This document shows, piece after piece, positions 1 to 64,000 of a stretch of DNA of 64,000 nucleotides. The notes under the pieces were generated by a model. That model had not been told where the DNA came from, did no database searches, and saw only the letters and a list, made by a program, of their open reading frames with translations. Source of the stretch: Gammaproteobacteria bacterium. Its GTDB lineage: Bacteria > Pseudomonadota > Gammaproteobacteria > Steroidobacterales > JABDLF01. Position 1 is the first letter of the stretch. Every line of letters starts with the position of its first letter. The DNA lies in contig JABDLF010000058.1 in NCBI GenBank assembly GCA_013003115.1, forward strand, positions 1 through 64,000, in the 5' to 3' direction. A program made the translations under genes and the position numbers.

Positions 1-621
1 CTGACGCCGGAACTGCCGCTGCTGTCTGAAGAGTCACGCGCTTTACCGTGGCCTGTACGCTCGTCATGGCGCACCTACTGGCTGGTGGATCCGCTGGACG
101 GCACCAAGGAGTTTGTTAAGCGCAACGGAGAATTCACGGTCAACATCGCGTTGATTCACGATCACGAAGCAGTGCTGGGCGTGGTGCATGTCCCGGTAAG
201 CGGCGTGACCTACCTGGCCGCCCGTGGCGCAGGAGCGCACAAAATCCTGGCCGGCGGCGAGAAACAGCCGATCTCGGTGAGGACGCCCGCGGCCACCCCC
301 CTCAGAGTAGTGGGGTCACGCTCCCACCCGAGTCCTGGTCTCGCAGCCTACCTGGACAAGCTCGGCGATGTCGAGATGGTGGCCATGGGCAGCTCGCTCA
401 AGTTCTGCCTCGTGGCGGAAGGGGAAGCAGATATTTACCCCAGGCTGGGTCCAACCTCAGAGTGGGATACGGCGGCGGCACAGGCCGTTGTGGAATGCGC
501 CGGTGGTCGCGTACTAACCGGTGACGGCAAAGCGCTGGCTTACAATTGCAAGGATGACATTCTCAATCCTTACTTCATTGTTACAGGCGACACTGCAAAG
601 ATCTGGCCGCCGCTAAACTGA
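1..621 (+). CDS. cysQ: 3'(2'),5'-bisphosphate nucleotidase CysQ (5' end outside the window)
   Basis: Frame is open from base 1. Inositol-monophosphatase-fold motif WLVDPLDGTKEFVKRNGEFTVNIALI and C-terminal SEWDTAAAQAVVECAGG are typical of CysQ. Confidence 0.9.
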   Translation: MTPELPLLSEESRALPWPVRSSWRTYWLVDPLDGTKEFVKRNGEFTVNIALIHDHEAVLGVVHVPVSGVTYLAARGAGAHKILAGGEKQPISVRTPAATPLRVVGSRSHPSPGLAAYLDKLGDVEMVAMGSSLKFCLVAEGEADIYPRLGPTSEWDTAAAQAVVECAGGRVLTGDGKALAYNCKDDILNPYFIVTGDTAKIWPPLN

Positions 622-680
622 TGTGAGGCAAGACCCCCCGCTTGGCCGGCGCTCGTTTTGAGGTCTAAGATTAGGTAACT

Positions 681-896
681 ATGACAGACAATGTCGACAC
701 AGAAGTCTTCTCAAAGAGGCGGCGCCTTAAGGAGCTGCGCTTAGAGCACCGCGATCTCGATGACGTGATTGCGCGTCTGAGCGCCGATCTGAACGTGGAC
801 CAGCTGAGGCTAAGGCGCCTTAAGAAGCGCAAATTGCTGCTTCGCGACCTTATCGAGAAAATGGAAAGTGAGCTGATTCCGGACTTGAACGCCTGA
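681..896 (+). CDS. YdcH/DUF465 family small coiled-coil protein
   Basis: 71 aa, KRRRLKELRLEHRDLDDVIARLS...LRRLKKRKLLLRDLIEKMES pattern typical of DUF465. Confidence 0.75.
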   Translation: MTDNVDTEVFSKRRRLKELRLEHRDLDDVIARLSADLNVDQLRLRRLKKRKLLLRDLIEKMESELIPDLNA

Positions 897-1056
897 TTGC
901 CGTGGCGACATGCGGGATCCGGGATTTAGTACAATATTGATGCCGGTTAGATACTCAAGGGGTAGCGCTGACCACAGATCGCAGACCCAAAAAGGATTTG
1001 AGAGCATTGTCCGAAGAAAAACTCAGACCATCAATCTGTAGAGGAGTCATCGCCTG

Positions 1057-1584
1057 ATGGTCGGCCGGATCGGCACGATTCACCAGGCAAGCATGCGCGT
1101 GCACCGGATTGACGATCCGGAGATTCTGGCGACGCAGATCATCGACATCCTCAGGGATGCGGTACCCCATGACTATGCGGCTGTGTATCTCGTTCAGGGG
1201 CAGAAGCTCGCCCCTTTTGCAGTCAGCGACCGGGGCCTGGGGCCGACCGGCCTTCAGTCCGACAAGGATTACCTGCGTTCACTGGATCTCAAGTTGGGCG
1301 AAAACGTCACCGGATGGGTGGCGCAAAATAATGAAAGCGTTTTGATCGTGGACACGCTTGTCGACCCCCGTTTTCTGGACTCGCGGCCGGGCGTTCGCTC
1401 TGAACTTTGCGTACCGATGCGCACAAACAACACCGTAATCGGCGTCATAAACCTCGAATCGAACCAGATTGGCGCCTATACCGAAAGCGAGCGCATTGTG
1501 CTCGAGATCATCGCCGTGCAGCTTGCCCTGTCGATTGAGAACGCGACGCTCAGGGCAGCGATTCAAAAACGCAGCGAGGCGTAA
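1057..1584 (+). CDS. stand-alone GAF domain protein
   Basis: GAF-like segment YAAVYLVQ...GENVTGWVAQNNESVLIVDTLVDPRF...RSELCVPMRTNNTVIGVINLES; GAGGAG Shine-Dalgarno upstream of the ATG. Confidence 0.8.
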   Translation: MVGRIGTIHQASMRVHRIDDPEILATQIIDILRDAVPHDYAAVYLVQGQKLAPFAVSDRGLGPTGLQSDKDYLRSLDLKLGENVTGWVAQNNESVLIVDTLVDPRFLDSRPGVRSELCVPMRTNNTVIGVINLESNQIGAYTESERIVLEIIAVQLALSIENATLRAAIQKRSEA

Positions 1585-1657
1585 AGCGCGCAAAAGCGTG
1601 GTGGATTTTTTGCAGCACGGGCTTCAAGGCGTCTGCCAGCCCGATCGTCGATCGCAC

Positions 1658-2629
1658 TCAGCCTGATTCTTCTGTGTTTTTTCCCGGGCGGTTGCCGATG
1701 TGCCTGCGGCCGGCTCTGCGCGCAAGCTCTTCCTGCCGCTGCCGCTCTCTGAGGGATGCCCGGCGCGAGTCGGTCAACGCCGCCGCGCAATGCGGACAAC
1801 TCACGCCTGCCTCGTAGTCATCCGAGCGACACTCCTCGGCGGTCAGCGGGTGACGACACCCATGGCAGATTTCGAGTTCGCTGCGCCTGAGCCCGTAGTC
1901 GACGCCGACGCGTTGATCAAAAAGAAAGCACGCGCCGCGCCAACTGCCCTGCTCAGCTTCCCTGTTCTCAAGGTAGTTGAGAATTCCTCCGTCAAGTTGA
2001 AAAACTTCCTCGAATCCCTGCTCGAGCATCCAGGCAGAAGCTTTCTCACAGCGAATGCCGCCCGTGCAGAACATCGCAACTCGGGGATGCTGTGACGGAT
2101 CCAGCTTTTTATTCACAAAGTCAGGAAACTGCCTGAATGAATCCGTTCCAGGATCGATGGCATTTTCGAACGTGCCAACGCCGGTTTCATACCGATTTCT
2201 CGTATCAATGACTACGATGTTCGGGTCGGCCAGCAGCTTGTCCCACTGCTCGGGGTCTACGTGAACCCCGGTGCGACGCTGCGGCTTTACACCGGGTTGA
2301 CCGAGCGTGACGATTTCATCCCTGAGCTTCACCTTCAGCCGATAGAAGGGCATTCTCGCAGCGCTGCTGAAGCGCGGTCGCAAGGATGCAAAGCGCGGAT
2401 CACTTCGCAGCGTTTCGACCCAGTCCCGCAGACGCGTCGAATCCCCGGCGACCGTCGCGTTTACGCCCTCTGATGCCACAATGACGGTGCCAAGAATCTC
2501 CGCCCTCTCCGCAGCCTCGCGCAGGCGCAGCGCCACGGCTTCGCAGTCGGGTAAATCTACGAAGCGATAAAATGTGGCAACCTCGACGTCTCCCACATCA
2601 GCCTGTTTGCGCGTGAACCGGTTTTCCAA
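1658..2629 (-). CDS. trhO: oxygen-dependent tRNA uridine(34) hydroxylase TrhO (YceA-type rhodanese)
   Basis: Rhodanese core VVIDTRNRYETGVGTFENAIDP, catalytic MFCTGGIRCEKAS, and C-terminal Cys-rich CHGCRHPLTAEEC...GVSCPHC. Confidence 0.9.
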   Translation of the reverse strand: MENRFTRKQADVGDVEVATFYRFVDLPDCEAVALRLREAAERAEILGTVIVASEGVNATVAGDSTRLRDWVETLRSDPRFASLRPRFSSAARMPFYRLKVKLRDEIVTLGQPGVKPQRRTGVHVDPEQWDKLLADPNIVVIDTRNRYETGVGTFENAIDPGTDSFRQFPDFVNKKLDPSQHPRVAMFCTGGIRCEKASAWMLEQGFEEVFQLDGGILNYLENREAEQGSWRGACFLFDQRVGVDYGLRRSELEICHGCRHPLTAEECRSDDYEAGVSCPHCAAALTDSRRASLRERQRQEELARRAGRRHIGNRPGKNTEESG

Positions 2630-2646
2630 GCCTGCCTCTTCGTCTC

Positions 2647-2841
2647 TCAGTAATGCGGCGGGGCCTGTTCGTCACCGCTGACATTATCGTCCATGGCGCG
2701 CAGCTCTTTTTGCATCAGCATCAGCGCGCCCTGCAGGCGCTCGATCTTCTGCTCATGCCCGGCAACGATGTTATCGAGGGCGTTCACCGTATCTTCAAGA
2801 AATGCCAGGCGGGTCTCCAGCTCTACCATACGATCATTCAT
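2647..2841 (-). CDS. slyX: SlyX family protein
   Basis: MNDRMVELETRLAFLEDTVNALDNIVAGHEQKIERLQ...APPHY; C-terminal PPHY is the SlyX hallmark. Start trimmed from the longer ORF. Confidence 0.85.
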   Translation of the reverse strand: MNDRMVELETRLAFLEDTVNALDNIVAGHEQKIERLQGALMLMQKELRAMDDNVSGDEQAPPHY

Positions 2842-2852
2842 GAACACGCCTC

Positions 2853-5306
2853 CTACGCCTGGGTAACCCGAAGTATGCTGTGACGGATTTCCTCGCTTAA
2901 TACGTTTTGCGCTTTCTCGCTGACCTCCACGAGTATATCGCCGAATTCCAGTTTGCCTCCGTCGTCCGCCCACACGACGTCGAATTTTTTCAGCTCATTA
3001 ATGAAGTTGCTGAACAGGTCCCTCGCAAAAAAGTCCGGCGAATCGAGCTCGTAGATCATAGATATGCGCTGGGCCATGAGCTGGCAAAGGGTTTCCAGGT
3101 CCTTCTGGGTGAGCGTGCCGGAGCCGCGATTGCGCAGCAAAGCGATAACCAGGTAGTAGCGCTCAAGAATCTGCAGTGTCGCCTGCGCCAGAAAAGACAG
3201 CTGCCCCGCCTCCCGGGACGTCGCATGCGCGCGCCTTAAAATACCTTCATGCTCGCTGATGAGGCCCAGGTCCTGCATTGACTGCAGGCACCGCGCAAGC
3301 TGTAACTCGAAGCCATCCTCTTCCTCCGGCAAGAACAACTCCGACCTGATAAACGGATAGGCCATACGGCAGAGGTCCATCAGCCGATTCTTTTCGAGCG
3401 ATTCGTTGTGCAGAAATCCACAGGCAATCAGGGAGGGTATGGCGACGAGGTGCAGGATGTTATTGCGAAAATATGTAGACAAGACTGCCTGGTCCGCCGC
3501 AAGCGTCAGCACATCGCCGAGCTCGTGAGAGCGGCGCACCAGCATGCCGAGTTCCTCACCCTCTGAAACAACGTCGCGGCCCGGCATGATCGGTCCCGCG
3601 TCGATCCTCGCACCCCGAATGGTCTTGATGAGCGTCTGCGTCATTTCGATCTGCCGTATCAGATCCTGCTCGGCCATGGCCTGCCTCGGCACGGCAAGCA
3701 GACACAGTGCCAGCATGTTTACCGAATTGACGATTGCCGTCTGGTTTACCCGCACCATGATCTCGTCGCCGAGCACCTCGACGGCATTGCCCAGCCAGAC
3801 CGGCTTGTCCTCGCTGCTTTGCGCGTCGCGCCACCCCGGCGCTTCCCTGTCGAGCAGCTCCGCCGCTTCGATCGGCTCCCCGAAAGCCAGCTGCACGGTG
3901 CCGAACTCGCTCCTGAGTATTTTGATTGAGCGCAGGAAATCCAGCCAGTTTTCCTTGCGTTTCGCCCGGCCGCTGAGCTCGCCAATATAACTTTGGCCTT
4001 CTACAAGTTTGTCGTAACCGATATACACCGGCACAAAGGCAAGCGGACGATCAGCATTACCTGCGAAACTCCGGAGCGTCATCGCCAACATGCCGGGCTT
4101 CGGCCTGAGCAGCCGGCCAGTCCGCGACCGCCCTCCTTCAATGAAATATTCGATAGACACGCCTTTCGCGAGATTAGCGCGCAGGTACTCGTGAAAAACA
4201 GCGGCGTATAGCTTGTTCCCCCGGAAGCTGCGGCGCAAAAAAAACGCACCACCACGTCTCAGCACCCCGCCGAGGATTGGCAGATTCAGGTTCAGCCCGG
4301 CGGCAATATGAGGCGGCACCAGGCCATGCTGATAAACCACAAAGGACAGCAGCAGGTAGTCGATATGACTGCGGTGACAGGGCGTGTAGATGATCGTGTG
4401 CGTGCGTGACAGCGCCAGCAGTCCGTCAATATTGTGTACTGCGATACCGTCATAGAGCCGATTCCAGATCCAGGAGAGGATCTTCTCGGCAAAGCGCACG
4501 AAACCAGGCGAATAATCGGCCGCGATTTCCAGCGCATATTTTCGCGCCTCGGCTACTACCTCTGCGTCCTGGACCTTTCGTGCCCGCGCCTCGCGCACGA
4601 TTTGGCGGCTTACGGGGGGAGCTTTGAGCAACTGACCGATAAGCGTATTGCGGTGCGACAGGTCGGGGCCAATGGTCGCGGTGCGCACGCCCTTGAAATG
4701 CACACGAAGCAAGCGAGCCAGCCTGCGCGCGGCAGTGGTTTTTTCCGTCTCTTCTCCCAGGCTTTCGCGCACGGGCAGCGGCTTGCCGACCTGCACAAGG
4801 ACCGTGCGACCGTGCAGGAAAATTGTGAGTAGTTTTCGGAGCCTCCCCTTCGGCTTCCAGCGCTCGGCAAAAAGCGCCTTGAAAACCGAGGTTTCCTTTT
4901 CAGGCGAGCGCCCCCAGAAAATTGAGACCGGCACGAGTTGAACGTCCACCGCTTCGTCATCAACCACCGCATCCGCGATGTTGCGGAGCAGGTCGGGTAC
5001 CTGCTGCTCGACCCGCTTCGGCAGCCAGCCGCGCATGCGCGCCGTCGCGAACACCGAACGCGGCGCCGTGAAATCGCCGATCTGAAGTTCTGCGGCGGGC
5101 CGATGTAAATCCGCGTTGCGCATTTCGCGCTCAAGAACGAGCAGGTCGGCAAGGGATCTCATCTCCAGCACGTAGCAGACCGGAAGATTCTGATCAATCT
5201 GCAGCGAATCCAGGTCCTCAGGAAGCAAACGCGGCCGCACCCAGATATTTAACAGGCGTCGCGTGAGGCCAAGGCCCAGCCGGTCGAGACCGAGGTAACG
5301 GTTCAT
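2853..5306 (-). CDS. plsB: glycerol-3-phosphate 1-O-acyltransferase PlsB
   Basis: Acyltransferase motifs HRSHIDYLLLS, FFLRRSF, EYFIEGGRSRTGRLL, FVPVYIGYDK; about 818 aa. Start trimmed to the ATG 1 nt after the upstream stop. Confidence 0.93.
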   Translation of the reverse strand: MNRYLGLDRLGLGLTRRLLNIWVRPRLLPEDLDSLQIDQNLPVCYVLEMRSLADLLVLEREMRNADLHRPAAELQIGDFTAPRSVFATARMRGWLPKRVEQQVPDLLRNIADAVVDDEAVDVQLVPVSIFWGRSPEKETSVFKALFAERWKPKGRLRKLLTIFLHGRTVLVQVGKPLPVRESLGEETEKTTAARRLARLLRVHFKGVRTATIGPDLSHRNTLIGQLLKAPPVSRQIVREARARKVQDAEVVAEARKYALEIAADYSPGFVRFAEKILSWIWNRLYDGIAVHNIDGLLALSRTHTIIYTPCHRSHIDYLLLSFVVYQHGLVPPHIAAGLNLNLPILGGVLRRGGAFFLRRSFRGNKLYAAVFHEYLRANLAKGVSIEYFIEGGRSRTGRLLRPKPGMLAMTLRSFAGNADRPLAFVPVYIGYDKLVEGQSYIGELSGRAKRKENWLDFLRSIKILRSEFGTVQLAFGEPIEAAELLDREAPGWRDAQSSEDKPVWLGNAVEVLGDEIMVRVNQTAIVNSVNMLALCLLAVPRQAMAEQDLIRQIEMTQTLIKTIRGARIDAGPIMPGRDVVSEGEELGMLVRRSHELGDVLTLAADQAVLSTYFRNNILHLVAIPSLIACGFLHNESLEKNRLMDLCRMAYPFIRSELFLPEEEDGFELQLARCLQSMQDLGLISEHEGILRRAHATSREAGQLSFLAQATLQILERYYLVIALLRNRGSGTLTQKDLETLCQLMAQRISMIYELDSPDFFARDLFSNFINELKKFDVVWADDGGKLEFGDILVEVSEKAQNVLSEEIRHSILRVTQA

Positions 5307-5307
5307 C

Positions 5308-5652
5308 CTAGTCTGGCCCCCAAAGTTGCTCGTCCAGGCTGGTCTGCCATCCAAATCGAACCAGGTCGACACGTCCGGTTGCTGCGTTTACGCCTTCCTC
5401 GGCCAGCTTCGCAACCTGTCGCTCGAAGCCCCGGCTGCCTGCGGGAAACGCCAGGCTGCCGTCAGCGCGCAAAACCCTGTGCCACGGCAGCTCATCGCGC
5501 CCGGTCAGTTCCCCAAGCAGCCTGCCCACCAGCCTTGCGCGGCCCGGCAGACCGGCCACCTCGGCAACTCTGCCATAGGGACAGACCCGCCCCTTCGGGA
5601 TTTCAGCCACCGCTTTCATTATGGCCGTCGCATATGATTTGCGAACCGGCAT
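5308..5652 (-). CDS. alkyltransferase-like (ATL) protein, MGMT family lacking the acceptor Cys
   Basis: MGMT DNA-binding domain PKGRVCPYGRVAEVAGLPGRARLVGRLL, with LPWHRVLRADG where active MGMTs have PCHRV. Confidence 0.85.
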   Translation of the reverse strand: MPVRKSYATAIMKAVAEIPKGRVCPYGRVAEVAGLPGRARLVGRLLGELTGRDELPWHRVLRADGSLAFPAGSRGFERQVAKLAEEGVNAATGRVDLVRFGWQTSLDEQLWGPD

Positions 5653-5672
5653 TTTTCAGTGCGTCCCGCCGC

Positions 5673-7667
5673 CTACCAGTGTATGCCCTTGGTAAACTGC
5701 GCCAGCGCAATTTGCTCCGGCGACGGCTTGTGCACGATTTCACCCTTACCGGACTTGTCACCCTTGGCTGCGGACGAGTCGCCGAACATCTGAAATGCCG
5801 TATTCATTCCAACTTCGGTCAGCTTTGGCGCAAGCAGATGCAGGATCTGAGCGGTTACACCAAGGCGCGTTGCTATCCTGACAGGGCGATGAATTATCGC
5901 ATCGGCTACCATGTCCGCCGCCTCGTCCGAACTGATAGTAGGCACATTTTCATAAATCTTGGTCGGCGCGATCATTGGTGTTCGAACCAAAGGCATGTTT
6001 ATCGTTGTAAACCGCACGTTGCGATCAGAAAACTCAGATCCCGCACACCTCGTAAAAGCATCAAGCGCCGACTTCGAGGCCACGTAGGCCGAAAATCGCG
6101 GCGCATTACTCAACACACCGATGGATGAGATATTAATGACATGTCCGCGCTTGCGCTCTGCCATACCCGGCAGGAAGCCAAGTATCATACGCAGGGCACC
6201 GTAGTAGTTGAGCTGCATGGTGCGCTCAAAGTCATGGAAGCGATCAAAAGAGCTGGCGATGCTCCGGCGAATCGAGCGCCCCGCATTGTTCACAAGGATA
6301 TCGACGCCACCAAAATCTCCTATCACATCCACTACGAGTTGCTCGCAGGAGTCGGCGTCTGACAAATCTGCGGCATACATGCTGACATCCCCACCCGCAT
6401 TGCGGATAAGCTCAGCCGTTTCGGCAAGCTTTTCCTCTCCACGCGCTACGATGATCACCCGCGCACCCGCCTCTCCCATACGCACCGCTGTGGCCTGACC
6501 GATACCCGAGGACGCGCCCGTAACGAGCACAACCTTGCCCGCAACGCGCCCGGAGAGCGTCCTGTCCAGGAAGAGATCCGGGTCCATGTGGCGCTCCCAG
6601 TAGTCCCAGAGCTTCCAGGCATAGTCCTCCAGATCCGGGACTCTGATATCACTGTCTGCAAGCGCGGCCTCAGTTTCGCGGCTGTCGAAACGGGTCGGAT
6701 AGTTGATAAAGCTGAGCATATCGGCAGGCAGGTGCAGGTCTTCGAGCAGGGACTTGAGCATGCGTCGCACAGGCGCAACGGAGCCGATTCCCTTCCAGAC
6801 GTACGACGGTATAAATCCGAACATGCGCGCGTTGACCCGCATGGTCATCTCAGGCGCATGCGCAGCGCGAGCAAAGATGTTCAGCACGTCGCCAATTCGC
6901 CGCGCGCTGGGATCCGTCAGGTGGAAACACTTGCCATCGAGATCAGGCTTGTGGGCGATGTGATCCAGCGCTGCCGCAACGAAGTCGACCGGCACAATGT
7001 TGATACGCCCGCCTTCAACGCCGATCGTCGGCATCCAGCGTGGCAGCGTGCGGCGCAGCTTCTGAATGCCTTTGAAGAAGTAATAGGGACCATCGATCTT
7101 GTCCATCACTCCGGTTTCAGAATCGCCAACCACCACGCCCGGGCGATAAATTCTCCACGCCCGCCCGTAATTCTTTCTGACCAAAGCCTCCGATTCGTGT
7201 TTCGTCCTGAAGTAAGGGTGGCTGAGACCCTCCGCCTCTTCAAACATGTCCTCGCGAAAAACGCCGTTGTAAGTCCCGGCGGCAGCGATCGAACTCACCA
7301 TGTGCAGAGTGCCGGCCTCAATGTCCTCTGCGAAACCGAGAACGGAGCTGGTGCCGTGAATGTTTACCTGCTCCTGAATGTCGGCCGGGGCGCCAAGATC
7401 ATAAATTGCAGCCAGGTGAAAAAAGTGGTCGATGTTGCCTTTTATTTTCTTTCTGTCGGCCGCGCTGACACCCAGGTTGTCTGCGGTGAGATCGCCATCG
7501 ATTGCGACAAGCCTGTCGCCTGGATCATCCATGCCGCGACGTAATTCTTCAAAACGATCGGCGCTTTCTTTTCTTGCCAGCACATAGACTGTTCCGCCAC
7601 GCGCCAGGAGTTTGGCAACGAGTCTCTTGCCGATGAAACCGGTACCGCCGGTAACAAAGTAATTCAT
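5673..7667 (-). CDS. two-domain SDR oxidoreductase (extended SDR + classical SDR)
   Basis: N-terminal MNYFVTGGTGFIGKRLVAKLL (extended SDR) and C-terminal VVLVTGASSGIGQATAVRMGEAGARV...SAYVASKSALDAF (classical SDR) in one ORF. Confidence 0.85.
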   Translation of the reverse strand: MNYFVTGGTGFIGKRLVAKLLARGGTVYVLARKESADRFEELRRGMDDPGDRLVAIDGDLTADNLGVSAADRKKIKGNIDHFFHLAAIYDLGAPADIQEQVNIHGTSSVLGFAEDIEAGTLHMVSSIAAAGTYNGVFREDMFEEAEGLSHPYFRTKHESEALVRKNYGRAWRIYRPGVVVGDSETGVMDKIDGPYYFFKGIQKLRRTLPRWMPTIGVEGGRINIVPVDFVAAALDHIAHKPDLDGKCFHLTDPSARRIGDVLNIFARAAHAPEMTMRVNARMFGFIPSYVWKGIGSVAPVRRMLKSLLEDLHLPADMLSFINYPTRFDSRETEAALADSDIRVPDLEDYAWKLWDYWERHMDPDLFLDRTLSGRVAGKVVLVTGASSGIGQATAVRMGEAGARVIIVARGEEKLAETAELIRNAGGDVSMYAADLSDADSCEQLVVDVIGDFGGVDILVNNAGRSIRRSIASSFDRFHDFERTMQLNYYGALRMILGFLPGMAERKRGHVINISSIGVLSNAPRFSAYVASKSALDAFTRCAGSEFSDRNVRFTTINMPLVRTPMIAPTKIYENVPTISSDEAADMVADAIIHRPVRIATRLGVTAQILHLLAPKLTEVGMNTAFQMFGDSSAAKGDKSGKGEIVHKPSPEQIALAQFTKGIHW

Positions 7668-7776
7668 GATCAGATTCCCAGTTACTTGTTGTGGCCGCAC
7701 CCGGTCGGCGGCAGTTCATTGCGGGAACGCGTCAGTATACGCCATGCGTAAGGCAAATTTCATCGCTAACGAGCTG

Positions 7777-8088
7777 CTATTCCGGCAGCCGAAGGCGCCC
7801 GGTCAGGATCTGGGCAAACATGAGAAAATCGCCGAGCAGGCTGTAAAACGGATGTGTGAAGGTGGCCGGTCGGTTTTTTTCGAAGATCAGGTGACCAAGC
7901 CAGGCAAAGCCATATCCCACCACCGGCAGGAGCCAGAGCAGCTCCCAGCGCCGGCTTGCCAGGGCCAGCAGCAAAGTAAATATCGACAGGGCCGTCCCGA
8001 CAAAATGCAGCCGGCGGCAGTTAGGGTGCTTATGCTGCGAAAGGTAAAACGGGTAGAACTCGCTAAAGTTTCTGAATCGCCTCGACAA
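7777..8088 (-). CDS. DUF962/Mpo1-like membrane protein
   Basis: FSEFYPFYLSQHKHPNCRRLHFVGTALSIF...GYGFAWLGHLIFEKNRPATFTHPFYSLLGDFLMF is the conserved DUF962 pattern. Confidence 0.87.
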   Translation of the reverse strand: MSRRFRNFSEFYPFYLSQHKHPNCRRLHFVGTALSIFTLLLALASRRWELLWLLPVVGYGFAWLGHLIFEKNRPATFTHPFYSLLGDFLMFAQILTGRLRLPE

Positions 8089-8100
8089 GTCCCGCCCTCC

Positions 8101-8856
8101 TCAAGGCCCGGAAGTCACCTTGTAATTCCCGCGGCTCTTGTCATAGTCGAGCTCAAGCAACTTGTTTGCTGCGGCCTCCTTCAGCATCTCTGAGAAGCTT
8201 CGATAACCGTAGTAGGTTTCATCAAAACCGGGATGGACGCGACGCAGCGTCTGCTTTACCAGGGAGCCCCAGACCGGATCGTAGTCGGCCTCCAGAGAAT
8301 TCACGATGCCTAGCAGCATCTCCATGGCCTCATCTTTCTTGGTTTTCCTGGCCCCTTTCTTGCCGGACGGGCGGGCCTTCTTGCGAGCCTTGCGAATCAG
8401 GTCATCGTAATAAATAAACTCGTCACAGTTGGCAATGAGTAAATCCGATGTCGAACTCTTGACACCGCAACCGACTACCCGCTTGTTGTTTTCCTTGAGC
8501 TTCGAGACCAGCGGCGAGAAATCGCTGTCGCCGGAAACGAGCACAAAAATATCTATGTGATTCTTTGCGTAGCAAAGATCCAGCGCATCTACCACCATGC
8601 GAATATCTGCGCTGTTCTTACCACTCACGCGCGTCTGCGGAATGTCGATCATCTCCACGCCGTGACGATGAAACTCCTGCACTGCCGGGCGGTAGTTGCT
8701 CCAGTCGCAGTAAGCACGCTTGAACACCAGCCGGCCTTTCTCCAGAAGTCGCTTTAAGACAAGGTCGATGCGGAACCTGTCTTCCTTCATGTCGCGCGCG
8801 CCGAGGGCCAGATTCTCGAAGTCTATGAAAACGGCAATCAGCGGTTCGTTGGACAT
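8101..8856 (-). CDS. NYN domain (PIN-like, LabA/DUF88) protein with C-terminal OST-HTH/LOTUS-like domain
   Basis: IAVFIDFENLALGAR, RAYCDWSNYRPAVQEFHRHGVEMIDIPQ, KNSADIRMVVDALDLCY, LVSGDSDFSPLVSKLKENNKRVVGCG; C-term YYGYRSFSEMLKEAAANKLLELDYDKSRGNYKV. Confidence 0.88.
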   Translation of the reverse strand: MSNEPLIAVFIDFENLALGARDMKEDRFRIDLVLKRLLEKGRLVFKRAYCDWSNYRPAVQEFHRHGVEMIDIPQTRVSGKNSADIRMVVDALDLCYAKNHIDIFVLVSGDSDFSPLVSKLKENNKRVVGCGVKSSTSDLLIANCDEFIYYDDLIRKARKKARPSGKKGARKTKKDEAMEMLLGIVNSLEADYDPVWGSLVKQTLRRVHPGFDETYYGYRSFSEMLKEAAANKLLELDYDKSRGNYKVTSGP

Positions 8857-8886
8857 GATTTTACTCTGCTTGCCCGCTGCGAATGC

Positions 8887-10488
8887 TCAGGCGAGCGCTT
8901 CGTAGTCAGCAAGGCTGGCTTCGGCGTAGGAGTCCGAATGGGTGACGGGCTTAACGGGCTGGCTTATGTTGATAACGAGAAAATCGGAGGGTCGCTCATG
9001 GGCGAGCCCTACGACCACGTTGACCCGGCCTTTGCGCCGGTCTTCCTCTGTCGTCGTCTCGCGATCACACTTCACAAACCAGGCTTGCCCCGAATTAAAT
9101 TCCCCGAACGCGCCGAGGGCCTGACAGCGCAACAGAAACTCCTCCACCTTGCCCTGCAGGCGGCCCCACAGTGCCGCGTCGTTTTTTTCAAAGGCTGCCC
9201 AGCCGGTCCCCTCTCGCACGCTGTCGATGACAAGGAGCGCAAATCGACGGTTCGAGAGACTGCGCCATTCCGCCGCGGGGCAGTCAGCCCCTGCAAGCGT
9301 GCGGTCTCCCTCCAGTACGCGAATACTGCGGCCATGTGAGCGCAGGCAATTTATTCCGCTTTTGATCAGACTCTCGCACTCGTAGTCATCTACCTCGTCC
9401 GCAAATCTCCTGACGCCGCGCAGCGGCACATGAACACTGCCTGGACCGCGCCAGGGCCCCGCGTCCAGATCGCACCTGGCGAGCAAGCCGGCAACCGTGC
9501 CGCAGGGCGCAAACTCCGAACGCCCTCCCTGCAACTCGTCATCCATGATCAGCCGGGGATAAAAAATCGCCGTATTCTCGTTACTCATGCCAAGGTCGCC
9601 GAGACCCGCAATCGCGTCGTCGGGCGAGCGCCAGATGCTGGGTGGATCAGCAATGTAAATCGCCTTGTGCCTGCGACAGAATTCCGCCGCAAAATGCATC
9701 GCAGCAAAACCGAGATCGTGATTGCGCGAAAGCGGCGGCAGGCAAAGAAGATTAAACTGCGGGCCACCGATCAGAGCGTGCAGACCTGACTGCTCGCGCT
9801 CGGAGCCGATAATATCGTTGTCGCTCAGTGGCCTGCCGTCGTCGCCATCGCCCGCAGCCACCACGTAGCCACCGTCGACTCCCGATCCAAGATTATGCGT
9901 GCTGTCGGGACGCGCTCTTGGCACACCATCGCGAACTCTCACAAGCATGGAGTCGTACAGCACATCGGTGATAAAGCGCTCTGAATCGGCGCGCGTCGAT
10001 ACCCGCGGGAAGATCTCCTGGTCTTCGACGATGGCTGAGTCAATACCGCGCACGCGCTGTATGGTCAGGTTAAAACGGGTCGAAGAGTCAGGGATATTGT
10101 CGTAGTCCACGGCCGCACGCAGGAAGACGCCGCTGCCGGGATGCAGGGCTGCAAGCACAAGATAATCACTGCCTGCAGGAAGACGCAGAGTGTTGTGACG
10201 CCCGCCGTTGATGGCGCGAACAATAACTGCCTGCTGGCCACCGTTGAGGAAAAAGTGGCGAACCGCGTAGCTCATGGTGCTCGGCATCCACAGCCCGCCG
10301 AACACACGTTCAAACTGATCGAAGTTCTGGATGGCGACGGGAAAATTCGCCGGGCCGCGACGGGCGCGCCCGACAAACGCCGTCACAGAAGTGGGCGCCA
10401 TGGGGATCGACTCGGCCTCGCCGGCCCCGACCGCCACGTATATGCCGGTATCCTCCAGTTCGGACACAGCTCCTCCGCTTTTGCCCAC
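8887..10488 (-). CDS. phage/eCIS-type contractile tail sheath protein (orphan)
   Basis: N-term TSVTAFVGRARRGPANFPVAIQNFDQFERVFGGLW...AVRHFFLNGGQQAVIVRA; C-term GINCLRS...RSIRVLEGDRTLA...RRFALLVIDSVREGTGWAAFEKNDAALWGRLQGKVEEFL...AWFVKCDRETTTEEDRRKGRVNVVVGLAHERPSDFLVINI. Confidence 0.9.
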   Translation of the reverse strand: MGKSGGAVSELEDTGIYVAVGAGEAESIPMAPTSVTAFVGRARRGPANFPVAIQNFDQFERVFGGLWMPSTMSYAVRHFFLNGGQQAVIVRAINGGRHNTLRLPAGSDYLVLAALHPGSGVFLRAAVDYDNIPDSSTRFNLTIQRVRGIDSAIVEDQEIFPRVSTRADSERFITDVLYDSMLVRVRDGVPRARPDSTHNLGSGVDGGYVVAAGDGDDGRPLSDNDIIGSEREQSGLHALIGGPQFNLLCLPPLSRNHDLGFAAMHFAAEFCRRHKAIYIADPPSIWRSPDDAIAGLGDLGMSNENTAIFYPRLIMDDELQGGRSEFAPCGTVAGLLARCDLDAGPWRGPGSVHVPLRGVRRFADEVDDYECESLIKSGINCLRSHGRSIRVLEGDRTLAGADCPAAEWRSLSNRRFALLVIDSVREGTGWAAFEKNDAALWGRLQGKVEEFLLRCQALGAFGEFNSGQAWFVKCDRETTTEEDRRKGRVNVVVGLAHERPSDFLVINISQPVKPVTHSDSYAEASLADYEALA

Positions 10489-10601
10489 TGGGGCGAACCG
10501 TGACAGTTTAAACCGAAAGCCGCGTCGGTACGAGCCTTGATGTGAATAAATACGGTTACAATCATCGTGCGGCCTCGCCGCGACCAGTCGGAGTTTGCGA
10601 C

Positions 10602-11222
10602 ATGCGCGAAAAACATTTCATCGATTCTCATAAAGGTGCCACTGGAATTTTCATCCTTGGTTTGATCGCCTGGCATGATGCATGGGCCAATCCGACGGCG
10701 ATGGTTTACCTCGCTTTGCACGGCAGCTACGGGATTTTCTGGCTCATCAAGAGCCGGGTATTCCCGGACAAGTCGTGGGAAAAGCAGGCGCCGCTCTGGT
10801 GGGGTGTCAGCATCTGGGCCGGCCTGAGCCTCTACTGGATAGCGCCATGGCTCATCGTAAGCGGAGACATTCGTGCACCGGCGTGGCTAAGCGCCGCCGC
10901 CGTCGCAGCATTTGCATTTGGCGTGTTCCTGCATTTTTCGGCGGACATGCAAAAGCACGTTACGCTGAGCCTGCGGCCAGGTAAGCTCATGACGGATGGT
11001 CTCTGGTCGCGTATTCGCAACCCGAATTACTTCGGCGAGCTGCTGATTTATGCGTCTTTCGCCGCGCTGGCGATGCACTGGCTGCCGGCGCTCGTGCTGG
11101 CACTGTTTGTTCTGGCCTACTGGATGCCAAACATGCGACGCAAAGACAGATCGCTGTCCCGCTACGAGGGGTTTGCTGACTATCGGTCACGCAGCTGGCT
11201 GTTCGTTCCTTTCTTAATCTGA
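10602..11222 (+). CDS. DUF1295/isoprenylcysteine methyltransferase-like membrane protein
   Basis: Several TM segments and C-terminal LMTDGLWSRIRNPNYFGELLIYASF...RRKDRSLSRYEGFADYRSRSWLFVPFLI. The ORF could start at 10542. Confidence 0.75.
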   Translation: MREKHFIDSHKGATGIFILGLIAWHDAWANPTAMVYLALHGSYGIFWLIKSRVFPDKSWEKQAPLWWGVSIWAGLSLYWIAPWLIVSGDIRAPAWLSAAAVAAFAFGVFLHFSADMQKHVTLSLRPGKLMTDGLWSRIRNPNYFGELLIYASFAALAMHWLPALVLALFVLAYWMPNMRRKDRSLSRYEGFADYRSRSWLFVPFLI

Positions 11223-11235
11223 GATCCGTGCCCCA

Positions 11236-12144
11236 ATGAGCAGCACCAAACTCGAAAAACTTGCAGCACAGCTGGAAGCCAGCGACGCCTACCGTGTCCT
11301 CAGACGACTGGTCGACGTGCCAGCCTATAACGAGCCGGACCCGGAACTTCGGGCCAGTGGCCGATTGCGATCGGGCGTTTACATAGACGTGGAAACCACG
11401 GGGCTCGACTCCTCCACCGATCAGGTAATTGAACTTGCCTTGCTGCCGTTCGAGTTTTCGCTGGATGGTCAGATCTTCGCGGTGCACTCCGGCTATGGCG
11501 GGCTGCGAGACCCGGGCATTCCGATCCCGGCCGAGATCACGCAGCTGACCGGCATCGACGACGCCATGGTCAAAGGGCAACAACTGGACAACGGCAAAAT
11601 CGAGGCCGTGATCGAGCCGGCTCACCTTGTAGTCGCGCACAACGCGGCTTTCGATCGGCCATTCGCGGAGCAGCTCCATCCGCTGTTCGAAACCAAAGCC
11701 TGGGCGTGCTCAATAAATGACGTCCCCTGGCGAGAAGAAGGCCTGGGCGTCGCGAAGCTGGACTATCTCGCCTGTCAATTCGGCTTTTTTTATGATGCCC
11801 ACCGTGCCGGCGATGACTGCCGCGCCGGCGTACATCTGCTCAGCAAAACGTTGCCGACGAGTGGCCGACTGGTACTCGCCGAACTCCTCGACAGGGCGCG
11901 CCGCAAGACCATCAGGATCTGGGCGCTTGGCAGCCCCTTCGATAGCAAGGACAAACTCCGGGAACGAAAATATCGCTGGAATGGCGGCGAAGACGGCCGG
12001 CCAAAATCCTGGTATCGCGATATTGACGAAAGCGAATTCGACAAGGAGCTCGAGTATCTCAAGTCAGAAATCTTCTCGGGTCACCTTCCCGATCTCCCAA
12101 CCGATACGATCAACGCCTTCAATCGTTATTCCTCGCGGGCGTAG
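11236..12144 (+). CDS. 3'-5' exonuclease, DnaQ/PolIII-epsilon-like
   Basis: ExoI GVYIDVETTGLDSSTDQVIELAL, ITQLTGIDDAMV, VVAHNAAFDRPF, RAGDDCRAGVHLL. Confidence 0.87.
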   Translation: MSSTKLEKLAAQLEASDAYRVLRRLVDVPAYNEPDPELRASGRLRSGVYIDVETTGLDSSTDQVIELALLPFEFSLDGQIFAVHSGYGGLRDPGIPIPAEITQLTGIDDAMVKGQQLDNGKIEAVIEPAHLVVAHNAAFDRPFAEQLHPLFETKAWACSINDVPWREEGLGVAKLDYLACQFGFFYDAHRAGDDCRAGVHLLSKTLPTSGRLVLAELLDRARRKTIRIWALGSPFDSKDKLRERKYRWNGGEDGRPKSWYRDIDESEFDKELEYLKSEIFSGHLPDLPTDTINAFNRYSSRA

Positions 12145-13544
12145 CGCGAGCCAAACCAGGCGATCAGCAATGCAAGCAGCAACGGCAGCAGCCGCTCACT
12201 GATATCGCCAGGCGTGTCGGGACGTGAATGCAGCAGCACGGTGAGACCGAAACCTGTCACCAGGCAGGCGAGGATCGCGCCGCTGTTGACCACGCGCCCC
12301 ATGATTTTCATAAGCACCAGCGGGCCGAACGCCGAACCAACAGCGTGCCAGGCAAACAGAACACGACTGAAGATCCGGTCGGGCGCATAAATCGCCAGCA
12401 GCACGGCAAGACCGCAGACGCCACCCACCACCCAGCGCGAAGTTGCGAGCCTCGGCAAGACTCCCCGCCTGAGCTTACCCAAATCATGTGCGACCGATGA
12501 CGCCGCTACCAGCAGCTGGCTGTCTGCCGTCGACATGATGGCCGACAGTACGGCCGCAATCATGATGCCAGCGAGCACCGGCGGCATGAGCGTGTTGGCG
12601 GCAACATACAGCACCTGCTCGCCTGAGCCGGCGAACTCAAAAGTCAGGACACGGGCGCAGAGGCCAAGCAGCAGCATGCCAGCATAAACCACGATCGCCC
12701 AACCCACGGCAATCATTCTTGCCTGTCGCAAAGCCGCCTGATCGCGCAGAGCCATAAACCGGTTTACAACATGTGGCTGACCGGGGTAACCAAGACCGAT
12801 TCCCAGCGTGCCTGCAATAAAACCGAAACCGGCGATTCCTGCGTGCACGCCCGTCGCGCTGAGTTCGTGCGGCAGGCTGACCAGTGTAAGGCCCGCCGCA
12901 AGCCCGGAAAATCCGCCGGCAGCGATCAGCGCAGTCACGGGCAACACGACGGCGGTCAGCGCCATAAGCAGCCCCTGAACCGTATCGGTTACGCTCACGG
13001 CCCAGAACCCGCCAAGCAGCGTATAGAACAGAATGATCACCGCGCCCACCACGATCGCGGTGGTCGTCGACATCCCGAATGTGCTCGCAAAGGCATCGCC
13101 GGCCGCCTGGAACTGCGCCGCGATATAGAAAATAAACGAAAACAGGATGATGATGCTGGCCACCCGCACAATGAGCGGATAAAGCGCGTTTGAGCGTTCT
13201 CCGCTGATGGCGTCCGTCAAAGTCACGTAGCCGTTGGCACGGCTAAGGCGCATCAGCCCCGGTGCGATCAGGAACCAGTTAATAAGAAACCCGGATACCG
13301 TTGCCGGGAACAACCACAGTGCCGGCAGACCAAGCGCATAGGCAGCGCCACTGACGCCCAGCAGCGTCCACGCGGACGATGAGCTCGCCGACGCACTTAT
13401 TCCGGCAACCAGCGGGCCTATGCGCCGGCCGCCGAGAAAAAAGTCATCATTGTCCAGCGTTCGACGGCTTGCCCACAGACCAATAATCACCAGCAAAATC
13501 TTGTAGGCGATCAGGGTGAGCAGGATTGCCAGCGTCTTGTCCAT
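12126..13544 (-). CDS. putP: sodium:solute (proline-type) symporter, SSF family
   Basis: LGGRRIGPLVAGISASASSSSAWTLLGVSGAAYALGLPALWL and GYPGQPHVVNRFMALRD typical of PutP; about 12 TM. Confidence 0.85.
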   Translation of the reverse strand: MDKTLAILLTLIAYKILLVIIGLWASRRTLDNDDFFLGGRRIGPLVAGISASASSSSAWTLLGVSGAAYALGLPALWLFPATVSGFLINWFLIAPGLMRLSRANGYVTLTDAISGERSNALYPLIVRVASIIILFSFIFYIAAQFQAAGDAFASTFGMSTTTAIVVGAVIILFYTLLGGFWAVSVTDTVQGLLMALTAVVLPVTALIAAGGFSGLAAGLTLVSLPHELSATGVHAGIAGFGFIAGTLGIGLGYPGQPHVVNRFMALRDQAALRQARMIAVGWAIVVYAGMLLLGLCARVLTFEFAGSGEQVLYVAANTLMPPVLAGIMIAAVLSAIMSTADSQLLVAASSVAHDLGKLRRGVLPRLATSRWVVGGVCGLAVLLAIYAPDRIFSRVLFAWHAVGSAFGPLVLMKIMGRVVNSGAILACLVTGFGLTVLLHSRPDTPGDISERLLPLLLALLIAWFGSRYAREE

Positions 13545-13664
13545 TATTTTTCCAGGCGGCTTTTGCTTGTGCGCCCAACGCTAACACAGGCGTACGGCAA
13601 CCCCGCGCGTGGAGCGCTGCGTTACACTGCGGTTCCGGCAATCTGTCGGCTATGCGACTCGAGT

Positions 13665-16600
13665 ATGGCAGCCAAACAAGTAATGCGCGTCGACAAAAAC
13701 AGGGCCTGGCGATTCTGGGTAGATCGCGGCGGGACCTTTACAGACGTGATTGGAATAGCGCCGGACGGCCATGTTGAAACGCGCAAGCTCCTGTCGGAGA
13801 GAGTCGGCACGGACAGCGAGGCAGCGCTGATTGGCATCGGCGACATCCTGGGCATCGACCCCTTTGATAAAAACGAAGAACGGCAGGTTTTCGAGCTGCG
13901 CCTCGGAACAACCGTGGCCACCAACGCACTGCTGCAGAGAAAGGGCGCAAAAACGGCCCTGCTGATCACCCGCGGTTTCGGCGACGCATTAAGAATTGGC
14001 TACCAGAACCGCCCGCAACTCTTTGCACGCGAGATTCGTTTGCCAGCCCCTCTGTACTCGATGGTAATCGAATGCAATGAGCGCACAGCAGCGGACGGTG
14101 GCCTGATCGAGGCCCTGGACGAGGATGAACTTGAACGAAAACTGATCGAGGCGAAGAACGCCGGCATCAACTCGCTCGCTGTCGTGTTCCTGCATGCGTA
14201 CGCGCATTCTCACAACGAGCGCCGGGCCGCAGACCTGTCCAGGCAAATTGGGTTCAGCAATGTGTCAGCCTCCCATGAGGTGAATCCTGTTATCAAACTG
14301 GTGGCGCGCGGCGACACCACTGTCGTCGACGCCTACCTCAATCCGGTGCTGCGCGCGTATACCGAATCCATGCGTGAACAGCTTGCCAACAGACTGACCG
14401 GGCCATCCCTTTTGTTTATGCAGAGCAACGGCGGATTGACGACCGCCGGGGCATTTCGCGGCAAGGACAGCGTACTTTCAGGCCCCGCCGGCGGCGTAGT
14501 CGGCATGGTTGAGAGCGCGGCCGCCGAGGGGTTTGGCAAGGCGATCGGGTTCGACATGGGCGGCACGTCCACAGACGTTTCCATTTATGACGGGCGCTTT
14601 GAGCGCAGCGAGGAAATGGAGATCGCCGGAGCGCGCCTGCGATCGGCAATGCTCCGGATTCACACGGTCGCCGCAGGCGGGGGCTCGATACTGTCTTTCA
14701 AAGAAGGCCGGCTGCAGGTCGGCCCGCATTCCGCCGGTGCAAGGCCTGGCCCTGCAGCCTACGGAGCCGGCGGGCCGCTGACGGTTACAGATTGCAGCGT
14801 GCTGCTGGGGCGCCTGCAGCCCAATCTTTTCCCGCAAATTTTCGGCGACGACGGGCGTTCCCCACTGCAGCTTGCTGCTGTTAAACGAAAATTCGAGGCG
14901 CTCGTTGCGGAGCTGTCTGCAGCCGGCTTCAAGAGCGGTTCCCTTGAGCTGGCAGAGCTATTCCAGGATATTGCCGTGCAGCGTATGGCGCGCGCCATTA
15001 AAAAAGTTGCCCTGGACGGCGGTCATGATCTGAGCGACTTTGTTCTGGTGGCCTTCGGGGGGGCCGGGCCGCAGCATGCATGCCAGGTTGCGGATGAACT
15101 GGGAATAAGCCGAATCCTCGTGCATCCCCTGGCCGGACTGCTCTCGGCGCTTGGGATTGGCCTTGCGCCCGTCAGCTCAGTGCTTGAAAAAACGGTGCGA
15201 CTGCCTCTGGACGAGAGCGGACTCGAGTCCCTCGCCAATGAGTCGCGTGCCCTTCGCCACGAGGCACGCCGCGAGATGCAGAATCGCCTTGCAGATGAGG
15301 ACGCGACGGTGACCACCGAAACCACCGTCAAGCTTCGCTACGCCGGAACTGACACCAGTCTGCCTGTCGCGGCCGGTGATGTGCAGGCTATGCGCCGTCA
15401 GTTTGAACAGGAGCACCTCGCACGGTTTGGATTTGCATCGCCGGAGAAACCGCTGCTCGTCGAAAGCCTGATGGTGCTGGCGCAGTCCGGTTCCGGCATC
15501 GCCGCTCCGTCGCCAGCTTCAGCTGTCCCGGGCAAACCTGCAAAATGCCAGCCCGCAGCAACGCACTCGGTGCATTTCCAGGGACGCGATCTCGACACCG
15601 GGTTTTTTGTTCGCCAAAGCCTGGCGCCAAATGACAAAATCCCGGGTCCGGCGGTGATTATTGAAGACGGCGCCACTACGGTCATCGAGCCCGGCTGGAT
15701 TGCGAACCTGACGCAGACGGGTCAGCTGCTCATGACCCGGCTTGCCGAAGATGCCGCTCCTGCTGCCTTACATTTGCACGACGGTGATACCAGGGCGGAC
15801 CCGGCGCGGCTCGAAGTCTTTAACAATCTGTTTATGCATATCGCCGAGCAGATGGGCGCCGTGCTACGTAACACCGCGCGCTCGGTGAACATCAAGGAGC
15901 GACTGGATTTTTCGTGTGCCGTTTTTGACGCCGCCGGAGCGCTGGTCGCGAACGCGCCCCACATGCCCGTGCACCTGGGCTCGATGGGCGAAAGCGTGAA
16001 AGCCGTAATTCGTGACAACCCGGCCATGAGGCCCGGGGACGTCTACATGCTCAACGACCCCTATCGCGGTGGTACTCATCTGCCCGATATCACCGTGGTC
16101 ACACCGGTTTTCCTGGCCGGCGAGCGGGCACCCGATTTGTTCGTGGCGGCACGGGGTCACCATGCCGACGTTGGCGGTATCAGCCCGGGATCAATGCCGC
16201 CGCATAGTAAGCACATAGAGCAGGAGGGCGTGCTTTTCAGTAACTTTCTGCTGGTGCGCGAAGGGCATTTCAGAGAGGCCGAGCTTGCGGCCGCCTTGTG
16301 CAATCCCCCGTACCCGGCCCGCAATCCCGAACAGAACATTGCTGATCTCAAGGCACAAGTTGCTGCCTGCCGCCAGGGAGAGCGCCTGCTGTATGAAAGC
16401 GCGGGCAGATTCGGACTCGACGTCTTGCGCGCGTATCTGCAGCACATTCAGGACAACGCCGAGGAAGCAGTGCGTCACGTCTTGTCGCGTCTGGACGACG
16501 GCAACTTCGACTACCCTCTCGACAACGGCCTGCTGATTCGGGTTGCGGTGCGTGTCAATCGAAACGCGCGTGAAGCAACCGTGGACTTCAGCGGCAGTTC

Positions 16601-17333
16601 GCTTCAGCATGATGGCAACTTCAATGCGCCGTTTGCAGTGTGCCGCGCCGCGGTTCTGTACGTCTTCCGGTGTCTCGTTGACGCCCCCATTCCGTTGAAT
16701 GCCGGATGTCTCAAACCTATCAGGATTATTGCACCTGAAGGCAGCATCCTGAATCCGTATCCGCCCGCCGCCGTCGTAGCCGGCAACGTCGAAACCTCGC
16801 AGGCGATCACCAATGCCTTGTTCGGCGCGCTGGGAACCATGGCCGCCGCCCAGGGCACTATGAACAATTTTACGTTTGGCGATGAACACCGTCAGTACTA
16901 CGAAACCATTGCCGGTGGCGCAGGCGCAGGGCCCGGATTCCGGGGTGCCGACGCTGTACAGACACACATGACCAACTCCCGACTCACCGACGCTGAAGTG
17001 CTTGAGTTACGCTTTCCTGTGCGGCTGCGTGAGTTCTCGATTCGCCAGGGATCCGGCGGTGCCGGCCAGCATGCCGGCGGCAACGGCGTGACGCGGGATA
17101 TCGAGTTTCTGGCGCCCATGCAGGCCGCCATACTCTCAGGCCACCGTGACGTGCCTCCCTTTGGCCTGCATGGGGGCAAACCGGGCCGCTGCGGTCACAA
17201 TGTCCTGCGCCGAAGCGACGGGCAGCTGATCAACCTTGGCGCCACGGCCAGCGTCAAAGCAGAGCCCGGCGACCGGATAATTATAGAGACACCCGGCGGG
17301 GGTGGATTCGGCAAGCCCGATTCAGGTGCCTGA
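13665..17333 (+). CDS. 5-oxoprolinase / hydantoinase A-B fusion
   Basis: HyuA motifs [48 protein letters not shown], and HyuB motifs [56 protein letters not shown] in one ORF. Start trimmed. Confidence 0.93.
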
Positions 17334-17840
17334 AATTCGCGCCAACAGGGACATGATTCGCGCGACCCGCTCTTCGTTCTCGTCCTGCTGCGTCGCTACA
17401 CTGGCAAGCGCGAGCACGTAGTGCTCTGGTAAAGAATGGAAGCGCGCGCCCGCGACTACAAGATCGCGATACCAGTCAAAGGGTCGCAAGCCCTGGTCGA
17501 GGGCAAATTCGCGCGCCTCGTAGTAAAAGCCGTTGAGGACGCTGCCGTTCAGCGCAAAAGCCGCTGACTTGCGTGCGTACGCCGGACCCTCTGCCGCGTC
17601 AAGAAAGTTTATCTCGTCCCGACGCAGCGCAAACAACGCGCCCGGCACGCTGTCTTTTGCTTTTACGCCCGGCAGGATCGTGCATTTCCCGGATCCGTCC
17701 ATACCCCGTTTGCCAAAAACCATCCGGTGGCCTGGCAAAACGGATACGCCCAGCAGGCGCGCGGACGGCACTCTCACCTGCAGTCGCAGCGGGTGGAGAT
17801 TCGACCCGTAGGCGAAATAAATGCTTTCTTCTGAGGCCAT
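17322..17840 (-). CDS. gamma-glutamylcyclotransferase family protein
   Basis: IYFAYGSNLHPLRLQVRVPSARLLG...GALFALRRDEINFLDAAEG; YGSNL motif and conserved Glu. Confidence 0.85.
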   Translation of the reverse strand: MASEESIYFAYGSNLHPLRLQVRVPSARLLGVSVLPGHRMVFGKRGMDGSGKCTILPGVKAKDSVPGALFALRRDEINFLDAAEGPAYARKSAAFALNGSVLNGFYYEAREFALDQGLRPFDWYRDLVVAGARFHSLPEHYVLALASVATQQDENEERVARIMSLLARISGT

Positions 17841-17938
17841 CCTCCGATACTAAACCCGATTGTTGCAAACCAGAACCCGCACAGCTTCGGCGGGCATTGC
17901 TTGACCACGGCTACCGGAGCCGGTTACAAGAACTCGCG

Positions 17939-19030
17939 ATGAATCACCTCGAACAAGCATTCCCTGCTACCGCAGAAGCGTTGCCACGCAGGTCGTTCGC
18001 CTTGCTGCCGACACCCGTAGAAACACTTCCCGTGCACAGGCCGAACACGCAGGTCTGGATCAAGCGCGATGACCTGAGTGGCCTCGAGTATGGTGGCAAC
18101 AAGGTGCGCAAGCTCGAATACCTGCTCGGTCATGCGGTCGAGAACGGCTTGAGAAAGGTAGTGACGTTCGGCACCGCCGGGTCCAACCATGCCCTGGCAA
18201 CCGGCATCTATGCCGGCCAGGAAGGGCTGCGCAGCATCTCCATGCTTACGCCGCAAACAAATGCCGCTTACGTCGCGCGCAACCTCCTGCGCGGCCTGCG
18301 CGCCGGCATTGAATTTCACGCCTGCCGCGACGACAGCGCCGTGAAGCGGGCCCTGCCCTGGGTTCGGCTGCGCCACAGGATCAGCGATGGCAAGGCACCG
18401 ATGGTGATCGCGGGGGGCGGCTCATCGGTCGCTGGCACCATTGGCTTCGTGAACGCGGGGTTCGAACTGCGCGCCCAGATCGACGCCGGCCAGCTGCCTG
18501 AGCCCGACTTCATTTATGTCGCGCTGGGCACCATGGGCACTGCGGCCGGCCTGCTGCTCGGCATCCGGGCCGCCGGACTCACCAGCAAACTGGTCTGTGT
18601 CCGGGTCGTGCAGTCACGCTACGCAAACCCGGAGAAATTTGCGGCGCTGTTGTCAGCGTCAGCTGCAAAACTCAGATATATTGCACCTGCATTTCCAGTA
18701 CTCAACGAGGCCGACCTTATTGCCGAGTTTCGCGACGAGTTTTTTGGCGGCGGTTACGCGCGCTTCACCAATGAAGGGATGCAGGCAATCAGGATTGCCA
18801 GCGAAGCAGGTTCGCCAGAGCTGGAGGGTACCTACACGGGGAAGGCCTTTGCGGCGCTGGTGCATGACCTTTCGGTGGGCCGCCTTGACGGGAAGCGAGT
18901 CCTTTTCTGGAACACCTACAACTCGAGGCCGTTCCCATCCGATCTCGGTGACGAAGATCCCGGCGAGCTGCCACCCGAACTCCAGACCTACTTCACGCTC
19001 CCGGTTCAGGCACTCGATGCCGCAGGCTGA
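17939..19030 (+). CDS. PLP-dependent D-cysteine desulfhydrase / ACC deaminase family enzyme
   Basis: VWIKRDDLSGLEYGGNKVRKLEYLLGHAVENG...TFGTAGSNHALATGIYAGQEG...YVALGTMGTAAGLLLG. Start trimmed to ATG 17939. Confidence 0.85.
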   Translation: MNHLEQAFPATAEALPRRSFALLPTPVETLPVHRPNTQVWIKRDDLSGLEYGGNKVRKLEYLLGHAVENGLRKVVTFGTAGSNHALATGIYAGQEGLRSISMLTPQTNAAYVARNLLRGLRAGIEFHACRDDSAVKRALPWVRLRHRISDGKAPMVIAGGGSSVAGTIGFVNAGFELRAQIDAGQLPEPDFIYVALGTMGTAAGLLLGIRAAGLTSKLVCVRVVQSRYANPEKFAALLSASAAKLRYIAPAFPVLNEADLIAEFRDEFFGGGYARFTNEGMQAIRIASEAGSPELEGTYTGKAFAALVHDLSVGRLDGKRVLFWNTYNSRPFPSDLGDEDPGELPPELQTYFTLPVQALDAAG

Positions 19031-20439
19031 CGCAAATCGTCAAGCCGGATGATCTCGCAGCGATCGGCGTTGCGCCTGAGCCAGGACTTCAGGATCCTGT
19101 AGACATCAAGATCAAATTTCGGCTTAGCGCCGTCTTCAAGCATCGGCCGGAGGTCTTCAGTGCGCTCCGCGCTTCCCAGCCAGCACCAGTTGTCAAAAAC
19201 GTGAATCGCCTGGCGACCTCGTATCGGGTCGGACTCCCGCAGGCCTATCGTTCCGCTGAAAGGCCACGCTGACAACCGCAGTCCCGCGAGTGCGGCGGCA
19301 AGCCGGATGTTATGCATTAGCGCGCTTTCGCGGCCTGCGCATGCGCCGCGGCAGCGCCCCAGCTGATACGCGAAACACGGACCACTGCCCTTTTCAATTC
19401 CCGAGCGGCGCAGACACAGGCCATCCCGAGTGCAAATCCTCTTAAGCGCGTTGTTCGCAGCCCGTTTGCTGCGAAACAAACCAAAATTTGCCCCTGGCTC
19501 CGAAGTATCGAGATCGGACTCTCCGAGCAGCACAGCGCGATGAAATTCCCCGTCGGTGTCCAGACTGAAGGTGAACATGCCACTCTGTCTGCGCAGGCGC
19601 CGGTTGTGAACCGGCGACGCTTCCTTGACCAGGCGCGCCTCGGTCAACAAGGCCCCCAACTCACCGGCTGTCTGGATGCAGCGAACGTCGGCGAGCTGCG
19701 CAGAAATACGCATGTCTTTGTGTACGGCGTGATCGGCACTGAAGTGTGACAAGACCCGCGCGCGCAGGTTGACGCTCTTGCCCACGTACAGCAAGCGCCC
19801 GGCGGCATCGTAAAAAAGGTAAACGCCCGGGCCGCCCGGCAGCTTGCTCACAATTTCGGGGTCAAGCGCCGGCGGCAGGGTCGGGCGTCTGAGCTGGGGA
19901 ACCGCCGCAGCTTCAAGCGCCTTGTCGCCGTGTTCGTGCCGCGCAATTTCAAAAAAATCAAGCATAGCCCGGGCGTCGCCAAGGGCTCTGTGACGACCGG
20001 CACAGTCGATATCGTGCCTCTCGATGAGGGCATCGAGGCTGTAGCTTTTGTGACCCGGATACATCGCGCGCGCCAGCTTGACCGTGCACAGCGTCGGCAT
20101 TGACAGCCTCAGGTCCGCGCGGCGAAATTCGTTGCGCAAAAACCCGTAGTCAAAGCGTGCATTGTGCGCAACCAGCACCCCGCCATCCAGAATATCGAGC
20201 AAGGATGGCGCGAGCTGTTCGAATGCCGGCGCATCAGCGAGCATAGTCTCATCTATACCGGTGTAATTCTGGATAAAAGGCGGCACAGCGCAATCGGGGT
20301 TTACAAAGCTCGACCATTCACGAACCTTCTGACCGGCGACAAATTCAATCAGTCCGATTTCGATGATGCGGTGACGTGAAGCGTTGCCGCCCGTGGTTTC
20401 CAGGTCCAGGAATACGAGCTTGTCTTCCCTGATGCGCAT
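19006..20439 (-). CDS. DnaQ-like exonuclease fused to GIY-YIG/UvrC-N (Cho-like) domain
   Basis: Exonuclease motifs LVFLDLETTGGNASRHRIIEIGLIEF, VLVAHNARFDYGFL, HRALGDARAML, followed by GIY-YIG-like GPGVYLFYDAAGRLLYVGKSVNLRARVLSHF. Confidence 0.9.
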   Translation of the reverse strand: MRIREDKLVFLDLETTGGNASRHRIIEIGLIEFVAGQKVREWSSFVNPDCAVPPFIQNYTGIDETMLADAPAFEQLAPSLLDILDGGVLVAHNARFDYGFLRNEFRRADLRLSMPTLCTVKLARAMYPGHKSYSLDALIERHDIDCAGRHRALGDARAMLDFFEIARHEHGDKALEAAAVPQLRRPTLPPALDPEIVSKLPGGPGVYLFYDAAGRLLYVGKSVNLRARVLSHFSADHAVHKDMRISAQLADVRCIQTAGELGALLTEARLVKEASPVHNRRLRRQSGMFTFSLDTDGEFHRAVLLGESDLDTSEPGANFGLFRSKRAANNALKRICTRDGLCLRRSGIEKGSGPCFAYQLGRCRGACAGRESALMHNIRLAAALAGLRLSAWPFSGTIGLRESDPIRGRQAIHVFDNWCWLGSAERTEDLRPMLEDGAKPKFDLDVYRILKSWLRRNADRCEIIRLDDLRQPAASSA

Positions 20440-20447
20440 GGGGGCAG

Positions 20448-21125
20448 TCAGGCAGACTCTTCTATCCTTTCGTCTTCCACCGGCGGATCAGCCCGACGCA
20501 GAACGACAAGTACGCGGCCCTGGTCTTCAATGAGATTCTGGTCAACGAGAATCTTGAGTACTCGTCCCACCATCTCGCGGGTGCAACCAACGACTCTCGC
20601 CAACTGGCTGCGCGTGACCGACACGGCCATGCCGCCGGGCACCGAGACGGCATCCGGCTCCTCAGCCAGCCCCATCAGCGCGTGGGCAACCCGGCCCGTG
20701 ACATCGAGAAAAGCGAGATCCCCGATTTTTCGGTTGGTGCGGCTCAGACGCGTGGCCAGCTGAATAGCAAGCTCCATAACGAGCTCGGGATTTTCATCGG
20801 CAAACTGACGAAAACGTACGTAGGTCATTTCCGCGACCCGGCAGTCCGTGCGCGCTCTGACCCAGGCCGTCCGCTCTGCCTGACCGGCGAAAAAACCCAT
20901 CTCGCCAAAAAAATGCCCCGGATTGAGATAGGCGAGCACGATTTCCTTGCCGTCCTCGTCCTCGATCATGACCTCCACCGAGCCCTCGACCACGTAGAAC
21001 AGGCTGTCCGACGCGTCTCCGGCGTTGATAATCATGCTGCGTGCCGGCGCATGCCTTAAGCGGCAATACTCCACGAAACTCTTGAGTGCCGGTATGTCCG
21101 TGCGTTCAGCGGGCGGACTGCGCAT
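20448..21125 (-). CDS. crp: CRP family transcriptional regulator (cAMP receptor protein)
   Basis: cNMP domain GHFFGEMGFFAGQAERTAWVRARTDCRVAEM, hinge/dimer RKIGDLAFLDVTGRVAHAL, HTH VTRSQLARVVGCTREMVGRVLKIL; the recognition helix keeps the R-E-x-x-G-R residues of E. coli CRP. Confidence 0.9.
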   Translation of the reverse strand: MRSPPAERTDIPALKSFVEYCRLRHAPARSMIINAGDASDSLFYVVEGSVEVMIEDEDGKEIVLAYLNPGHFFGEMGFFAGQAERTAWVRARTDCRVAEMTYVRFRQFADENPELVMELAIQLATRLSRTNRKIGDLAFLDVTGRVAHALMGLAEEPDAVSVPGGMAVSVTRSQLARVVGCTREMVGRVLKILVDQNLIEDQGRVLVVLRRADPPVEDERIEESA

Positions 21126-21368
21126 CGCAACCTCCTGAGAAAACAGTGGCCGGATTATAGCCGCAGGCAGAATGAGCTTCAGTGACGCAGGTCGTGTATT
21201 GCTCATATTCCGTTGGGCCACCGCAACGGTAGCAGCATTGGCAATTTGTCTCAAAGGCCACCAGCGCGTCACCGTCGCGGAGCATATGGCCCTGCAACAG
21301 GACCCGCTAACAGAGCAAGCGCCGTATACGGCTATAATGCCCGGTCGAACAGCCTGAACGGGGAACCC

Positions 21369-21911
21369 ATGCCGCCCAAATGCAGTTATCTTCTTGGCGC
21401 CTTTGCGACGATCTATTTAAGCCTGGCCAGTATTGCGGCAATTGCCGACGAGCCGGCTGCCGAAGCCCTGCCCGGCGCCGCTTCATGGCTGCGATACGAG
21501 CCGCGCATGCCGCTCTGGGTGGTCTCGCGGACGGCCAGGTGCTGGCCTTTCAATATATGGGTCGCGCGCACCCCGGAGCAATTTACACGTGGGCTGATGT
21601 TCGTAAGACAACTGCATGATGACGGCGGCATGTTGTTCGCCATGCAGGCCGAGCGGGAAATATCCATGTGGATGCGCAACACTTTTATTGCACTTGATAT
21701 TCTCTTTGCCGACGCAAGTGGCAAGATCATCAAGATCCACGAGAACGCAACACCGCTTTCGCTTGAACACATATCATCCGACGGCCTGGCATACGCAGTT
21801 TTGGAACTGCCTGCTGGTGCAGTGGCGAAGCGCAACATCTCGGCGGGAGACCAGCTGCGCCATGCGCACTTCGGCAACAGCGGCTGCCAGACCCAGGTAA
21901 AGGAAAAATAA
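21369..21911 (+). CDS. DUF192 family secreted/lipo-like protein
   Basis: Signal-peptide-like N terminus then WVARTPEQFTRGLMFVRQLHDDGGMLFAM...ISMWMRNTFIALDILFADASGKI (DUF192). Confidence 0.85.
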   Translation: MPPKCSYLLGAFATIYLSLASIAAIADEPAAEALPGAASWLRYEPRMPLWVVSRTARCWPFNIWVARTPEQFTRGLMFVRQLHDDGGMLFAMQAEREISMWMRNTFIALDILFADASGKIIKIHENATPLSLEHISSDGLAYAVLELPAGAVAKRNISAGDQLRHAHFGNSGCQTQVKEK

Positions 21912-21924
21912 GGACAACCATTCG

Positions 21925-23295
21925 ATGACCAGCAAGAGCAAAGAGATTCGCGTCACACCAGAAGGCAGCCTCGAGGTGCTTTCGCAACTGGAGGTTCTCG
22001 CGCTGCGCGACAGCAGCACCTCGGGACTGCAGGAGCTATTTCGCAGCTGTGCACTTGCCGTGCTCAACAGCGGCAGCCTGACCGATGATGCGGTACAGGT
22101 TTTCGAGCAATACAAAGACTTCGCCATTGAGCTCGTGCAGCAGGATCGGGGAATCAAGCTCGAAGTTCGCAATGCCCCGGCAACTGCCTTTGTCGACGGC
22201 CGCATGATTCGCGGCATCCAGGAGCACCTGTTCGCCGTTCTGCGCGACATCATTTATACACGCAACGAAATATACGACAGTGGAACGTTCAATTTAGAAG
22301 AGCCTGAGCACATCACTTCGGCAGTTTTTCATATCTTGCGAAATGCCCGCATGCTTATCCCGAACCGGGAGCCTCGAATGGTGGTTTGCTGGGGCGGCCA
22401 CGCCATAGGTCGGGAGGAGTACGACTACACGAAGAAGGTCGGCTACGAGCTTGGCCTGCGTGGCCTTGACGTTTGCACAGGGTGCGGCCCGGGCGCGATG
22501 AAGGGACCGATGAAGGGAGCGACCATTGGCCACTCAAAGCAGCGCATAAAAGACGGCCGCTATCTCGGCATTTCGGAACCGGGCATTATCGCCGCTGAGT
22601 CGCCCAACCCCATAGTCAACGGCCTGGTTATCATGCCCGACATCGAGAAGCGACTGGAGGCATTTGTGCGCGTGGCCCATGGCATTATCGTGTTCCCGGG
22701 CGGCGCCGGCACGGCAGAGGAAATTCTCTACTTACTGGGAATTTTGCTCAACCCGGCGAATCGGGAAATGCCATTTCCCGTTGTGCTGACGGGTCCTGAA
22801 AAATCCGCTGACTACTTTCGCCAGATCGATGGCTTTATCAAAGCTACCCTCGGCGAAGAAGCAGGCGATCTGTACCAAATCATTGTTGGCGATCCACCGG
22901 CAGTCGCCAAGCGCATGCGCCGCGGGATGCAGAAAGTACGCAAATACCGGATAGCCGGCAAAGACGCTTTCTATTTCAACTGGCTGTTGCGAATCGAAAA
23001 AGAATTTCAGATGCCCTTCGAACCCACGCATGAAAACATGCGCTCACTGGCCCTCAATCGCGACCAGCCGCCACACATACTTGCTGCGAATCTCCGCCGC
23101 GCCTTCTCGGGAATCGTCGCTGGCAACGTCAAAGAGCCGGGCATACGGAGCATTGAGAAACATGGACCATTCGAAATTAATGGTGATGCCGAGATCATGT
23201 CCCGGCTTGACGATCTGCTCGGCGCTTTTGTCGCGGACAACCGCATGAAGTTGCATGGACAGGACTACACGCCCTGCTATCGCCTGGTTCTGTGA
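21925..23295 (+). CDS. ppnN: pyrimidine/purine nucleotide 5'-monophosphate nucleosidase PpnN (YgdH)
   Basis: LOG-family motif VFPGGAGTAEEILYLLGIL and context VVCWGGHAIGREEYDYTKKVGYELGLRGLDVCTGCGPGAMKGPMKGA. Confidence 0.92.
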   Translation: MTSKSKEIRVTPEGSLEVLSQLEVLALRDSSTSGLQELFRSCALAVLNSGSLTDDAVQVFEQYKDFAIELVQQDRGIKLEVRNAPATAFVDGRMIRGIQEHLFAVLRDIIYTRNEIYDSGTFNLEEPEHITSAVFHILRNARMLIPNREPRMVVCWGGHAIGREEYDYTKKVGYELGLRGLDVCTGCGPGAMKGPMKGATIGHSKQRIKDGRYLGISEPGIIAAESPNPIVNGLVIMPDIEKRLEAFVRVAHGIIVFPGGAGTAEEILYLLGILLNPANREMPFPVVLTGPEKSADYFRQIDGFIKATLGEEAGDLYQIIVGDPPAVAKRMRRGMQKVRKYRIAGKDAFYFNWLLRIEKEFQMPFEPTHENMRSLALNRDQPPHILAANLRRAFSGIVAGNVKEPGIRSIEKHGPFEINGDAEIMSRLDDLLGAFVADNRMKLHGQDYTPCYRLVL

Positions 23296-23367
23296 AGGGA
23301 TTTGTCCGGATAATTCAGCTCGGGCGGCCGCTCTCAGACCCGCCGACGCCCGCAAGGGCAAGCGTCA

Positions 23368-23565
23368 TCAGTGCAGGCGCGACCAGTGAATCAGGCGCAG
23401 ATCGGCAGCTTCGATTTCCAGGCTGTCGGTGAGAATCTGCTCTATGTCTTCCTGATCGAGCATCGCGCCCGGCAGTCGACTGACTTCAACGACCGCGTTG
23501 ACCTCCCGGCAAAGACTTGTGCCCGTGTCCTGGACAAGAAAGCTCGTGTGAAATTTTGCGCCCAT
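23368..23565 (-). CDS. small acidic hypothetical protein
   Basis: 65 aa ORF with coding-like composition (MGAKFHTSFLVQDTGTSLCREVNAVVEVSRLPGAMLDQEDIEQILTDSLEIEAADLRLIHWSRLH); no family recognised. Confidence 0.45.
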   Translation of the reverse strand: MGAKFHTSFLVQDTGTSLCREVNAVVEVSRLPGAMLDQEDIEQILTDSLEIEAADLRLIHWSRLH

Positions 23566-23599
23566 GTGTCACGAGGCTACGCACATACCTGTCATTTGC

Positions 23600-23615
23600 C
23601 GTGACTGCGGTCACA
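23600..23615. promoter_or_regulatory. CRP-type box (9/10)
   Basis: CGTGACTGCGGTCACA (contains perfect IR GTGAC-TGCG-GTCAC) between the 65-aa ORF and the PAS-GGDEF-EAL gene. Confidence 0.45.
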
Positions 23616-23860
23616 AACATGTGCCTGCTTTGCCACCCCGAGCGGACTTTTTTCGCGAATACCGACTTGCATCACAATTCCTGATGCAAATATGTGATCT
23701 GGTACCAATTACGCTCCGGCCTGTACTTTTTCAGGGTTATCCCTATATGTAAGAGTTTCAGATTCCGTCATGATGTGCCCCTTTTTACAAACCAAACCTG
23801 GGGCTGGTGCGCTGTTTAAGCCAAGCCACTTAACTGCAGCGGATCGGTGGTCCGGAAATT

Positions 23861-26284
23861 ATGTTTGCATCACTAGTATTTGAGTCCCGTGCGTACGCCT
23901 TCAATCCGCACGCTCTGGCCACATTGGCCACGGCTCTTACAGGGGCACTCATCGGCATCCTGACGCTCAGGCGGGAGCGCGGCTCGCGCGTTGCGCTTCC
24001 ATTTGCTCTTATCACACTTTGCCTGTCTGTGTGGATGACCGGCTCGACAATGATGTATCTGTCGCAGATTGCGGAAGTGGCCGAATTCTGGGCGCGCTTT
24101 GGACAACTTTTCATCGCCTTCATACCGGCCCTTGCATTTCTTTTTGCGGTGCGCCTGGTCAACCGCATTGAGCAGCTGCGGTATTACGTCTACGTGGCCA
24201 TGCTCATTTCGAGTTCGTTCTTTGCCATGGTCCTTTTTTCAGATTTGCACACGAGCGGAATCTATCGCCATCCGTGGGGCTTTTACCCGCGCTATGGTCC
24301 GGCCGGACTGCTTTTTGTCGCGTACATTTCGCTGATGCTCGGCGCCTGCATGTATCTTCTGTGGCGCGCTTACGGACTGGCTGAGCAAGCCAGCATAACC
24401 CGGCGAAGAATCCGATTGCTGCTGGTCGGAATCGGCATTGCCGGCCTGAGTGCGGTCGACGTTCTTGCCACCTTCGGTCTCCCTGTTTACCCGTTCGGAT
24501 TCGTGATGCTGTTTGTTTTTTTCTGCATCATGGCGCTGATTACATGGCACTATCACCTCATCGATATTACGCCTGCGGTAGCGAGTCGCAAAATCATCGA
24601 GACCATGAGTGACGCCCTGCTGGTGATGGACGAAAACGCCAGAATCAGCCTTATAAACCCGGCTGCGAGTACGCTACTGGGAATACCGGAAGCCGAACTG
24701 ATCGGAACCCAGGCTGACAAGCATTTAGCCGGGCTGCAGCTGGGCAACATCCTCAAAGAACTTGATAGCCAGCAGGTGATAAGGAATCGCCAGGTGCCCT
24801 TCCGCGAGGCGAAGGGCGCCCGCCGAGTGCTGAACGTGTCTGCCTCGCGCATGCATGACCGCCACAATACGAGCCTCGCCTCGATCATGGTCATGAGCGA
24901 CATCACTGAACGCACAACAGCGGAAGAGCGCGTTAAGTTCCTGGCATTTAATGATGAGCTCACGCGTTTACCCAATCGACTCAATTTTTATGCGCGACTT
25001 GAAGAAGAACTGCAGTCGGCGAATCAGAACAATCGCAGATTCACAGTGCTTTATCTGGATCTGGACCGATTCAGACGAATCAATGAGACACTCGGCCACA
25101 TAGCAGGCGATGACCTGCTGTGCGCTGTGGCAGAGCGCTTAAAGAACAGGCTCGAAAACCCCGCAGCCGGCAGCAATTTCCCAAGCATGCTGCCCAACGG
25201 TTTTGTAGCCAGAGTGGGTGCTGACGAATTCGCGCTCGCGATGGCCAGCCTGGTCGACCTCAACGACATTCGCAGTTTCGCTGGCAGACTTCTGGAGGAC
25301 ATAGGGCAGCCTTTCATGCTTGGCGAACACGAGGTAACGATCAGCGCCAGCATCGGCATAGCGCAGTATCCGCAACATGGTGACGACACCAAGAACCTGT
25401 TCAAGAATGCCGACTCTGCCATGTATCACGCAAAAGACGCCGGCCGAAATACTTTTCGACTTTACAATGATGACATGAAGGCCAACACGGCCGACCGGCT
25501 TGCACTTGAAAATGATCTCCGGCGGGCAGTGGAACGAAATGAGCTTGAGCTCTACTACCAGCCCCAGTTCGATGGCCGCTGCAGATCAGTTGTTGGCTGC
25601 GAAGCTCTGCTGCGCTGGCATCATCCGGAGCGCGGCATGATATCGCCCATGGTCTTCATTCCACTTGCGGAAGAAGTCGGGCTTATACACAAGATCGGTG
25701 AATGGGTGCTCAACGCGGCCTGCAGGCAGGCTCAGCTATGGCAGACCGCCGGATTCAAAGACCTCAAGGTGGCTGTGAATCTGTCGGGCCACCAGTTTCG
25801 GCAATCCAATCTCGTGCTCGTCGTTGCCCAGGCTCTGATTAAGTCGGGCCTGGATGCCCGTTTGCTTGAGCTCGAGCTTACCGAGGGAATAATCATGCGC
25901 AACGTGGTGGAGACCACTCGCACCCTCGGTGAACTGAAGTCGATGGGCATAGGAATTTCGGTCGATGATTTCGGAACCGGCTATTCATCACTGAGCTACC
26001 TGAAGCGGCTGCCCATCGACGTGATTAAGATCGACCGATCGTTTGTAAGCGACATAAGCACAGACGCGGATGATCGCGCAATCACTGATGCCATCATCGG
26101 GCTGGCGCACAGCCTCAGGAAGTCGGTGATTGCCGAAGGTGTAGAGACAGAAGAGCAGGTTGCTTTTCTCGCTCAGCGGGACTGCCACATAATGCAGGGA
26201 TACCTCTTCAGCAAACCGCTGCCGGCAACCTCCTTCACGGAGTTGCTGCGAGGTTCCGAAGGCAAGACTCACCAGATGCCATAG
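23861..26284 (+). CDS. membrane PAS-GGDEF-EAL protein (GADEF variant; EAL motifs intact)
   Basis: 7TM-like N terminus, PAS MSDALLVMDENARISLINPAASTLLG, RVGADEFALAM, EAL GCEALLRWHHPERG, VDDFGTGYSSLSYLKRLPIDVIKIDRSFV, AEGVETEEQ. Confidence 0.93.
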   Translation: MFASLVFESRAYAFNPHALATLATALTGALIGILTLRRERGSRVALPFALITLCLSVWMTGSTMMYLSQIAEVAEFWARFGQLFIAFIPALAFLFAVRLVNRIEQLRYYVYVAMLISSSFFAMVLFSDLHTSGIYRHPWGFYPRYGPAGLLFVAYISLMLGACMYLLWRAYGLAEQASITRRRIRLLLVGIGIAGLSAVDVLATFGLPVYPFGFVMLFVFFCIMALITWHYHLIDITPAVASRKIIETMSDALLVMDENARISLINPAASTLLGIPEAELIGTQADKHLAGLQLGNILKELDSQQVIRNRQVPFREAKGARRVLNVSASRMHDRHNTSLASIMVMSDITERTTAEERVKFLAFNDELTRLPNRLNFYARLEEELQSANQNNRRFTVLYLDLDRFRRINETLGHIAGDDLLCAVAERLKNRLENPAAGSNFPSMLPNGFVARVGADEFALAMASLVDLNDIRSFAGRLLEDIGQPFMLGEHEVTISASIGIAQYPQHGDDTKNLFKNADSAMYHAKDAGRNTFRLYNDDMKANTADRLALENDLRRAVERNELELYYQPQFDGRCRSVVGCEALLRWHHPERGMISPMVFIPLAEEVGLIHKIGEWVLNAACRQAQLWQTAGFKDLKVAVNLSGHQFRQSNLVLVVAQALIKSGLDARLLELELTEGIIMRNVVETTRTLGELKSMGIGISVDDFGTGYSSLSYLKRLPIDVIKIDRSFVSDISTDADDRAITDAIIGLAHSLRKSVIAEGVETEEQVAFLAQRDCHIMQGYLFSKPLPATSFTELLRGSEGKTHQMP

Positions 26285-26402
26285 TCGGGCAAGCACCATC
26301 CTGCTTGGACTGCCGCTCTGCCAAACCGGCGTGTGACCGCATCAAAGTTCTGCAATCGCGGCGCACGTGCAGCCTGAACTCCGGGTAACAGACTTACTTT
26401 AG

Positions 26403-26418
26403 TGTGATAAGCATCACA
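26403..26418. promoter_or_regulatory. CRP-type box (perfect TGTGA-N6-TCACA)
   Basis: TGTGATAAGCATCACA, about 90 nt upstream of the PhnD-like / HAMP-GGDEF-EAL gene pair. Confidence 0.72.
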
Positions 26419-26508
26419 TCCCGGCTGCTCGCCTGTTTGTCATAATATCGCCAGTACCCGTCGCGCCTTTCACGCGCAGCGCCAACGTCATTTGACGGAG
26501 GTTTCAAC

Positions 26509-27459
26509 TTGCACAACGCCCCCAGATGCATAGTGGTCAGCGTCGTTTTCGCGACCATGCTGCTCTTTGTTACGCCTGATCCGGCCTGGTCCCGGCAGAA
26601 CAGCGAACTGCCGGAACTCGTTGTGATGTCTGCCGTGAGCGACAATCCTCAGAGCCTCATCAGCAGCATGCGACCGCTCGCAGACTACGTAGAGAAAAAA
26701 CTGGCTCCCCTCGGCGTGAAAAACGTCGAAATTCTGATTGCCGAAAACACCGAGCAGATGATTCGCTTCATACGTGATGGACGTGTCGACTGGATTACCG
26801 AGACGGCCTACTCCGCGGCGTTGCTGGAAAAGCGGGCAGGCGCAGAGATTGCGTTGCGCAAATGGAAACAAGGCGTAGCCAGCTACCGGAGCATTTTATT
26901 CGTCCGAAAAGACAGCGGTATCGAGTCCCTCGATCAGATCATTGATCGCAGCGTCGCGTTTCAGCACCCGGGTTCTACCACTGGTTATTTCGTGCCCCGT
27001 TCCGTATTTCAAAACCTCGGCATGCCGCTGAAATCTCTGCGTTCGGTGCGCGAAAAGGCTATGCCGGGCTTTGTTAACTACGTTTTTTCCGGTGGCGAGT
27101 ACAACTCGGCACAATGGGTTCACAAAGGACTGGTCAGCGCAGCCGTGCTCAGCAACCTCGATTGGCAACGCGACGACATCGTACCTGCCAGCATAAAGCA
27201 GGATCTGAAAGTCATTTATACAAGCCCACCGTTGCCACGAGCGCTGGAACTGCTGCGTAGCGATCTCGACCCGCGAATAAAGGCGGTGATCACTGAGACA
27301 CTGCTTGCTGCTCACGAAGATCCGCAGGCAAGCGAGGCCTTGCATGCCTACCACGGTACTTTTCGATTTGACAGACTGGACAGCGCCTCGATTCAGGCTC
27401 TCGGCGAAATCAGAAAGAGCCTTGGCAACGGCCCTGTACCGGCAGCGGGTGCACCATGA
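26509..27459 (+). CDS. PhnD-like phosphate/phosphonate-type periplasmic substrate-binding protein (TTG start)
   Basis: Signal peptide, then RPLADYVEKKLAPLGVKNVEILIAENTEQMIRFIRDGRVDWITETAYSAALLEKRAG...VAFQHPGSTTGYFVPRSVF. Confidence 0.82.
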   Translation: MHNAPRCIVVSVVFATMLLFVTPDPAWSRQNSELPELVVMSAVSDNPQSLISSMRPLADYVEKKLAPLGVKNVEILIAENTEQMIRFIRDGRVDWITETAYSAALLEKRAGAEIALRKWKQGVASYRSILFVRKDSGIESLDQIIDRSVAFQHPGSTTGYFVPRSVFQNLGMPLKSLRSVREKAMPGFVNYVFSGGEYNSAQWVHKGLVSAAVLSNLDWQRDDIVPASIKQDLKVIYTSPPLPRALELLRSDLDPRIKAVITETLLAAHEDPQASEALHAYHGTFRFDRLDSASIQALGEIRKSLGNGPVPAAGAP

Positions 27460-29648
27460 GCAGAACACTGCGCATCAACCTCCAGACGCGCTACTCGCTG
27501 CAGATAATGGCTATCATATTCGCAGGCATGATCAGCTTGTCGGCCTTCTCGGTCTGGCATTTTTCAAGCGCCGCTCATGAATACGAGAGCGTTACCATGT
27601 CCGCCATCGAATCGCACCTGGAAGAGCAGCTCCGCGAACGGGCTGAGGTCATGACCGAATACCTTGCGCAGGACCTCAGTAATGCGCTACTGGTTTATGA
27701 CCTGCAGGCCATGCTTCGACAACTCGGCACCGCGACTGCCCAGAGCGACGTGCTGTTCGCCTATGTGTATGGCGCCGATGGGCTCATCGTTCATGACGGC
27801 AGCCCGGAGATCACTGAATTTGGCCGACCGCTTGATGAACTGCTTGGATGGGAGGCCAGTATTCTGCGCGAGCCCCGCGCCGTCCTCAGCGGAAAAGACC
27901 TTGAATTTGTGCGCCCCATCAACCTGGGCGCCGAGGCACTGGGCGGGGTCGCGGTAGGACTGTCACTTAAAGTGGTTGCTGCAGAGACTGCCGGCCTCAG
28001 CAGCGAGCTTCGTCAGCTCAGCGGGCAGAGCCTGCGCAAAGAAATTTCATATGCTGCGACATTTACGCTGCTTTTTGTTTTGGCCGGCGCACTTCTGGCG
28101 CTTGTCACCGCGCGCCGGCTTGCAGGCCCGATTCGACGTCTGGCCGGCCATGCCAGGCAGGTTGGCCGCGGTCAGTTTGGGCAGCAGGTCGACATACGGC
28201 GCAATGACGAAGTCGGTGACCTCGTCAGCGCCTTCGGCAATATGCAGCAGAGCCTCGAAGCCAATCAAAAAGAGATTGCCTATCTCGCCTATCACGACCC
28301 GCTTACCGGCCTGCAAAACAGGGCGAGCATGATTACGGCATTGAACGAGCTGTGCGCCGATTGTCGCCAGAAAGAAACCATGGGCGCGGTGCTGTTTATT
28401 GATCTCGACGATTTCAAACCAGTGAACGATACGCTGGGTCACGAGGCAGGCGATGCTGTTCTCAGGAGCACGGCCAAACGCTTGCTTGCGTGCCTTGAAT
28501 CAGACCTCGCAAGTGGCTGCATAATTGGCGGCGAGGGATTGAAGTCGGCTGCCCGTCTCGGCGGCGACGAGTTTACTGTCATGCTCACCAACCTTGGCGA
28601 TGAAATGCGCGCTGCCAGTATTTGCGACGAGATACTTAAGGAGTTGAGCAGGCCGTTTGAAGTTAATGGCAGGGAGATCTTTATAGGCGCCAGCATCGGC
28701 GTTTCAGTTTTTCCGCAAGACGGCCGCGACGCCGAGTCACTGCTTGCACGCGCCGACGTCGCCATGTATCACGCAAAGCGACATGGCAAGCACGCGCACA
28801 AGTTTTTTGAAGAACACATGCTGGAAGAAACGCGCGCGAAGCTGTTCCTCATCAACGACCTGCGAAGTGCTCTCAGCAGCGAAGGCCTCACCATGCATTA
28901 CCAGCCAATCGTTGCCGCAGCGAGCGGCCGGGTAATCGGGGCGGAGGCTCTGGTCAGGTGGCAGCACCCGCGCCGGGGCCTTATCAAGGCGGCCGAGTTC
29001 ATCGAGGTAGCAGAAAAGAGCGGCGAAATAGAGCGGCTCGGGCAATGGGCTCTGGACAAAGTGTGCGCCGATCTCGCGGGGTGGCGAGAGAGCGGCCTTG
29101 ATGGGCTGTTTGTTTCAATAAACATTTCGTCGCAGCAGCTTATGCGAGCCGACCTGCATGATTACGTCACCGGTGCTTTATCGCGCTGGGGTCTCGGGTC
29201 CCGGGATCTTCGGATAGAGGCCAGCGAAGACCGCTTCGCGAAAAATGCTGAAGGTGCAACCAGTGTTCTTCGGGAGTGGAACGCCGCGGGCTTCGAGATC
29301 TGGATTGACAACTTTGGTTCCGGCGCAGGCTCGCTAACGAGCCTGCTCGGCGTTCCGGCAAGGGGAATCAAACTCGACCCCTCATTTATAAAGGGCATCA
29401 CAACCAACGAGCGGCTGCGCACTTTCGTCTCTTCCATAATCAAGATGGCGCATTCGCTGCAGCTGGAAGTCTGCGCCGTGGGTGTGACCAGCGCCGCTCT
29501 CGCCGACTGGCTCAAGGAGAACGGTTGCCGTTATCTGCAGGGACAGTTTCTCGGCCCGGAGCTAAATGCCGAAAACTTTATTGGCCATCTTCGCTTCAAG
29601 CCTGGTGGCGGCAATGACGAGAATCCGCGATCGCTCAAAGCTATATAG
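27456..29648 (+). CDS. HAMP-GGDEF-EAL membrane protein with intact GGDEF and degenerate EAL
   Basis: HAMP ARRLAGPIRRLAGHARQVGRGQFGQQVDIRRNDEVGDLVSAF; ARLGGDEFTVML; EALVRWQHP; DNFGSGAGSL and AVGVTSAAL in place of DDFGTGYSSL and AEGVETxxQ. Confidence 0.92.
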   Translation: MSRTLRINLQTRYSLQIMAIIFAGMISLSAFSVWHFSSAAHEYESVTMSAIESHLEEQLRERAEVMTEYLAQDLSNALLVYDLQAMLRQLGTATAQSDVLFAYVYGADGLIVHDGSPEITEFGRPLDELLGWEASILREPRAVLSGKDLEFVRPINLGAEALGGVAVGLSLKVVAAETAGLSSELRQLSGQSLRKEISYAATFTLLFVLAGALLALVTARRLAGPIRRLAGHARQVGRGQFGQQVDIRRNDEVGDLVSAFGNMQQSLEANQKEIAYLAYHDPLTGLQNRASMITALNELCADCRQKETMGAVLFIDLDDFKPVNDTLGHEAGDAVLRSTAKRLLACLESDLASGCIIGGEGLKSAARLGGDEFTVMLTNLGDEMRAASICDEILKELSRPFEVNGREIFIGASIGVSVFPQDGRDAESLLARADVAMYHAKRHGKHAHKFFEEHMLEETRAKLFLINDLRSALSSEGLTMHYQPIVAAASGRVIGAEALVRWQHPRRGLIKAAEFIEVAEKSGEIERLGQWALDKVCADLAGWRESGLDGLFVSINISSQQLMRADLHDYVTGALSRWGLGSRDLRIEASEDRFAKNAEGATSVLREWNAAGFEIWIDNFGSGAGSLTSLLGVPARGIKLDPSFIKGITTNERLRTFVSSIIKMAHSLQLEVCAVGVTSAALADWLKENGCRYLQGQFLGPELNAENFIGHLRFKPGGGNDENPRSLKAI

Positions 29649-29694
29649 TCACGACAAGACATCGGCGGCCAGGCCGGGCTGCCTCGCTCTTCTT

Positions 29695-30663
29695 TTAACT
29701 GCCAACGCGATGCAGGTGATGAACCGCAATCTCGGGTGGACAGTTAAAACGAACATCGAGCAGCGATGTTCCGGCACCATGTGTCGTGTAGCCCTGGACC
29801 TGACCTTTTCGCCATCTGCCTTTGCAGTATCGGCGGGCGCATCTTGAATTTGTCACCGGCGGCCAGCCGCCCGGCAGATTAATTTGTCCGCCGTGACTAT
29901 GGCCGCACAAAACGAAATCGTAGCCCTCAAGCCTGGCGTCATGCACTATTTCCGGGGAATGGCTGAGAAGAAGCTGGCATGCGCCATCCGGCACGCCTGT
30001 GCCTGCAGCAGCAAGGTCGCAAGCACCAAAATATCCGGCGTCATCGACACCGGCAATCCAGAGTCTTTCTCCGTCTCGTTCTATGTGGGTTGCCTCGTTG
30101 ATGAGCACTTCGTAGCCGGCGCCCTCCAGCGCCGGAACCCAGCGCAGCGAATCGTGATTACCAAGTACAAGCAGGCACCGGCGTTTCAACGCCGAACGAA
30201 GCCGCCGCATCGCGGCAAGGGTTGGCCCCGCATCACCGTGGGTATGGAACCTCAGGTCACCGGTAATAACACAAAGGTCGTAGCCTTCGACCTCGCTCAC
30301 GGTCTGCACCAGCGAATCCTCGAACTCCTTCGAGGCGTCGATGTGCAGGTCGCTGAGTTGCAGAACCCGCACACCGTGCAGGCCCACCGGCAACCGCCCT
30401 GATTCAAATCGGTTTTGCACAACCCCGATGTCGAGGGCGTTGGCCCTGCCGCGGGCGTAAAGACCACTCAATTTCAGTGCGCCGCGCAACAACGAAGGAC
30501 CCAGAATCCACTTTTCGATATAAGCAAACGGGCTCGAGCGACCAGCCACGGGCCTGCCTTCACCCCGCTCGGCGTCAAGCCTGCTACGCACAGCGGCCGG
30601 TCCCAGCCGCGGGCCTAAGTGGGCCAGCACCTCCTCATCGCCTGGCATGCTGAATTTGTCCAT
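29695..30663 (-). CDS. calcineurin-like metallophosphoesterase (YkuE-like)
   Basis: VLQLSDLHIDASKEFEDSL, CVITGDLRF, LVLGNHDSLRW, LLLSHSPEI, VLCGHSHGGQINLPGG. Confidence 0.9.
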   Translation of the reverse strand: MDKFSMPGDEEVLAHLGPRLGPAAVRSRLDAERGEGRPVAGRSSPFAYIEKWILGPSLLRGALKLSGLYARGRANALDIGVVQNRFESGRLPVGLHGVRVLQLSDLHIDASKEFEDSLVQTVSEVEGYDLCVITGDLRFHTHGDAGPTLAAMRRLRSALKRRCLLVLGNHDSLRWVPALEGAGYEVLINEATHIERDGERLWIAGVDDAGYFGACDLAAAGTGVPDGACQLLLSHSPEIVHDARLEGYDFVLCGHSHGGQINLPGGWPPVTNSRCARRYCKGRWRKGQVQGYTTHGAGTSLLDVRFNCPPEIAVHHLHRVGS

Positions 30664-30720
30664 TTCGAGTGACTATACACCTGCGCTCGCGGCCTACCGG
30701 ACTGGACGCCGCCCGATGAT

Positions 30721-31875
30721 TTGCGTAATACGTTGGCTATGCCCGGCAAACAGCGACACCTCTTCGACATCCCAAGGGACATCTGTTACCTGAACAGCGC
30801 CTACATGGGGCCCCGCCTTCACAGCGTCACCAAGGCGGGTCGTGCAGCAGTCGAAACCGGTCGCGCGCCCTGGTCGCTCACGTCCGCGGATTTTTTTGAG
30901 ACGGCAGACCATATAAGGCGCGTTTTTGCCGGTCTGATAGGCAGCGGCGAAGAAAGCATCGCAATTGTGCCCTCGGTCAGTTACGCGATGGCCGTTGCGG
31001 CCGCCAATATTGAACTAAAGCCCGGCGACGAGATTGTTCTCCTCGAAGAGCAGTTTCCGTCCAATGTATATCCGTGGCAGAGACTGGCTGCAGAATGCGG
31101 TGCGACCATCCGCACTGTTTCCCGGCCAAAGGACTGTGACTGGACGACGGCAGTCCTAAGCAACATCAGTGCGCGCACGGCCCTCGCCGCGCTGCCGCAG
31201 GTACACTGGACTGACGGCAGCCGGATTGATCTTGAGGTCGTGGGCAGGCGCTGCAGAGATGTTGGCAGCGCCCTTGTGCTGGACCTCACTCAGTCACTCG
31301 GGGCCGCGCCGTTTTCCATCACAGAAGTTAAGCCCGATTTCATGGTCGCTGCGGCCTACAAATGGCTGCTCGGTCCCTACGGTGTCACCTATCTGTATGT
31401 TTCCCCGGCGCGCCAGGACGGCGTGCCCATCGAACAGACCTGGATGGGCCGTTATGGCAGCGAGGATTTTTCGTCACTGGTAAGCTACCAGGACGCATAC
31501 CGTGACGGCGCACGGCGCTTCGATGCCGGCCAGCATTGCAGCTTCATTTTGTTGCCGATGGCCCTCGAAGGGCTCCGGCAGATCGCCAGCTGGACACCGG
31601 ACGAGACCGCCTCGACCCTTCGCGAGATTACGGATCTTATTGCCAGTCGCGCAGGCGCACTCGGTTTCGACGCTACGCCAAGCTCGGCGCGCAGCCCGCA
31701 CATGCTTGGGCTGAGCTATCCTGATTCGGTCCCTTCGGGCCTGCTCGACGCGTTGGCAGCTGAGCGCGTTTATGCCAGCGTGCGCGGGCGACGCATCCGG
31801 GTTGCGCCGCATCTGCACGTTGACGATGAAGACATCGAGAGATTTTTTGCAGTTTTGGCCGACTTTGCGCCATGA
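30721..31875 (+). CDS. aminotransferase class V-fold PLP-dependent enzyme
   Basis: CYLNSAYMGPRLHSVTKAG...IVPSVSYAMAVAA...LVLDLTQSLGAAPFSI...AAAYKWLLGPYGVTYLYVS (PLP Lys). Confidence 0.88.
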   Translation: MRNTLAMPGKQRHLFDIPRDICYLNSAYMGPRLHSVTKAGRAAVETGRAPWSLTSADFFETADHIRRVFAGLIGSGEESIAIVPSVSYAMAVAAANIELKPGDEIVLLEEQFPSNVYPWQRLAAECGATIRTVSRPKDCDWTTAVLSNISARTALAALPQVHWTDGSRIDLEVVGRRCRDVGSALVLDLTQSLGAAPFSITEVKPDFMVAAAYKWLLGPYGVTYLYVSPARQDGVPIEQTWMGRYGSEDFSSLVSYQDAYRDGARRFDAGQHCSFILLPMALEGLRQIASWTPDETASTLREITDLIASRAGALGFDATPSSARSPHMLGLSYPDSVPSGLLDALAAERVYASVRGRRIRVAPHLHVDDEDIERFFAVLADFAP

Positions 31876-31916
31876 TTCTCAACAGGCCCCAGGGCCGGAA
31901 CAGGGAGATCTGACCC

Positions 31917-33374
31917 ATGCAGCGTTTTCTGATAACCACGGCAGCAATATGCGCTCTGTTCATGCCATCGGCGCTGCCGGGCGCGGATGCTGAACTTCGC
32001 GAAAGCCTGTTTGCAGATGCTGACCTTCTGCTTGAGGCCGCACGTGCATCCCGTGCAGAGTTGCTCGCGCCACGCAGCCACAAGCGCGCCCTTGAAGCGT
32101 ATCAGGATGCCGAACAGAGATTTGAGAGAGGGCAGGCGATAGCGAGAATTCAGGAGGACCTGGCAAGTGCCGAGGGTCATTTAAAAGAGGCGATCGAGGC
32201 CGCGAGCAAAATGGCTGCGGCACTGCCCAATACCCTGAAGGCGCGTAATGATGCGCTGACCTCCGGCGCGCGCGACGGCGCATTCGAGATGTTCGCCGCC
32301 ACGGAAGAAGATTTGTTGGAGCTCGCAGAAGACATCGAACGAGGCCGCAACAGAGACCTCAGGCAATTCGACCAGAGCCTCGCCACCGGCTATCGGGACG
32401 CAGAACTTGCCGCCATCAAGAAGGCATTGCTCGCAGATACGGGCGCGAAGCTGCAACAGGCGGACGCACTGCGCGCAGACCGCTATGCGCCGCGCTCGCT
32501 GGCCCGTGCTCGTGCACTGCTGGCACAGGCGAGCGCCGCGCTGGATGAAGACCGATACGATGCCGATCGGCCGCGAACGCTCGCACGAGCCGCGGACATT
32601 GAGGCTCGCCACGCCATTTACCTGGCAAGACAGATCAATGATATCCGTGAAAATCGGCTCAGCACGGAGGATCTTGTGCTGGCTTGGGAAAAGGCCATGG
32701 GCCGAATCGCAGCGAAGGCAGATCTTGCAGGCAACTTCCACGAAGGGCCTGACCCGGTCGCCGCGGGCGTGGTGGCATTCATACAGTCACGGCAGGAGGA
32801 AATCGCCAGCCTGCGCAACGAACTTGCGGAAAGCCGGCAGCAAATCGATCAGATGGAAGTAGAAATTCGCGACCTTGAGCAACGCCTGGGAGGCGTTGCC
32901 AGCGAGCGCTCAGCGCTCGAGGAAGAACTCGCACGCCAGGCAGAAGTGCGCCGGCGCTATGCGCAGATCGGCGACATGTTCGAGGACGAGGAAGCCCTGG
33001 TCATCAGGGAATCAGGCAAGATCACGCTGAGACTCGTCGGGCTTAAATTCGCCGTGGGCGAGGCTGATATCAGTGCGACGAATTTCCCGCTGCTGGCCAA
33101 GGTTGAGAGTGCCATCAGGGTCTTCCCCCGAGCTCGCCTGGTGGTCGAAGGTCACACGGACGCGTTCGGCAGCGATCAGAAGAATCTCGAATTGTCACAG
33201 GATCGCGCCGGGGCCGTACGCCAGTATTTGCTCGCCAGCATGCGTTTGAATCCGGGCCAGATTTCCGCCACGGGCTACGGCGAAGCAAAACCCATTGCCA
33301 ATAACGAGACCGCCGAAGGTAGAGCGTCAAACCGGCGTATTGAACTCGTCCTGTTTACCGACGAAACAATATGA
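31917..33374 (+). CDS. OmpA-family protein with long N-terminal helical region
   Basis: Signal peptide, long coiled-coil-like region, C-terminal OmpA domain RLVVEGHTDAFGSDQKNLELSQDRAGAVRQYLL...ISATGYGEAKPIANNETAEGRASNRRIELVL. Confidence 0.88.
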   Translation: MQRFLITTAAICALFMPSALPGADAELRESLFADADLLLEAARASRAELLAPRSHKRALEAYQDAEQRFERGQAIARIQEDLASAEGHLKEAIEAASKMAAALPNTLKARNDALTSGARDGAFEMFAATEEDLLELAEDIERGRNRDLRQFDQSLATGYRDAELAAIKKALLADTGAKLQQADALRADRYAPRSLARARALLAQASAALDEDRYDADRPRTLARAADIEARHAIYLARQINDIRENRLSTEDLVLAWEKAMGRIAAKADLAGNFHEGPDPVAAGVVAFIQSRQEEIASLRNELAESRQQIDQMEVEIRDLEQRLGGVASERSALEEELARQAEVRRRYAQIGDMFEDEEALVIRESGKITLRLVGLKFAVGEADISATNFPLLAKVESAIRVFPRARLVVEGHTDAFGSDQKNLELSQDRAGAVRQYLLASMRLNPGQISATGYGEAKPIANNETAEGRASNRRIELVLFTDETI

Positions 33375-33384
33375 TCCTGCAAGA

Positions 33385-34191
33385 TCAGCCGCAGGCGGGA
33401 CGTCTGCCCGACCGGCGGGCCTGCTCGTAAATCGCGAGCGCACCTGGCATTTGGGCGCCAAGCGCTCGTATCCGGGTGTCCCCTGCCGGGTGGGTCGACA
33501 GAAATTCGGGCGGCTTGCTGCCGCTGCCCTTTTGCATGTTCTCCCATAGCGGGATGCTCTCGCGGGGGTCGAAGCCTGCCCGGGCCATAAACTCAAGGCC
33601 CAGCGCATCTGCCTCGCTTTCCTGGGCGCGGGAAAACGGCAGCAATATTCCTACCTGGGTGCCGAGCCCGAGCGCGGCAAATAGCTGACTCTTGCGGGGA
33701 CTCGGGTCGCCCGCAAGCACTTGTACGACCTGCAAGCCGCCCTCTGCCAGCATGCCTGTAGAAACCCGCTCGTTGGCATGACGAGCCCTGACGTGGGCAA
33801 TCTCGTGACCAACCACGGTTGCCAACTGATGCTGGTTCTCCGCTGTGTCAAGCAAGCCACGGTAAATGCCTATCCGACCACCGGGCAGGGCAAAAGCATT
33901 GACCTGCTCGTCATCGAAAACCACAACTTCCCAACGCGACAGATCTTCGTCATCCATTGACCGAAGTATTGTTTCAGCAACGCATCGCGCATAGTCCACC
34001 CGCGCGGGGTCCCGCAGCTGCCGCGTCGACTGCTTCAACTCTTCGAACGCCGCCAGCCCCATGCTGTCCACCTGCTCCTCGGGCAGAACGATAATCTGTC
34101 GGCGGCCGGTGGGAGAGGTTGCACAGGCTGCCAGAACAAGCAGCGGCAACAGAATAAGCGCGACAACCCGCAGTTTCGGTTTCGACGTCAT
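33385..34191 (-). CDS. M48 family metalloprotease (lipoprotein)
   Basis: Lipobox-like VLAACATS; zinc motif [30 protein letters not shown]. Confidence 0.9.
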
Positions 34192-35185
34192 GTGCCCGTG
34201 CTGAGGCCCACGTTGTTGCCTTCGAAAACGCGATCCGCCCTGTAGCTCGAACGTACCATCGGGCCTGCCACTACCTCGAGGAAGCCGCGCTGAAGCCCCC
34301 AGTTTCTGTAGGTATCAAACTCGGCCGGCGTCACGTAACGGCTCACCGGCAGATGATTCAGCGTTGGCCGGAGATACTGGCCGAAGGTAACGATATCCAC
34401 GCCGGCTGCCCGAATATCGTCCAGCGACTCCAGGATTTCATCGTTTTTTTCGCCGAGCCCGAGCATAAGACTGGTTTTCGTAAGCACATCCGGACGGTAA
34501 GCCTTGGCATGGGACAGAACGTCGAGGGTTTGCTCATAGCTGGCGCGTGGATCCCGCACAGGATGGGTGAGACGACGAACCGTCTCAATATTCTGAGCGA
34601 AAACGTCTACGCCCGAGTCCAGCACCGCCTCGACGTCGGCCATCTTGCCCTGGAAATCCGGCGTAAGCGCCTCAACCTTCGTCTGCGGATTGACGCGTTT
34701 AACCTCTCTGACGCAGGCAGCGTAGTGGCCAGCCCCGCCGTCCTCAAGATCGTCCCGATTAACAGAAGTGAGAACGATATAGCGCAACCCCATAATCTTG
34801 ACCGACTCGGCCGTGTGCCGCGGCTCCTCCGCATCCAGCAGCCCTCTCGGATTGCCCGTATCTACAGAGCAGAAGCGGCATGCGCGGGTGCATACGGCGC
34901 CCATTAGCATGATGGTCGCCGTGCCGTGACTCCAGCATTCCCCGATGTTCGGGCACTTCGCCTCTTCGCAGACGGTGGCGAGATTGTGTTTCCGCACGTT
35001 CTCGCGAACCGCTTCGTACCGGGCACCCCCTCCGATCTTCGCTCGCAGCCAGGACGGCTTTCGGCCCAACGGCACCTGTTCAGCGGCCCGAGCCACCTTG
35101 ATGCCGTCCTTGATGGCTGAAAATCCCGCTTCTGTGCGAAATTTGCTGCCACTGGGCACGATGGGTATTCCTTTGAAACGACTCA
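34188..35185 (-). CDS. lipA: lipoyl synthase LipA
   Basis: [41 protein letters not shown]: both 4Fe-4S motifs; [21 protein letters not shown]. Start trimmed to MSRFKG. Confidence 0.96.
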
Positions 35186-35553
35186 TTTTTTCTCTGCTAT
35201 ATGGTCTATGCTTGATTGCAGCTGCCGGGGCATTTTCGCATGGGAGAGGATCGTCGCAAAAGCAGCTGTCGGCTAAAAGAAACAACCATTTCCGCCATCA
35301 GCCGATTTTGTTGCAGACATTGTGAGCATTGAGTCACAAATACTCAAATTTAGGGGATACCCTGATTATGCCATCCGCTCAATTGATGCAAAATCATGCT
35401 CGAAAGATATCCGTTCAATCGAATGCAACGGCAGGCTGCCTTTCTGGTGATGCGGCGAAGATATCCCATGACTTAAGGCAATGCGCCGGTCTGCCGATAA
35501 ACTCCATGTGGAACGACGTTCTTTAGTTCGAGTAAAATTTTTGGGAACCAAGG

Positions 35554-36609
35554 ATGAATCAACCGACCGGCACAAACCCCGACCTCTCAACCGAGCGCAC
35601 CTGGCAGGCCGCCGTCCTCGACAGCCGGGATTACCTGGTGATGGCGCTCGACCCCCATGGCGTAATTCGCAGCATCAGCGCTGGCGGTCTGCTGCAGCTA
35701 GGTTACAAACTCGAGGAGCTGCGCGGCAAGATTGCCCCTGCCATTCTGTTTGAGCCGCGCGAAATTACGCGCCGGGCGCGACGGCTGAGCGAAGAGCTCG
35801 GAGAGAACATCGAACCGGGGTTCAAGGTTTTCGTTTTCAGGGCGCAACAGGGAATTCCGGATGAGCAGGAATGGAACTGCGTACGACGGGATGGCAGCCA
35901 TTTCCCGGTGCGCATGTCCCTGCATCCGCAGCGCGATGCCGGTGGCGAAGTCAGCGGCTTTATTGCCATGGCTCGCAACGTCAGCGACCTGATCAGAGCG
36001 CGCAAAGATCTGTCCGACAGGGAAACCCAGCTCAAGGTAGCGCACGCAAGACTGGCGGCAACAACGGTAACCGACGAGCTGACCGGCATGAAAAATCGCC
36101 GCGCTTTCAACGAGCACCTCGAACGGGAATTTCAGCGTGGTCTGCGTCATCACAGCATGCTGTCATTGATCTTTGCGAATATCGATGACATCAAAGGTTA
36201 TAACGCAGAGTACGGGCATCATGCGGGCGATGAACTGATCAAGATGGTCTCTGAGCAAATTCTGAAGGACACGCGGAGCACCGATTACGTTGCACGCTTT
36301 GCTGGTGACGAATTCGCATTTGTATTGCCCCAGACGGACCGTGAGGGAGCCATGATCAAGGCGGATCGGCTGAGAGAGTCCATCGAGTCGAGCGAGTGGC
36401 CGCTGCGACCCGTGACGGTCAGCGTGGGCGTGGCAACAATGACCGAGGAGTCTCCGGTCGTCCAGGACCTCACCAATAGCCGCACGCTGATTTCGAGGGC
36501 TCGTGATGCGCTCTTCGAGGCGAAAAGGACTGGCGCCAATCGAACCACGCACTTCAGGGAAATCACTAAGGATGGCGCGGACAAAGACGGCCAGGCCGAG
36601 CAGGCCTGA
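35554..36609 (+). CDS. PAS-GGDEF diguanylate cyclase (AGDEF)
   Basis: PAS-like N terminus; TDELTGMKNRRAFNEHLEREFQRGLRH...YVARFAGDEFAFVLPQTDR. Confidence 0.9.
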   Translation: MNQPTGTNPDLSTERTWQAAVLDSRDYLVMALDPHGVIRSISAGGLLQLGYKLEELRGKIAPAILFEPREITRRARRLSEELGENIEPGFKVFVFRAQQGIPDEQEWNCVRRDGSHFPVRMSLHPQRDAGGEVSGFIAMARNVSDLIRARKDLSDRETQLKVAHARLAATTVTDELTGMKNRRAFNEHLEREFQRGLRHHSMLSLIFANIDDIKGYNAEYGHHAGDELIKMVSEQILKDTRSTDYVARFAGDEFAFVLPQTDREGAMIKADRLRESIESSEWPLRPVTVSVGVATMTEESPVVQDLTNSRTLISRARDALFEAKRTGANRTTHFREITKDGADKDGQAEQA

Positions 36610-36670
36610 CCCTTCTGTTTGGTTTGCCAGCCGCCACGGGACACCGGCGACAGGAAGCGGTAACAAAAAT

Positions 36671-36686
36671 CGTGAACTGCGTCACA
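36671..36686. promoter_or_regulatory. CRP-type box (9/10) upstream of pgaABCD
   Basis: CGTGAACTGCGTCACA, with TACAAT -10-like element at 36736-36741 and pgaA ATG at 36799. Confidence 0.5.
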
Positions 36687-36798
36687 AACCACGGAATTAA
36701 TTAGGGTTTTTGCGGATCGCACCTGCCCGCACTGCTACAATAACAGCTTCAATTTATCCATCGTCGCGCGAGCGCGCGGCGACTACTGATAGCTGTGT

Positions 36799-39282
36799 AT
36801 GCAATCAAAGCTGGCAACCCTTTTCATCGCCGCGGTACTCGCCACCGCGAGCGTTGACGCAGCCGAATCCGGCGCATCCGATACACCGCTGCAACTCGAT
36901 CTCAGCAACAGCCTGCGTGTGGGTGCTTACGTGCTCGATCTTTCCAGCGAGCAGCGCAGACACAATGCGGTGGCCATGGCGCGTTCCAACCAACTCGAGC
37001 CCGCGGCGCGGGTACTCGAAGCACTGCACAGACGCGTGCCGGCAGACCGACAGGTGCTGTTCGACCTGTTGAGCGTGCTTAGCTGGCAAGGTGACCATGG
37101 ACGCGTGGTGGCTCTTGCAGACGGCCTTAAGTCGCATGATCCGCCGGTCTACGTGCTTGAGGCCGTGGCGGGGTCGGCTCGCAGAAGTGCCAATTTTCAG
37201 GCCGCCATAGGCTGGTATGAAATTGCCCTCAAGAAAGAACCGGCTAACGCAGCGCTCAATGCAGGAATCATACTCAGCCACGCGGACGCTGGCGAAGCGA
37301 GCAAAGCACGCGCCCTGTTTGACGCTTCGCCCCCGGCTTTCAAGCGCTCCCTGGACGGCATGCTACTGGATGCCTACCTGCTCACAGCGGCGGGCCATCA
37401 TCTGCAGGCCTTGTCGGCTTATGACCGGATTCTGCTTCGCAACGCCGACAACCCGGAGGCACAGCGCGGCAAATTTCGTGCGCTGTGGTCGCTCCTGCTG
37501 GTTGACCAGGCTCTGGAATTCGCTGCTGGTCATCCGGGCGTCGCCGAGCGCGAAGACATCCACGGGCTTTACGTCGACAGGGCCGCACTTTGGGTTCGGT
37601 GGGGCACGGAACCCATCCAGCGCGGAAGCCACCGGTTCGCCGATCTCGACCGCGCGCTTGATCTGTTACAACAAAACCGGAGCCGATTCCCCGCCAACAC
37701 CGAGCTGGGGAAAACAACCCGCTTTGACCTCATTGCTGCTTTGCATGCACGCGGCCGTCACGACGAGGTTGCGGAAAGCTACGATGATCTCGACCTCGCA
37801 GACAATGCGTTCCCTGCCTACGCGCTGCGTGCGGTGGCCGGCTCGCAGCTCGCCCGGCGCGAGCCTGAGGAAGCGCTGCGACTGTATGACATGGCTCTCG
37901 ACAAGCAGCCCGCAGACTTCGACTTGAAACTCGATCGCTTTTTCGCGCTGGTTGAGCTGGATCGTCACGCGCAAGCTCGTGAACTTGCCGAAGACCTGGT
38001 TTTCTCACAGGACATATGGCTTACCGTTCCCGGCTCAAGAGTCGTAAAACCCAACCCCCGAAGGCTCAAAGCAGAAATCACACGCGCGCTGTCACATGCA
38101 TACGCCGATGATCTTGCCACTGCCCAGTCCTTGTTTCAGGACATGCTTGCCGAGGCACCGCACAACACTGACGTTCGCCAGGAACTGGGCAACGTCTATC
38201 GCTGGCGAGGCTGGCCACGACGCGCGCTCTCGGAATACCGGCAGGTCTACACCGTCGAAGACGATCTGCTGAGTGCTCGTGTCGGCCTCGCAAATTCGCT
38301 GCTGGATCTCAACATGGGCCGGGAGTTCGAACCCCTGTTTGCCGAGCTCAGGAACGAAGCACCGGACAACGCCGGCGTAAAGCGTCTCATTCGTCGCCAT
38401 GACGTCTATCGCCGCAACCAGGTTTCCGTGGATGCCGGCGGCGGCACCAGCAGCGGAGAGCAGTTTGGCAGTCGCCAGCACCTGGCCGAGGCACGGCTGA
38501 CTCTCGGCGGCTTCGGATATAACTGGCGACCATTCCTTAATTTGCATGACTCGCGAGCAGAGTTCACCGAAGGCACCGCGCGTAGAAAAAGCGCCGGGCT
38601 CGGCATCCAGTTTCGCCTTCCTGGTCACACGCTGGAAGCGGCGGCAAGCAGCAGCCTGGACGGCGAGTCGCGAACCGGCTTTGCCTTCTCGTATGGCTGG
38701 GACATCGACGACCGCTGGCGTCTCGACGGCCTGTTTGAAACCGAGTCTCATGCCCTGCCTCTGCGGGCCTATCGGAACGGCATAGACGCTGATCGACTGA
38801 GGCTGGCCGGGAGTTTCAGATATAGCGAGCTTCGTCAGGTTCGGGCGGCGCTCGAAGCGATGGACTTTTCCGACGGCAATGTGCGCAAGGCCCTTTTGCT
38901 TGAGGCGCGCCAGCGACTGGTCAACGCCCCTCGCGTCAAATTCGATCTTGCCGCCGAATTCTTCACATCGCGAAACGACCTCACGGACGCCGCCTACTTC
39001 AGCCCCTCATCTGACCGCGCCTTCAATCTTGGCGGCGACCTGCGCTGGCGAATGTTTCGTCGCTACGAAAGAAACTTCGACCAGCAGATTATTCTTAACG
39101 CAGGCCGCTACAGCCAAAGCGGCTTCGCCGCCGGCAATGTCGGCAGCATCGAGCTTCGCCAGGTAGTTCAATTGTCACACGCGCTCGAGTTTTTCTTTGG
39201 CGTGCGACGTGCGCGCGCCCTGTACGACGGTGGACTCGAATATGGCACCTTTTACCAGGGCGGAATCAGGGGGCGATTCTGA
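36799..39282 (+). CDS. pgaA: poly-beta-1,6-N-acetyl-D-glucosamine outer-membrane export porin PgaA
   Basis: Signal peptide, TPR region, C-terminal beta-barrel ending YGTFYQGGIRGRF; position in a pgaABCD gene order. Confidence 0.9.
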   Translation: MQSKLATLFIAAVLATASVDAAESGASDTPLQLDLSNSLRVGAYVLDLSSEQRRHNAVAMARSNQLEPAARVLEALHRRVPADRQVLFDLLSVLSWQGDHGRVVALADGLKSHDPPVYVLEAVAGSARRSANFQAAIGWYEIALKKEPANAALNAGIILSHADAGEASKARALFDASPPAFKRSLDGMLLDAYLLTAAGHHLQALSAYDRILLRNADNPEAQRGKFRALWSLLLVDQALEFAAGHPGVAEREDIHGLYVDRAALWVRWGTEPIQRGSHRFADLDRALDLLQQNRSRFPANTELGKTTRFDLIAALHARGRHDEVAESYDDLDLADNAFPAYALRAVAGSQLARREPEEALRLYDMALDKQPADFDLKLDRFFALVELDRHAQARELAEDLVFSQDIWLTVPGSRVVKPNPRRLKAEITRALSHAYADDLATAQSLFQDMLAEAPHNTDVRQELGNVYRWRGWPRRALSEYRQVYTVEDDLLSARVGLANSLLDLNMGREFEPLFAELRNEAPDNAGVKRLIRRHDVYRRNQVSVDAGGGTSSGEQFGSRQHLAEARLTLGGFGYNWRPFLNLHDSRAEFTEGTARRKSAGLGIQFRLPGHTLEAAASSSLDGESRTGFAFSYGWDIDDRWRLDGLFETESHALPLRAYRNGIDADRLRLAGSFRYSELRQVRAALEAMDFSDGNVRKALLLEARQRLVNAPRVKFDLAAEFFTSRNDLTDAAYFSPSSDRAFNLGGDLRWRMFRRYERNFDQQIILNAGRYSQSGFAAGNVGSIELRQVVQLSHALEFFFGVRRARALYDGGLEYGTFYQGGIRGRF

Positions 39283-41222
39283 TGTCGCGCGCAATCAAAC
39301 TTCTGGTTTTGCTGTTGGCCCTCGTCACCATAAGCCCGGCGCAGGCGGCCACGGAATTTATCGCCGTGTCCTACCATGACGTGCGAGACGATGTGGTCGC
39401 GGATTACGACCCGGATCAGTACGCGGTTGCAACCGAAAATCTTGCCGCGCATTTTCGCTGGCTAAACGATCATGGCTACAAGCCAGTCAGCATCGCGGCC
39501 ATTCTTGCGGCGCGAGCAGGCGGCACGCCGCTCCCCGAGAAAGCCGTTCTACTCACATTTGATGACGGTTATCGCAGCCACTACACCAGGGTCTTTCCGC
39601 TTCTCAAGGCTTTCAATTACCCGGCGGTTTTCAGCCTGGTGACAAACTGGATGTCGCAGCCAGCCGGTGCGCGTATTCAGTATGGCAATGAGCCAAAGAC
39701 ACGCGAGGATTTTCTCAGCTGGGAACAGGTGCGCGAAATGCAGTCCTCAGGACTCGCCGAATTCGCATCCCACAGCCACGACCTGCACAAAGGAGTGCAT
39801 GCCAACCCCCAGGGCAACGAGCTGCCGGCCGCCGTCGCTCGCCGATTCTCGGACGGCCAATACGAAGACAATCAGGCCTATCTGCGCCGGCTGCGGGAAG
39901 ATCTGGGCAATAGCATCAGGATTCTCGAGCGCGAGCTGGGTTTCAGACCACAGGTCATGACCTGGCCCTACGGAAAGTTTTCTGTCGACAGCGTTGGCGT
40001 TGCCCGCGAGCTCGGTCTGGACATAAACCTCACCCTCGAAACTGGCCGCGGCAATTTGCAGGAGTTAGCCCTGATCCCGCGCCATCTGATCCTGGCCAAC
40101 CCAACGGCGGCAAACCTCGCAGCGTCTCTCCTGCTTCCGGAAAGGCCGTCGATAGTGCGCGCCGCGCACGTCGATCTTGACTATCTGTATGATCCGGATC
40201 CTGCACAGCAGGAGGTCAATCTCAGCCTGCTGCTGAATCGCATACGTGCGCTCGAAATCAGCCACGTGTTCCTGCAGGCCTTTGCTGACCCGGACGCCAA
40301 CGGGGCCGCTGCTTCGGTGTATTTTCCGAATCGGCACATGCCGGTGCGCGCTGACCTTTTCAGTCGCGTTGCATGGCAACTCAAAACCCGTGCCGACGTG
40401 CTGGTCTATGCCTGGATGCCCATCCTGGCCTTTGAATTGCCTGACCCTGGCCAGGATCGATATGTGCTCGAATCAACCCACGCCGGCGTGCGCGCGGATC
40501 CCAAAAGTGAGCCACGGCTGAGTCCGTTTGACGCCGACAACCGGAAACTCGTTCTTGATCTCTACGAAGATCTCGCTATCCATGCCGATTTCGACGGCAT
40601 TCTTTTCCATGACGACGGGCGGCTCAACGAATTCGAGGATGCCAGCGCACCAGGCCAGCGCGAACTGCAGGCGCTGTTTGGCAATAGCTACTCCTTCAGA
40701 CAGCTGCGGGAGGATCCCGACGCGCTCAGGCAATGGTCCCGGCACAAGCAGCAAGCTCTCACGGAATTCACCGGCAAACTCGCCAACCATGTTCGTCGCT
40801 GGCACCCTGAGATAAAGACCGCACGCAACCTGTTTGCCGACACGGTGCTTAAACCTGAAAGCGAATCATGGCTGGCGCAATCTATCGCCACAGCCATTGA
40901 AACTTACGATTACGTCGCGCTCATGGCCATGCCGTACCTGGAGAATCGCGATGATGCGGAAGCGTTTCTGCGGACCCTCGCAGTGAAGGTTACCGAATTG
41001 CCGCGCGGACCGCAGAAAGTCATTTTCGAGTTTCAAACCGTTGACTGGCGAAATGGCCACGAGATCCATGCCACTGAAATTGCCAGGCACATGCGCCGCC
41101 TCCAGAGCCTCGGTATCAGGCACTTCGCCTGGTATCCCGACGATTTCATAGCCGGCAAGCCAGCCCTCGAGCCTTTGCGCGAGGGCGCCTCCCTGGCCGA
41201 TTACACGCACCGGAGGCGCTGA
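39282..41222 (+). CDS. pgaB: poly-beta-1,6-N-acetyl-D-glucosamine N-deacetylase PgaB
   Basis: Polysaccharide deacetylase FIAVSYHDVRDDV, VLLTFDDGYRSHYTRVFPLLKAF, EFASHSHDLHKG, MTWPYGKFS, plus C-terminal GH-like domain. Confidence 0.95.
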   Translation: MSRAIKLLVLLLALVTISPAQAATEFIAVSYHDVRDDVVADYDPDQYAVATENLAAHFRWLNDHGYKPVSIAAILAARAGGTPLPEKAVLLTFDDGYRSHYTRVFPLLKAFNYPAVFSLVTNWMSQPAGARIQYGNEPKTREDFLSWEQVREMQSSGLAEFASHSHDLHKGVHANPQGNELPAAVARRFSDGQYEDNQAYLRRLREDLGNSIRILERELGFRPQVMTWPYGKFSVDSVGVARELGLDINLTLETGRGNLQELALIPRHLILANPTAANLAASLLLPERPSIVRAAHVDLDYLYDPDPAQQEVNLSLLLNRIRALEISHVFLQAFADPDANGAAASVYFPNRHMPVRADLFSRVAWQLKTRADVLVYAWMPILAFELPDPGQDRYVLESTHAGVRADPKSEPRLSPFDADNRKLVLDLYEDLAIHADFDGILFHDDGRLNEFEDASAPGQRELQALFGNSYSFRQLREDPDALRQWSRHKQQALTEFTGKLANHVRRWHPEIKTARNLFADTVLKPESESWLAQSIATAIETYDYVALMAMPYLENRDDAEAFLRTLAVKVTELPRGPQKVIFEFQTVDWRNGHEIHATEIARHMRRLQSLGIRHFAWYPDDFIAGKPALEPLREGASLADYTHRRR

Positions 41223-41224
41223 GT

Positions 41225-42487
41225 ATGGACTTCGGCCACACATCAGCGATCTTCGACTTTGCCTACTACTATCCGCTATTCATGGGCTACCTGTGGATCA
41301 TCGCCGCGCTTGTCTATTACTTTCACTGGGAAAGAAAAGACCGCTTTAGCTATGAGCAGATGCCCAGGCTGAAGGATCAGCCACCCGTTTCTTTCATAGT
41401 GCCCTGTCACAATGAAGGCGATAATTGTCGCGAAACCATCGACTCGCTTCTGCGGCAGAACTACCCTGAGTTCGAGATCATCGCGATCAACGACTGCAGC
41501 AGCGACGATACGGGAGCCGTCCTCGACGACATTCAGCAAAACTGCGAAAACGTGCGTGTAATTCACTTTGCGGCAAATCAGGGCAAAGGAATGGGGCTGC
41601 GCATGGGCGCCCTGACGGCGCGTCATGAGTTTCTTGTCTGTCTCGATGGCGACGCGCTGCTGCACCCCAACGCAACGCTGTGGCTAATGCGGCACTTCGT
41701 CAGCGGACCGCGCGTCGGTGCGGTAACCGGCAACCCGCGGGTACGCAATCGCACCACGCTGCTTGGCAAAATCCAGGTCTGCGAATTTTCATCCATCATC
41801 GGCCTGATAAAACGCGCACAGAGAATCTACGGGCGCGTGTTTACTGTCTCTGGCGTTGTCAGCGCCTTTCGAAAAACGGCGCTGCATCACGTGGGTTACT
41901 GGAACCTCGACATGGTAACGGAGGACATTGATGTCAGCTGGCGGCTACAGCTGAATCACTGGGATATTCGCTACGAGCCGCGTGCCGTGTGCTGGATCCT
42001 GATGCCCGAAAAGCTCATTGGTCTCTGGCGCCAGAGACTACGCTGGTCACAGGGTGGACTGGAAGTCCTGCGTCGCTATTGGCGATTGCTTTTTAAATGG
42101 CGCTCGCGACGCATGTGGCTCGTCAGCTTCGAACTGATGTTGTCCACATTCTGGGCCCACGTGATGGGCGCGATACTCCTGCTTTGGATTGCCGGTAAAT
42201 TTCTGCCTCTGCCTGAAACCATGCAGGTGCCCACGGTTATTCCAGGCTGGGCCGGCGTCATCCTCGGATTTACCTGCCTGCTGCAGTTCGCTGTCAGCCT
42301 CACCATGGACGGTCGCTACGAACCCCGGCTCGGGCGCTTCTACTACTGGATGATCTGGTACCCGATGATCTACTGGGTGATTCAGGCAGCAACGACAATC
42401 GTGGCATTCCCTCGCGCTATGTTCAGGCTGCGCGGCCGTCGGGCCATCTGGACAAGCCCGGATCGCGGACTGAGGCCACCATCATGA
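41225..42487 (+). CDS. pgaC: poly-beta-1,6-N-acetyl-D-glucosamine synthase PgaC (GT2)
   Basis: SFIVPCHNEGDNCRETIDSLLRQNYPEFEIIAINDCSSDDTG, DGDALLHPNA, VTEDIDVSWRLQ, QRLRWSQGG. Confidence 0.96.
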   Translation: MDFGHTSAIFDFAYYYPLFMGYLWIIAALVYYFHWERKDRFSYEQMPRLKDQPPVSFIVPCHNEGDNCRETIDSLLRQNYPEFEIIAINDCSSDDTGAVLDDIQQNCENVRVIHFAANQGKGMGLRMGALTARHEFLVCLDGDALLHPNATLWLMRHFVSGPRVGAVTGNPRVRNRTTLLGKIQVCEFSSIIGLIKRAQRIYGRVFTVSGVVSAFRKTALHHVGYWNLDMVTEDIDVSWRLQLNHWDIRYEPRAVCWILMPEKLIGLWRQRLRWSQGGLEVLRRYWRLLFKWRSRRMWLVSFELMLSTFWAHVMGAILLLWIAGKFLPLPETMQVPTVIPGWAGVILGFTCLLQFAVSLTMDGRYEPRLGRFYYWMIWYPMIYWVIQAATTIVAFPRAMFRLRGRRAIWTSPDRGLRPPS

Positions 42488-42939
42488 GCAATCGCCGCGA
42501 ATCCGAGATTTTCATCAATGCGCCGGGACTCAGGCATCGGCACCGCCGCGCCGGCGACCAGCTGCTGACGCTGATCATGTGGGCGATTTACGCCTACCTC
42601 TGGCTGCCGGTCATCAGCCTGATCGCGTGGTTCGTCGGCATTGATCTTTTTTACCAAGAGATGGTGGTCGACGGCGGCTTTGATGCGTTTATCGAACTGT
42701 CGGGGTGGTACCTTGCGGCAATTGTTCTGATTGTCCTGGCGGTTGGCGGCTGGTCTACGAGCAACTACTTTCGTTTCCATGACAAGAATCGGCGCCGGAA
42801 GCAGCCCGAAGTCAGTGACGCTGATATTGCCGAGTGGTTCCAGGTTGACAAGCAAAAGCTTGACCGGCTGCGCGCAGCCGAGCATATCTTGCTGGTTCTT
42901 GACGAAAAAGGCCTGATAGACCAGAGCAGCGATATCTGA
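42484..42939 (+). CDS. pgaD: PgaD family protein
   Basis: ATGA overlap with pgaC; two TM segments (WAIYAYLWLPVISLIAWFVGI) and C-terminal region typical of PgaD. Confidence 0.88.
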   Translation: MSNRRESEIFINAPGLRHRHRRAGDQLLTLIMWAIYAYLWLPVISLIAWFVGIDLFYQEMVVDGGFDAFIELSGWYLAAIVLIVLAVGGWSTSNYFRFHDKNRRRKQPEVSDADIAEWFQVDKQKLDRLRAAEHILLVLDEKGLIDQSSDI

Positions 42940-42947
42940 GCTTCGCC

Positions 42948-44487
42948 CTAGCCGTCGGCGGTGCCCAGATAGACGGTTTTGAAACGCGCCACTGCAGCCA
43001 GCGCGCCGGCCACGAATAAGGTTGTGACCACGATCGTAAAACGCAGCTGCGCATCAACCGGCCCCAGCTCGTCAGTCGCGTAAAGGGCAATGACCACGGC
43101 AATTACGGCCCAGACGAAAAATCTCGCAAGCGCGCCCAGAAACATGCGCGACTTTGGTTCTTCATCCGAGACCTGGGCGTCCATCTGGTAGGCAACGAAG
43201 CCTGCCATCAGTGCCGGCAATATACCCCATCGCATTGAATCCGCGAACGCTGAAAAAAACGTAAATGCTTCCGGTTCCCGGGACAAGCCGAGGATCAGGG
43301 CTGACACCGAAGTACTGACCAGAAACCCGGCAACAATTGCCAGTGTGTAAAACCCGTAATAGCGCTGCTCGGCAGGGCTTATGAAACGATCGGCGGCAAC
43401 GCGCCCGGCGAACACAATCAGAATCGGCACGATGTAAATAGCAACGGCATAGAGAACCCAGCGGAAGGTATCGAAACTGAAATGCCGCAAGGTCTGGTCC
43501 GGAAAAATCACGTTGTGAAACAGCACCGCGACTTCGCGGCCAATCAGAACGCCCCCGACTACCGCGGCAGTAAATGTAAGGAAATACTTGTAGGTATGCT
43601 TAAGGCGTGCCCGGCGCACTCGCCCGCCAAGTCGGTTTACCGTCCGCCACAGCTCTTCTTCGCTGGCGCTCCCGAAAACCACAATGCACGCCAGCAGTCG
43701 AGCCAGCAGACCACCGAGTTTGTCGAGATCTGCGATCAGCCGCACGGTCTTCGTGTAGTGAGGGGCCCCATTGCGCCACGAAGCTACGCGCTCTGAGCTG
43801 GCCTGGAAGCTCAGACAGATATCACCCCATTTCAAGGAAGGCTCGGTGAAAAACCGCTGAAACGAAGAATCATCCGCGTAGGACCGGATCTTATCGAACA
43901 GCACACAGCTGTATGCCCAGCGGTATTCGACGGTATCGCTCGCCTTGTCAAAGTCGCCATCATCAATGCTTGGCACCCAGAGCCGCCCGACAATATCGCT
44001 TTTGATTCCGGCGTCGATATCTGCCAGCCGGCTGTTCCTGAGGACCTGGTAAACCTCTTGCACCTGCCTTGGCTGAGCGAACAAGTCATAAAGGGCGTCT
44101 CGCAGTAACAGCAGAGGATTAAACCTGCTTTCCAGTCGCAGGAGCAGCAGATAAATCCCACCGAATATCAGCGGCAGGACCGTGCGTCCTTCGAGTCTCG
44201 CAAAAAACCCGGCCAGATCGCCGTCGGCGACGCTGGTCATCAGCAGCGAAATCAGGGGCTGCACCGGCACCCACTGCCACACCAGCAGCAGAAATAAGCC
44301 GCCAGCCAGGAGACAGTAGAGTCCTATGCCAACCCAGTATCTTGCGCGAGAAGTAATATAGCGCGGCAGGGTGGGCTCATCGCCAAGCTGCACCTTGCGC
44401 CGCTGGCAGGAGCGAAAAGCCAGCAAAACGGCGAGTACTGTTGCGAGGCCGGTGACGCCGAAAGTAACGGTATCTGGGGTAAGCATG
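42948..44487 (-). CDS. uncharacterised multi-pass membrane protein (about 513 aa)
   Basis: Long ORF with several hydrophobic TM-like segments; no family recognised. Confidence 0.75.
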
Positions 44488-44663
44488 GAACCTCTGGCTG
44501 GCCGTGATTCGCGGCGACGACTGCAGGAGCGCAGGCCGCCCTCGTGGCAACATTTTACACAAGCAGACAAAGCCTCTGTCTGAGGGGATTCGAATCAGCA
44601 CATGCCCGGCCTGGCGGGTCAGGTCAGGCGGTGGCTTCGAGGCCTCTTTTTTCCGACCTGTCC

Positions 44664-44692
44664 TTGACAAAGGCCTCTAAAACCCTTACTTT
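44664..44692 (+). promoter_or_regulatory. sigma70-like promoter upstream of the OmpA/TSP3 gene
   Basis: TTGACA (44664-44669), 17-nt spacer, TACTTT (44687-44692); about 130 nt before the CDS start. Confidence 0.6.
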
Positions 44693-44821
44693 TCGCCGGC
44701 TAACGATTGTTGCGGCGCAAAAGGTGAGGGAATTGCCTCGAACTGCGCGGCGGCAAGCGAGCCGGAGTTCGCGGCTTTAAAGCCTGATTTCGATTTTTTT
44801 ATTATTACGGGAACTGAGGAC

Positions 44822-45994
44822 ATGAAAAAGAATTTTGTTGCTGGTCTGCTACTGGCCGGTGTTGCTTTTGCCGGTATCGCGCAGGCGGCCGATGATGACC
44901 GCTGGTACGTCGCGCCGATGATTTCTGGCATCGACGGCAGCACCAAGCGCAATGTGGATGACGGCCCTGCAGGCGCCTACGTGGCATTTGGCAAGGCTAT
45001 CTCCGATGGTTGGACACTCGAACTGACAGGCTCGGGCATGACCATGGACGGATTTGACCCCAATGATCAGTGGGGATTGGAAATCGACTTCCTGCGCGCA
45101 ATGAAGCTGGACGGCCGTTTTACCCCTTACGCATTGTTTGGCGCGGGCTATCTCAAGACTCAGCGCGAGCTTGGCAAGGATCTCGACACCGGCAATCTCA
45201 TGACCTCGTTCGGCATCGGCGTACTGACACAGCTCAGCCAAAACTCTGACGTGCGGCTGCGCTCGGAAGTCCGCTATCGCAGCGACCTGGGCAGCCCGAC
45301 GCTCAACGACGTCATATTCAACATCGGCGTGCAGGCCCCTATCGGCGCCGCAGCGCCTCCGCCTCCGCCTCCGGCCCCTGCGGACAGCGATGGCGACGGC
45401 GTGCCTGATGATATGGACAAGTGCCCGGGCACCCCACGCGGGTCCCGCGTTGACAGCATGGGCTGTGAGCGTGACAGCGACGGCGACGGTGTAGCCGATG
45501 GCCGTGATCGCTGCCCCGGAACACCTGCTGGCACCAAGGTCGACGCACGCGGCTGTGAACTTGACAGCGACGGCGACGGCGTAGCCAACAGCAAAGACAA
45601 ATGCCCGAACACCAAGGCTGGCGTTCGAGTTGATGTCAACGGCTGCGTGATCAAAGACGTCATCAAGCTGCCTGGTGTCAACTTCGAGCTTAATTCAGCA
45701 CGCCTGACGGAAGGTTCAATTCGTGTTCTTGACGATGCTGCAGCAACGCTTAAGAAGCACTCCGACATTAAGGTCGAGGTAGCCGGTCACACTGACTCAA
45801 CGGGTGACGCTGGTTACAACCAGAGCCTCTCGCAGCGTCGCGCCGAAAGCGTAATGCGCTTCCTCGTGACCAAGGGCGTAGACGCGGGTCGTCTGAACGC
45901 GAAGGGTTATGGAGAATCCAAGCCGATCGCAGACAACGGCACGAAAGACGGACGGAAGATGAACCGCCGTGTAGAGTTGCGCATTCTGGACTGA
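44822..45994 (+). CDS. OmpA-family outer membrane protein with thrombospondin type-3 repeats
   Basis: N-terminal beta-barrel, proline hinge APPPPPPAPAD, DSDGDGV..D.CP repeats, OmpA C-terminal domain. Confidence 0.93.
   Translation: MKKNFVAGLLLAGVAFAGIAQAADDDRWYVAPMISGIDGSTKRNVDDGPAGAYVAFGKAISDGWTLELTGSGMTMDGFDPNDQWGLEIDFLRAMKLDGRFTPYALFGAGYLKTQRELGKDLDTGNLMTSFGIGVLTQLSQNSDVRLRSEVRYRSDLGSPTLNDVIFNIGVQAPIGAAAPPPPPPAPADSDGDGVPDDMDKCPGTPRGSRVDSMGCERDSDGDGVADGRDRCPGTPAGTKVDARGCELDSDGDGVANSKDKCPNTKAGVRVDVNGCVIKDVIKLPGVNFELNSARLTEGSIRVLDDAAATLKKHSDIKVEVAGHTDSTGDAGYNQSLSQRRAESVMRFLVTKGVDAGRLNAKGYGESKPIADNGTKDGRKMNRRVELRILD
45385..45650 (+). repeat. three tandem TSP3-like Ca-binding repeats (protein level)
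   Basis: DSDGDGVPDDMDKCPGTPRGSRVDSMGCE / DSDGDGVADGRDRCPGTPAGTKVDARGCE / DSDGDGVANSKDKCPNTKAGVRVDVNGCV. Confidence 0.9.
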
Positions 45995-46018
45995 TCGCAG
46001 CTTCTCTTAAGAATAAAG

Positions 46019-46046
46019 GCCCGGCGGTAAAACGCCGGGCTTTTTT
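46019..46046 (+). terminator. rho-independent terminator of the OmpA/TSP3 gene
   Basis: GCCCGGCG-GTAAAA-CGCCGGGC followed by TTTTTT. Confidence 0.92.
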
Positions 46047-46109
46047 ATGTCCGCAATTACCCTGCTACCTCCGGGTCATCAGGACGCAGCGTCAGATCAA
46101 CAGGGATGG

Positions 46110-47552
46110 TTAAAGGCCGAAGAGACTGCTTATGGATCGCGCGATCTGTCCAGCCCTGCTCATGAAGTCGTCTGCGTCAGAGCTGTGCGCCGACTCCATC
46201 GCGGCCTGGGTCTTCATCACGCGCTTGGCCATTATCTTGCCAAGCTGCTCGGCAATTTCAGGACGAGCGCGAACGATAGGTTCGAATGCTTCGCGTTGAA
46301 GCTGCAGAACATACGCGTCTGTGAGAGCTCTTACCGTTGCGCCCCGCGGCTCGCCGGTGAGAAACGACATTTCCCCGAGTGCCTGACCGGGTTTGATGGT
46401 CCCGATTCTTTCCTCGCGCTGGTTATTAGAATTTGTCGATGCCTCGAGGGTGCCTTCTACAAGAACAAACAGGGAATTGCCCGGCTCGCCCTCCGTTACA
46501 ATGACTTCTCCCGGCTTGAACTCCCTTTCTATCGTGTCTGCCGCGAGAGCGTCGAGTTCACCTTCATTCAGCGCATCAAGCCACGGTATCCGGGCAAGCA
46601 GACGACGTGCGCTGAGGCGCACTTCCCTGCGCCTCGGTCGCTCGCGCGTTAAGAAGATTTCCTGCTGGCCGTATGGAATCGGGATCCCCGCCTGTTGCAG
46701 ATGGTGCAGGACATTGCGCGCCACCACATCAATAGCATTGGCGCGATCAGCGTAGCCGTGCAGAAAAAAGCGCAGCTCATAGCAGACGCCTCGCTCTCCA
46801 AAACTTTTAATCTTCACCGAATGCGGTGCATGCTCAACCAGGCCCTTGCTCGCCAGCATTGCCGCCAGCAAAATGTTCTCTGCGCGCCGCGGATCGGTTG
46901 TGAAATTCAGAATCAATTCCATTGACTCGCGATACTGAGACGTTGGCAAGCTGTAGTTGATGAACTGGCGGCTGGCCAGATTGCTATTGGGGATGATCAC
47001 AACTTTGTTTGATTGGGTGACCAGTCGCGTTGAGCGCCAGTTGAGCTCGGTCACGCGCCCGACGAGCCCGGGCTCAAGCTCCAGATAGTCCCCGATTCGA
47101 TAGGGACGCTCGGTGTTCATGGCGATGCCAGAGAAAAAATCGGCGATCATTTCCCTGATAGCAAAACCAATGATGATCGTCACAACGCCGGACGTCGCAA
47201 TGAGTCCCGTTACCGGGCGATCAAAGACGTAGCGGACCATACCAAAAACGGTCAGCACAAAGACGATGGCGCCAACGCTGTTGGCCAGAATTCGCGGTGC
47301 CGGGGAACCGCCACGCCCGCCCATGATCGGGTTGAGCAACAGGCTGTTAATCAGCCGGGTCGTCAGCCACGCACCCGACAGCCAGATCAGCGAGCGAAGA
47401 AAATAAACCAGGACTTTCGCCGAGTTAACGCCCAGCTCGGCTGCAAGCGGTTCGACAAACCTGTCCGAATAAGCGTTGACAACCAGCACCAGCGTAAACA
47501 GCAGCAGTGGCGGTGCGAGTTGGCTCAATAATGAAGAAGCGCGTTCAGGCAA
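46110..47552 (-). CDS. MscS-family mechanosensitive channel with C-terminal cyclic-nucleotide-binding domain
   Basis: MscS core TSGVVTIIIGFAIREMIADFFSGIAMNTERPYRIGDYLEL...GRVTELNWRSTRLVTQSNKVVIIPNS; C-term GEVIVTEGEPGNSLFVLVEGTLEAS...LGEMSFLTGEPRGATVRA. Confidence 0.92.
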   Translation of the reverse strand: MPERASSLLSQLAPPLLLFTLVLVVNAYSDRFVEPLAAELGVNSAKVLVYFLRSLIWLSGAWLTTRLINSLLLNPIMGGRGGSPAPRILANSVGAIVFVLTVFGMVRYVFDRPVTGLIATSGVVTIIIGFAIREMIADFFSGIAMNTERPYRIGDYLELEPGLVGRVTELNWRSTRLVTQSNKVVIIPNSNLASRQFINYSLPTSQYRESMELILNFTTDPRRAENILLAAMLASKGLVEHAPHSVKIKSFGERGVCYELRFFLHGYADRANAIDVVARNVLHHLQQAGIPIPYGQQEIFLTRERPRRREVRLSARRLLARIPWLDALNEGELDALAADTIEREFKPGEVIVTEGEPGNSLFVLVEGTLEASTNSNNQREERIGTIKPGQALGEMSFLTGEPRGATVRALTDAYVLQLQREAFEPIVRARPEIAEQLGKIMAKRVMKTQAAMESAHSSDADDFMSRAGQIARSISSLFGL

Positions 47553-47627
47553 AATAGTGACCGCTCAAATGCCCCGTCGGGGATGCGCATACGGTGTCAT
47601 AACCACCGCAGCGGCGCAAGCAGTTAC

Positions 47628-49694
47628 CTACCACATTTCGGTGAGCTTGCTGCCAACGTCCAGCACCTTGTCACCTGAAGTTGCTTGCTCGCTTTGCTCG
47701 CCCGCGACCGGCCAGCTAAGGCGCTCACAGCAGGCCAGAACTGCATCGTCCATAAAGCGGCTGCGAGCACCGTAGACGTGGCCATCACCGTGACGCGCCT
47801 GCTGCGGTACGTAATATCGTAGCGGTGCCAAAAGATGCAGATCTTTTTTCGCCCTTGTCATTGCGACATACAGCAGGCGGCGCTCCTCTTCGATAAGCTC
47901 GGCATCACCGGTGGCGAACTCTGACGGGAAATTTCCATCAGCTACGTTCAGCACGAAAACCGAGTCCCATTCCTGGCCTTTCGCTGAGTGCACCGTCGAC
48001 AGCACCAGGTAGTCGTCATCAAGCAGCGGCGAACCCGCCAGGTCGCCGGCAGCAGCCGGTGGATCGAGGGTAAGCTCGGTCAGAAACCGCTCCCGGCTGG
48101 CGAACTGACCGGCAATTTGCTGTAGCTGATCGATGTCGCCCGCGCGAGCCTGAGCAGAGTCATACAGAACCTCTATCTGTGGTCGGTACCAGCTGGCCGC
48201 CAGATCCATGCTCTCTGGCCAGCTGTCCGCTTTTGCAGCAAGCTGGAACATGAGAGCCGCCAGCGCAAACCATTCGTCGCGGGCGCCCGCCGGCGCTCTG
48301 AACTGCGAAAGCGCATCAACTTGCCAATGGGCTGCACCGAGAAACTCATGGGCTCTTGCGGCGGTGCGCGGCCCACAGCCACTTATGAGCTGCACAACAC
48401 GAAACATTGCCATTCGGTCGCGCGGATTCTCGGCCCACCGAAGCAGCGCCAGCAGATCCTTGACGTGCGCGGCTTCGAGGAACTTGAGCCCACCATATTT
48501 CACGTATGGAATGTTGGCGCGCATCAGCTCAAGCTCAAGCCGGTCGCTGTGATGTGCGCTGCGGAACAAGACGGCTTGTTGCCGCAGCAGCTGGCCCCTT
48601 TCGCGGGCCTCGATCACGGCGCTCATAACATAGTCGGCCTGTGCCTCGTCATCGGCAACGGTGGCATAGCGCGGCCGGGCGCCACCGCTGCGCACCGCTC
48701 TCAGTTTTTTGTCGTATTGCCGACTGCCGGACGCCATCAGCGCGTTCGCGGTATCGAGCACCGGCTGAACCGAACGATAGTTTTCCTCCAGTGAAACGAC
48801 CGTGGCGGGCGGGTCGAACTGCGCCGGAAACGCCAGAATGTTTTCGACGCTGGCCGCACGAAAAGAATAGATGGACTGGGCATCGTCACCAACGACTGTA
48901 AGGCCTGAACCGTCAGGCCGGATACGCAGAAGAATCTCTGCCTGCAGCCGATTGGTATCCTGGTACTCGTCAACAAGGATGTGATCGAAGCGCTCGCTGA
49001 TCGAGCCGGCAAGCGCCGCGTCGTTCATCAATAGTCGCCAGCAAAGCAGCAGGTCGTCATAGTCGAGAACGTTGGCGGACTGCTTGGCCGCCACATATCC
49101 GCGAAACAAGCTGCGCAGCTCGGCTGACCATTCAGCACACCAGGGAAAACTCTTTTCCAGAACGTCCTCGAGCTCGCCCCGCGTATTAACGGTTCTTGAA
49201 TAGATATCAGAGCAACAGTTTTTTTTGGGGAAGCGACGCCGCCCCCTCGCCAACCGGAGATCCTGCCGAATCATGTCCATGAGATCGGCGGAGTCTGATC
49301 GATCCATCACCGTGAAATCCGCGTGCAGCCCAATGCGGCGGGCGTACTGCCTGAGAAGCCGATTGGCTATGGAGTGAAAGGTGCCACTCCAGCTGAGCCT
49401 GTGATTGCCGGGCACAACGGTTGCGGCAATCCGGACCGCCCGGCGAGTCATCTCCCGGGCAGCGCGCCTTGAAAACGTGAGCAGCAGTATGCGGTCAGGG
49501 TGAACGCCGCAGGCCAGCAGGTGGGCGACCCGGTAGGCGAGCGTGTTGGTTTTGCCGGTGCCCGCTCCCGCAATAATCAGGATGGGACCTGCTGCCGACG
49601 GCGAGTCGGGCTCGACGCCACAGGAGGCCGCAAGCCGCTGATTCGCATTCAGCGGTGCCAGATAGTCAGCGGCGGCCTTGTTACCGGAGAGCAT
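47628..49694 (-). CDS. UvrD/Rep-family (SF1) ATP-dependent helicase
   Basis: Walker A IIAGAGTGKTNTLAYRVAHLL, LTFSRRAAREM, DHILVDEYQDTN, GDDAQSIYSFRAA, LEENYRS, STVHSAKGQEWDSVFVLNVADG, RRLLYVAMTRAKKDL. Start trimmed to MLSGNKAA. Confidence 0.93.
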   Translation of the reverse strand: MLSGNKAAADYLAPLNANQRLAASCGVEPDSPSAAGPILIIAGAGTGKTNTLAYRVAHLLACGVHPDRILLLTFSRRAAREMTRRAVRIAATVVPGNHRLSWSGTFHSIANRLLRQYARRIGLHADFTVMDRSDSADLMDMIRQDLRLARGRRRFPKKNCCSDIYSRTVNTRGELEDVLEKSFPWCAEWSAELRSLFRGYVAAKQSANVLDYDDLLLCWRLLMNDAALAGSISERFDHILVDEYQDTNRLQAEILLRIRPDGSGLTVVGDDAQSIYSFRAASVENILAFPAQFDPPATVVSLEENYRSVQPVLDTANALMASGSRQYDKKLRAVRSGGARPRYATVADDEAQADYVMSAVIEARERGQLLRQQAVLFRSAHHSDRLELELMRANIPYVKYGGLKFLEAAHVKDLLALLRWAENPRDRMAMFRVVQLISGCGPRTAARAHEFLGAAHWQVDALSQFRAPAGARDEWFALAALMFQLAAKADSWPESMDLAASWYRPQIEVLYDSAQARAGDIDQLQQIAGQFASRERFLTELTLDPPAAAGDLAGSPLLDDDYLVLSTVHSAKGQEWDSVFVLNVADGNFPSEFATGDAELIEEERRLLYVAMTRAKKDLHLLAPLRYYVPQQARHGDGHVYGARSRFMDDAVLACCERLSWPVAGEQSEQATSGDKVLDVGSKLTEMW

Positions 49695-49698
49695 GATA

Positions 49699-49714
49699 CT
49701 GTGAATATATACAA
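49699..49714 (-). promoter_or_regulatory. candidate LexA-like box upstream of the helicase
   Basis: CTGT-GAATATAT-ACAA, 7/8 match to CTGT-N8-ACAG, with AT-rich centre, 4 nt from the proposed start codon. Confidence 0.4.
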
Positions 49715-49722
49715 TATTATGT

Positions 49723-51060
49723 ATGCCTGTACAGGTTTCGGCCACGCAGGTTTCCATTAGCCGTTTCCGGTATGTTAGGCGACCTTGCCGCCGCGTGGAG
49801 CGAGTCTTGGTCCCGGAAAATCCAGTAATAACCAACGATGCCGTGCTGCTGGGCCTGCTCATGCTCACTCTCGGGGCCGTTTTTACGATTTACAGCAGCA
49901 ATCGACCGGCTGTGCAGAAATTCTGCAAGTTCGTCCCAGCCCTGCTGCTTTGCTATTTCATCCCCTCTCTTTACAACAGCTTTAACCTCATCGACGCGGA
50001 GAACTCCAAGCTCTACTTCGTCGCGTCCCGCTATCTTTTGCCGGCCTGCCTGGTGCTTCTCACCCTCAGTATTGACCTGCCCTCTGTGCTCAAACTCGGC
50101 TACAAAGCGATAGTGATGTTCCTCACCGGGACCGTTGGCATTCTCATCGGCGGGCCCCTCGCTATCCTGGCGGTCAGCGCCATCAGCCCTGAAATTGTTG
50201 GTGGTAGCGGACCCGATGCGGTGTGGAGAGGATTGACCACCGTTGCCGGCTCATGGATCGGGGGCGGTGCCAATCAGGCAGCGATGAAGGAAGTTTTTGA
50301 TGTCAGCGACGCTTTGTTTTCTCAAATGGTTGCGGTTGATGTGATCTGGGCGAACATCTGGCTGGCTCTGCTCCTGCTCGCTGCCGGACAGGCCGCGCGA
50401 ATCGACGCCTGGATGCGCGCGGATACGCGCGCCATCGAGGATCTCAAACGGCGGGTCGAAGCTTTTCATGATGAACACGCGAAGCTCCTCGATTTTCCTG
50501 ACCTCATCAAAATGTGCGCGCTGGCATTCGGCATAACTGGCCTGGCACACGCGCTGGCAGGTGCCATCGTGCCGTGGATAAGAGATGCAGCGCCGGTCCT
50601 TGAAAGGCTCAGCCTCACCAGCGAATTCTTCTGGATTGTGGTTATTTCGACCACCGGCGGTCTTGTGCTTTCTTTCACGCGCGCGCGGCAACTGGAGGGT
50701 GCGGGCGCATCCACCGTTGGCTCCGGGTTCCTCTACGTCCTCATTGCAACCATCGGAATGAAAATGGACGTTATGGCGATCTTCGACAATCCCGGCCTGT
50801 TTCTGGTTGGCGGAATCTGGATCGGCATCCACGCCGCGGCACTTTTATTAATGGCAAGACTGCTTCGCGCGCCGGTCTTTTACCTTGCAGTGGGCAGTCA
50901 GGCTAACGTGGGTGGCGCCGCTTCGGCGCCCGTGGTTGCCAGCGCCTTTCACCCCTCGCTGGCACCGGTTGGCGTGCTTCTCGCGGTCCTCGGATACGCG
51001 ATTGGCACCTATGCCGCATGGATCTGTGGTCAACTGATGCGGCTGGCCGCACCCGCCTAA
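49723..51060 (+). CDS. DUF819 family membrane protein
   Basis: LLTLSIDLPSVLKLGYKAIVMFLTGTVGILIGGPLA...LTTVAGSWIGGGANQAAMKEVF...VGSQANVGGAASAPVVASAFHPSLAPVGVLLAVLGYAIGTYAA. Exact start uncertain. Confidence 0.85.
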   Translation: MPVQVSATQVSISRFRYVRRPCRRVERVLVPENPVITNDAVLLGLLMLTLGAVFTIYSSNRPAVQKFCKFVPALLLCYFIPSLYNSFNLIDAENSKLYFVASRYLLPACLVLLTLSIDLPSVLKLGYKAIVMFLTGTVGILIGGPLAILAVSAISPEIVGGSGPDAVWRGLTTVAGSWIGGGANQAAMKEVFDVSDALFSQMVAVDVIWANIWLALLLLAAGQAARIDAWMRADTRAIEDLKRRVEAFHDEHAKLLDFPDLIKMCALAFGITGLAHALAGAIVPWIRDAAPVLERLSLTSEFFWIVVISTTGGLVLSFTRARQLEGAGASTVGSGFLYVLIATIGMKMDVMAIFDNPGLFLVGGIWIGIHAAALLLMARLLRAPVFYLAVGSQANVGGAASAPVVASAFHPSLAPVGVLLAVLGYAIGTYAAWICGQLMRLAAPA

Positions 51061-51088
51061 AAAACAGGCCGGACCCGAAGGCCCGGCC
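51058..51088 (-). terminator. hairpin with U-tract downstream of the FixJ-like gene (minus strand)
   Basis: Minus strand GGCCGGGCCTTCGGGTCCGGCC followed by TGTTTTTT. Confidence 0.55.
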
Positions 51089-51236
51089 AAATAAGATCAG
51101 AAACGCCTTTCCCTGGCATACGGGGGGTGCCGCCACGTCCCTGTGACGGGCGCTTTTGATAATGGCGGCAAGTAACGCCGGCCACCATACGTGTTGGCAC
51201 GTACCTGATCGTCTACAAAAGCAAACAACATAAAAA

Positions 51237-51872
51237 TCAACTGTTTGGGGGCGCGCCTATTTCGTGAACACCACAGCGAACCGCCATGGCCACCAGCTCC
51301 GGCAGTGATTGCGCTGACATCTTCTCCATCATTCGTGTTCGATGCAGCTCTACGGTGCGATAGCTGATTTCGAGAAGCCTGGCGATTTCCTTATTCTGAC
51401 GACCCGCAACCACGTGCAAAAGCACCTCGCGCTCCCGTGGCGTCAGGCGGTCAAAGCGCTGCAACAGCTTCTTGCGCTCCTGCTCACTCGCCCGACGGCG
51501 ATGAGAAATCTCCAACGCTTCCTGCACACGCCGAAGCAGCGTCTCACGCGAAAATGGCTTCTCAAGAAAATCCAGTGCACCGCCCTTGATGGCGCGTACT
51601 GAAACGGGAACATCTCCGTGCCCGGAAACAAACACGACGGGCACTTTCGATTTGACAGAATTCAAATGCTCCTGCAGCTCCAGCCCGCTCTTCCCCGGCA
51701 TGCGTATATCCAGAATCAGGCATGCCGTTTCTTCTGGCACATACTCTTCGAGAAACTCTTCCGCCGTCGCAAACGCCTTTACGGGATAACCGGCGGTGTT
51801 CAGCATCATCAGCATTGAATCGCGCACGGCGCGATCATCATCGACTACGCAAACAAAGCGAGTATCAGGCAT
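51237..51872 (-). CDS. FixJ/LuxR-family response regulator
   Basis: Receiver VCVVDDDRAVRDSMLMMLNTAGY...CLILDIRMPGKSGLELQEHL...VSGHGDVPVSVRAIKGGALDFLEKPF, HTH LTPREREVLLHVVAGRQNKEIARLLEISYRTVELHRTRMMEKM. Confidence 0.93.
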   Translation of the reverse strand: MPDTRFVCVVDDDRAVRDSMLMMLNTAGYPVKAFATAEEFLEEYVPEETACLILDIRMPGKSGLELQEHLNSVKSKVPVVFVSGHGDVPVSVRAIKGGALDFLEKPFSRETLLRRVQEALEISHRRRASEQERKKLLQRFDRLTPREREVLLHVVAGRQNKEIARLLEISYRTVELHRTRMMEKMSAQSLPELVAMAVRCGVHEIGAPPNS

Positions 51873-53595
51873 CCGCAGTGCCCTCTGCCAGCGGAAGTCT
51901 GATTTCGAAACATGCGCCGCTGCCCGTATTTTTAACCGCGCTTAGCGAGCCTCCATGAGCTTCGAGAATTGAACGGCTGATCGACAACCCCAGACCCATT
52001 CCATAGGGCTTGCTGGTTTCGAAAGGCTCAAAAATCGATGCTGCTGAGTCAGGCTTCAGGCCTGGCCCGGTATCGGCCACGCTGATTTCGACGCTATGCG
52101 CACCCGGGCTGGCTGCACGTATGGTAATCAGACGCTCATCGGAGTGCTCGTTGTCTTCGATTGCTTCAATCGCGTTGCGCAACAAGTTAAACAGCACCTG
52201 CTGAATCTGGATTCGACAGACTTCGATAGCCGGTAAACGTTCGGCGCACTCGTCTGCAATGCGGATTTTGCGGGCGCGCGCATCGTGCGCCACCAGCCCT
52301 ACCGTTTCCTCGATCAGCTGCTTCAGGTCTACGACGGTCCGGGTTGTGTCGCCCTTGCGAACAAACTCGCGTAGCCTGCGAATTATCTCGCCTGCCCGCT
52401 GCGCCTGCGCGGCCGCACCACGAAGGGCACGCTCCAGAATTTCGTCATCGCGTGCGTCCGCGAATAACTCTGAGATGCCGGTTTCACAGTAGTTGCTAAT
52501 GGCGGCCAGCGGTTGGTTGATCTCGTGCGCGACGCTGGACGCCATTTCACCCATGGCGACAAGGCGTGCCTCATGTGCGATGTTGTCGCGCTTGGCGCGC
52601 CCGGCTATCGCCGCTTCGCGCCTCTCGATGGCCAGTCCAAACAGGCTGGCAACTGTTCTTAGCGCCTCGGTCTCGGCAACCCCCCAGTCCCGCGGACCGC
52701 TGCACTCATCGAATCCCATGCAACCCCACCACTTGCTGCCGGTAAAAATCGGCACCACCGCTATCGCAGCAATAGACTGGGACTCAAGCAGATCGCGCTC
52801 CGACGCGGGAAAGTCCCTGACCTGGCCCGCAACGAGACGACCGCGGCTCAGCAGTTTCAGCCAGCGACCGTAACCTGCCTGCTCCATTGGGAGATCCTGC
52901 AGTTCCTCGTTGTCAATCTGGGGTTCTATTTCAGGCGCCACCCACTCGAAGCGCTGGCTGAAAAGCAGCGACTCCTCGCTGTCATAATGCGCCTCAAATA
53001 TGTAGACGCGACTGACGCCGGTAGCCTCGCCCAGGTCTCTCAAAAGCTGGTTGCAGCTGTCGTCCCAGTCATCGTCCGCGAGATAGCGCGCTGCCGCAGT
53101 GCTGATGGTTTGCAAAATGGCATCGCGGCTTACCATCGCATCCTCTTGCTCGCTCTCTCTGCGAATATCCCGCAGCGCGATGACTGCCAGCTGACCCCCT
53201 TCAGACTGCCACAGCCGCCCAAACAACACGCGCGAGCTTATCCTCGGATCTGTGCCTTCGAATACCGGATCAAGCCGCATAGAATTTTTTTTCTGCAATG
53301 TGGAAAAAAATGCCGGCCAGTCTGCAACCCGAGGATCGACGTTTCTCACGTGCCGGCCAATGAGCTTTTCGCGCGGGCGGCTCAGCACGTTAGCTGCGCT
53401 CAGGTTAGTACCGACAATACGGCCTTCGGGGCTTACGCAATATACGGGATACTCGCAGAGGTCCAGAACCGAGCACAGCTGCGTGATCTCCCCGCCCACT
53501 GCTTTTTCTGATGTGGAATTCTCTTGCTCGGCCAAAATACCCCCCGGGAATTTTTCACGATGATAACAGCAGGCTCCCTGCCTCGCCCGGCACAC
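51865..53595 (-). CDS. PAS-GAF sensor histidine kinase (FixL-like class)
   Basis: H-box MGEMASSVAHEINQPLAAISNY, ATPase motifs NLLRNAIEAIED, ISVADTGPGL, GMGLGLSISRSILEAHGG. Start uncertain (may be near 53535). Confidence 0.9.
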   Translation of the reverse strand: MCRARQGACCYHREKFPGGILAEQENSTSEKAVGGEITQLCSVLDLCEYPVYCVSPEGRIVGTNLSAANVLSRPREKLIGRHVRNVDPRVADWPAFFSTLQKKNSMRLDPVFEGTDPRISSRVLFGRLWQSEGGQLAVIALRDIRRESEQEDAMVSRDAILQTISTAAARYLADDDWDDSCNQLLRDLGEATGVSRVYIFEAHYDSEESLLFSQRFEWVAPEIEPQIDNEELQDLPMEQAGYGRWLKLLSRGRLVAGQVRDFPASERDLLESQSIAAIAVVPIFTGSKWWGCMGFDECSGPRDWGVAETEALRTVASLFGLAIERREAAIAGRAKRDNIAHEARLVAMGEMASSVAHEINQPLAAISNYCETGISELFADARDDEILERALRGAAAQAQRAGEIIRRLREFVRKGDTTRTVVDLKQLIEETVGLVAHDARARKIRIADECAERLPAIEVCRIQIQQVLFNLLRNAIEAIEDNEHSDERLITIRAASPGAHSVEISVADTGPGLKPDSAASIFEPFETSKPYGMGLGLSISRSILEAHGGSLSAVKNTGSGACFEIRLPLAEGTADA

Positions 53596-53608
53596 GCTTC
53601 ATAAAACG

Positions 53609-53640
53609 AAAAACCCCCGCCGCGGACGCGGCGAGGGTCT
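53609..53640 (-). terminator. rho-independent terminator of groESL
   Basis: Minus strand ACCCTCGCCGCG-TC-CGCGGCGGGGGT followed by a T tract, immediately after the groEL stop. Confidence 0.85.
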
Positions 53641-53668
53641 TGTTTTGCAATTGCAGGTTGCCGGCGGA

Positions 53669-55315
<1,647 letters not shown>

Positions 55316-55340
55316 TTAACTTGAATGATATTCGCGCTGA

Positions 55341-55631
55341 TCAGGCATCAATAACTGCCATGACGTCGTCTTCGCGCATCACCAGATATTCTTCACCATC
55401 GATTTTGACCTCGGTGCCCGAATACTTCCCGAACAGGATCTTGTCACCGTTCTTGATATCCAGCGGCCGAACTTCGCCGCCCTCGAGCAGCTTGCCCTTG
55501 CCAACGGCAACCACCTCGCCGCGTATCGGTTTTTCAGTTGCGGTATCGGGAATCACTATGCCGCCGGCTGAAGTGGTCTCAGCTTCTAGTCTTTTAACCA
55601 GCACCCGGTCGTGCAACGGACGAATCTTCAT
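55341..55631 (-). CDS. groS: co-chaperonin GroES
   Basis: [46 protein letters not shown]...MAVIDA. Confidence 0.98.
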
Positions 55632-55770
55632 GGAATCTCCTCCTGGCAAAATTGTCAACTATCTGAAATATCGACTTTTTTTCGCCACCTAGTCAACACT
55701 ATGCAGCGTGCCCTGCGACCCTGGCGGGCCGCTTGGGCGCGACGTGCCGGTCTCAATTCAGGGCGTGGCG

Positions 55771-55808
55771 ATTAGATGGTGGCGGGCCACCAGGTTTTCA
55801 AGGGGGGG
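55771..55808 (-). promoter_or_regulatory. candidate sigma32 (heat-shock) promoter of groESL
   Basis: Minus strand CCCCCCCTTGAAAACCTGGTGGCCCGCCACCATCTAAT: CTTGAAA -35 and CACCATCT -10 (cf. CCCCATnT), about 140 nt upstream of groS. Confidence 0.6.
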
Positions 55809-55817
55809 CCAGGCTGA

Positions 55818-56486
55818 TCAGCCGGGCTGAAGTGCACCGTGGTCTATATGCCTTAGCTTGTCTCGCTGACCCAGGCGATAAAAGGAGCGTATCTCCGGCA
55901 GCAGCCCGCGAACGCGGCGCCTGCCGAAAAAGACCCTTGCGAGCCGCAGGCAATATTTGCCGGCGTAGCGGTTTGCCAGGCGATACCTTTCATGTTCGGG
56001 CTGCGCGAGCCGGGGATCGAGAACCGGGCGCTCGAACAGCGAATGATGCAGCGCCCGCGGAACCTTTCCCGAACTCTGCCCTGCTGCAAGCACAGCCGTG
56101 CAGACGTATTTGTCGACCTCCGCCTGCAACTCAAGTTCCAGCAAAGAAACGGCATGACCCGCCGCCGCTCGCCAGGTCAGATATAAAAAGTGGCTTATAC
56201 CTTCCAGCACCGTCCAGAAGTCATCGAGATTGGAGTCGTTCAGTTCTGAGTGCGGGTTGTTCTCGCCAAGACGATTCAAAACCGATTCGTCGAGGTAAAG
56301 CGCGAGCCTTGCGCCCTCCTCGTCTTGCGCAACAAGGAGTTTTTCCGGCACGTCCCGCGGGTTCCCTGCCTCACCTTCCAGTGTCTGGGCGGCAACCTTG
56401 TCTGTCACCAGAAAATCGGCAGCGCTATGACCGCCCGCAACGCTGTAGATTCGTTCCAGTAGTCTCTGCGTGCGCTCGACGATCAT
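55818..56486 (-). CDS. hypothetical protein
   Basis: Coding-like ORF MIVERTQRLLERIYSVAGGHSAADFLVTDKV..., downstream of the 56503-57153 ORF on the same strand; no family recognised. Confidence 0.7.
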   Translation of the reverse strand: MIVERTQRLLERIYSVAGGHSAADFLVTDKVAAQTLEGEAGNPRDVPEKLLVAQDEEGARLALYLDESVLNRLGENNPHSELNDSNLDDFWTVLEGISHFLYLTWRAAAGHAVSLLELELQAEVDKYVCTAVLAAGQSSGKVPRALHHSLFERPVLDPRLAQPEHERYRLANRYAGKYCLRLARVFFGRRRVRGLLPEIRSFYRLGQRDKLRHIDHGALQPG

Positions 56487-56502
56487 ACGGGGCTCGCAGG
56501 CG

Positions 56503-57153
56503 TCAGTGCTGCGGGCTTGCTGACGAAACCGCCACGGGCTGAACACCCAGTTTCCGCAGGAGCGCACCGGCGCGTTTGCTGCCGGTTTTCATCCAGATCT
56601 CATATAACCTGAGGATGTCACCGTTACTGCTCATCCCGGTGCCTTCACTGACTTCCCATAGCACGTCCACGAAGCCCTGAAACTTGCGGGCCAGTTCCCG
56701 ATAGACGCTGGCAAACCCATGCCCGTTCTGCGTGCCCCGGAGGTGGTTATGCAATGACCCGTAAGCATTGCCGCCCATGGCCACATAGTAATCAACGTCG
56801 ACCAGACGACGCGCAAACATCTGGCTGAAAAAACCGGCGACAAACAAGGAGACATCACCGAGCCTGCGCAGCGCCTCGTTCCTCTGGCGCTCACTGTTCG
56901 CTTCAAGCGCATCACTGAGCATCAGTGCAAGTGGCTTCAGCTGGCGCCCGTCCGGGGTATCTTCGTAGAGCTCTTCTGCCCTTGTGAACATGGTGAGGAT
57001 ATTTACGACGTAATGAACGGTGTGGTCGTCAGCGTTCAGATTTTGATTGACGAGCGCGCTCTCAACCGAGTCCCGGAAGAACTCGCGAACGTTATAAGTT
57101 GCTATGACCTTTCGGCCTCGACTGCCATCTTTCATCAGCAGCCCCCTCATCAC
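56503..57153 (-). CDS. hypothetical protein
   Basis: Coding-like ORF MKDGSRGRKVIATYNVREFFRDSVESALVNQNLNADDHTVHYVVNILTMFTRAEELYEDTPDGRQLKPLALMLSDALEA; start may be 57135. Confidence 0.7.
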   Translation of the reverse strand: MMRGLLMKDGSRGRKVIATYNVREFFRDSVESALVNQNLNADDHTVHYVVNILTMFTRAEELYEDTPDGRQLKPLALMLSDALEANSERQRNEALRRLGDVSLFVAGFFSQMFARRLVDVDYYVAMGGNAYGSLHNHLRGTQNGHGFASVYRELARKFQGFVDVLWEVSEGTGMSSNGDILRLYEIWMKTGSKRAGALLRKLGVQPVAVSSASPQH

Positions 57154-57390
57154 TTGCAGAAAAATTTTTCGCTAACAGTTCCCTTAAACGGTAACAATTT
57201 TCAGCATGACTTCATTAATCCGCGCTTCGCATCGTCTGTCAAGCAACCCGCTCTCGAAACGCACAATTCTTCGCGCCGGCGCGGTTGGCGTTGCTGGAAA
57301 AATGAATGTGAAAGTATTTCAGGAGGTCGTCAGAGGACGATTCAGGCCCTGCCGCCAGGAAAGCGGCATGCGCGTGCGAGCAGTTGCGTT

Positions 57391-57534
57391 TCAACCAGAG
57401 TAGAAACTCAGCAGCAACAGGCCGAGACAGAGCACGACGGCCCAGAGCGCGTCTTCGTGGTTCTCGACGAAAGAGCGCATGCTGTTCTGTCGCTTATCTC
57501 GCGTTTCGGTTGCCATCTTTTTTGCCAATGCCAT
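57391..57534 (-). CDS. 47-aa single-TM microprotein (not in the supplied ORF track)
   Basis: Manual translation: MALAKKMATETRDKRQNSMRSFVENHEDALWAVVLCLGLLLLSFYSG*; basic N terminus and hydrophobic C-terminal TM. Confidence 0.5.
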   Translation of the reverse strand: MALAKKMATETRDKRQNSMRSFVENHEDALWAVVLCLGLLLLSFYSG

Positions 57535-57596
57535 AAGTGAGTTAGAATATAATACTCTTTGGGAACATTAACATAAACACGTAAGTTGTTAAATTC

Positions 57597-57612
57597 TGTG
57601 ACTATCGTCACA
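57597..57612. promoter_or_regulatory. CRP-type box (perfect TGTGA-N6-TCACA)
   Basis: TGTGACTATCGTCACA in the intergenic region upstream of the 47-aa ORF; TATTAT -10-like element at 57549-57554 on the minus strand. Confidence 0.7.
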
Positions 57613-57857
57613 AAAACCGGCGCCCCGGCGAATGCTCGTCCAAGCGTCGGGCTTCGCCAGAGCGCGGGCTTTGCTGCATCCGCGTCTTTTCGATCCCCAT
57701 TGCGCCAGCAGGGAAGCGCTACCGTGGCGGCGGAGTATCCATACGCACCGCCCGGCGCTTGTTCCAAAAAGGTCTTGAAAATTCCGAGGCCTGCGGCGGT
57801 CGCCCTAGCCTGCAGGCACGACAACGGGCGACTTCCGCGTACCAATTCTGGCACGCG

Positions 57858-58058
57858 CTAGTCGTCGTAATATTCTCCGAGGTCCCGCGACAACTCCCGG
57901 CGCTCAATGCGCCGCTCGATCTTTCGACGGGCCGCCAGCATGCGCATTTTGCGATCGCGTCGCTCGGCGCTGCGCAGAAAGGTCTCGACATCAAAATCTT
58001 CTCCGACTCCCCCTTCAGCATCATAAAACTCTGATTCGTATTCCTGTTTCATGGTCAC
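57858..58058 (-). CDS. small charged protein, PA3496-like
   Basis: KQEYESEFYDAEGG...RMLAARRKIERRIERRELSRDLGEYYDD resembles PA3496-type putative envelope integrity proteins; start may be 58052. Confidence 0.6.
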   Translation of the reverse strand: MTMKQEYESEFYDAEGGVGEDFDVETFLRSAERRDRKMRMLAARRKIERRIERRELSRDLGEYYDD

Positions 58059-58214
58059 TCACCCGTGTTGCTAATCATCTACACCACCTGGCATACGTCA
58101 GGCGCTGCGAATATAGGCTGCGGCAGCAAAAAAGCAAGTAAATTTTCAGCCGCCCCACGGGCGGCCGGAATGGCCTGTATCATGGCAGGCAAAAGTGGCT
58201 GACAGCTGGGGAAC

Positions 58215-59174
58215 ATGGAGGACAAAATGCACTATCGGAAGCTGGGCGACAGCGATCTCGAGGTATCGGAAATTGCCCTGGGTTCCTGGCTAACCTATGG
58301 CGTGGGCGTAGCCAAAGAACAGGCCCGGAACTGTCTCAGGCAAGCCTTCGACAGTGGCATAAATCTGATCGACACAGCTAACGTTTACGGCAGGGGTGCC
58401 GCCGAAAGCGTGCTGGGCGAACTACTCCGCGAATTCTCGCGCGAGGATTACGTGCTTGCGACCAAAGTATATTTTCCGATGTCGGCGACCGACAGGGGAT
58501 TGTCGGCAGCACAAATATCCCTGCAACTCGATGGCTCTCTTGCGCGCCTCGGCACAGAATACGTCGATCTCTACCAGTGCCATCGCTACGATCACGAGAC
58601 GCCGCTCGAAGAAACCATGGCCGCGCTGACTCAGGCCGTCGATGCAGGCAAGGTGCGCTACATCGGCTTCAGCGAATGGCCAGCGGAAAAGATCAGCGCC
58701 GCCCTCGCGATGAGCGGTGTTGCAAAATTCGTTTCGAGCCAGCCACATTACTCAATGCTCGGCCGCTGGCCTGAAGCGGAGGTGATCCCGGTTTGCCGCG
58801 AGAACGGTATAAGCCAGATCGTGTTTTCCCCCCTCGAACAAGGCGTTCTCACCGGCAAGTACAAGCCAGGACAGCCACCACCGAGGGGATCGCGGGGGAG
58901 CGACGATGCGTCCAATCAATTCATGGGTGATTGGCTCAAAAACGAAGTACTGCAAGCCGTTCAGACGCTTCGGACCCTGGCGGACGAAGCGGGACTCACC
59001 ATGGCGCAAATGGCGCTGGCCTGGGTTCTGCAAAACGACAATGTTGCTGCCACGATTATCGGGGCGAGCAGGCCCGGGCAAATTGTCGAGAACGCCGCAG
59101 CCTCCGGTGTCAGGCTGGACGTCGCAACAATGGCTGCCATCGACAAAAACTTGCGCAAGGTTATCCACCGATGA
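58215..59174 (+). CDS. aldo/keto reductase (K+ channel beta-subunit-like)
   Basis: MHYRKLGDSDLEVSEIALGSWLTYG...LIDTANVYGRGAAESVLGELL...YVDLYQCHRYDHETPLEETMAAL. Confidence 0.92.
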   Translation: MEDKMHYRKLGDSDLEVSEIALGSWLTYGVGVAKEQARNCLRQAFDSGINLIDTANVYGRGAAESVLGELLREFSREDYVLATKVYFPMSATDRGLSAAQISLQLDGSLARLGTEYVDLYQCHRYDHETPLEETMAALTQAVDAGKVRYIGFSEWPAEKISAALAMSGVAKFVSSQPHYSMLGRWPEAEVIPVCRENGISQIVFSPLEQGVLTGKYKPGQPPPRGSRGSDDASNQFMGDWLKNEVLQAVQTLRTLADEAGLTMAQMALAWVLQNDNVAATIIGASRPGQIVENAAASGVRLDVATMAAIDKNLRKVIHR

Positions 59175-59971
59175 CTGATAATCCGGCCAAAGCACCCTCC
59201 ATGTCACTTGCCGGCAGGACGGCCCTGGTCACAGGCGGCACTCGCGGCATTGGCGCCGCCACCGCGGTCGCACTCGCACAATCGGGTGCCCGCGTTTGTA
59301 TAGTCGCGAGAGATGCTGCGCAGGTCGAAAAAATGGTCGACGAATGTAGGGCTTTGGAGCTGGATCTATCGGGTGCCAGCGCCGACCTTTCCCGGATTCA
59401 GGATCTTGACCGTCTCTTTGACCGCTTGTCGCTGAGCAAACTCGACATGCTGATCAACAATGTTGGAACCAATATCCGTCGCGGCGCCGCTGACTACTCG
59501 CGCGAAGAATTTGCTGCCGTCATGAACACCAACCTGATCTCTGCGTGGGAGCTCAGCCGGCTCGCATATCCGCTGCTGCGTTCGAGTTCCGACGCAGCCA
59601 TCGTCAATGTCACTTCGGTTGCGGGCCTGACTCACCTGGGGACCGGCACGCCCTACGCCATGAGCAAGGCTGCCATGATCCAGATGACGCGCAGCCTTGC
59701 CGTTGAATGGGCAGCTGATGCAATCAGGGTCAATGCGGTGGCGCCCTGGTACACGGACACCCCGCTGGCCCGCGGCGTGCTGAACGACCCCGAATATCAT
59801 GCGGCGGTTGTGCGGCGCACACCGCTGGGCCGGATCGCCACGGCGCGCGAGGTAGCCTGCGCCATCGCTTTTTTGTGCTCTGCTTCAGCCAGCTTTATCA
59901 CCGGGCAATGCCTTGCCGTAGACGGCGGCTTCAGCGCCGCGGGATTCGATGGACTCCGTCAGGACGGATGA
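59171..59971 (+). CDS. SDR family oxidoreductase
   Basis: RTALVTGGTRGIGAATAVALAQSGARV, NNVGTNIRR, YAMSKAAMIQMTRSLAVEWA, FITGQCLAVDGGFSAAGF. Start trimmed to ATG 59171 (ATGA overlap). Confidence 0.92.
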   Translation: MTDNPAKAPSMSLAGRTALVTGGTRGIGAATAVALAQSGARVCIVARDAAQVEKMVDECRALELDLSGASADLSRIQDLDRLFDRLSLSKLDMLINNVGTNIRRGAADYSREEFAAVMNTNLISAWELSRLAYPLLRSSSDAAIVNVTSVAGLTHLGTGTPYAMSKAAMIQMTRSLAVEWAADAIRVNAVAPWYTDTPLARGVLNDPEYHAAVVRRTPLGRIATAREVACAIAFLCSASASFITGQCLAVDGGFSAAGFDGLRQDG

Positions 59972-60079
59972 TTAATTGGCTCGCAGACTACAAATACCTT
60001 ACATTTACCGGACGCCCTCGGCACCCGACTCCCGGCGGATAAACAAGAAATCGCTTCTGGCACCTGCAAAGCTGACAGC

Positions 60080-60334
60080 ATGAATGAAAAAACCCTGCGT
60101 GCACTGGTCGAGGCCGGCGCGATCAAGCGTATAAGAATTGTGGCCAAGGGCTGCGTGTTCCACGTCGAGGCCGACACGCCGAACGGCACCATCACAGCTG
60201 CCACTATGAAAGGGAAAGTAAAAACCTGGAGCACACTCGATGCATCTGCCCGGTGGGTGCGCTCGCTGGGCATTGGTGAGGTCAGGATTCAAATGAGCCA
60301 GTGGCAGCCCGAACAACGCGGCCTGAAGATCTGA
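60080..60334 (+). CDS. ParC-like (plasmid partition-associated) small protein
   Basis: 84 aa MNEKTLRALVEAGAIKRIRIVAKGCVFHVEADTPNGTITAATMKGKVKTWSTLDASARWVRSLGIGEVRIQMSQWQPEQRGLKI resembles ParC family partition-associated proteins (from memory). Confidence 0.6.
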   Translation: MNEKTLRALVEAGAIKRIRIVAKGCVFHVEADTPNGTITAATMKGKVKTWSTLDASARWVRSLGIGEVRIQMSQWQPEQRGLKI

Positions 60335-60408
60335 GCTACATCCCGAATGATAACGAAGATGCAAAGCCCGCCAGCGCCGCCAGACTGCAGATTGCCAAAG
60401 GACCCGGA

Positions 60409-63393
60409 ATGAACTCAAAAACCTTACTCATTACACTTTCGCTCGCACTCGTATTTTTTGGCACGATCCCGGATGCCGACGCGCGCAGACCGGGCGCAGG
60501 CAAGCCGAGCGGCGCAGATGCCATGCAAAAGGCGTGGGAGCGTCACAAGGCCCTCGAGGAAGAGACGCTATTTCACGGCCTTGAATGGCGCAACATAGGC
60601 CCCGTCGTTCAAGGTGGTCGTGTGGTTGATATCGCCTCGGTACCAGGTTCGCCATATTCTTTTTACGTCGCCTACGCGTCAGGCGGCCTCTGGAAAACAA
60701 CAAACAACGGCGTGACTTTCGAGCCCGTGTTCGACACTCAGGCGAGCATAATCATGGGCGCCATAGCCGTGGATCCTGAGAATCCCCAGACTGTGTGGGC
60801 AGGTACCGGAGAAAACAACTCGTCAAGATCCTCCTACGGCGGCATGGGCGTGTTTCGCTCCGACGACGGGGGTGCGAGCTGGCGAAACGTCGGGCTAAGG
60901 GAAAGCAATCGAATCGGCCGTATCGTCATCGACCCGCGAGATTCAAAGCGCGTGCTGGTAGCGTCGCTAGGGAAACTCTATACGCCTGGTGGCGAACGCG
61001 GCATTTATCTGACGGAGGACGGCGGAGAAAGCTGGCAACAGGTGCTGGCTGGCGACGCTGTGACCGGCTTTGTAGATCTTGCAATAACGCCGGCAAAACC
61101 CGACGTGATGTATGCCGCGGCATGGGAACGATCGCGCACGCCCTGGAACTTCGTGGAAGGAGGCACAGGCAGCGGAGTCTGGAAATCAACCGATGCCGGC
61201 AAGAGCTGGATCCGACTCGGCAACGGGCTGCCCTCCGGAGAACACGTTGGCCGCATTGGCCTGGCCGTCTCCACAAGTCACCCGGATACGCTTTACGCGA
61301 GCGTCGATAACCAGCAGGAGCTCCCCCAAGAGCAATGGGATCTCGGTGACAGCCCCTTGAGCGCCAAGCGGCTCAAGATGATGGGAAAGGAAGAGTTTCT
61401 CAGCCAGGATCCTGAAGAAATAGAGCTCTTCATCCGCAGCAACGACCTCGATACCGACCTCGACGCCGAGAAGCTGATCGCGATGATTAAAAGCGACGAG
61501 CTCAGCATCAGGGACCTCGTCGATGAACTGGACGATGCCAACGCCAACCTTTTTAACACCGACATAAAGGGCATCGAGGTTTATCGCAGCGATGATGGCG
61601 GCCAGAGCTGGCGCAAGACACACGATCAGGTGCTCAGGGAGGTCGTGTATACCTATGGCTACTACTTCGGAGAAATCCGGGTGGCTCCTGACAACCCTGA
61701 CCGCGTCTTTCTGCTCGGGGTACCGCTTCTGCGCTCGGATGACGGCGGTAAGTCCTGGAGCGGAATCATGGGAAATGACATGCATGCCGATCTGCAGGCC
61801 ATGTGGATCGACCCTGCCTATCCGGAGCGGGTTATTGCAGGTAATGACGGCGGCCTCGACGTAAGCTACGACGGCGGCGAGACCTGGCTCAAGATGGACG
61901 CGCAGCCCGTCGGACAGTTTTACACGGTAGCGGTCGACATGGCTGATCCCTACAACGTCTACGGCGGTTTGCAGGATAACGGCACCTACAGGGGCTCCAG
62001 CAAAAATCGCTGGCAGGATGGACCCAGCTGGGCCCGCGTGAACGGCGGCGACGGTATGTACGTAGCCATTGACCCTCGCGACAACAAGACCGTCTATACG
62101 GGTTTTCAGTTCGGCTACTACACGCGCATCGACGCCAGTGGAAAGCGGCACACGGTGCGTCCGCGCGACAAGCTGGGCGAGCCGGCGTTGCGATACAACT
62201 GGAACACGCCGGTCGTTCTTTCGACGCACAATCCTGACATCGTTTATTTCGGCGCCAACAAGCTCTATCGCTCCATGGACAAGGGTGAAACCTGGGCTGC
62301 AATCAGCGACGATCTGAGCCGCTCTGAAAAGCGTGGCGACGTGCCTTATGCAACGATTACGAGTATTTCTGAATCACGGCTGGAATTTGGTCTTGTCTGG
62401 GCCGGCACAGACGACGGCCAGATTCAGGTCTCCGACAATGGTGGCGGCAGCTGGCGCGACGTGGCCCGATCAATTCCATCGAATCGCTGGGTGAGTCGTG
62501 TCGAAGCCTCCGGACATGCCAGGAATCGGGCATACCTGAGCCTCAATGGATACCGCAACGACGACCAGCGCGCTTATGTGTATGCGACCGACGACCTCGG
62601 GCGCAGCTGGCGAAACATTTCGGAGGGGCTGCCATCGGAGCCTGTCAACGTTGTGCGAGAAGACCCTGTAAATGAAGATCTGCTTTACGTGGGCACAGAC
62701 CGCGGCGTCTATGTTTCGATGGACCGCGGCGCGTCCTGGCAGGCGCTACAGAGCGGACTGCCGAATGTACCGGTACACGATCTGGTGGTTCATCCTCGTG
62801 AGCGCGAGTTGGTGGCAGGCACGCATGGCCGCAGCGTGTGGATAGTCGATGTGCTGCCGGTGCAGGAACTCACTCAAAGTGTGCGCGACAGCGGTCTGCA
62901 CCTGTTCGCCCTTGAGGAGATCCAGGCACAGCGGTACTGGCGAGGCCGGCGTTCTCTTTGGCGCCACCGCCCAGAGCACGAGCCGGAGATTAAAGCTCCC
63001 TACTGGTCTGCGAATGCCGGCGAGGCACTACTGGAAGTGCTTGATGATGCTGGCAATCCGGTTTACACCGAGACACTGGAGGCCCGGCGAGGCGTCAACA
63101 ACTGGACATGGCGCCTTGAAATGAATGAACAGCTGGCGCTTGAGGCCGAGCAGGCTTCACTCGCGGCAGCAGATTCTACAGAAGACCAAGAGAACACAGA
63201 TGGAACTGGCAGGCGCGCGCGAGTGGCTGAAGCGGTCAGCCTTGGCCATCCGCTTTATATATTCCCGGGCGACTACACGATCCGGATCAGTCGCGCGGAC
63301 AACAGTGCCGAGACAAAACTAAAAGTTAATGCACCCAAGAAGCTGGAACCAAGGAAGCCTGCGCCGCCACCACTTCGCGGCCGCGACAAATAA
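60409..63393 (+). CDS. large secreted Asp-box/BNR repeat (sortilin/VPS10-like beta-propeller) protein
   Basis: Signal peptide and about ten Asp-box motifs (SDDGGASW, TEDGGESW, STDAGKSW, SDDGGQSW, SDDGGKSW, SYDGGETW, SMDKGETW, SDNGGGSW, TDDLGRSW, SMDRGASW). Start trimmed to ATG 60409. Confidence 0.92.
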   Translation: MNSKTLLITLSLALVFFGTIPDADARRPGAGKPSGADAMQKAWERHKALEEETLFHGLEWRNIGPVVQGGRVVDIASVPGSPYSFYVAYASGGLWKTTNNGVTFEPVFDTQASIIMGAIAVDPENPQTVWAGTGENNSSRSSYGGMGVFRSDDGGASWRNVGLRESNRIGRIVIDPRDSKRVLVASLGKLYTPGGERGIYLTEDGGESWQQVLAGDAVTGFVDLAITPAKPDVMYAAAWERSRTPWNFVEGGTGSGVWKSTDAGKSWIRLGNGLPSGEHVGRIGLAVSTSHPDTLYASVDNQQELPQEQWDLGDSPLSAKRLKMMGKEEFLSQDPEEIELFIRSNDLDTDLDAEKLIAMIKSDELSIRDLVDELDDANANLFNTDIKGIEVYRSDDGGQSWRKTHDQVLREVVYTYGYYFGEIRVAPDNPDRVFLLGVPLLRSDDGGKSWSGIMGNDMHADLQAMWIDPAYPERVIAGNDGGLDVSYDGGETWLKMDAQPVGQFYTVAVDMADPYNVYGGLQDNGTYRGSSKNRWQDGPSWARVNGGDGMYVAIDPRDNKTVYTGFQFGYYTRIDASGKRHTVRPRDKLGEPALRYNWNTPVVLSTHNPDIVYFGANKLYRSMDKGETWAAISDDLSRSEKRGDVPYATITSISESRLEFGLVWAGTDDGQIQVSDNGGGSWRDVARSIPSNRWVSRVEASGHARNRAYLSLNGYRNDDQRAYVYATDDLGRSWRNISEGLPSEPVNVVREDPVNEDLLYVGTDRGVYVSMDRGASWQALQSGLPNVPVHDLVVHPRERELVAGTHGRSVWIVDVLPVQELTQSVRDSGLHLFALEEIQAQRYWRGRRSLWRHRPEHEPEIKAPYWSANAGEALLEVLDDAGNPVYTETLEARRGVNNWTWRLEMNEQLALEAEQASLAAADSTEDQENTDGTGRRARVAEAVSLGHPLYIFPGDYTIRISRADNSAETKLKVNAPKKLEPRKPAPPPLRGRDK

Positions 63394-63406
63394 ACCAAAC
63401 GGCTAT

Positions 63407-63906
63407 CTAAAAGAGCTGGTCGCGCGCAAACAGGTCATCGCGGTATTCACTGACGAACTGCAGCGTCCTCAGCAGAGGCAGGTGTTCCGGGACAATACGC
63501 CGGTCAAGTCTCCGTGCAGACAACGCATCGATGATTTCATGCAGCAGCCCTGGAATCAGTACGAGCTCGCCGCCGCCGAGGGTGCGACGTCGCGCTGCGC
63601 GCGCATATCCCAGCAGGGCGCGCTGACGAAGGACAGGTTTCTTCCTGAAACCCCTGGCGATAGCCTCGACGTGGGCCTGACCAACCCGAAACTTGGCCCT
63701 GAAACGTTTGTCGCGCTTCTCCCACGAATCCGAATCCATTGATGCTTCAACGTGAACAAACTCGCCGCTCGTGGGGTGTTGGGCCAGTACGTCCAGCTCA
63801 CCGCCCCCCGCTTTCCCGGTGCCGGCCACTTTCACATTGCGAAGCACAAAGTACCCTTGAAATTCGTACCATTCTGCAGCCAGCTGCACCAGATAGTTCG
63901 CGCCCA
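63407..63906 (-). CDS. hypothetical protein, possible PD-(D/E)XK nuclease fold
   Basis: MGANYLVQLAAEWYEFQGYFVLRNV...GGGELDVLAQHPTSGEFVHVEAS: GE-L-D-V-L-A ... V-E-A-S arrangement as in restriction-endonuclease-like folds. Confidence 0.5.
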
Positions 63907-64000
63907 TTCGCCCCCCCTGGCGATAGATCGTCAGCCACACTCACTTCCGTACAGCTTCAGCATAGCTAAACCAGCCGTCCCGCGCAGCGGCCAGGACTCA

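Follow-up and report, generated by a model that had tools for sequence, protein, structure and literature searches.

An orphan contractile-sheath homologue, probably domesticated for a non-injection role, in an order of Gammaproteobacteria

In a 64-kb stretch of DNA (64,000 nucleotides, hereafter the window) we found a gene that probably encodes a domesticated sheath with a non-injection role. A co-option of this kind had been proposed in an earlier note written from the letters of the window, and it emerged as the best reading, now for the whole order to which the window's genome belongs. Tube, gp25 and Baseplate_J genes were all absent from 91 of the 99 genomes with such an orphan sheath in our relatives set (147 genomes of the same order, all from families other than that of the window's genome). 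Any particular molecular job of the protein is rated much lower than this general reading.

8887..10467, minus strand: orphan eCIS-derived contractile-sheath homologue of 526 aa, identified by sequence and structure matches, with the start chosen from the RBS and the alignment

The open frame covers 8887-10488 on the minus strand and encodes 533 aa when counted from an upstream GTG at 10488. This full-length, sheath-like ORF had been described in the earlier note and is real and intact; all sheath residue numbers below follow the 533-aa count. Translation more likely begins at a GTG seven codons inward (10467), because GGAGGAG lies just upstream of it and the residues from there align with the N-termini of relatives. 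The tail sheath profile PHROG_23 matched residues 14-506 (4.7e-32), two Pfam sheath domains matched with scores under their cut-offs, and the best matches in a PDB sequence search were eCIS sheaths (9ezm, 3e-39; 8bky, 1e-38). Structure prediction, a check that the note had recommended, also gave a sheath: the AlphaFold2 monomer model (pTM 0.80, with pLDDT <50 at residues 1-24) was superposed by Foldseek on the contracted sheath of Halogeometricum borinquense (TM 0.70/0.76, E 8e-32). Sequence and predicted structure agree on a sheath fold with core N- and C-terminal domains. The N- and C-terminal arm segments are present in the orphans, relaxed in sequence and with low pLDDT in the monomer model. 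In the window's genome (2.17 Mb, 82% complete) the only match to PF04984 was this gene.

Furthermore, we searched for the remaining parts of an injection system with the tube (PF06841), gp25 (PF04965), Baseplate_J (PF04865) and VipB/TssC (PF05943) models, which represent known part families alone. The tube model had no match in the 64 kb, in line with the lack of a tube gene reported previously, and the genome-wide check suggested at that time gave the same outcome: none of the four models had a match in the 2.17 Mb that represent 82% of the genome. As a positive control, the tubes of the nearest eCIS scored 136-161 bits, well above the model's cut-off of 28. Among the 99 orphan-bearing genomes, a tube was found in 4 (and was thus missing from 95), gp25 in 5, Baseplate_J in 4 and VipB in 4. 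Over the complete relatives set, VipB/TssC was detected in 9 of 147 genomes.

A profile search (E<=1e-100) recovered full-length members of the orphan family in 302 of 396 genomes of the order, and in 188 of the 232 genomes of good quality; the gene is nearly always present as a single copy. In the relatives set a sheath was found in 102 of 147 genomes, 99 of them of the orphan kind, distributed over 11 of the 16 families and absent from f8, f12, f13, f14 and f16. The window's own family has no other member in this set. In an evenly drawn sample of the class outside the order, no further orphan was seen among the strong matches that were fetched, and each such sheath adjoins a tube gene. Likewise, the 25 nearest sheaths outside the orphan clade adjoin a tube; one contig (L105) ends before any tube appears. 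Most orphans checked score under the Pfam sheath cut-offs, and the family has therefore probably gone unnoticed among hypothetical proteins.

A tree was built from 71 sheaths by a quick search with no bootstrap; a branch with an SH-aLRT support of 100 separates the 45 orphans from the rest. Rows from the same family generally cluster, as expected under vertical descent, and the window sheath takes an unresolved position near the base of the orphan clade. With phage sheaths and other remote sheaths as the root, the orphans nested inside the eCIS sheaths. Judged from these sequences, the orphan family originates from eCIS sheaths and has been inherited mostly vertically.

The genomic surroundings of the gene are conserved as well, which gives it a recognisable chromosomal place.

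12126..17333, strand not specified: sodium:solute symporter and hydantoinase/oxoprolinase genes, synteny markers, since many relatives have them at the flanks of their orphan sheath too

In the typical order, seen over 45 loci, an L,D-transpeptidase or ACC-deaminase-like gene is followed by the sheath downstream, a convergent hydantoinase/oxoprolinase gene, the symporter and, farther away, PlsB. In the window the sheath likewise has hydantoinase, symporter and PlsB genes in its surroundings, and additional genes are interposed. An L,D-transpeptidase gene is a frequent upstream neighbour in f2, f7, f10 and f15; none turned up in the vicinity of the sheath in f4, f5, f6, f9, f11 or the window; in f10 and f15 the commonest upstream neighbour on the same strand is an L,D-transpeptidase lipoprotein gene (L063-L072, L033-L036). 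No eCIS-like cluster is conserved beside the sheath in the relatives. A conserved operon partner was rejected, since no adjoining gene is conserved across all families.

To compare conservation within the protein, columns were ranked within each group (orphan and eCIS), the eCIS set being small at about 23-26 rows. The following segments of the gene were affected:

10384..10467, minus strand: N-terminal arm, residues 8-35, tight in eCIS sheaths and relaxed in the orphan family
10054..10056, minus strand: Arg145 codon, found in all 45 orphans and in none of the eCIS sheaths compared
10018..10020, minus strand: Gln157 codon, invariant in 45 orphans and 4% in the eCIS sheaths compared
9799..10191, minus strand: central domain, residues 100-230, in which conservation rose in the orphan family
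9436..9474, minus strand: loop residues 339-351, T-D-x-x-R-G-V-W-K-A-P-A-G in eCIS and degenerate in orphans, reading CDLDAGPWRGPGS in the window
8890..8958, minus strand: C-terminal extension, residues 511-533, which follows the last sheath strand; eCIS sheaths have only a few residues there

From eCIS to orphans, the conservation rank fell from 0.68 to 0.37 in the N-terminal arm, from 0.75 to 0.27 in the 339-351 loop and from 0.72 to 0.42 in the C-terminal strand region (464-510), and it was also lower in orphans over region 352-463. The central domain, on the other hand, rose from 0.29 to 0.57 (p 1e-26). The shift holds against gammaproteobacterial eCIS alone. Inside family f7, the N-terminal arm is still well conserved (rank 0.59). 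In eCIS sheaths, 148 alignment columns reach a conservation of 90% or more; the window sheath retains 65% of them and the other orphans in the clade 39-61%, which makes it the least altered orphan of the clade. The loss of arm motifs is partial, and the C-terminal domain of the window sheath is still fairly canonical. In known sheaths the arms connect the subunits (PMC10329688) and govern contraction through their length: an N-terminal linker with two inserted residues stops contraction, and the distinct part is formed by the surface-exposed domains (PMC5797969). For close pairs that gave finite estimates, dN/dS (Nei-Gojobori) was about 0.11-0.30, and the orphan sheath gene is therefore under selection. 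A pseudogene was rejected on these values and on the full-length frames.

At its C-terminus the window sheath ends in DYEALA (8890-8904). Orphan sheaths of several families end in short small/hydrophobic tails such as ALAG, SLAG and YLSG (e.g. L063, L042, L065, L032), which may recall protease degron tails; none was seen in families f7 or f10. We also considered a self-capped subunit, which was suggested by extra C-terminal strands (499-506 and 509-516) modelled in the L032 orthologue. These strands are absent from the window model, with just two orphans in those alignments, and this candidate was dropped.

The alternative that survives best, although we regard it as improbable, is that the protein acts as a decoy or poison subunit disrupting the tail assembly of infecting myophages or acting against incoming tailocins. 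A stand-alone gene with the fold of a tail part would suit such a role, as would the identity between families, which at 29-42% for the sheath is far below that of the NYN-LOTUS neighbour described below (55-76%) or the hydantoinase (46-59%). However, the vertical, syntenic inheritance is unlike that of typical mobile defence genes, and the assembly arms, which a decoy should keep, are relaxed. The sheath also matches no PADLOC family, and a known anti-phage defence gene was discarded on that ground. The closest phages match just 33-40% of the sheath length at 24-32% identity; together with the nesting of the orphans in eCIS sheaths, this led us to reject a phage origin and a prophage or tailocin remnant.

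It is less likely still that the sheath belongs to an injection device in reduced form, with a tube and a baseplate in which no homology to the known parts can be detected. Our searches covered known part families only, which leaves room for such parts, and an ATPase, a spike, a tape measure or an unrelated tube might be encoded at other places in these genomes, but no partner adjacent to the sheath is conserved in all families, and the arms and loop that are conserved in working eCIS are the very segments relaxed in the orphans.

Two genes lie directly downstream of the sheath on the same strand:

8101..8856, minus strand: NYN-LOTUS protein of 251 aa, a neighbour only, outside any conserved unit
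7777..8088, minus strand: Mpo1-like (formerly DUF962) membrane protein of 103 aa with a TTG start, a neighbour only

The earlier note had read the three genes as one unit that might link a sheath polymer or scaffold to RNA cleavage. Its account of the parts was largely accurate. Pfam confirmed the NYN (1.6e-37) and OST-HTH (2.3e-5) domains, and the gaps are indeed 30 nt from the sheath stop to the NYN ATG and 12 nt from the NYN stop to the third ORF. The third ORF stands too, under a different name, since the Pfam family is now called Mpo1-like; its start is a TTG with GGAGG 7 nt upstream and not, as given there, an ATG. Adjacency in the relatives failed, an outcome that the note itself had named as a refutation: in 40 sheath loci, most of them covered for about 8 kb per side, neither NYN nor Mpo1 was found next to the sheath, and Mpo1 was beside NYN in none of 20 NYN loci. 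With NYN-LOTUS no neighbour of the sheath in these 40 loci, the link to RNA cleavage is not supported.

About 62 clear NYN-LOTUS orthologues were identified among the 147 genomes, and this protein is conserved far better than the sheath. Its distance from the sheath is about 16 kb in the two nearest cases, and in the others it is located elsewhere. An operon of the three genes, in which a sheath polymer or scaffold would be tied to RNA cleavage at the membrane, is consistent with the shared strand, the short gaps and terminator-like sites that are not commoner than in shuffles. A lineage-specific unit is also conceivable, given that the relatives set contains no second genome from the window's family. 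Nevertheless, adjacency is missing from all loci examined in the relatives, and the genes occur separately, with the sheath lacking NYN in f9 and most of f10 and NYN lacking the sheath in f16 and in genus g18 of f6. We consider such an operon very unlikely. The sheath has the NYN-LOTUS and Mpo1-like genes as neighbours in this lineage alone, probably with no functional tie. Gene 8101-8856 is an ordinary member of the NYN-LOTUS (LabA-like) proteins, set apart by its sheath adjacency, which among the loci examined is limited to the window's genome.

Still more doubtful is the proposal that the sheath works in trans for a system located at another place in the genome, be it an eCIS, a tailocin, a phage tail or a T6SS; the distant eCIS had been put forward previously. 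Three genomes (G006, G104 and G132) do carry a tube-bearing eCIS locus together with a separate orphan sheath. However, the eCIS loci of the order have their own, divergent sheaths, and the absence of tube and baseplate genes from 91 of 99 orphan-bearing genomes, with VipB in only 4, contradicts this proposal.

A second sheath without a tube was encountered in G020 (L053:7988-9508, contig C3). It groups with the eCIS sheaths in the tree and keeps 91% of the eCIS-conserved positions and a canonical C-terminus. A tube or gp25 was sought in this genome and none was found; L053 is a separate, independent orphaning event. In addition, IMG/VR viral contigs (L100-L106) carry eCIS-type sheath genes, most with an adjoining tube gene and some with tandem sheaths. 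These contigs are probably bacterial eCIS loci rather than viruses.

A decaying eCIS relic, to which the lost tube and baseplate genes and the relaxed arm motifs might point, is the least credible explanation in view of full-length matches in about 300 genomes, a dN/dS of about 0.1-0.3 and newly invariant residues.

For the domesticated sheath, the sequences show the following course of events. An ancestor of the order had an eCIS-type sheath, and nearly all descendants have lost the tube and baseplate genes. The sheath was retained, mostly vertically, at its chromosomal place under purifying selection, and its conservation profile was re-drawn meanwhile. The orphan is probably non-contractile: it would no longer contract around a tube, and would fold as a sheath subunit in the cytoplasm and act as a stand-alone gene product. 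Its central surface-type domain, with the Arg145/Gln157 face, may bind a partner encoded elsewhere. By analogy, we slightly prefer a static polysheath-like tube or a smaller oligomer as the acting form; a monomer seems distinctly less likely. Sheath proteins can form polymers in the absence of a tube, and a phage sheath shortened at either end retains tube formation (PMC6357053). A static polysheath is therefore conceivable, and relaxed arms are no proof of lost assembly. We give an even chance to the broader idea that, in this order, a sheath that once served injection has become part of the cell's core equipment and no longer contracts; it might form a tube or scaffold inside the cell and bind a host factor through its conserved outer face. 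If true, this would be a new use of the fold, unrelated to injection.

To our knowledge, the contractile-sheath fold is known solely as part of injection machines, and the orphan would represent its first non-injection role. A solitary sheath in about four fifths of an order, whose conserved part is now the central domain instead of the machine interfaces, would be a clear natural case of domestication. The family makes it testable what a sheath does without a tube. We found no paper on a solitary, order-wide sheath in the open-access literature, which does not prove that none exists. The fold and origin of the orphan sheath are known already; its solitary, order-wide use appears to be new.

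Among known systems, the best sequence and structure matches are the eCIS sheaths of the Streptomyces coelicolor type (PDB 8bky/9gtp) and of H. borinquense (PDB 9ezm), with which the orphan shares fold and domain order; the orphans branch within eCIS-type sheaths. The sheath genes of the nearest plasmid relatives share operons with tube, baseplate and ATPase genes, whereas the orphans are solitary and their conservation has been re-drawn. The T6SS sheath VipA/VipB is a cytoplasmic contractile sheath of distant common origin. In contrast to VipA/VipB, the orphan is a single-chain, eCIS-type sheath, and the window's genome has no VipB match. The polysheaths of the isolated phage sheath FV3 gp053 (PMC6357053) assemble free of a tube and are a possible model for the orphan. 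There, however, the polysheath is a recombinant or by-product state, whereas here the sheath is encoded by a conserved, solitary chromosomal gene.
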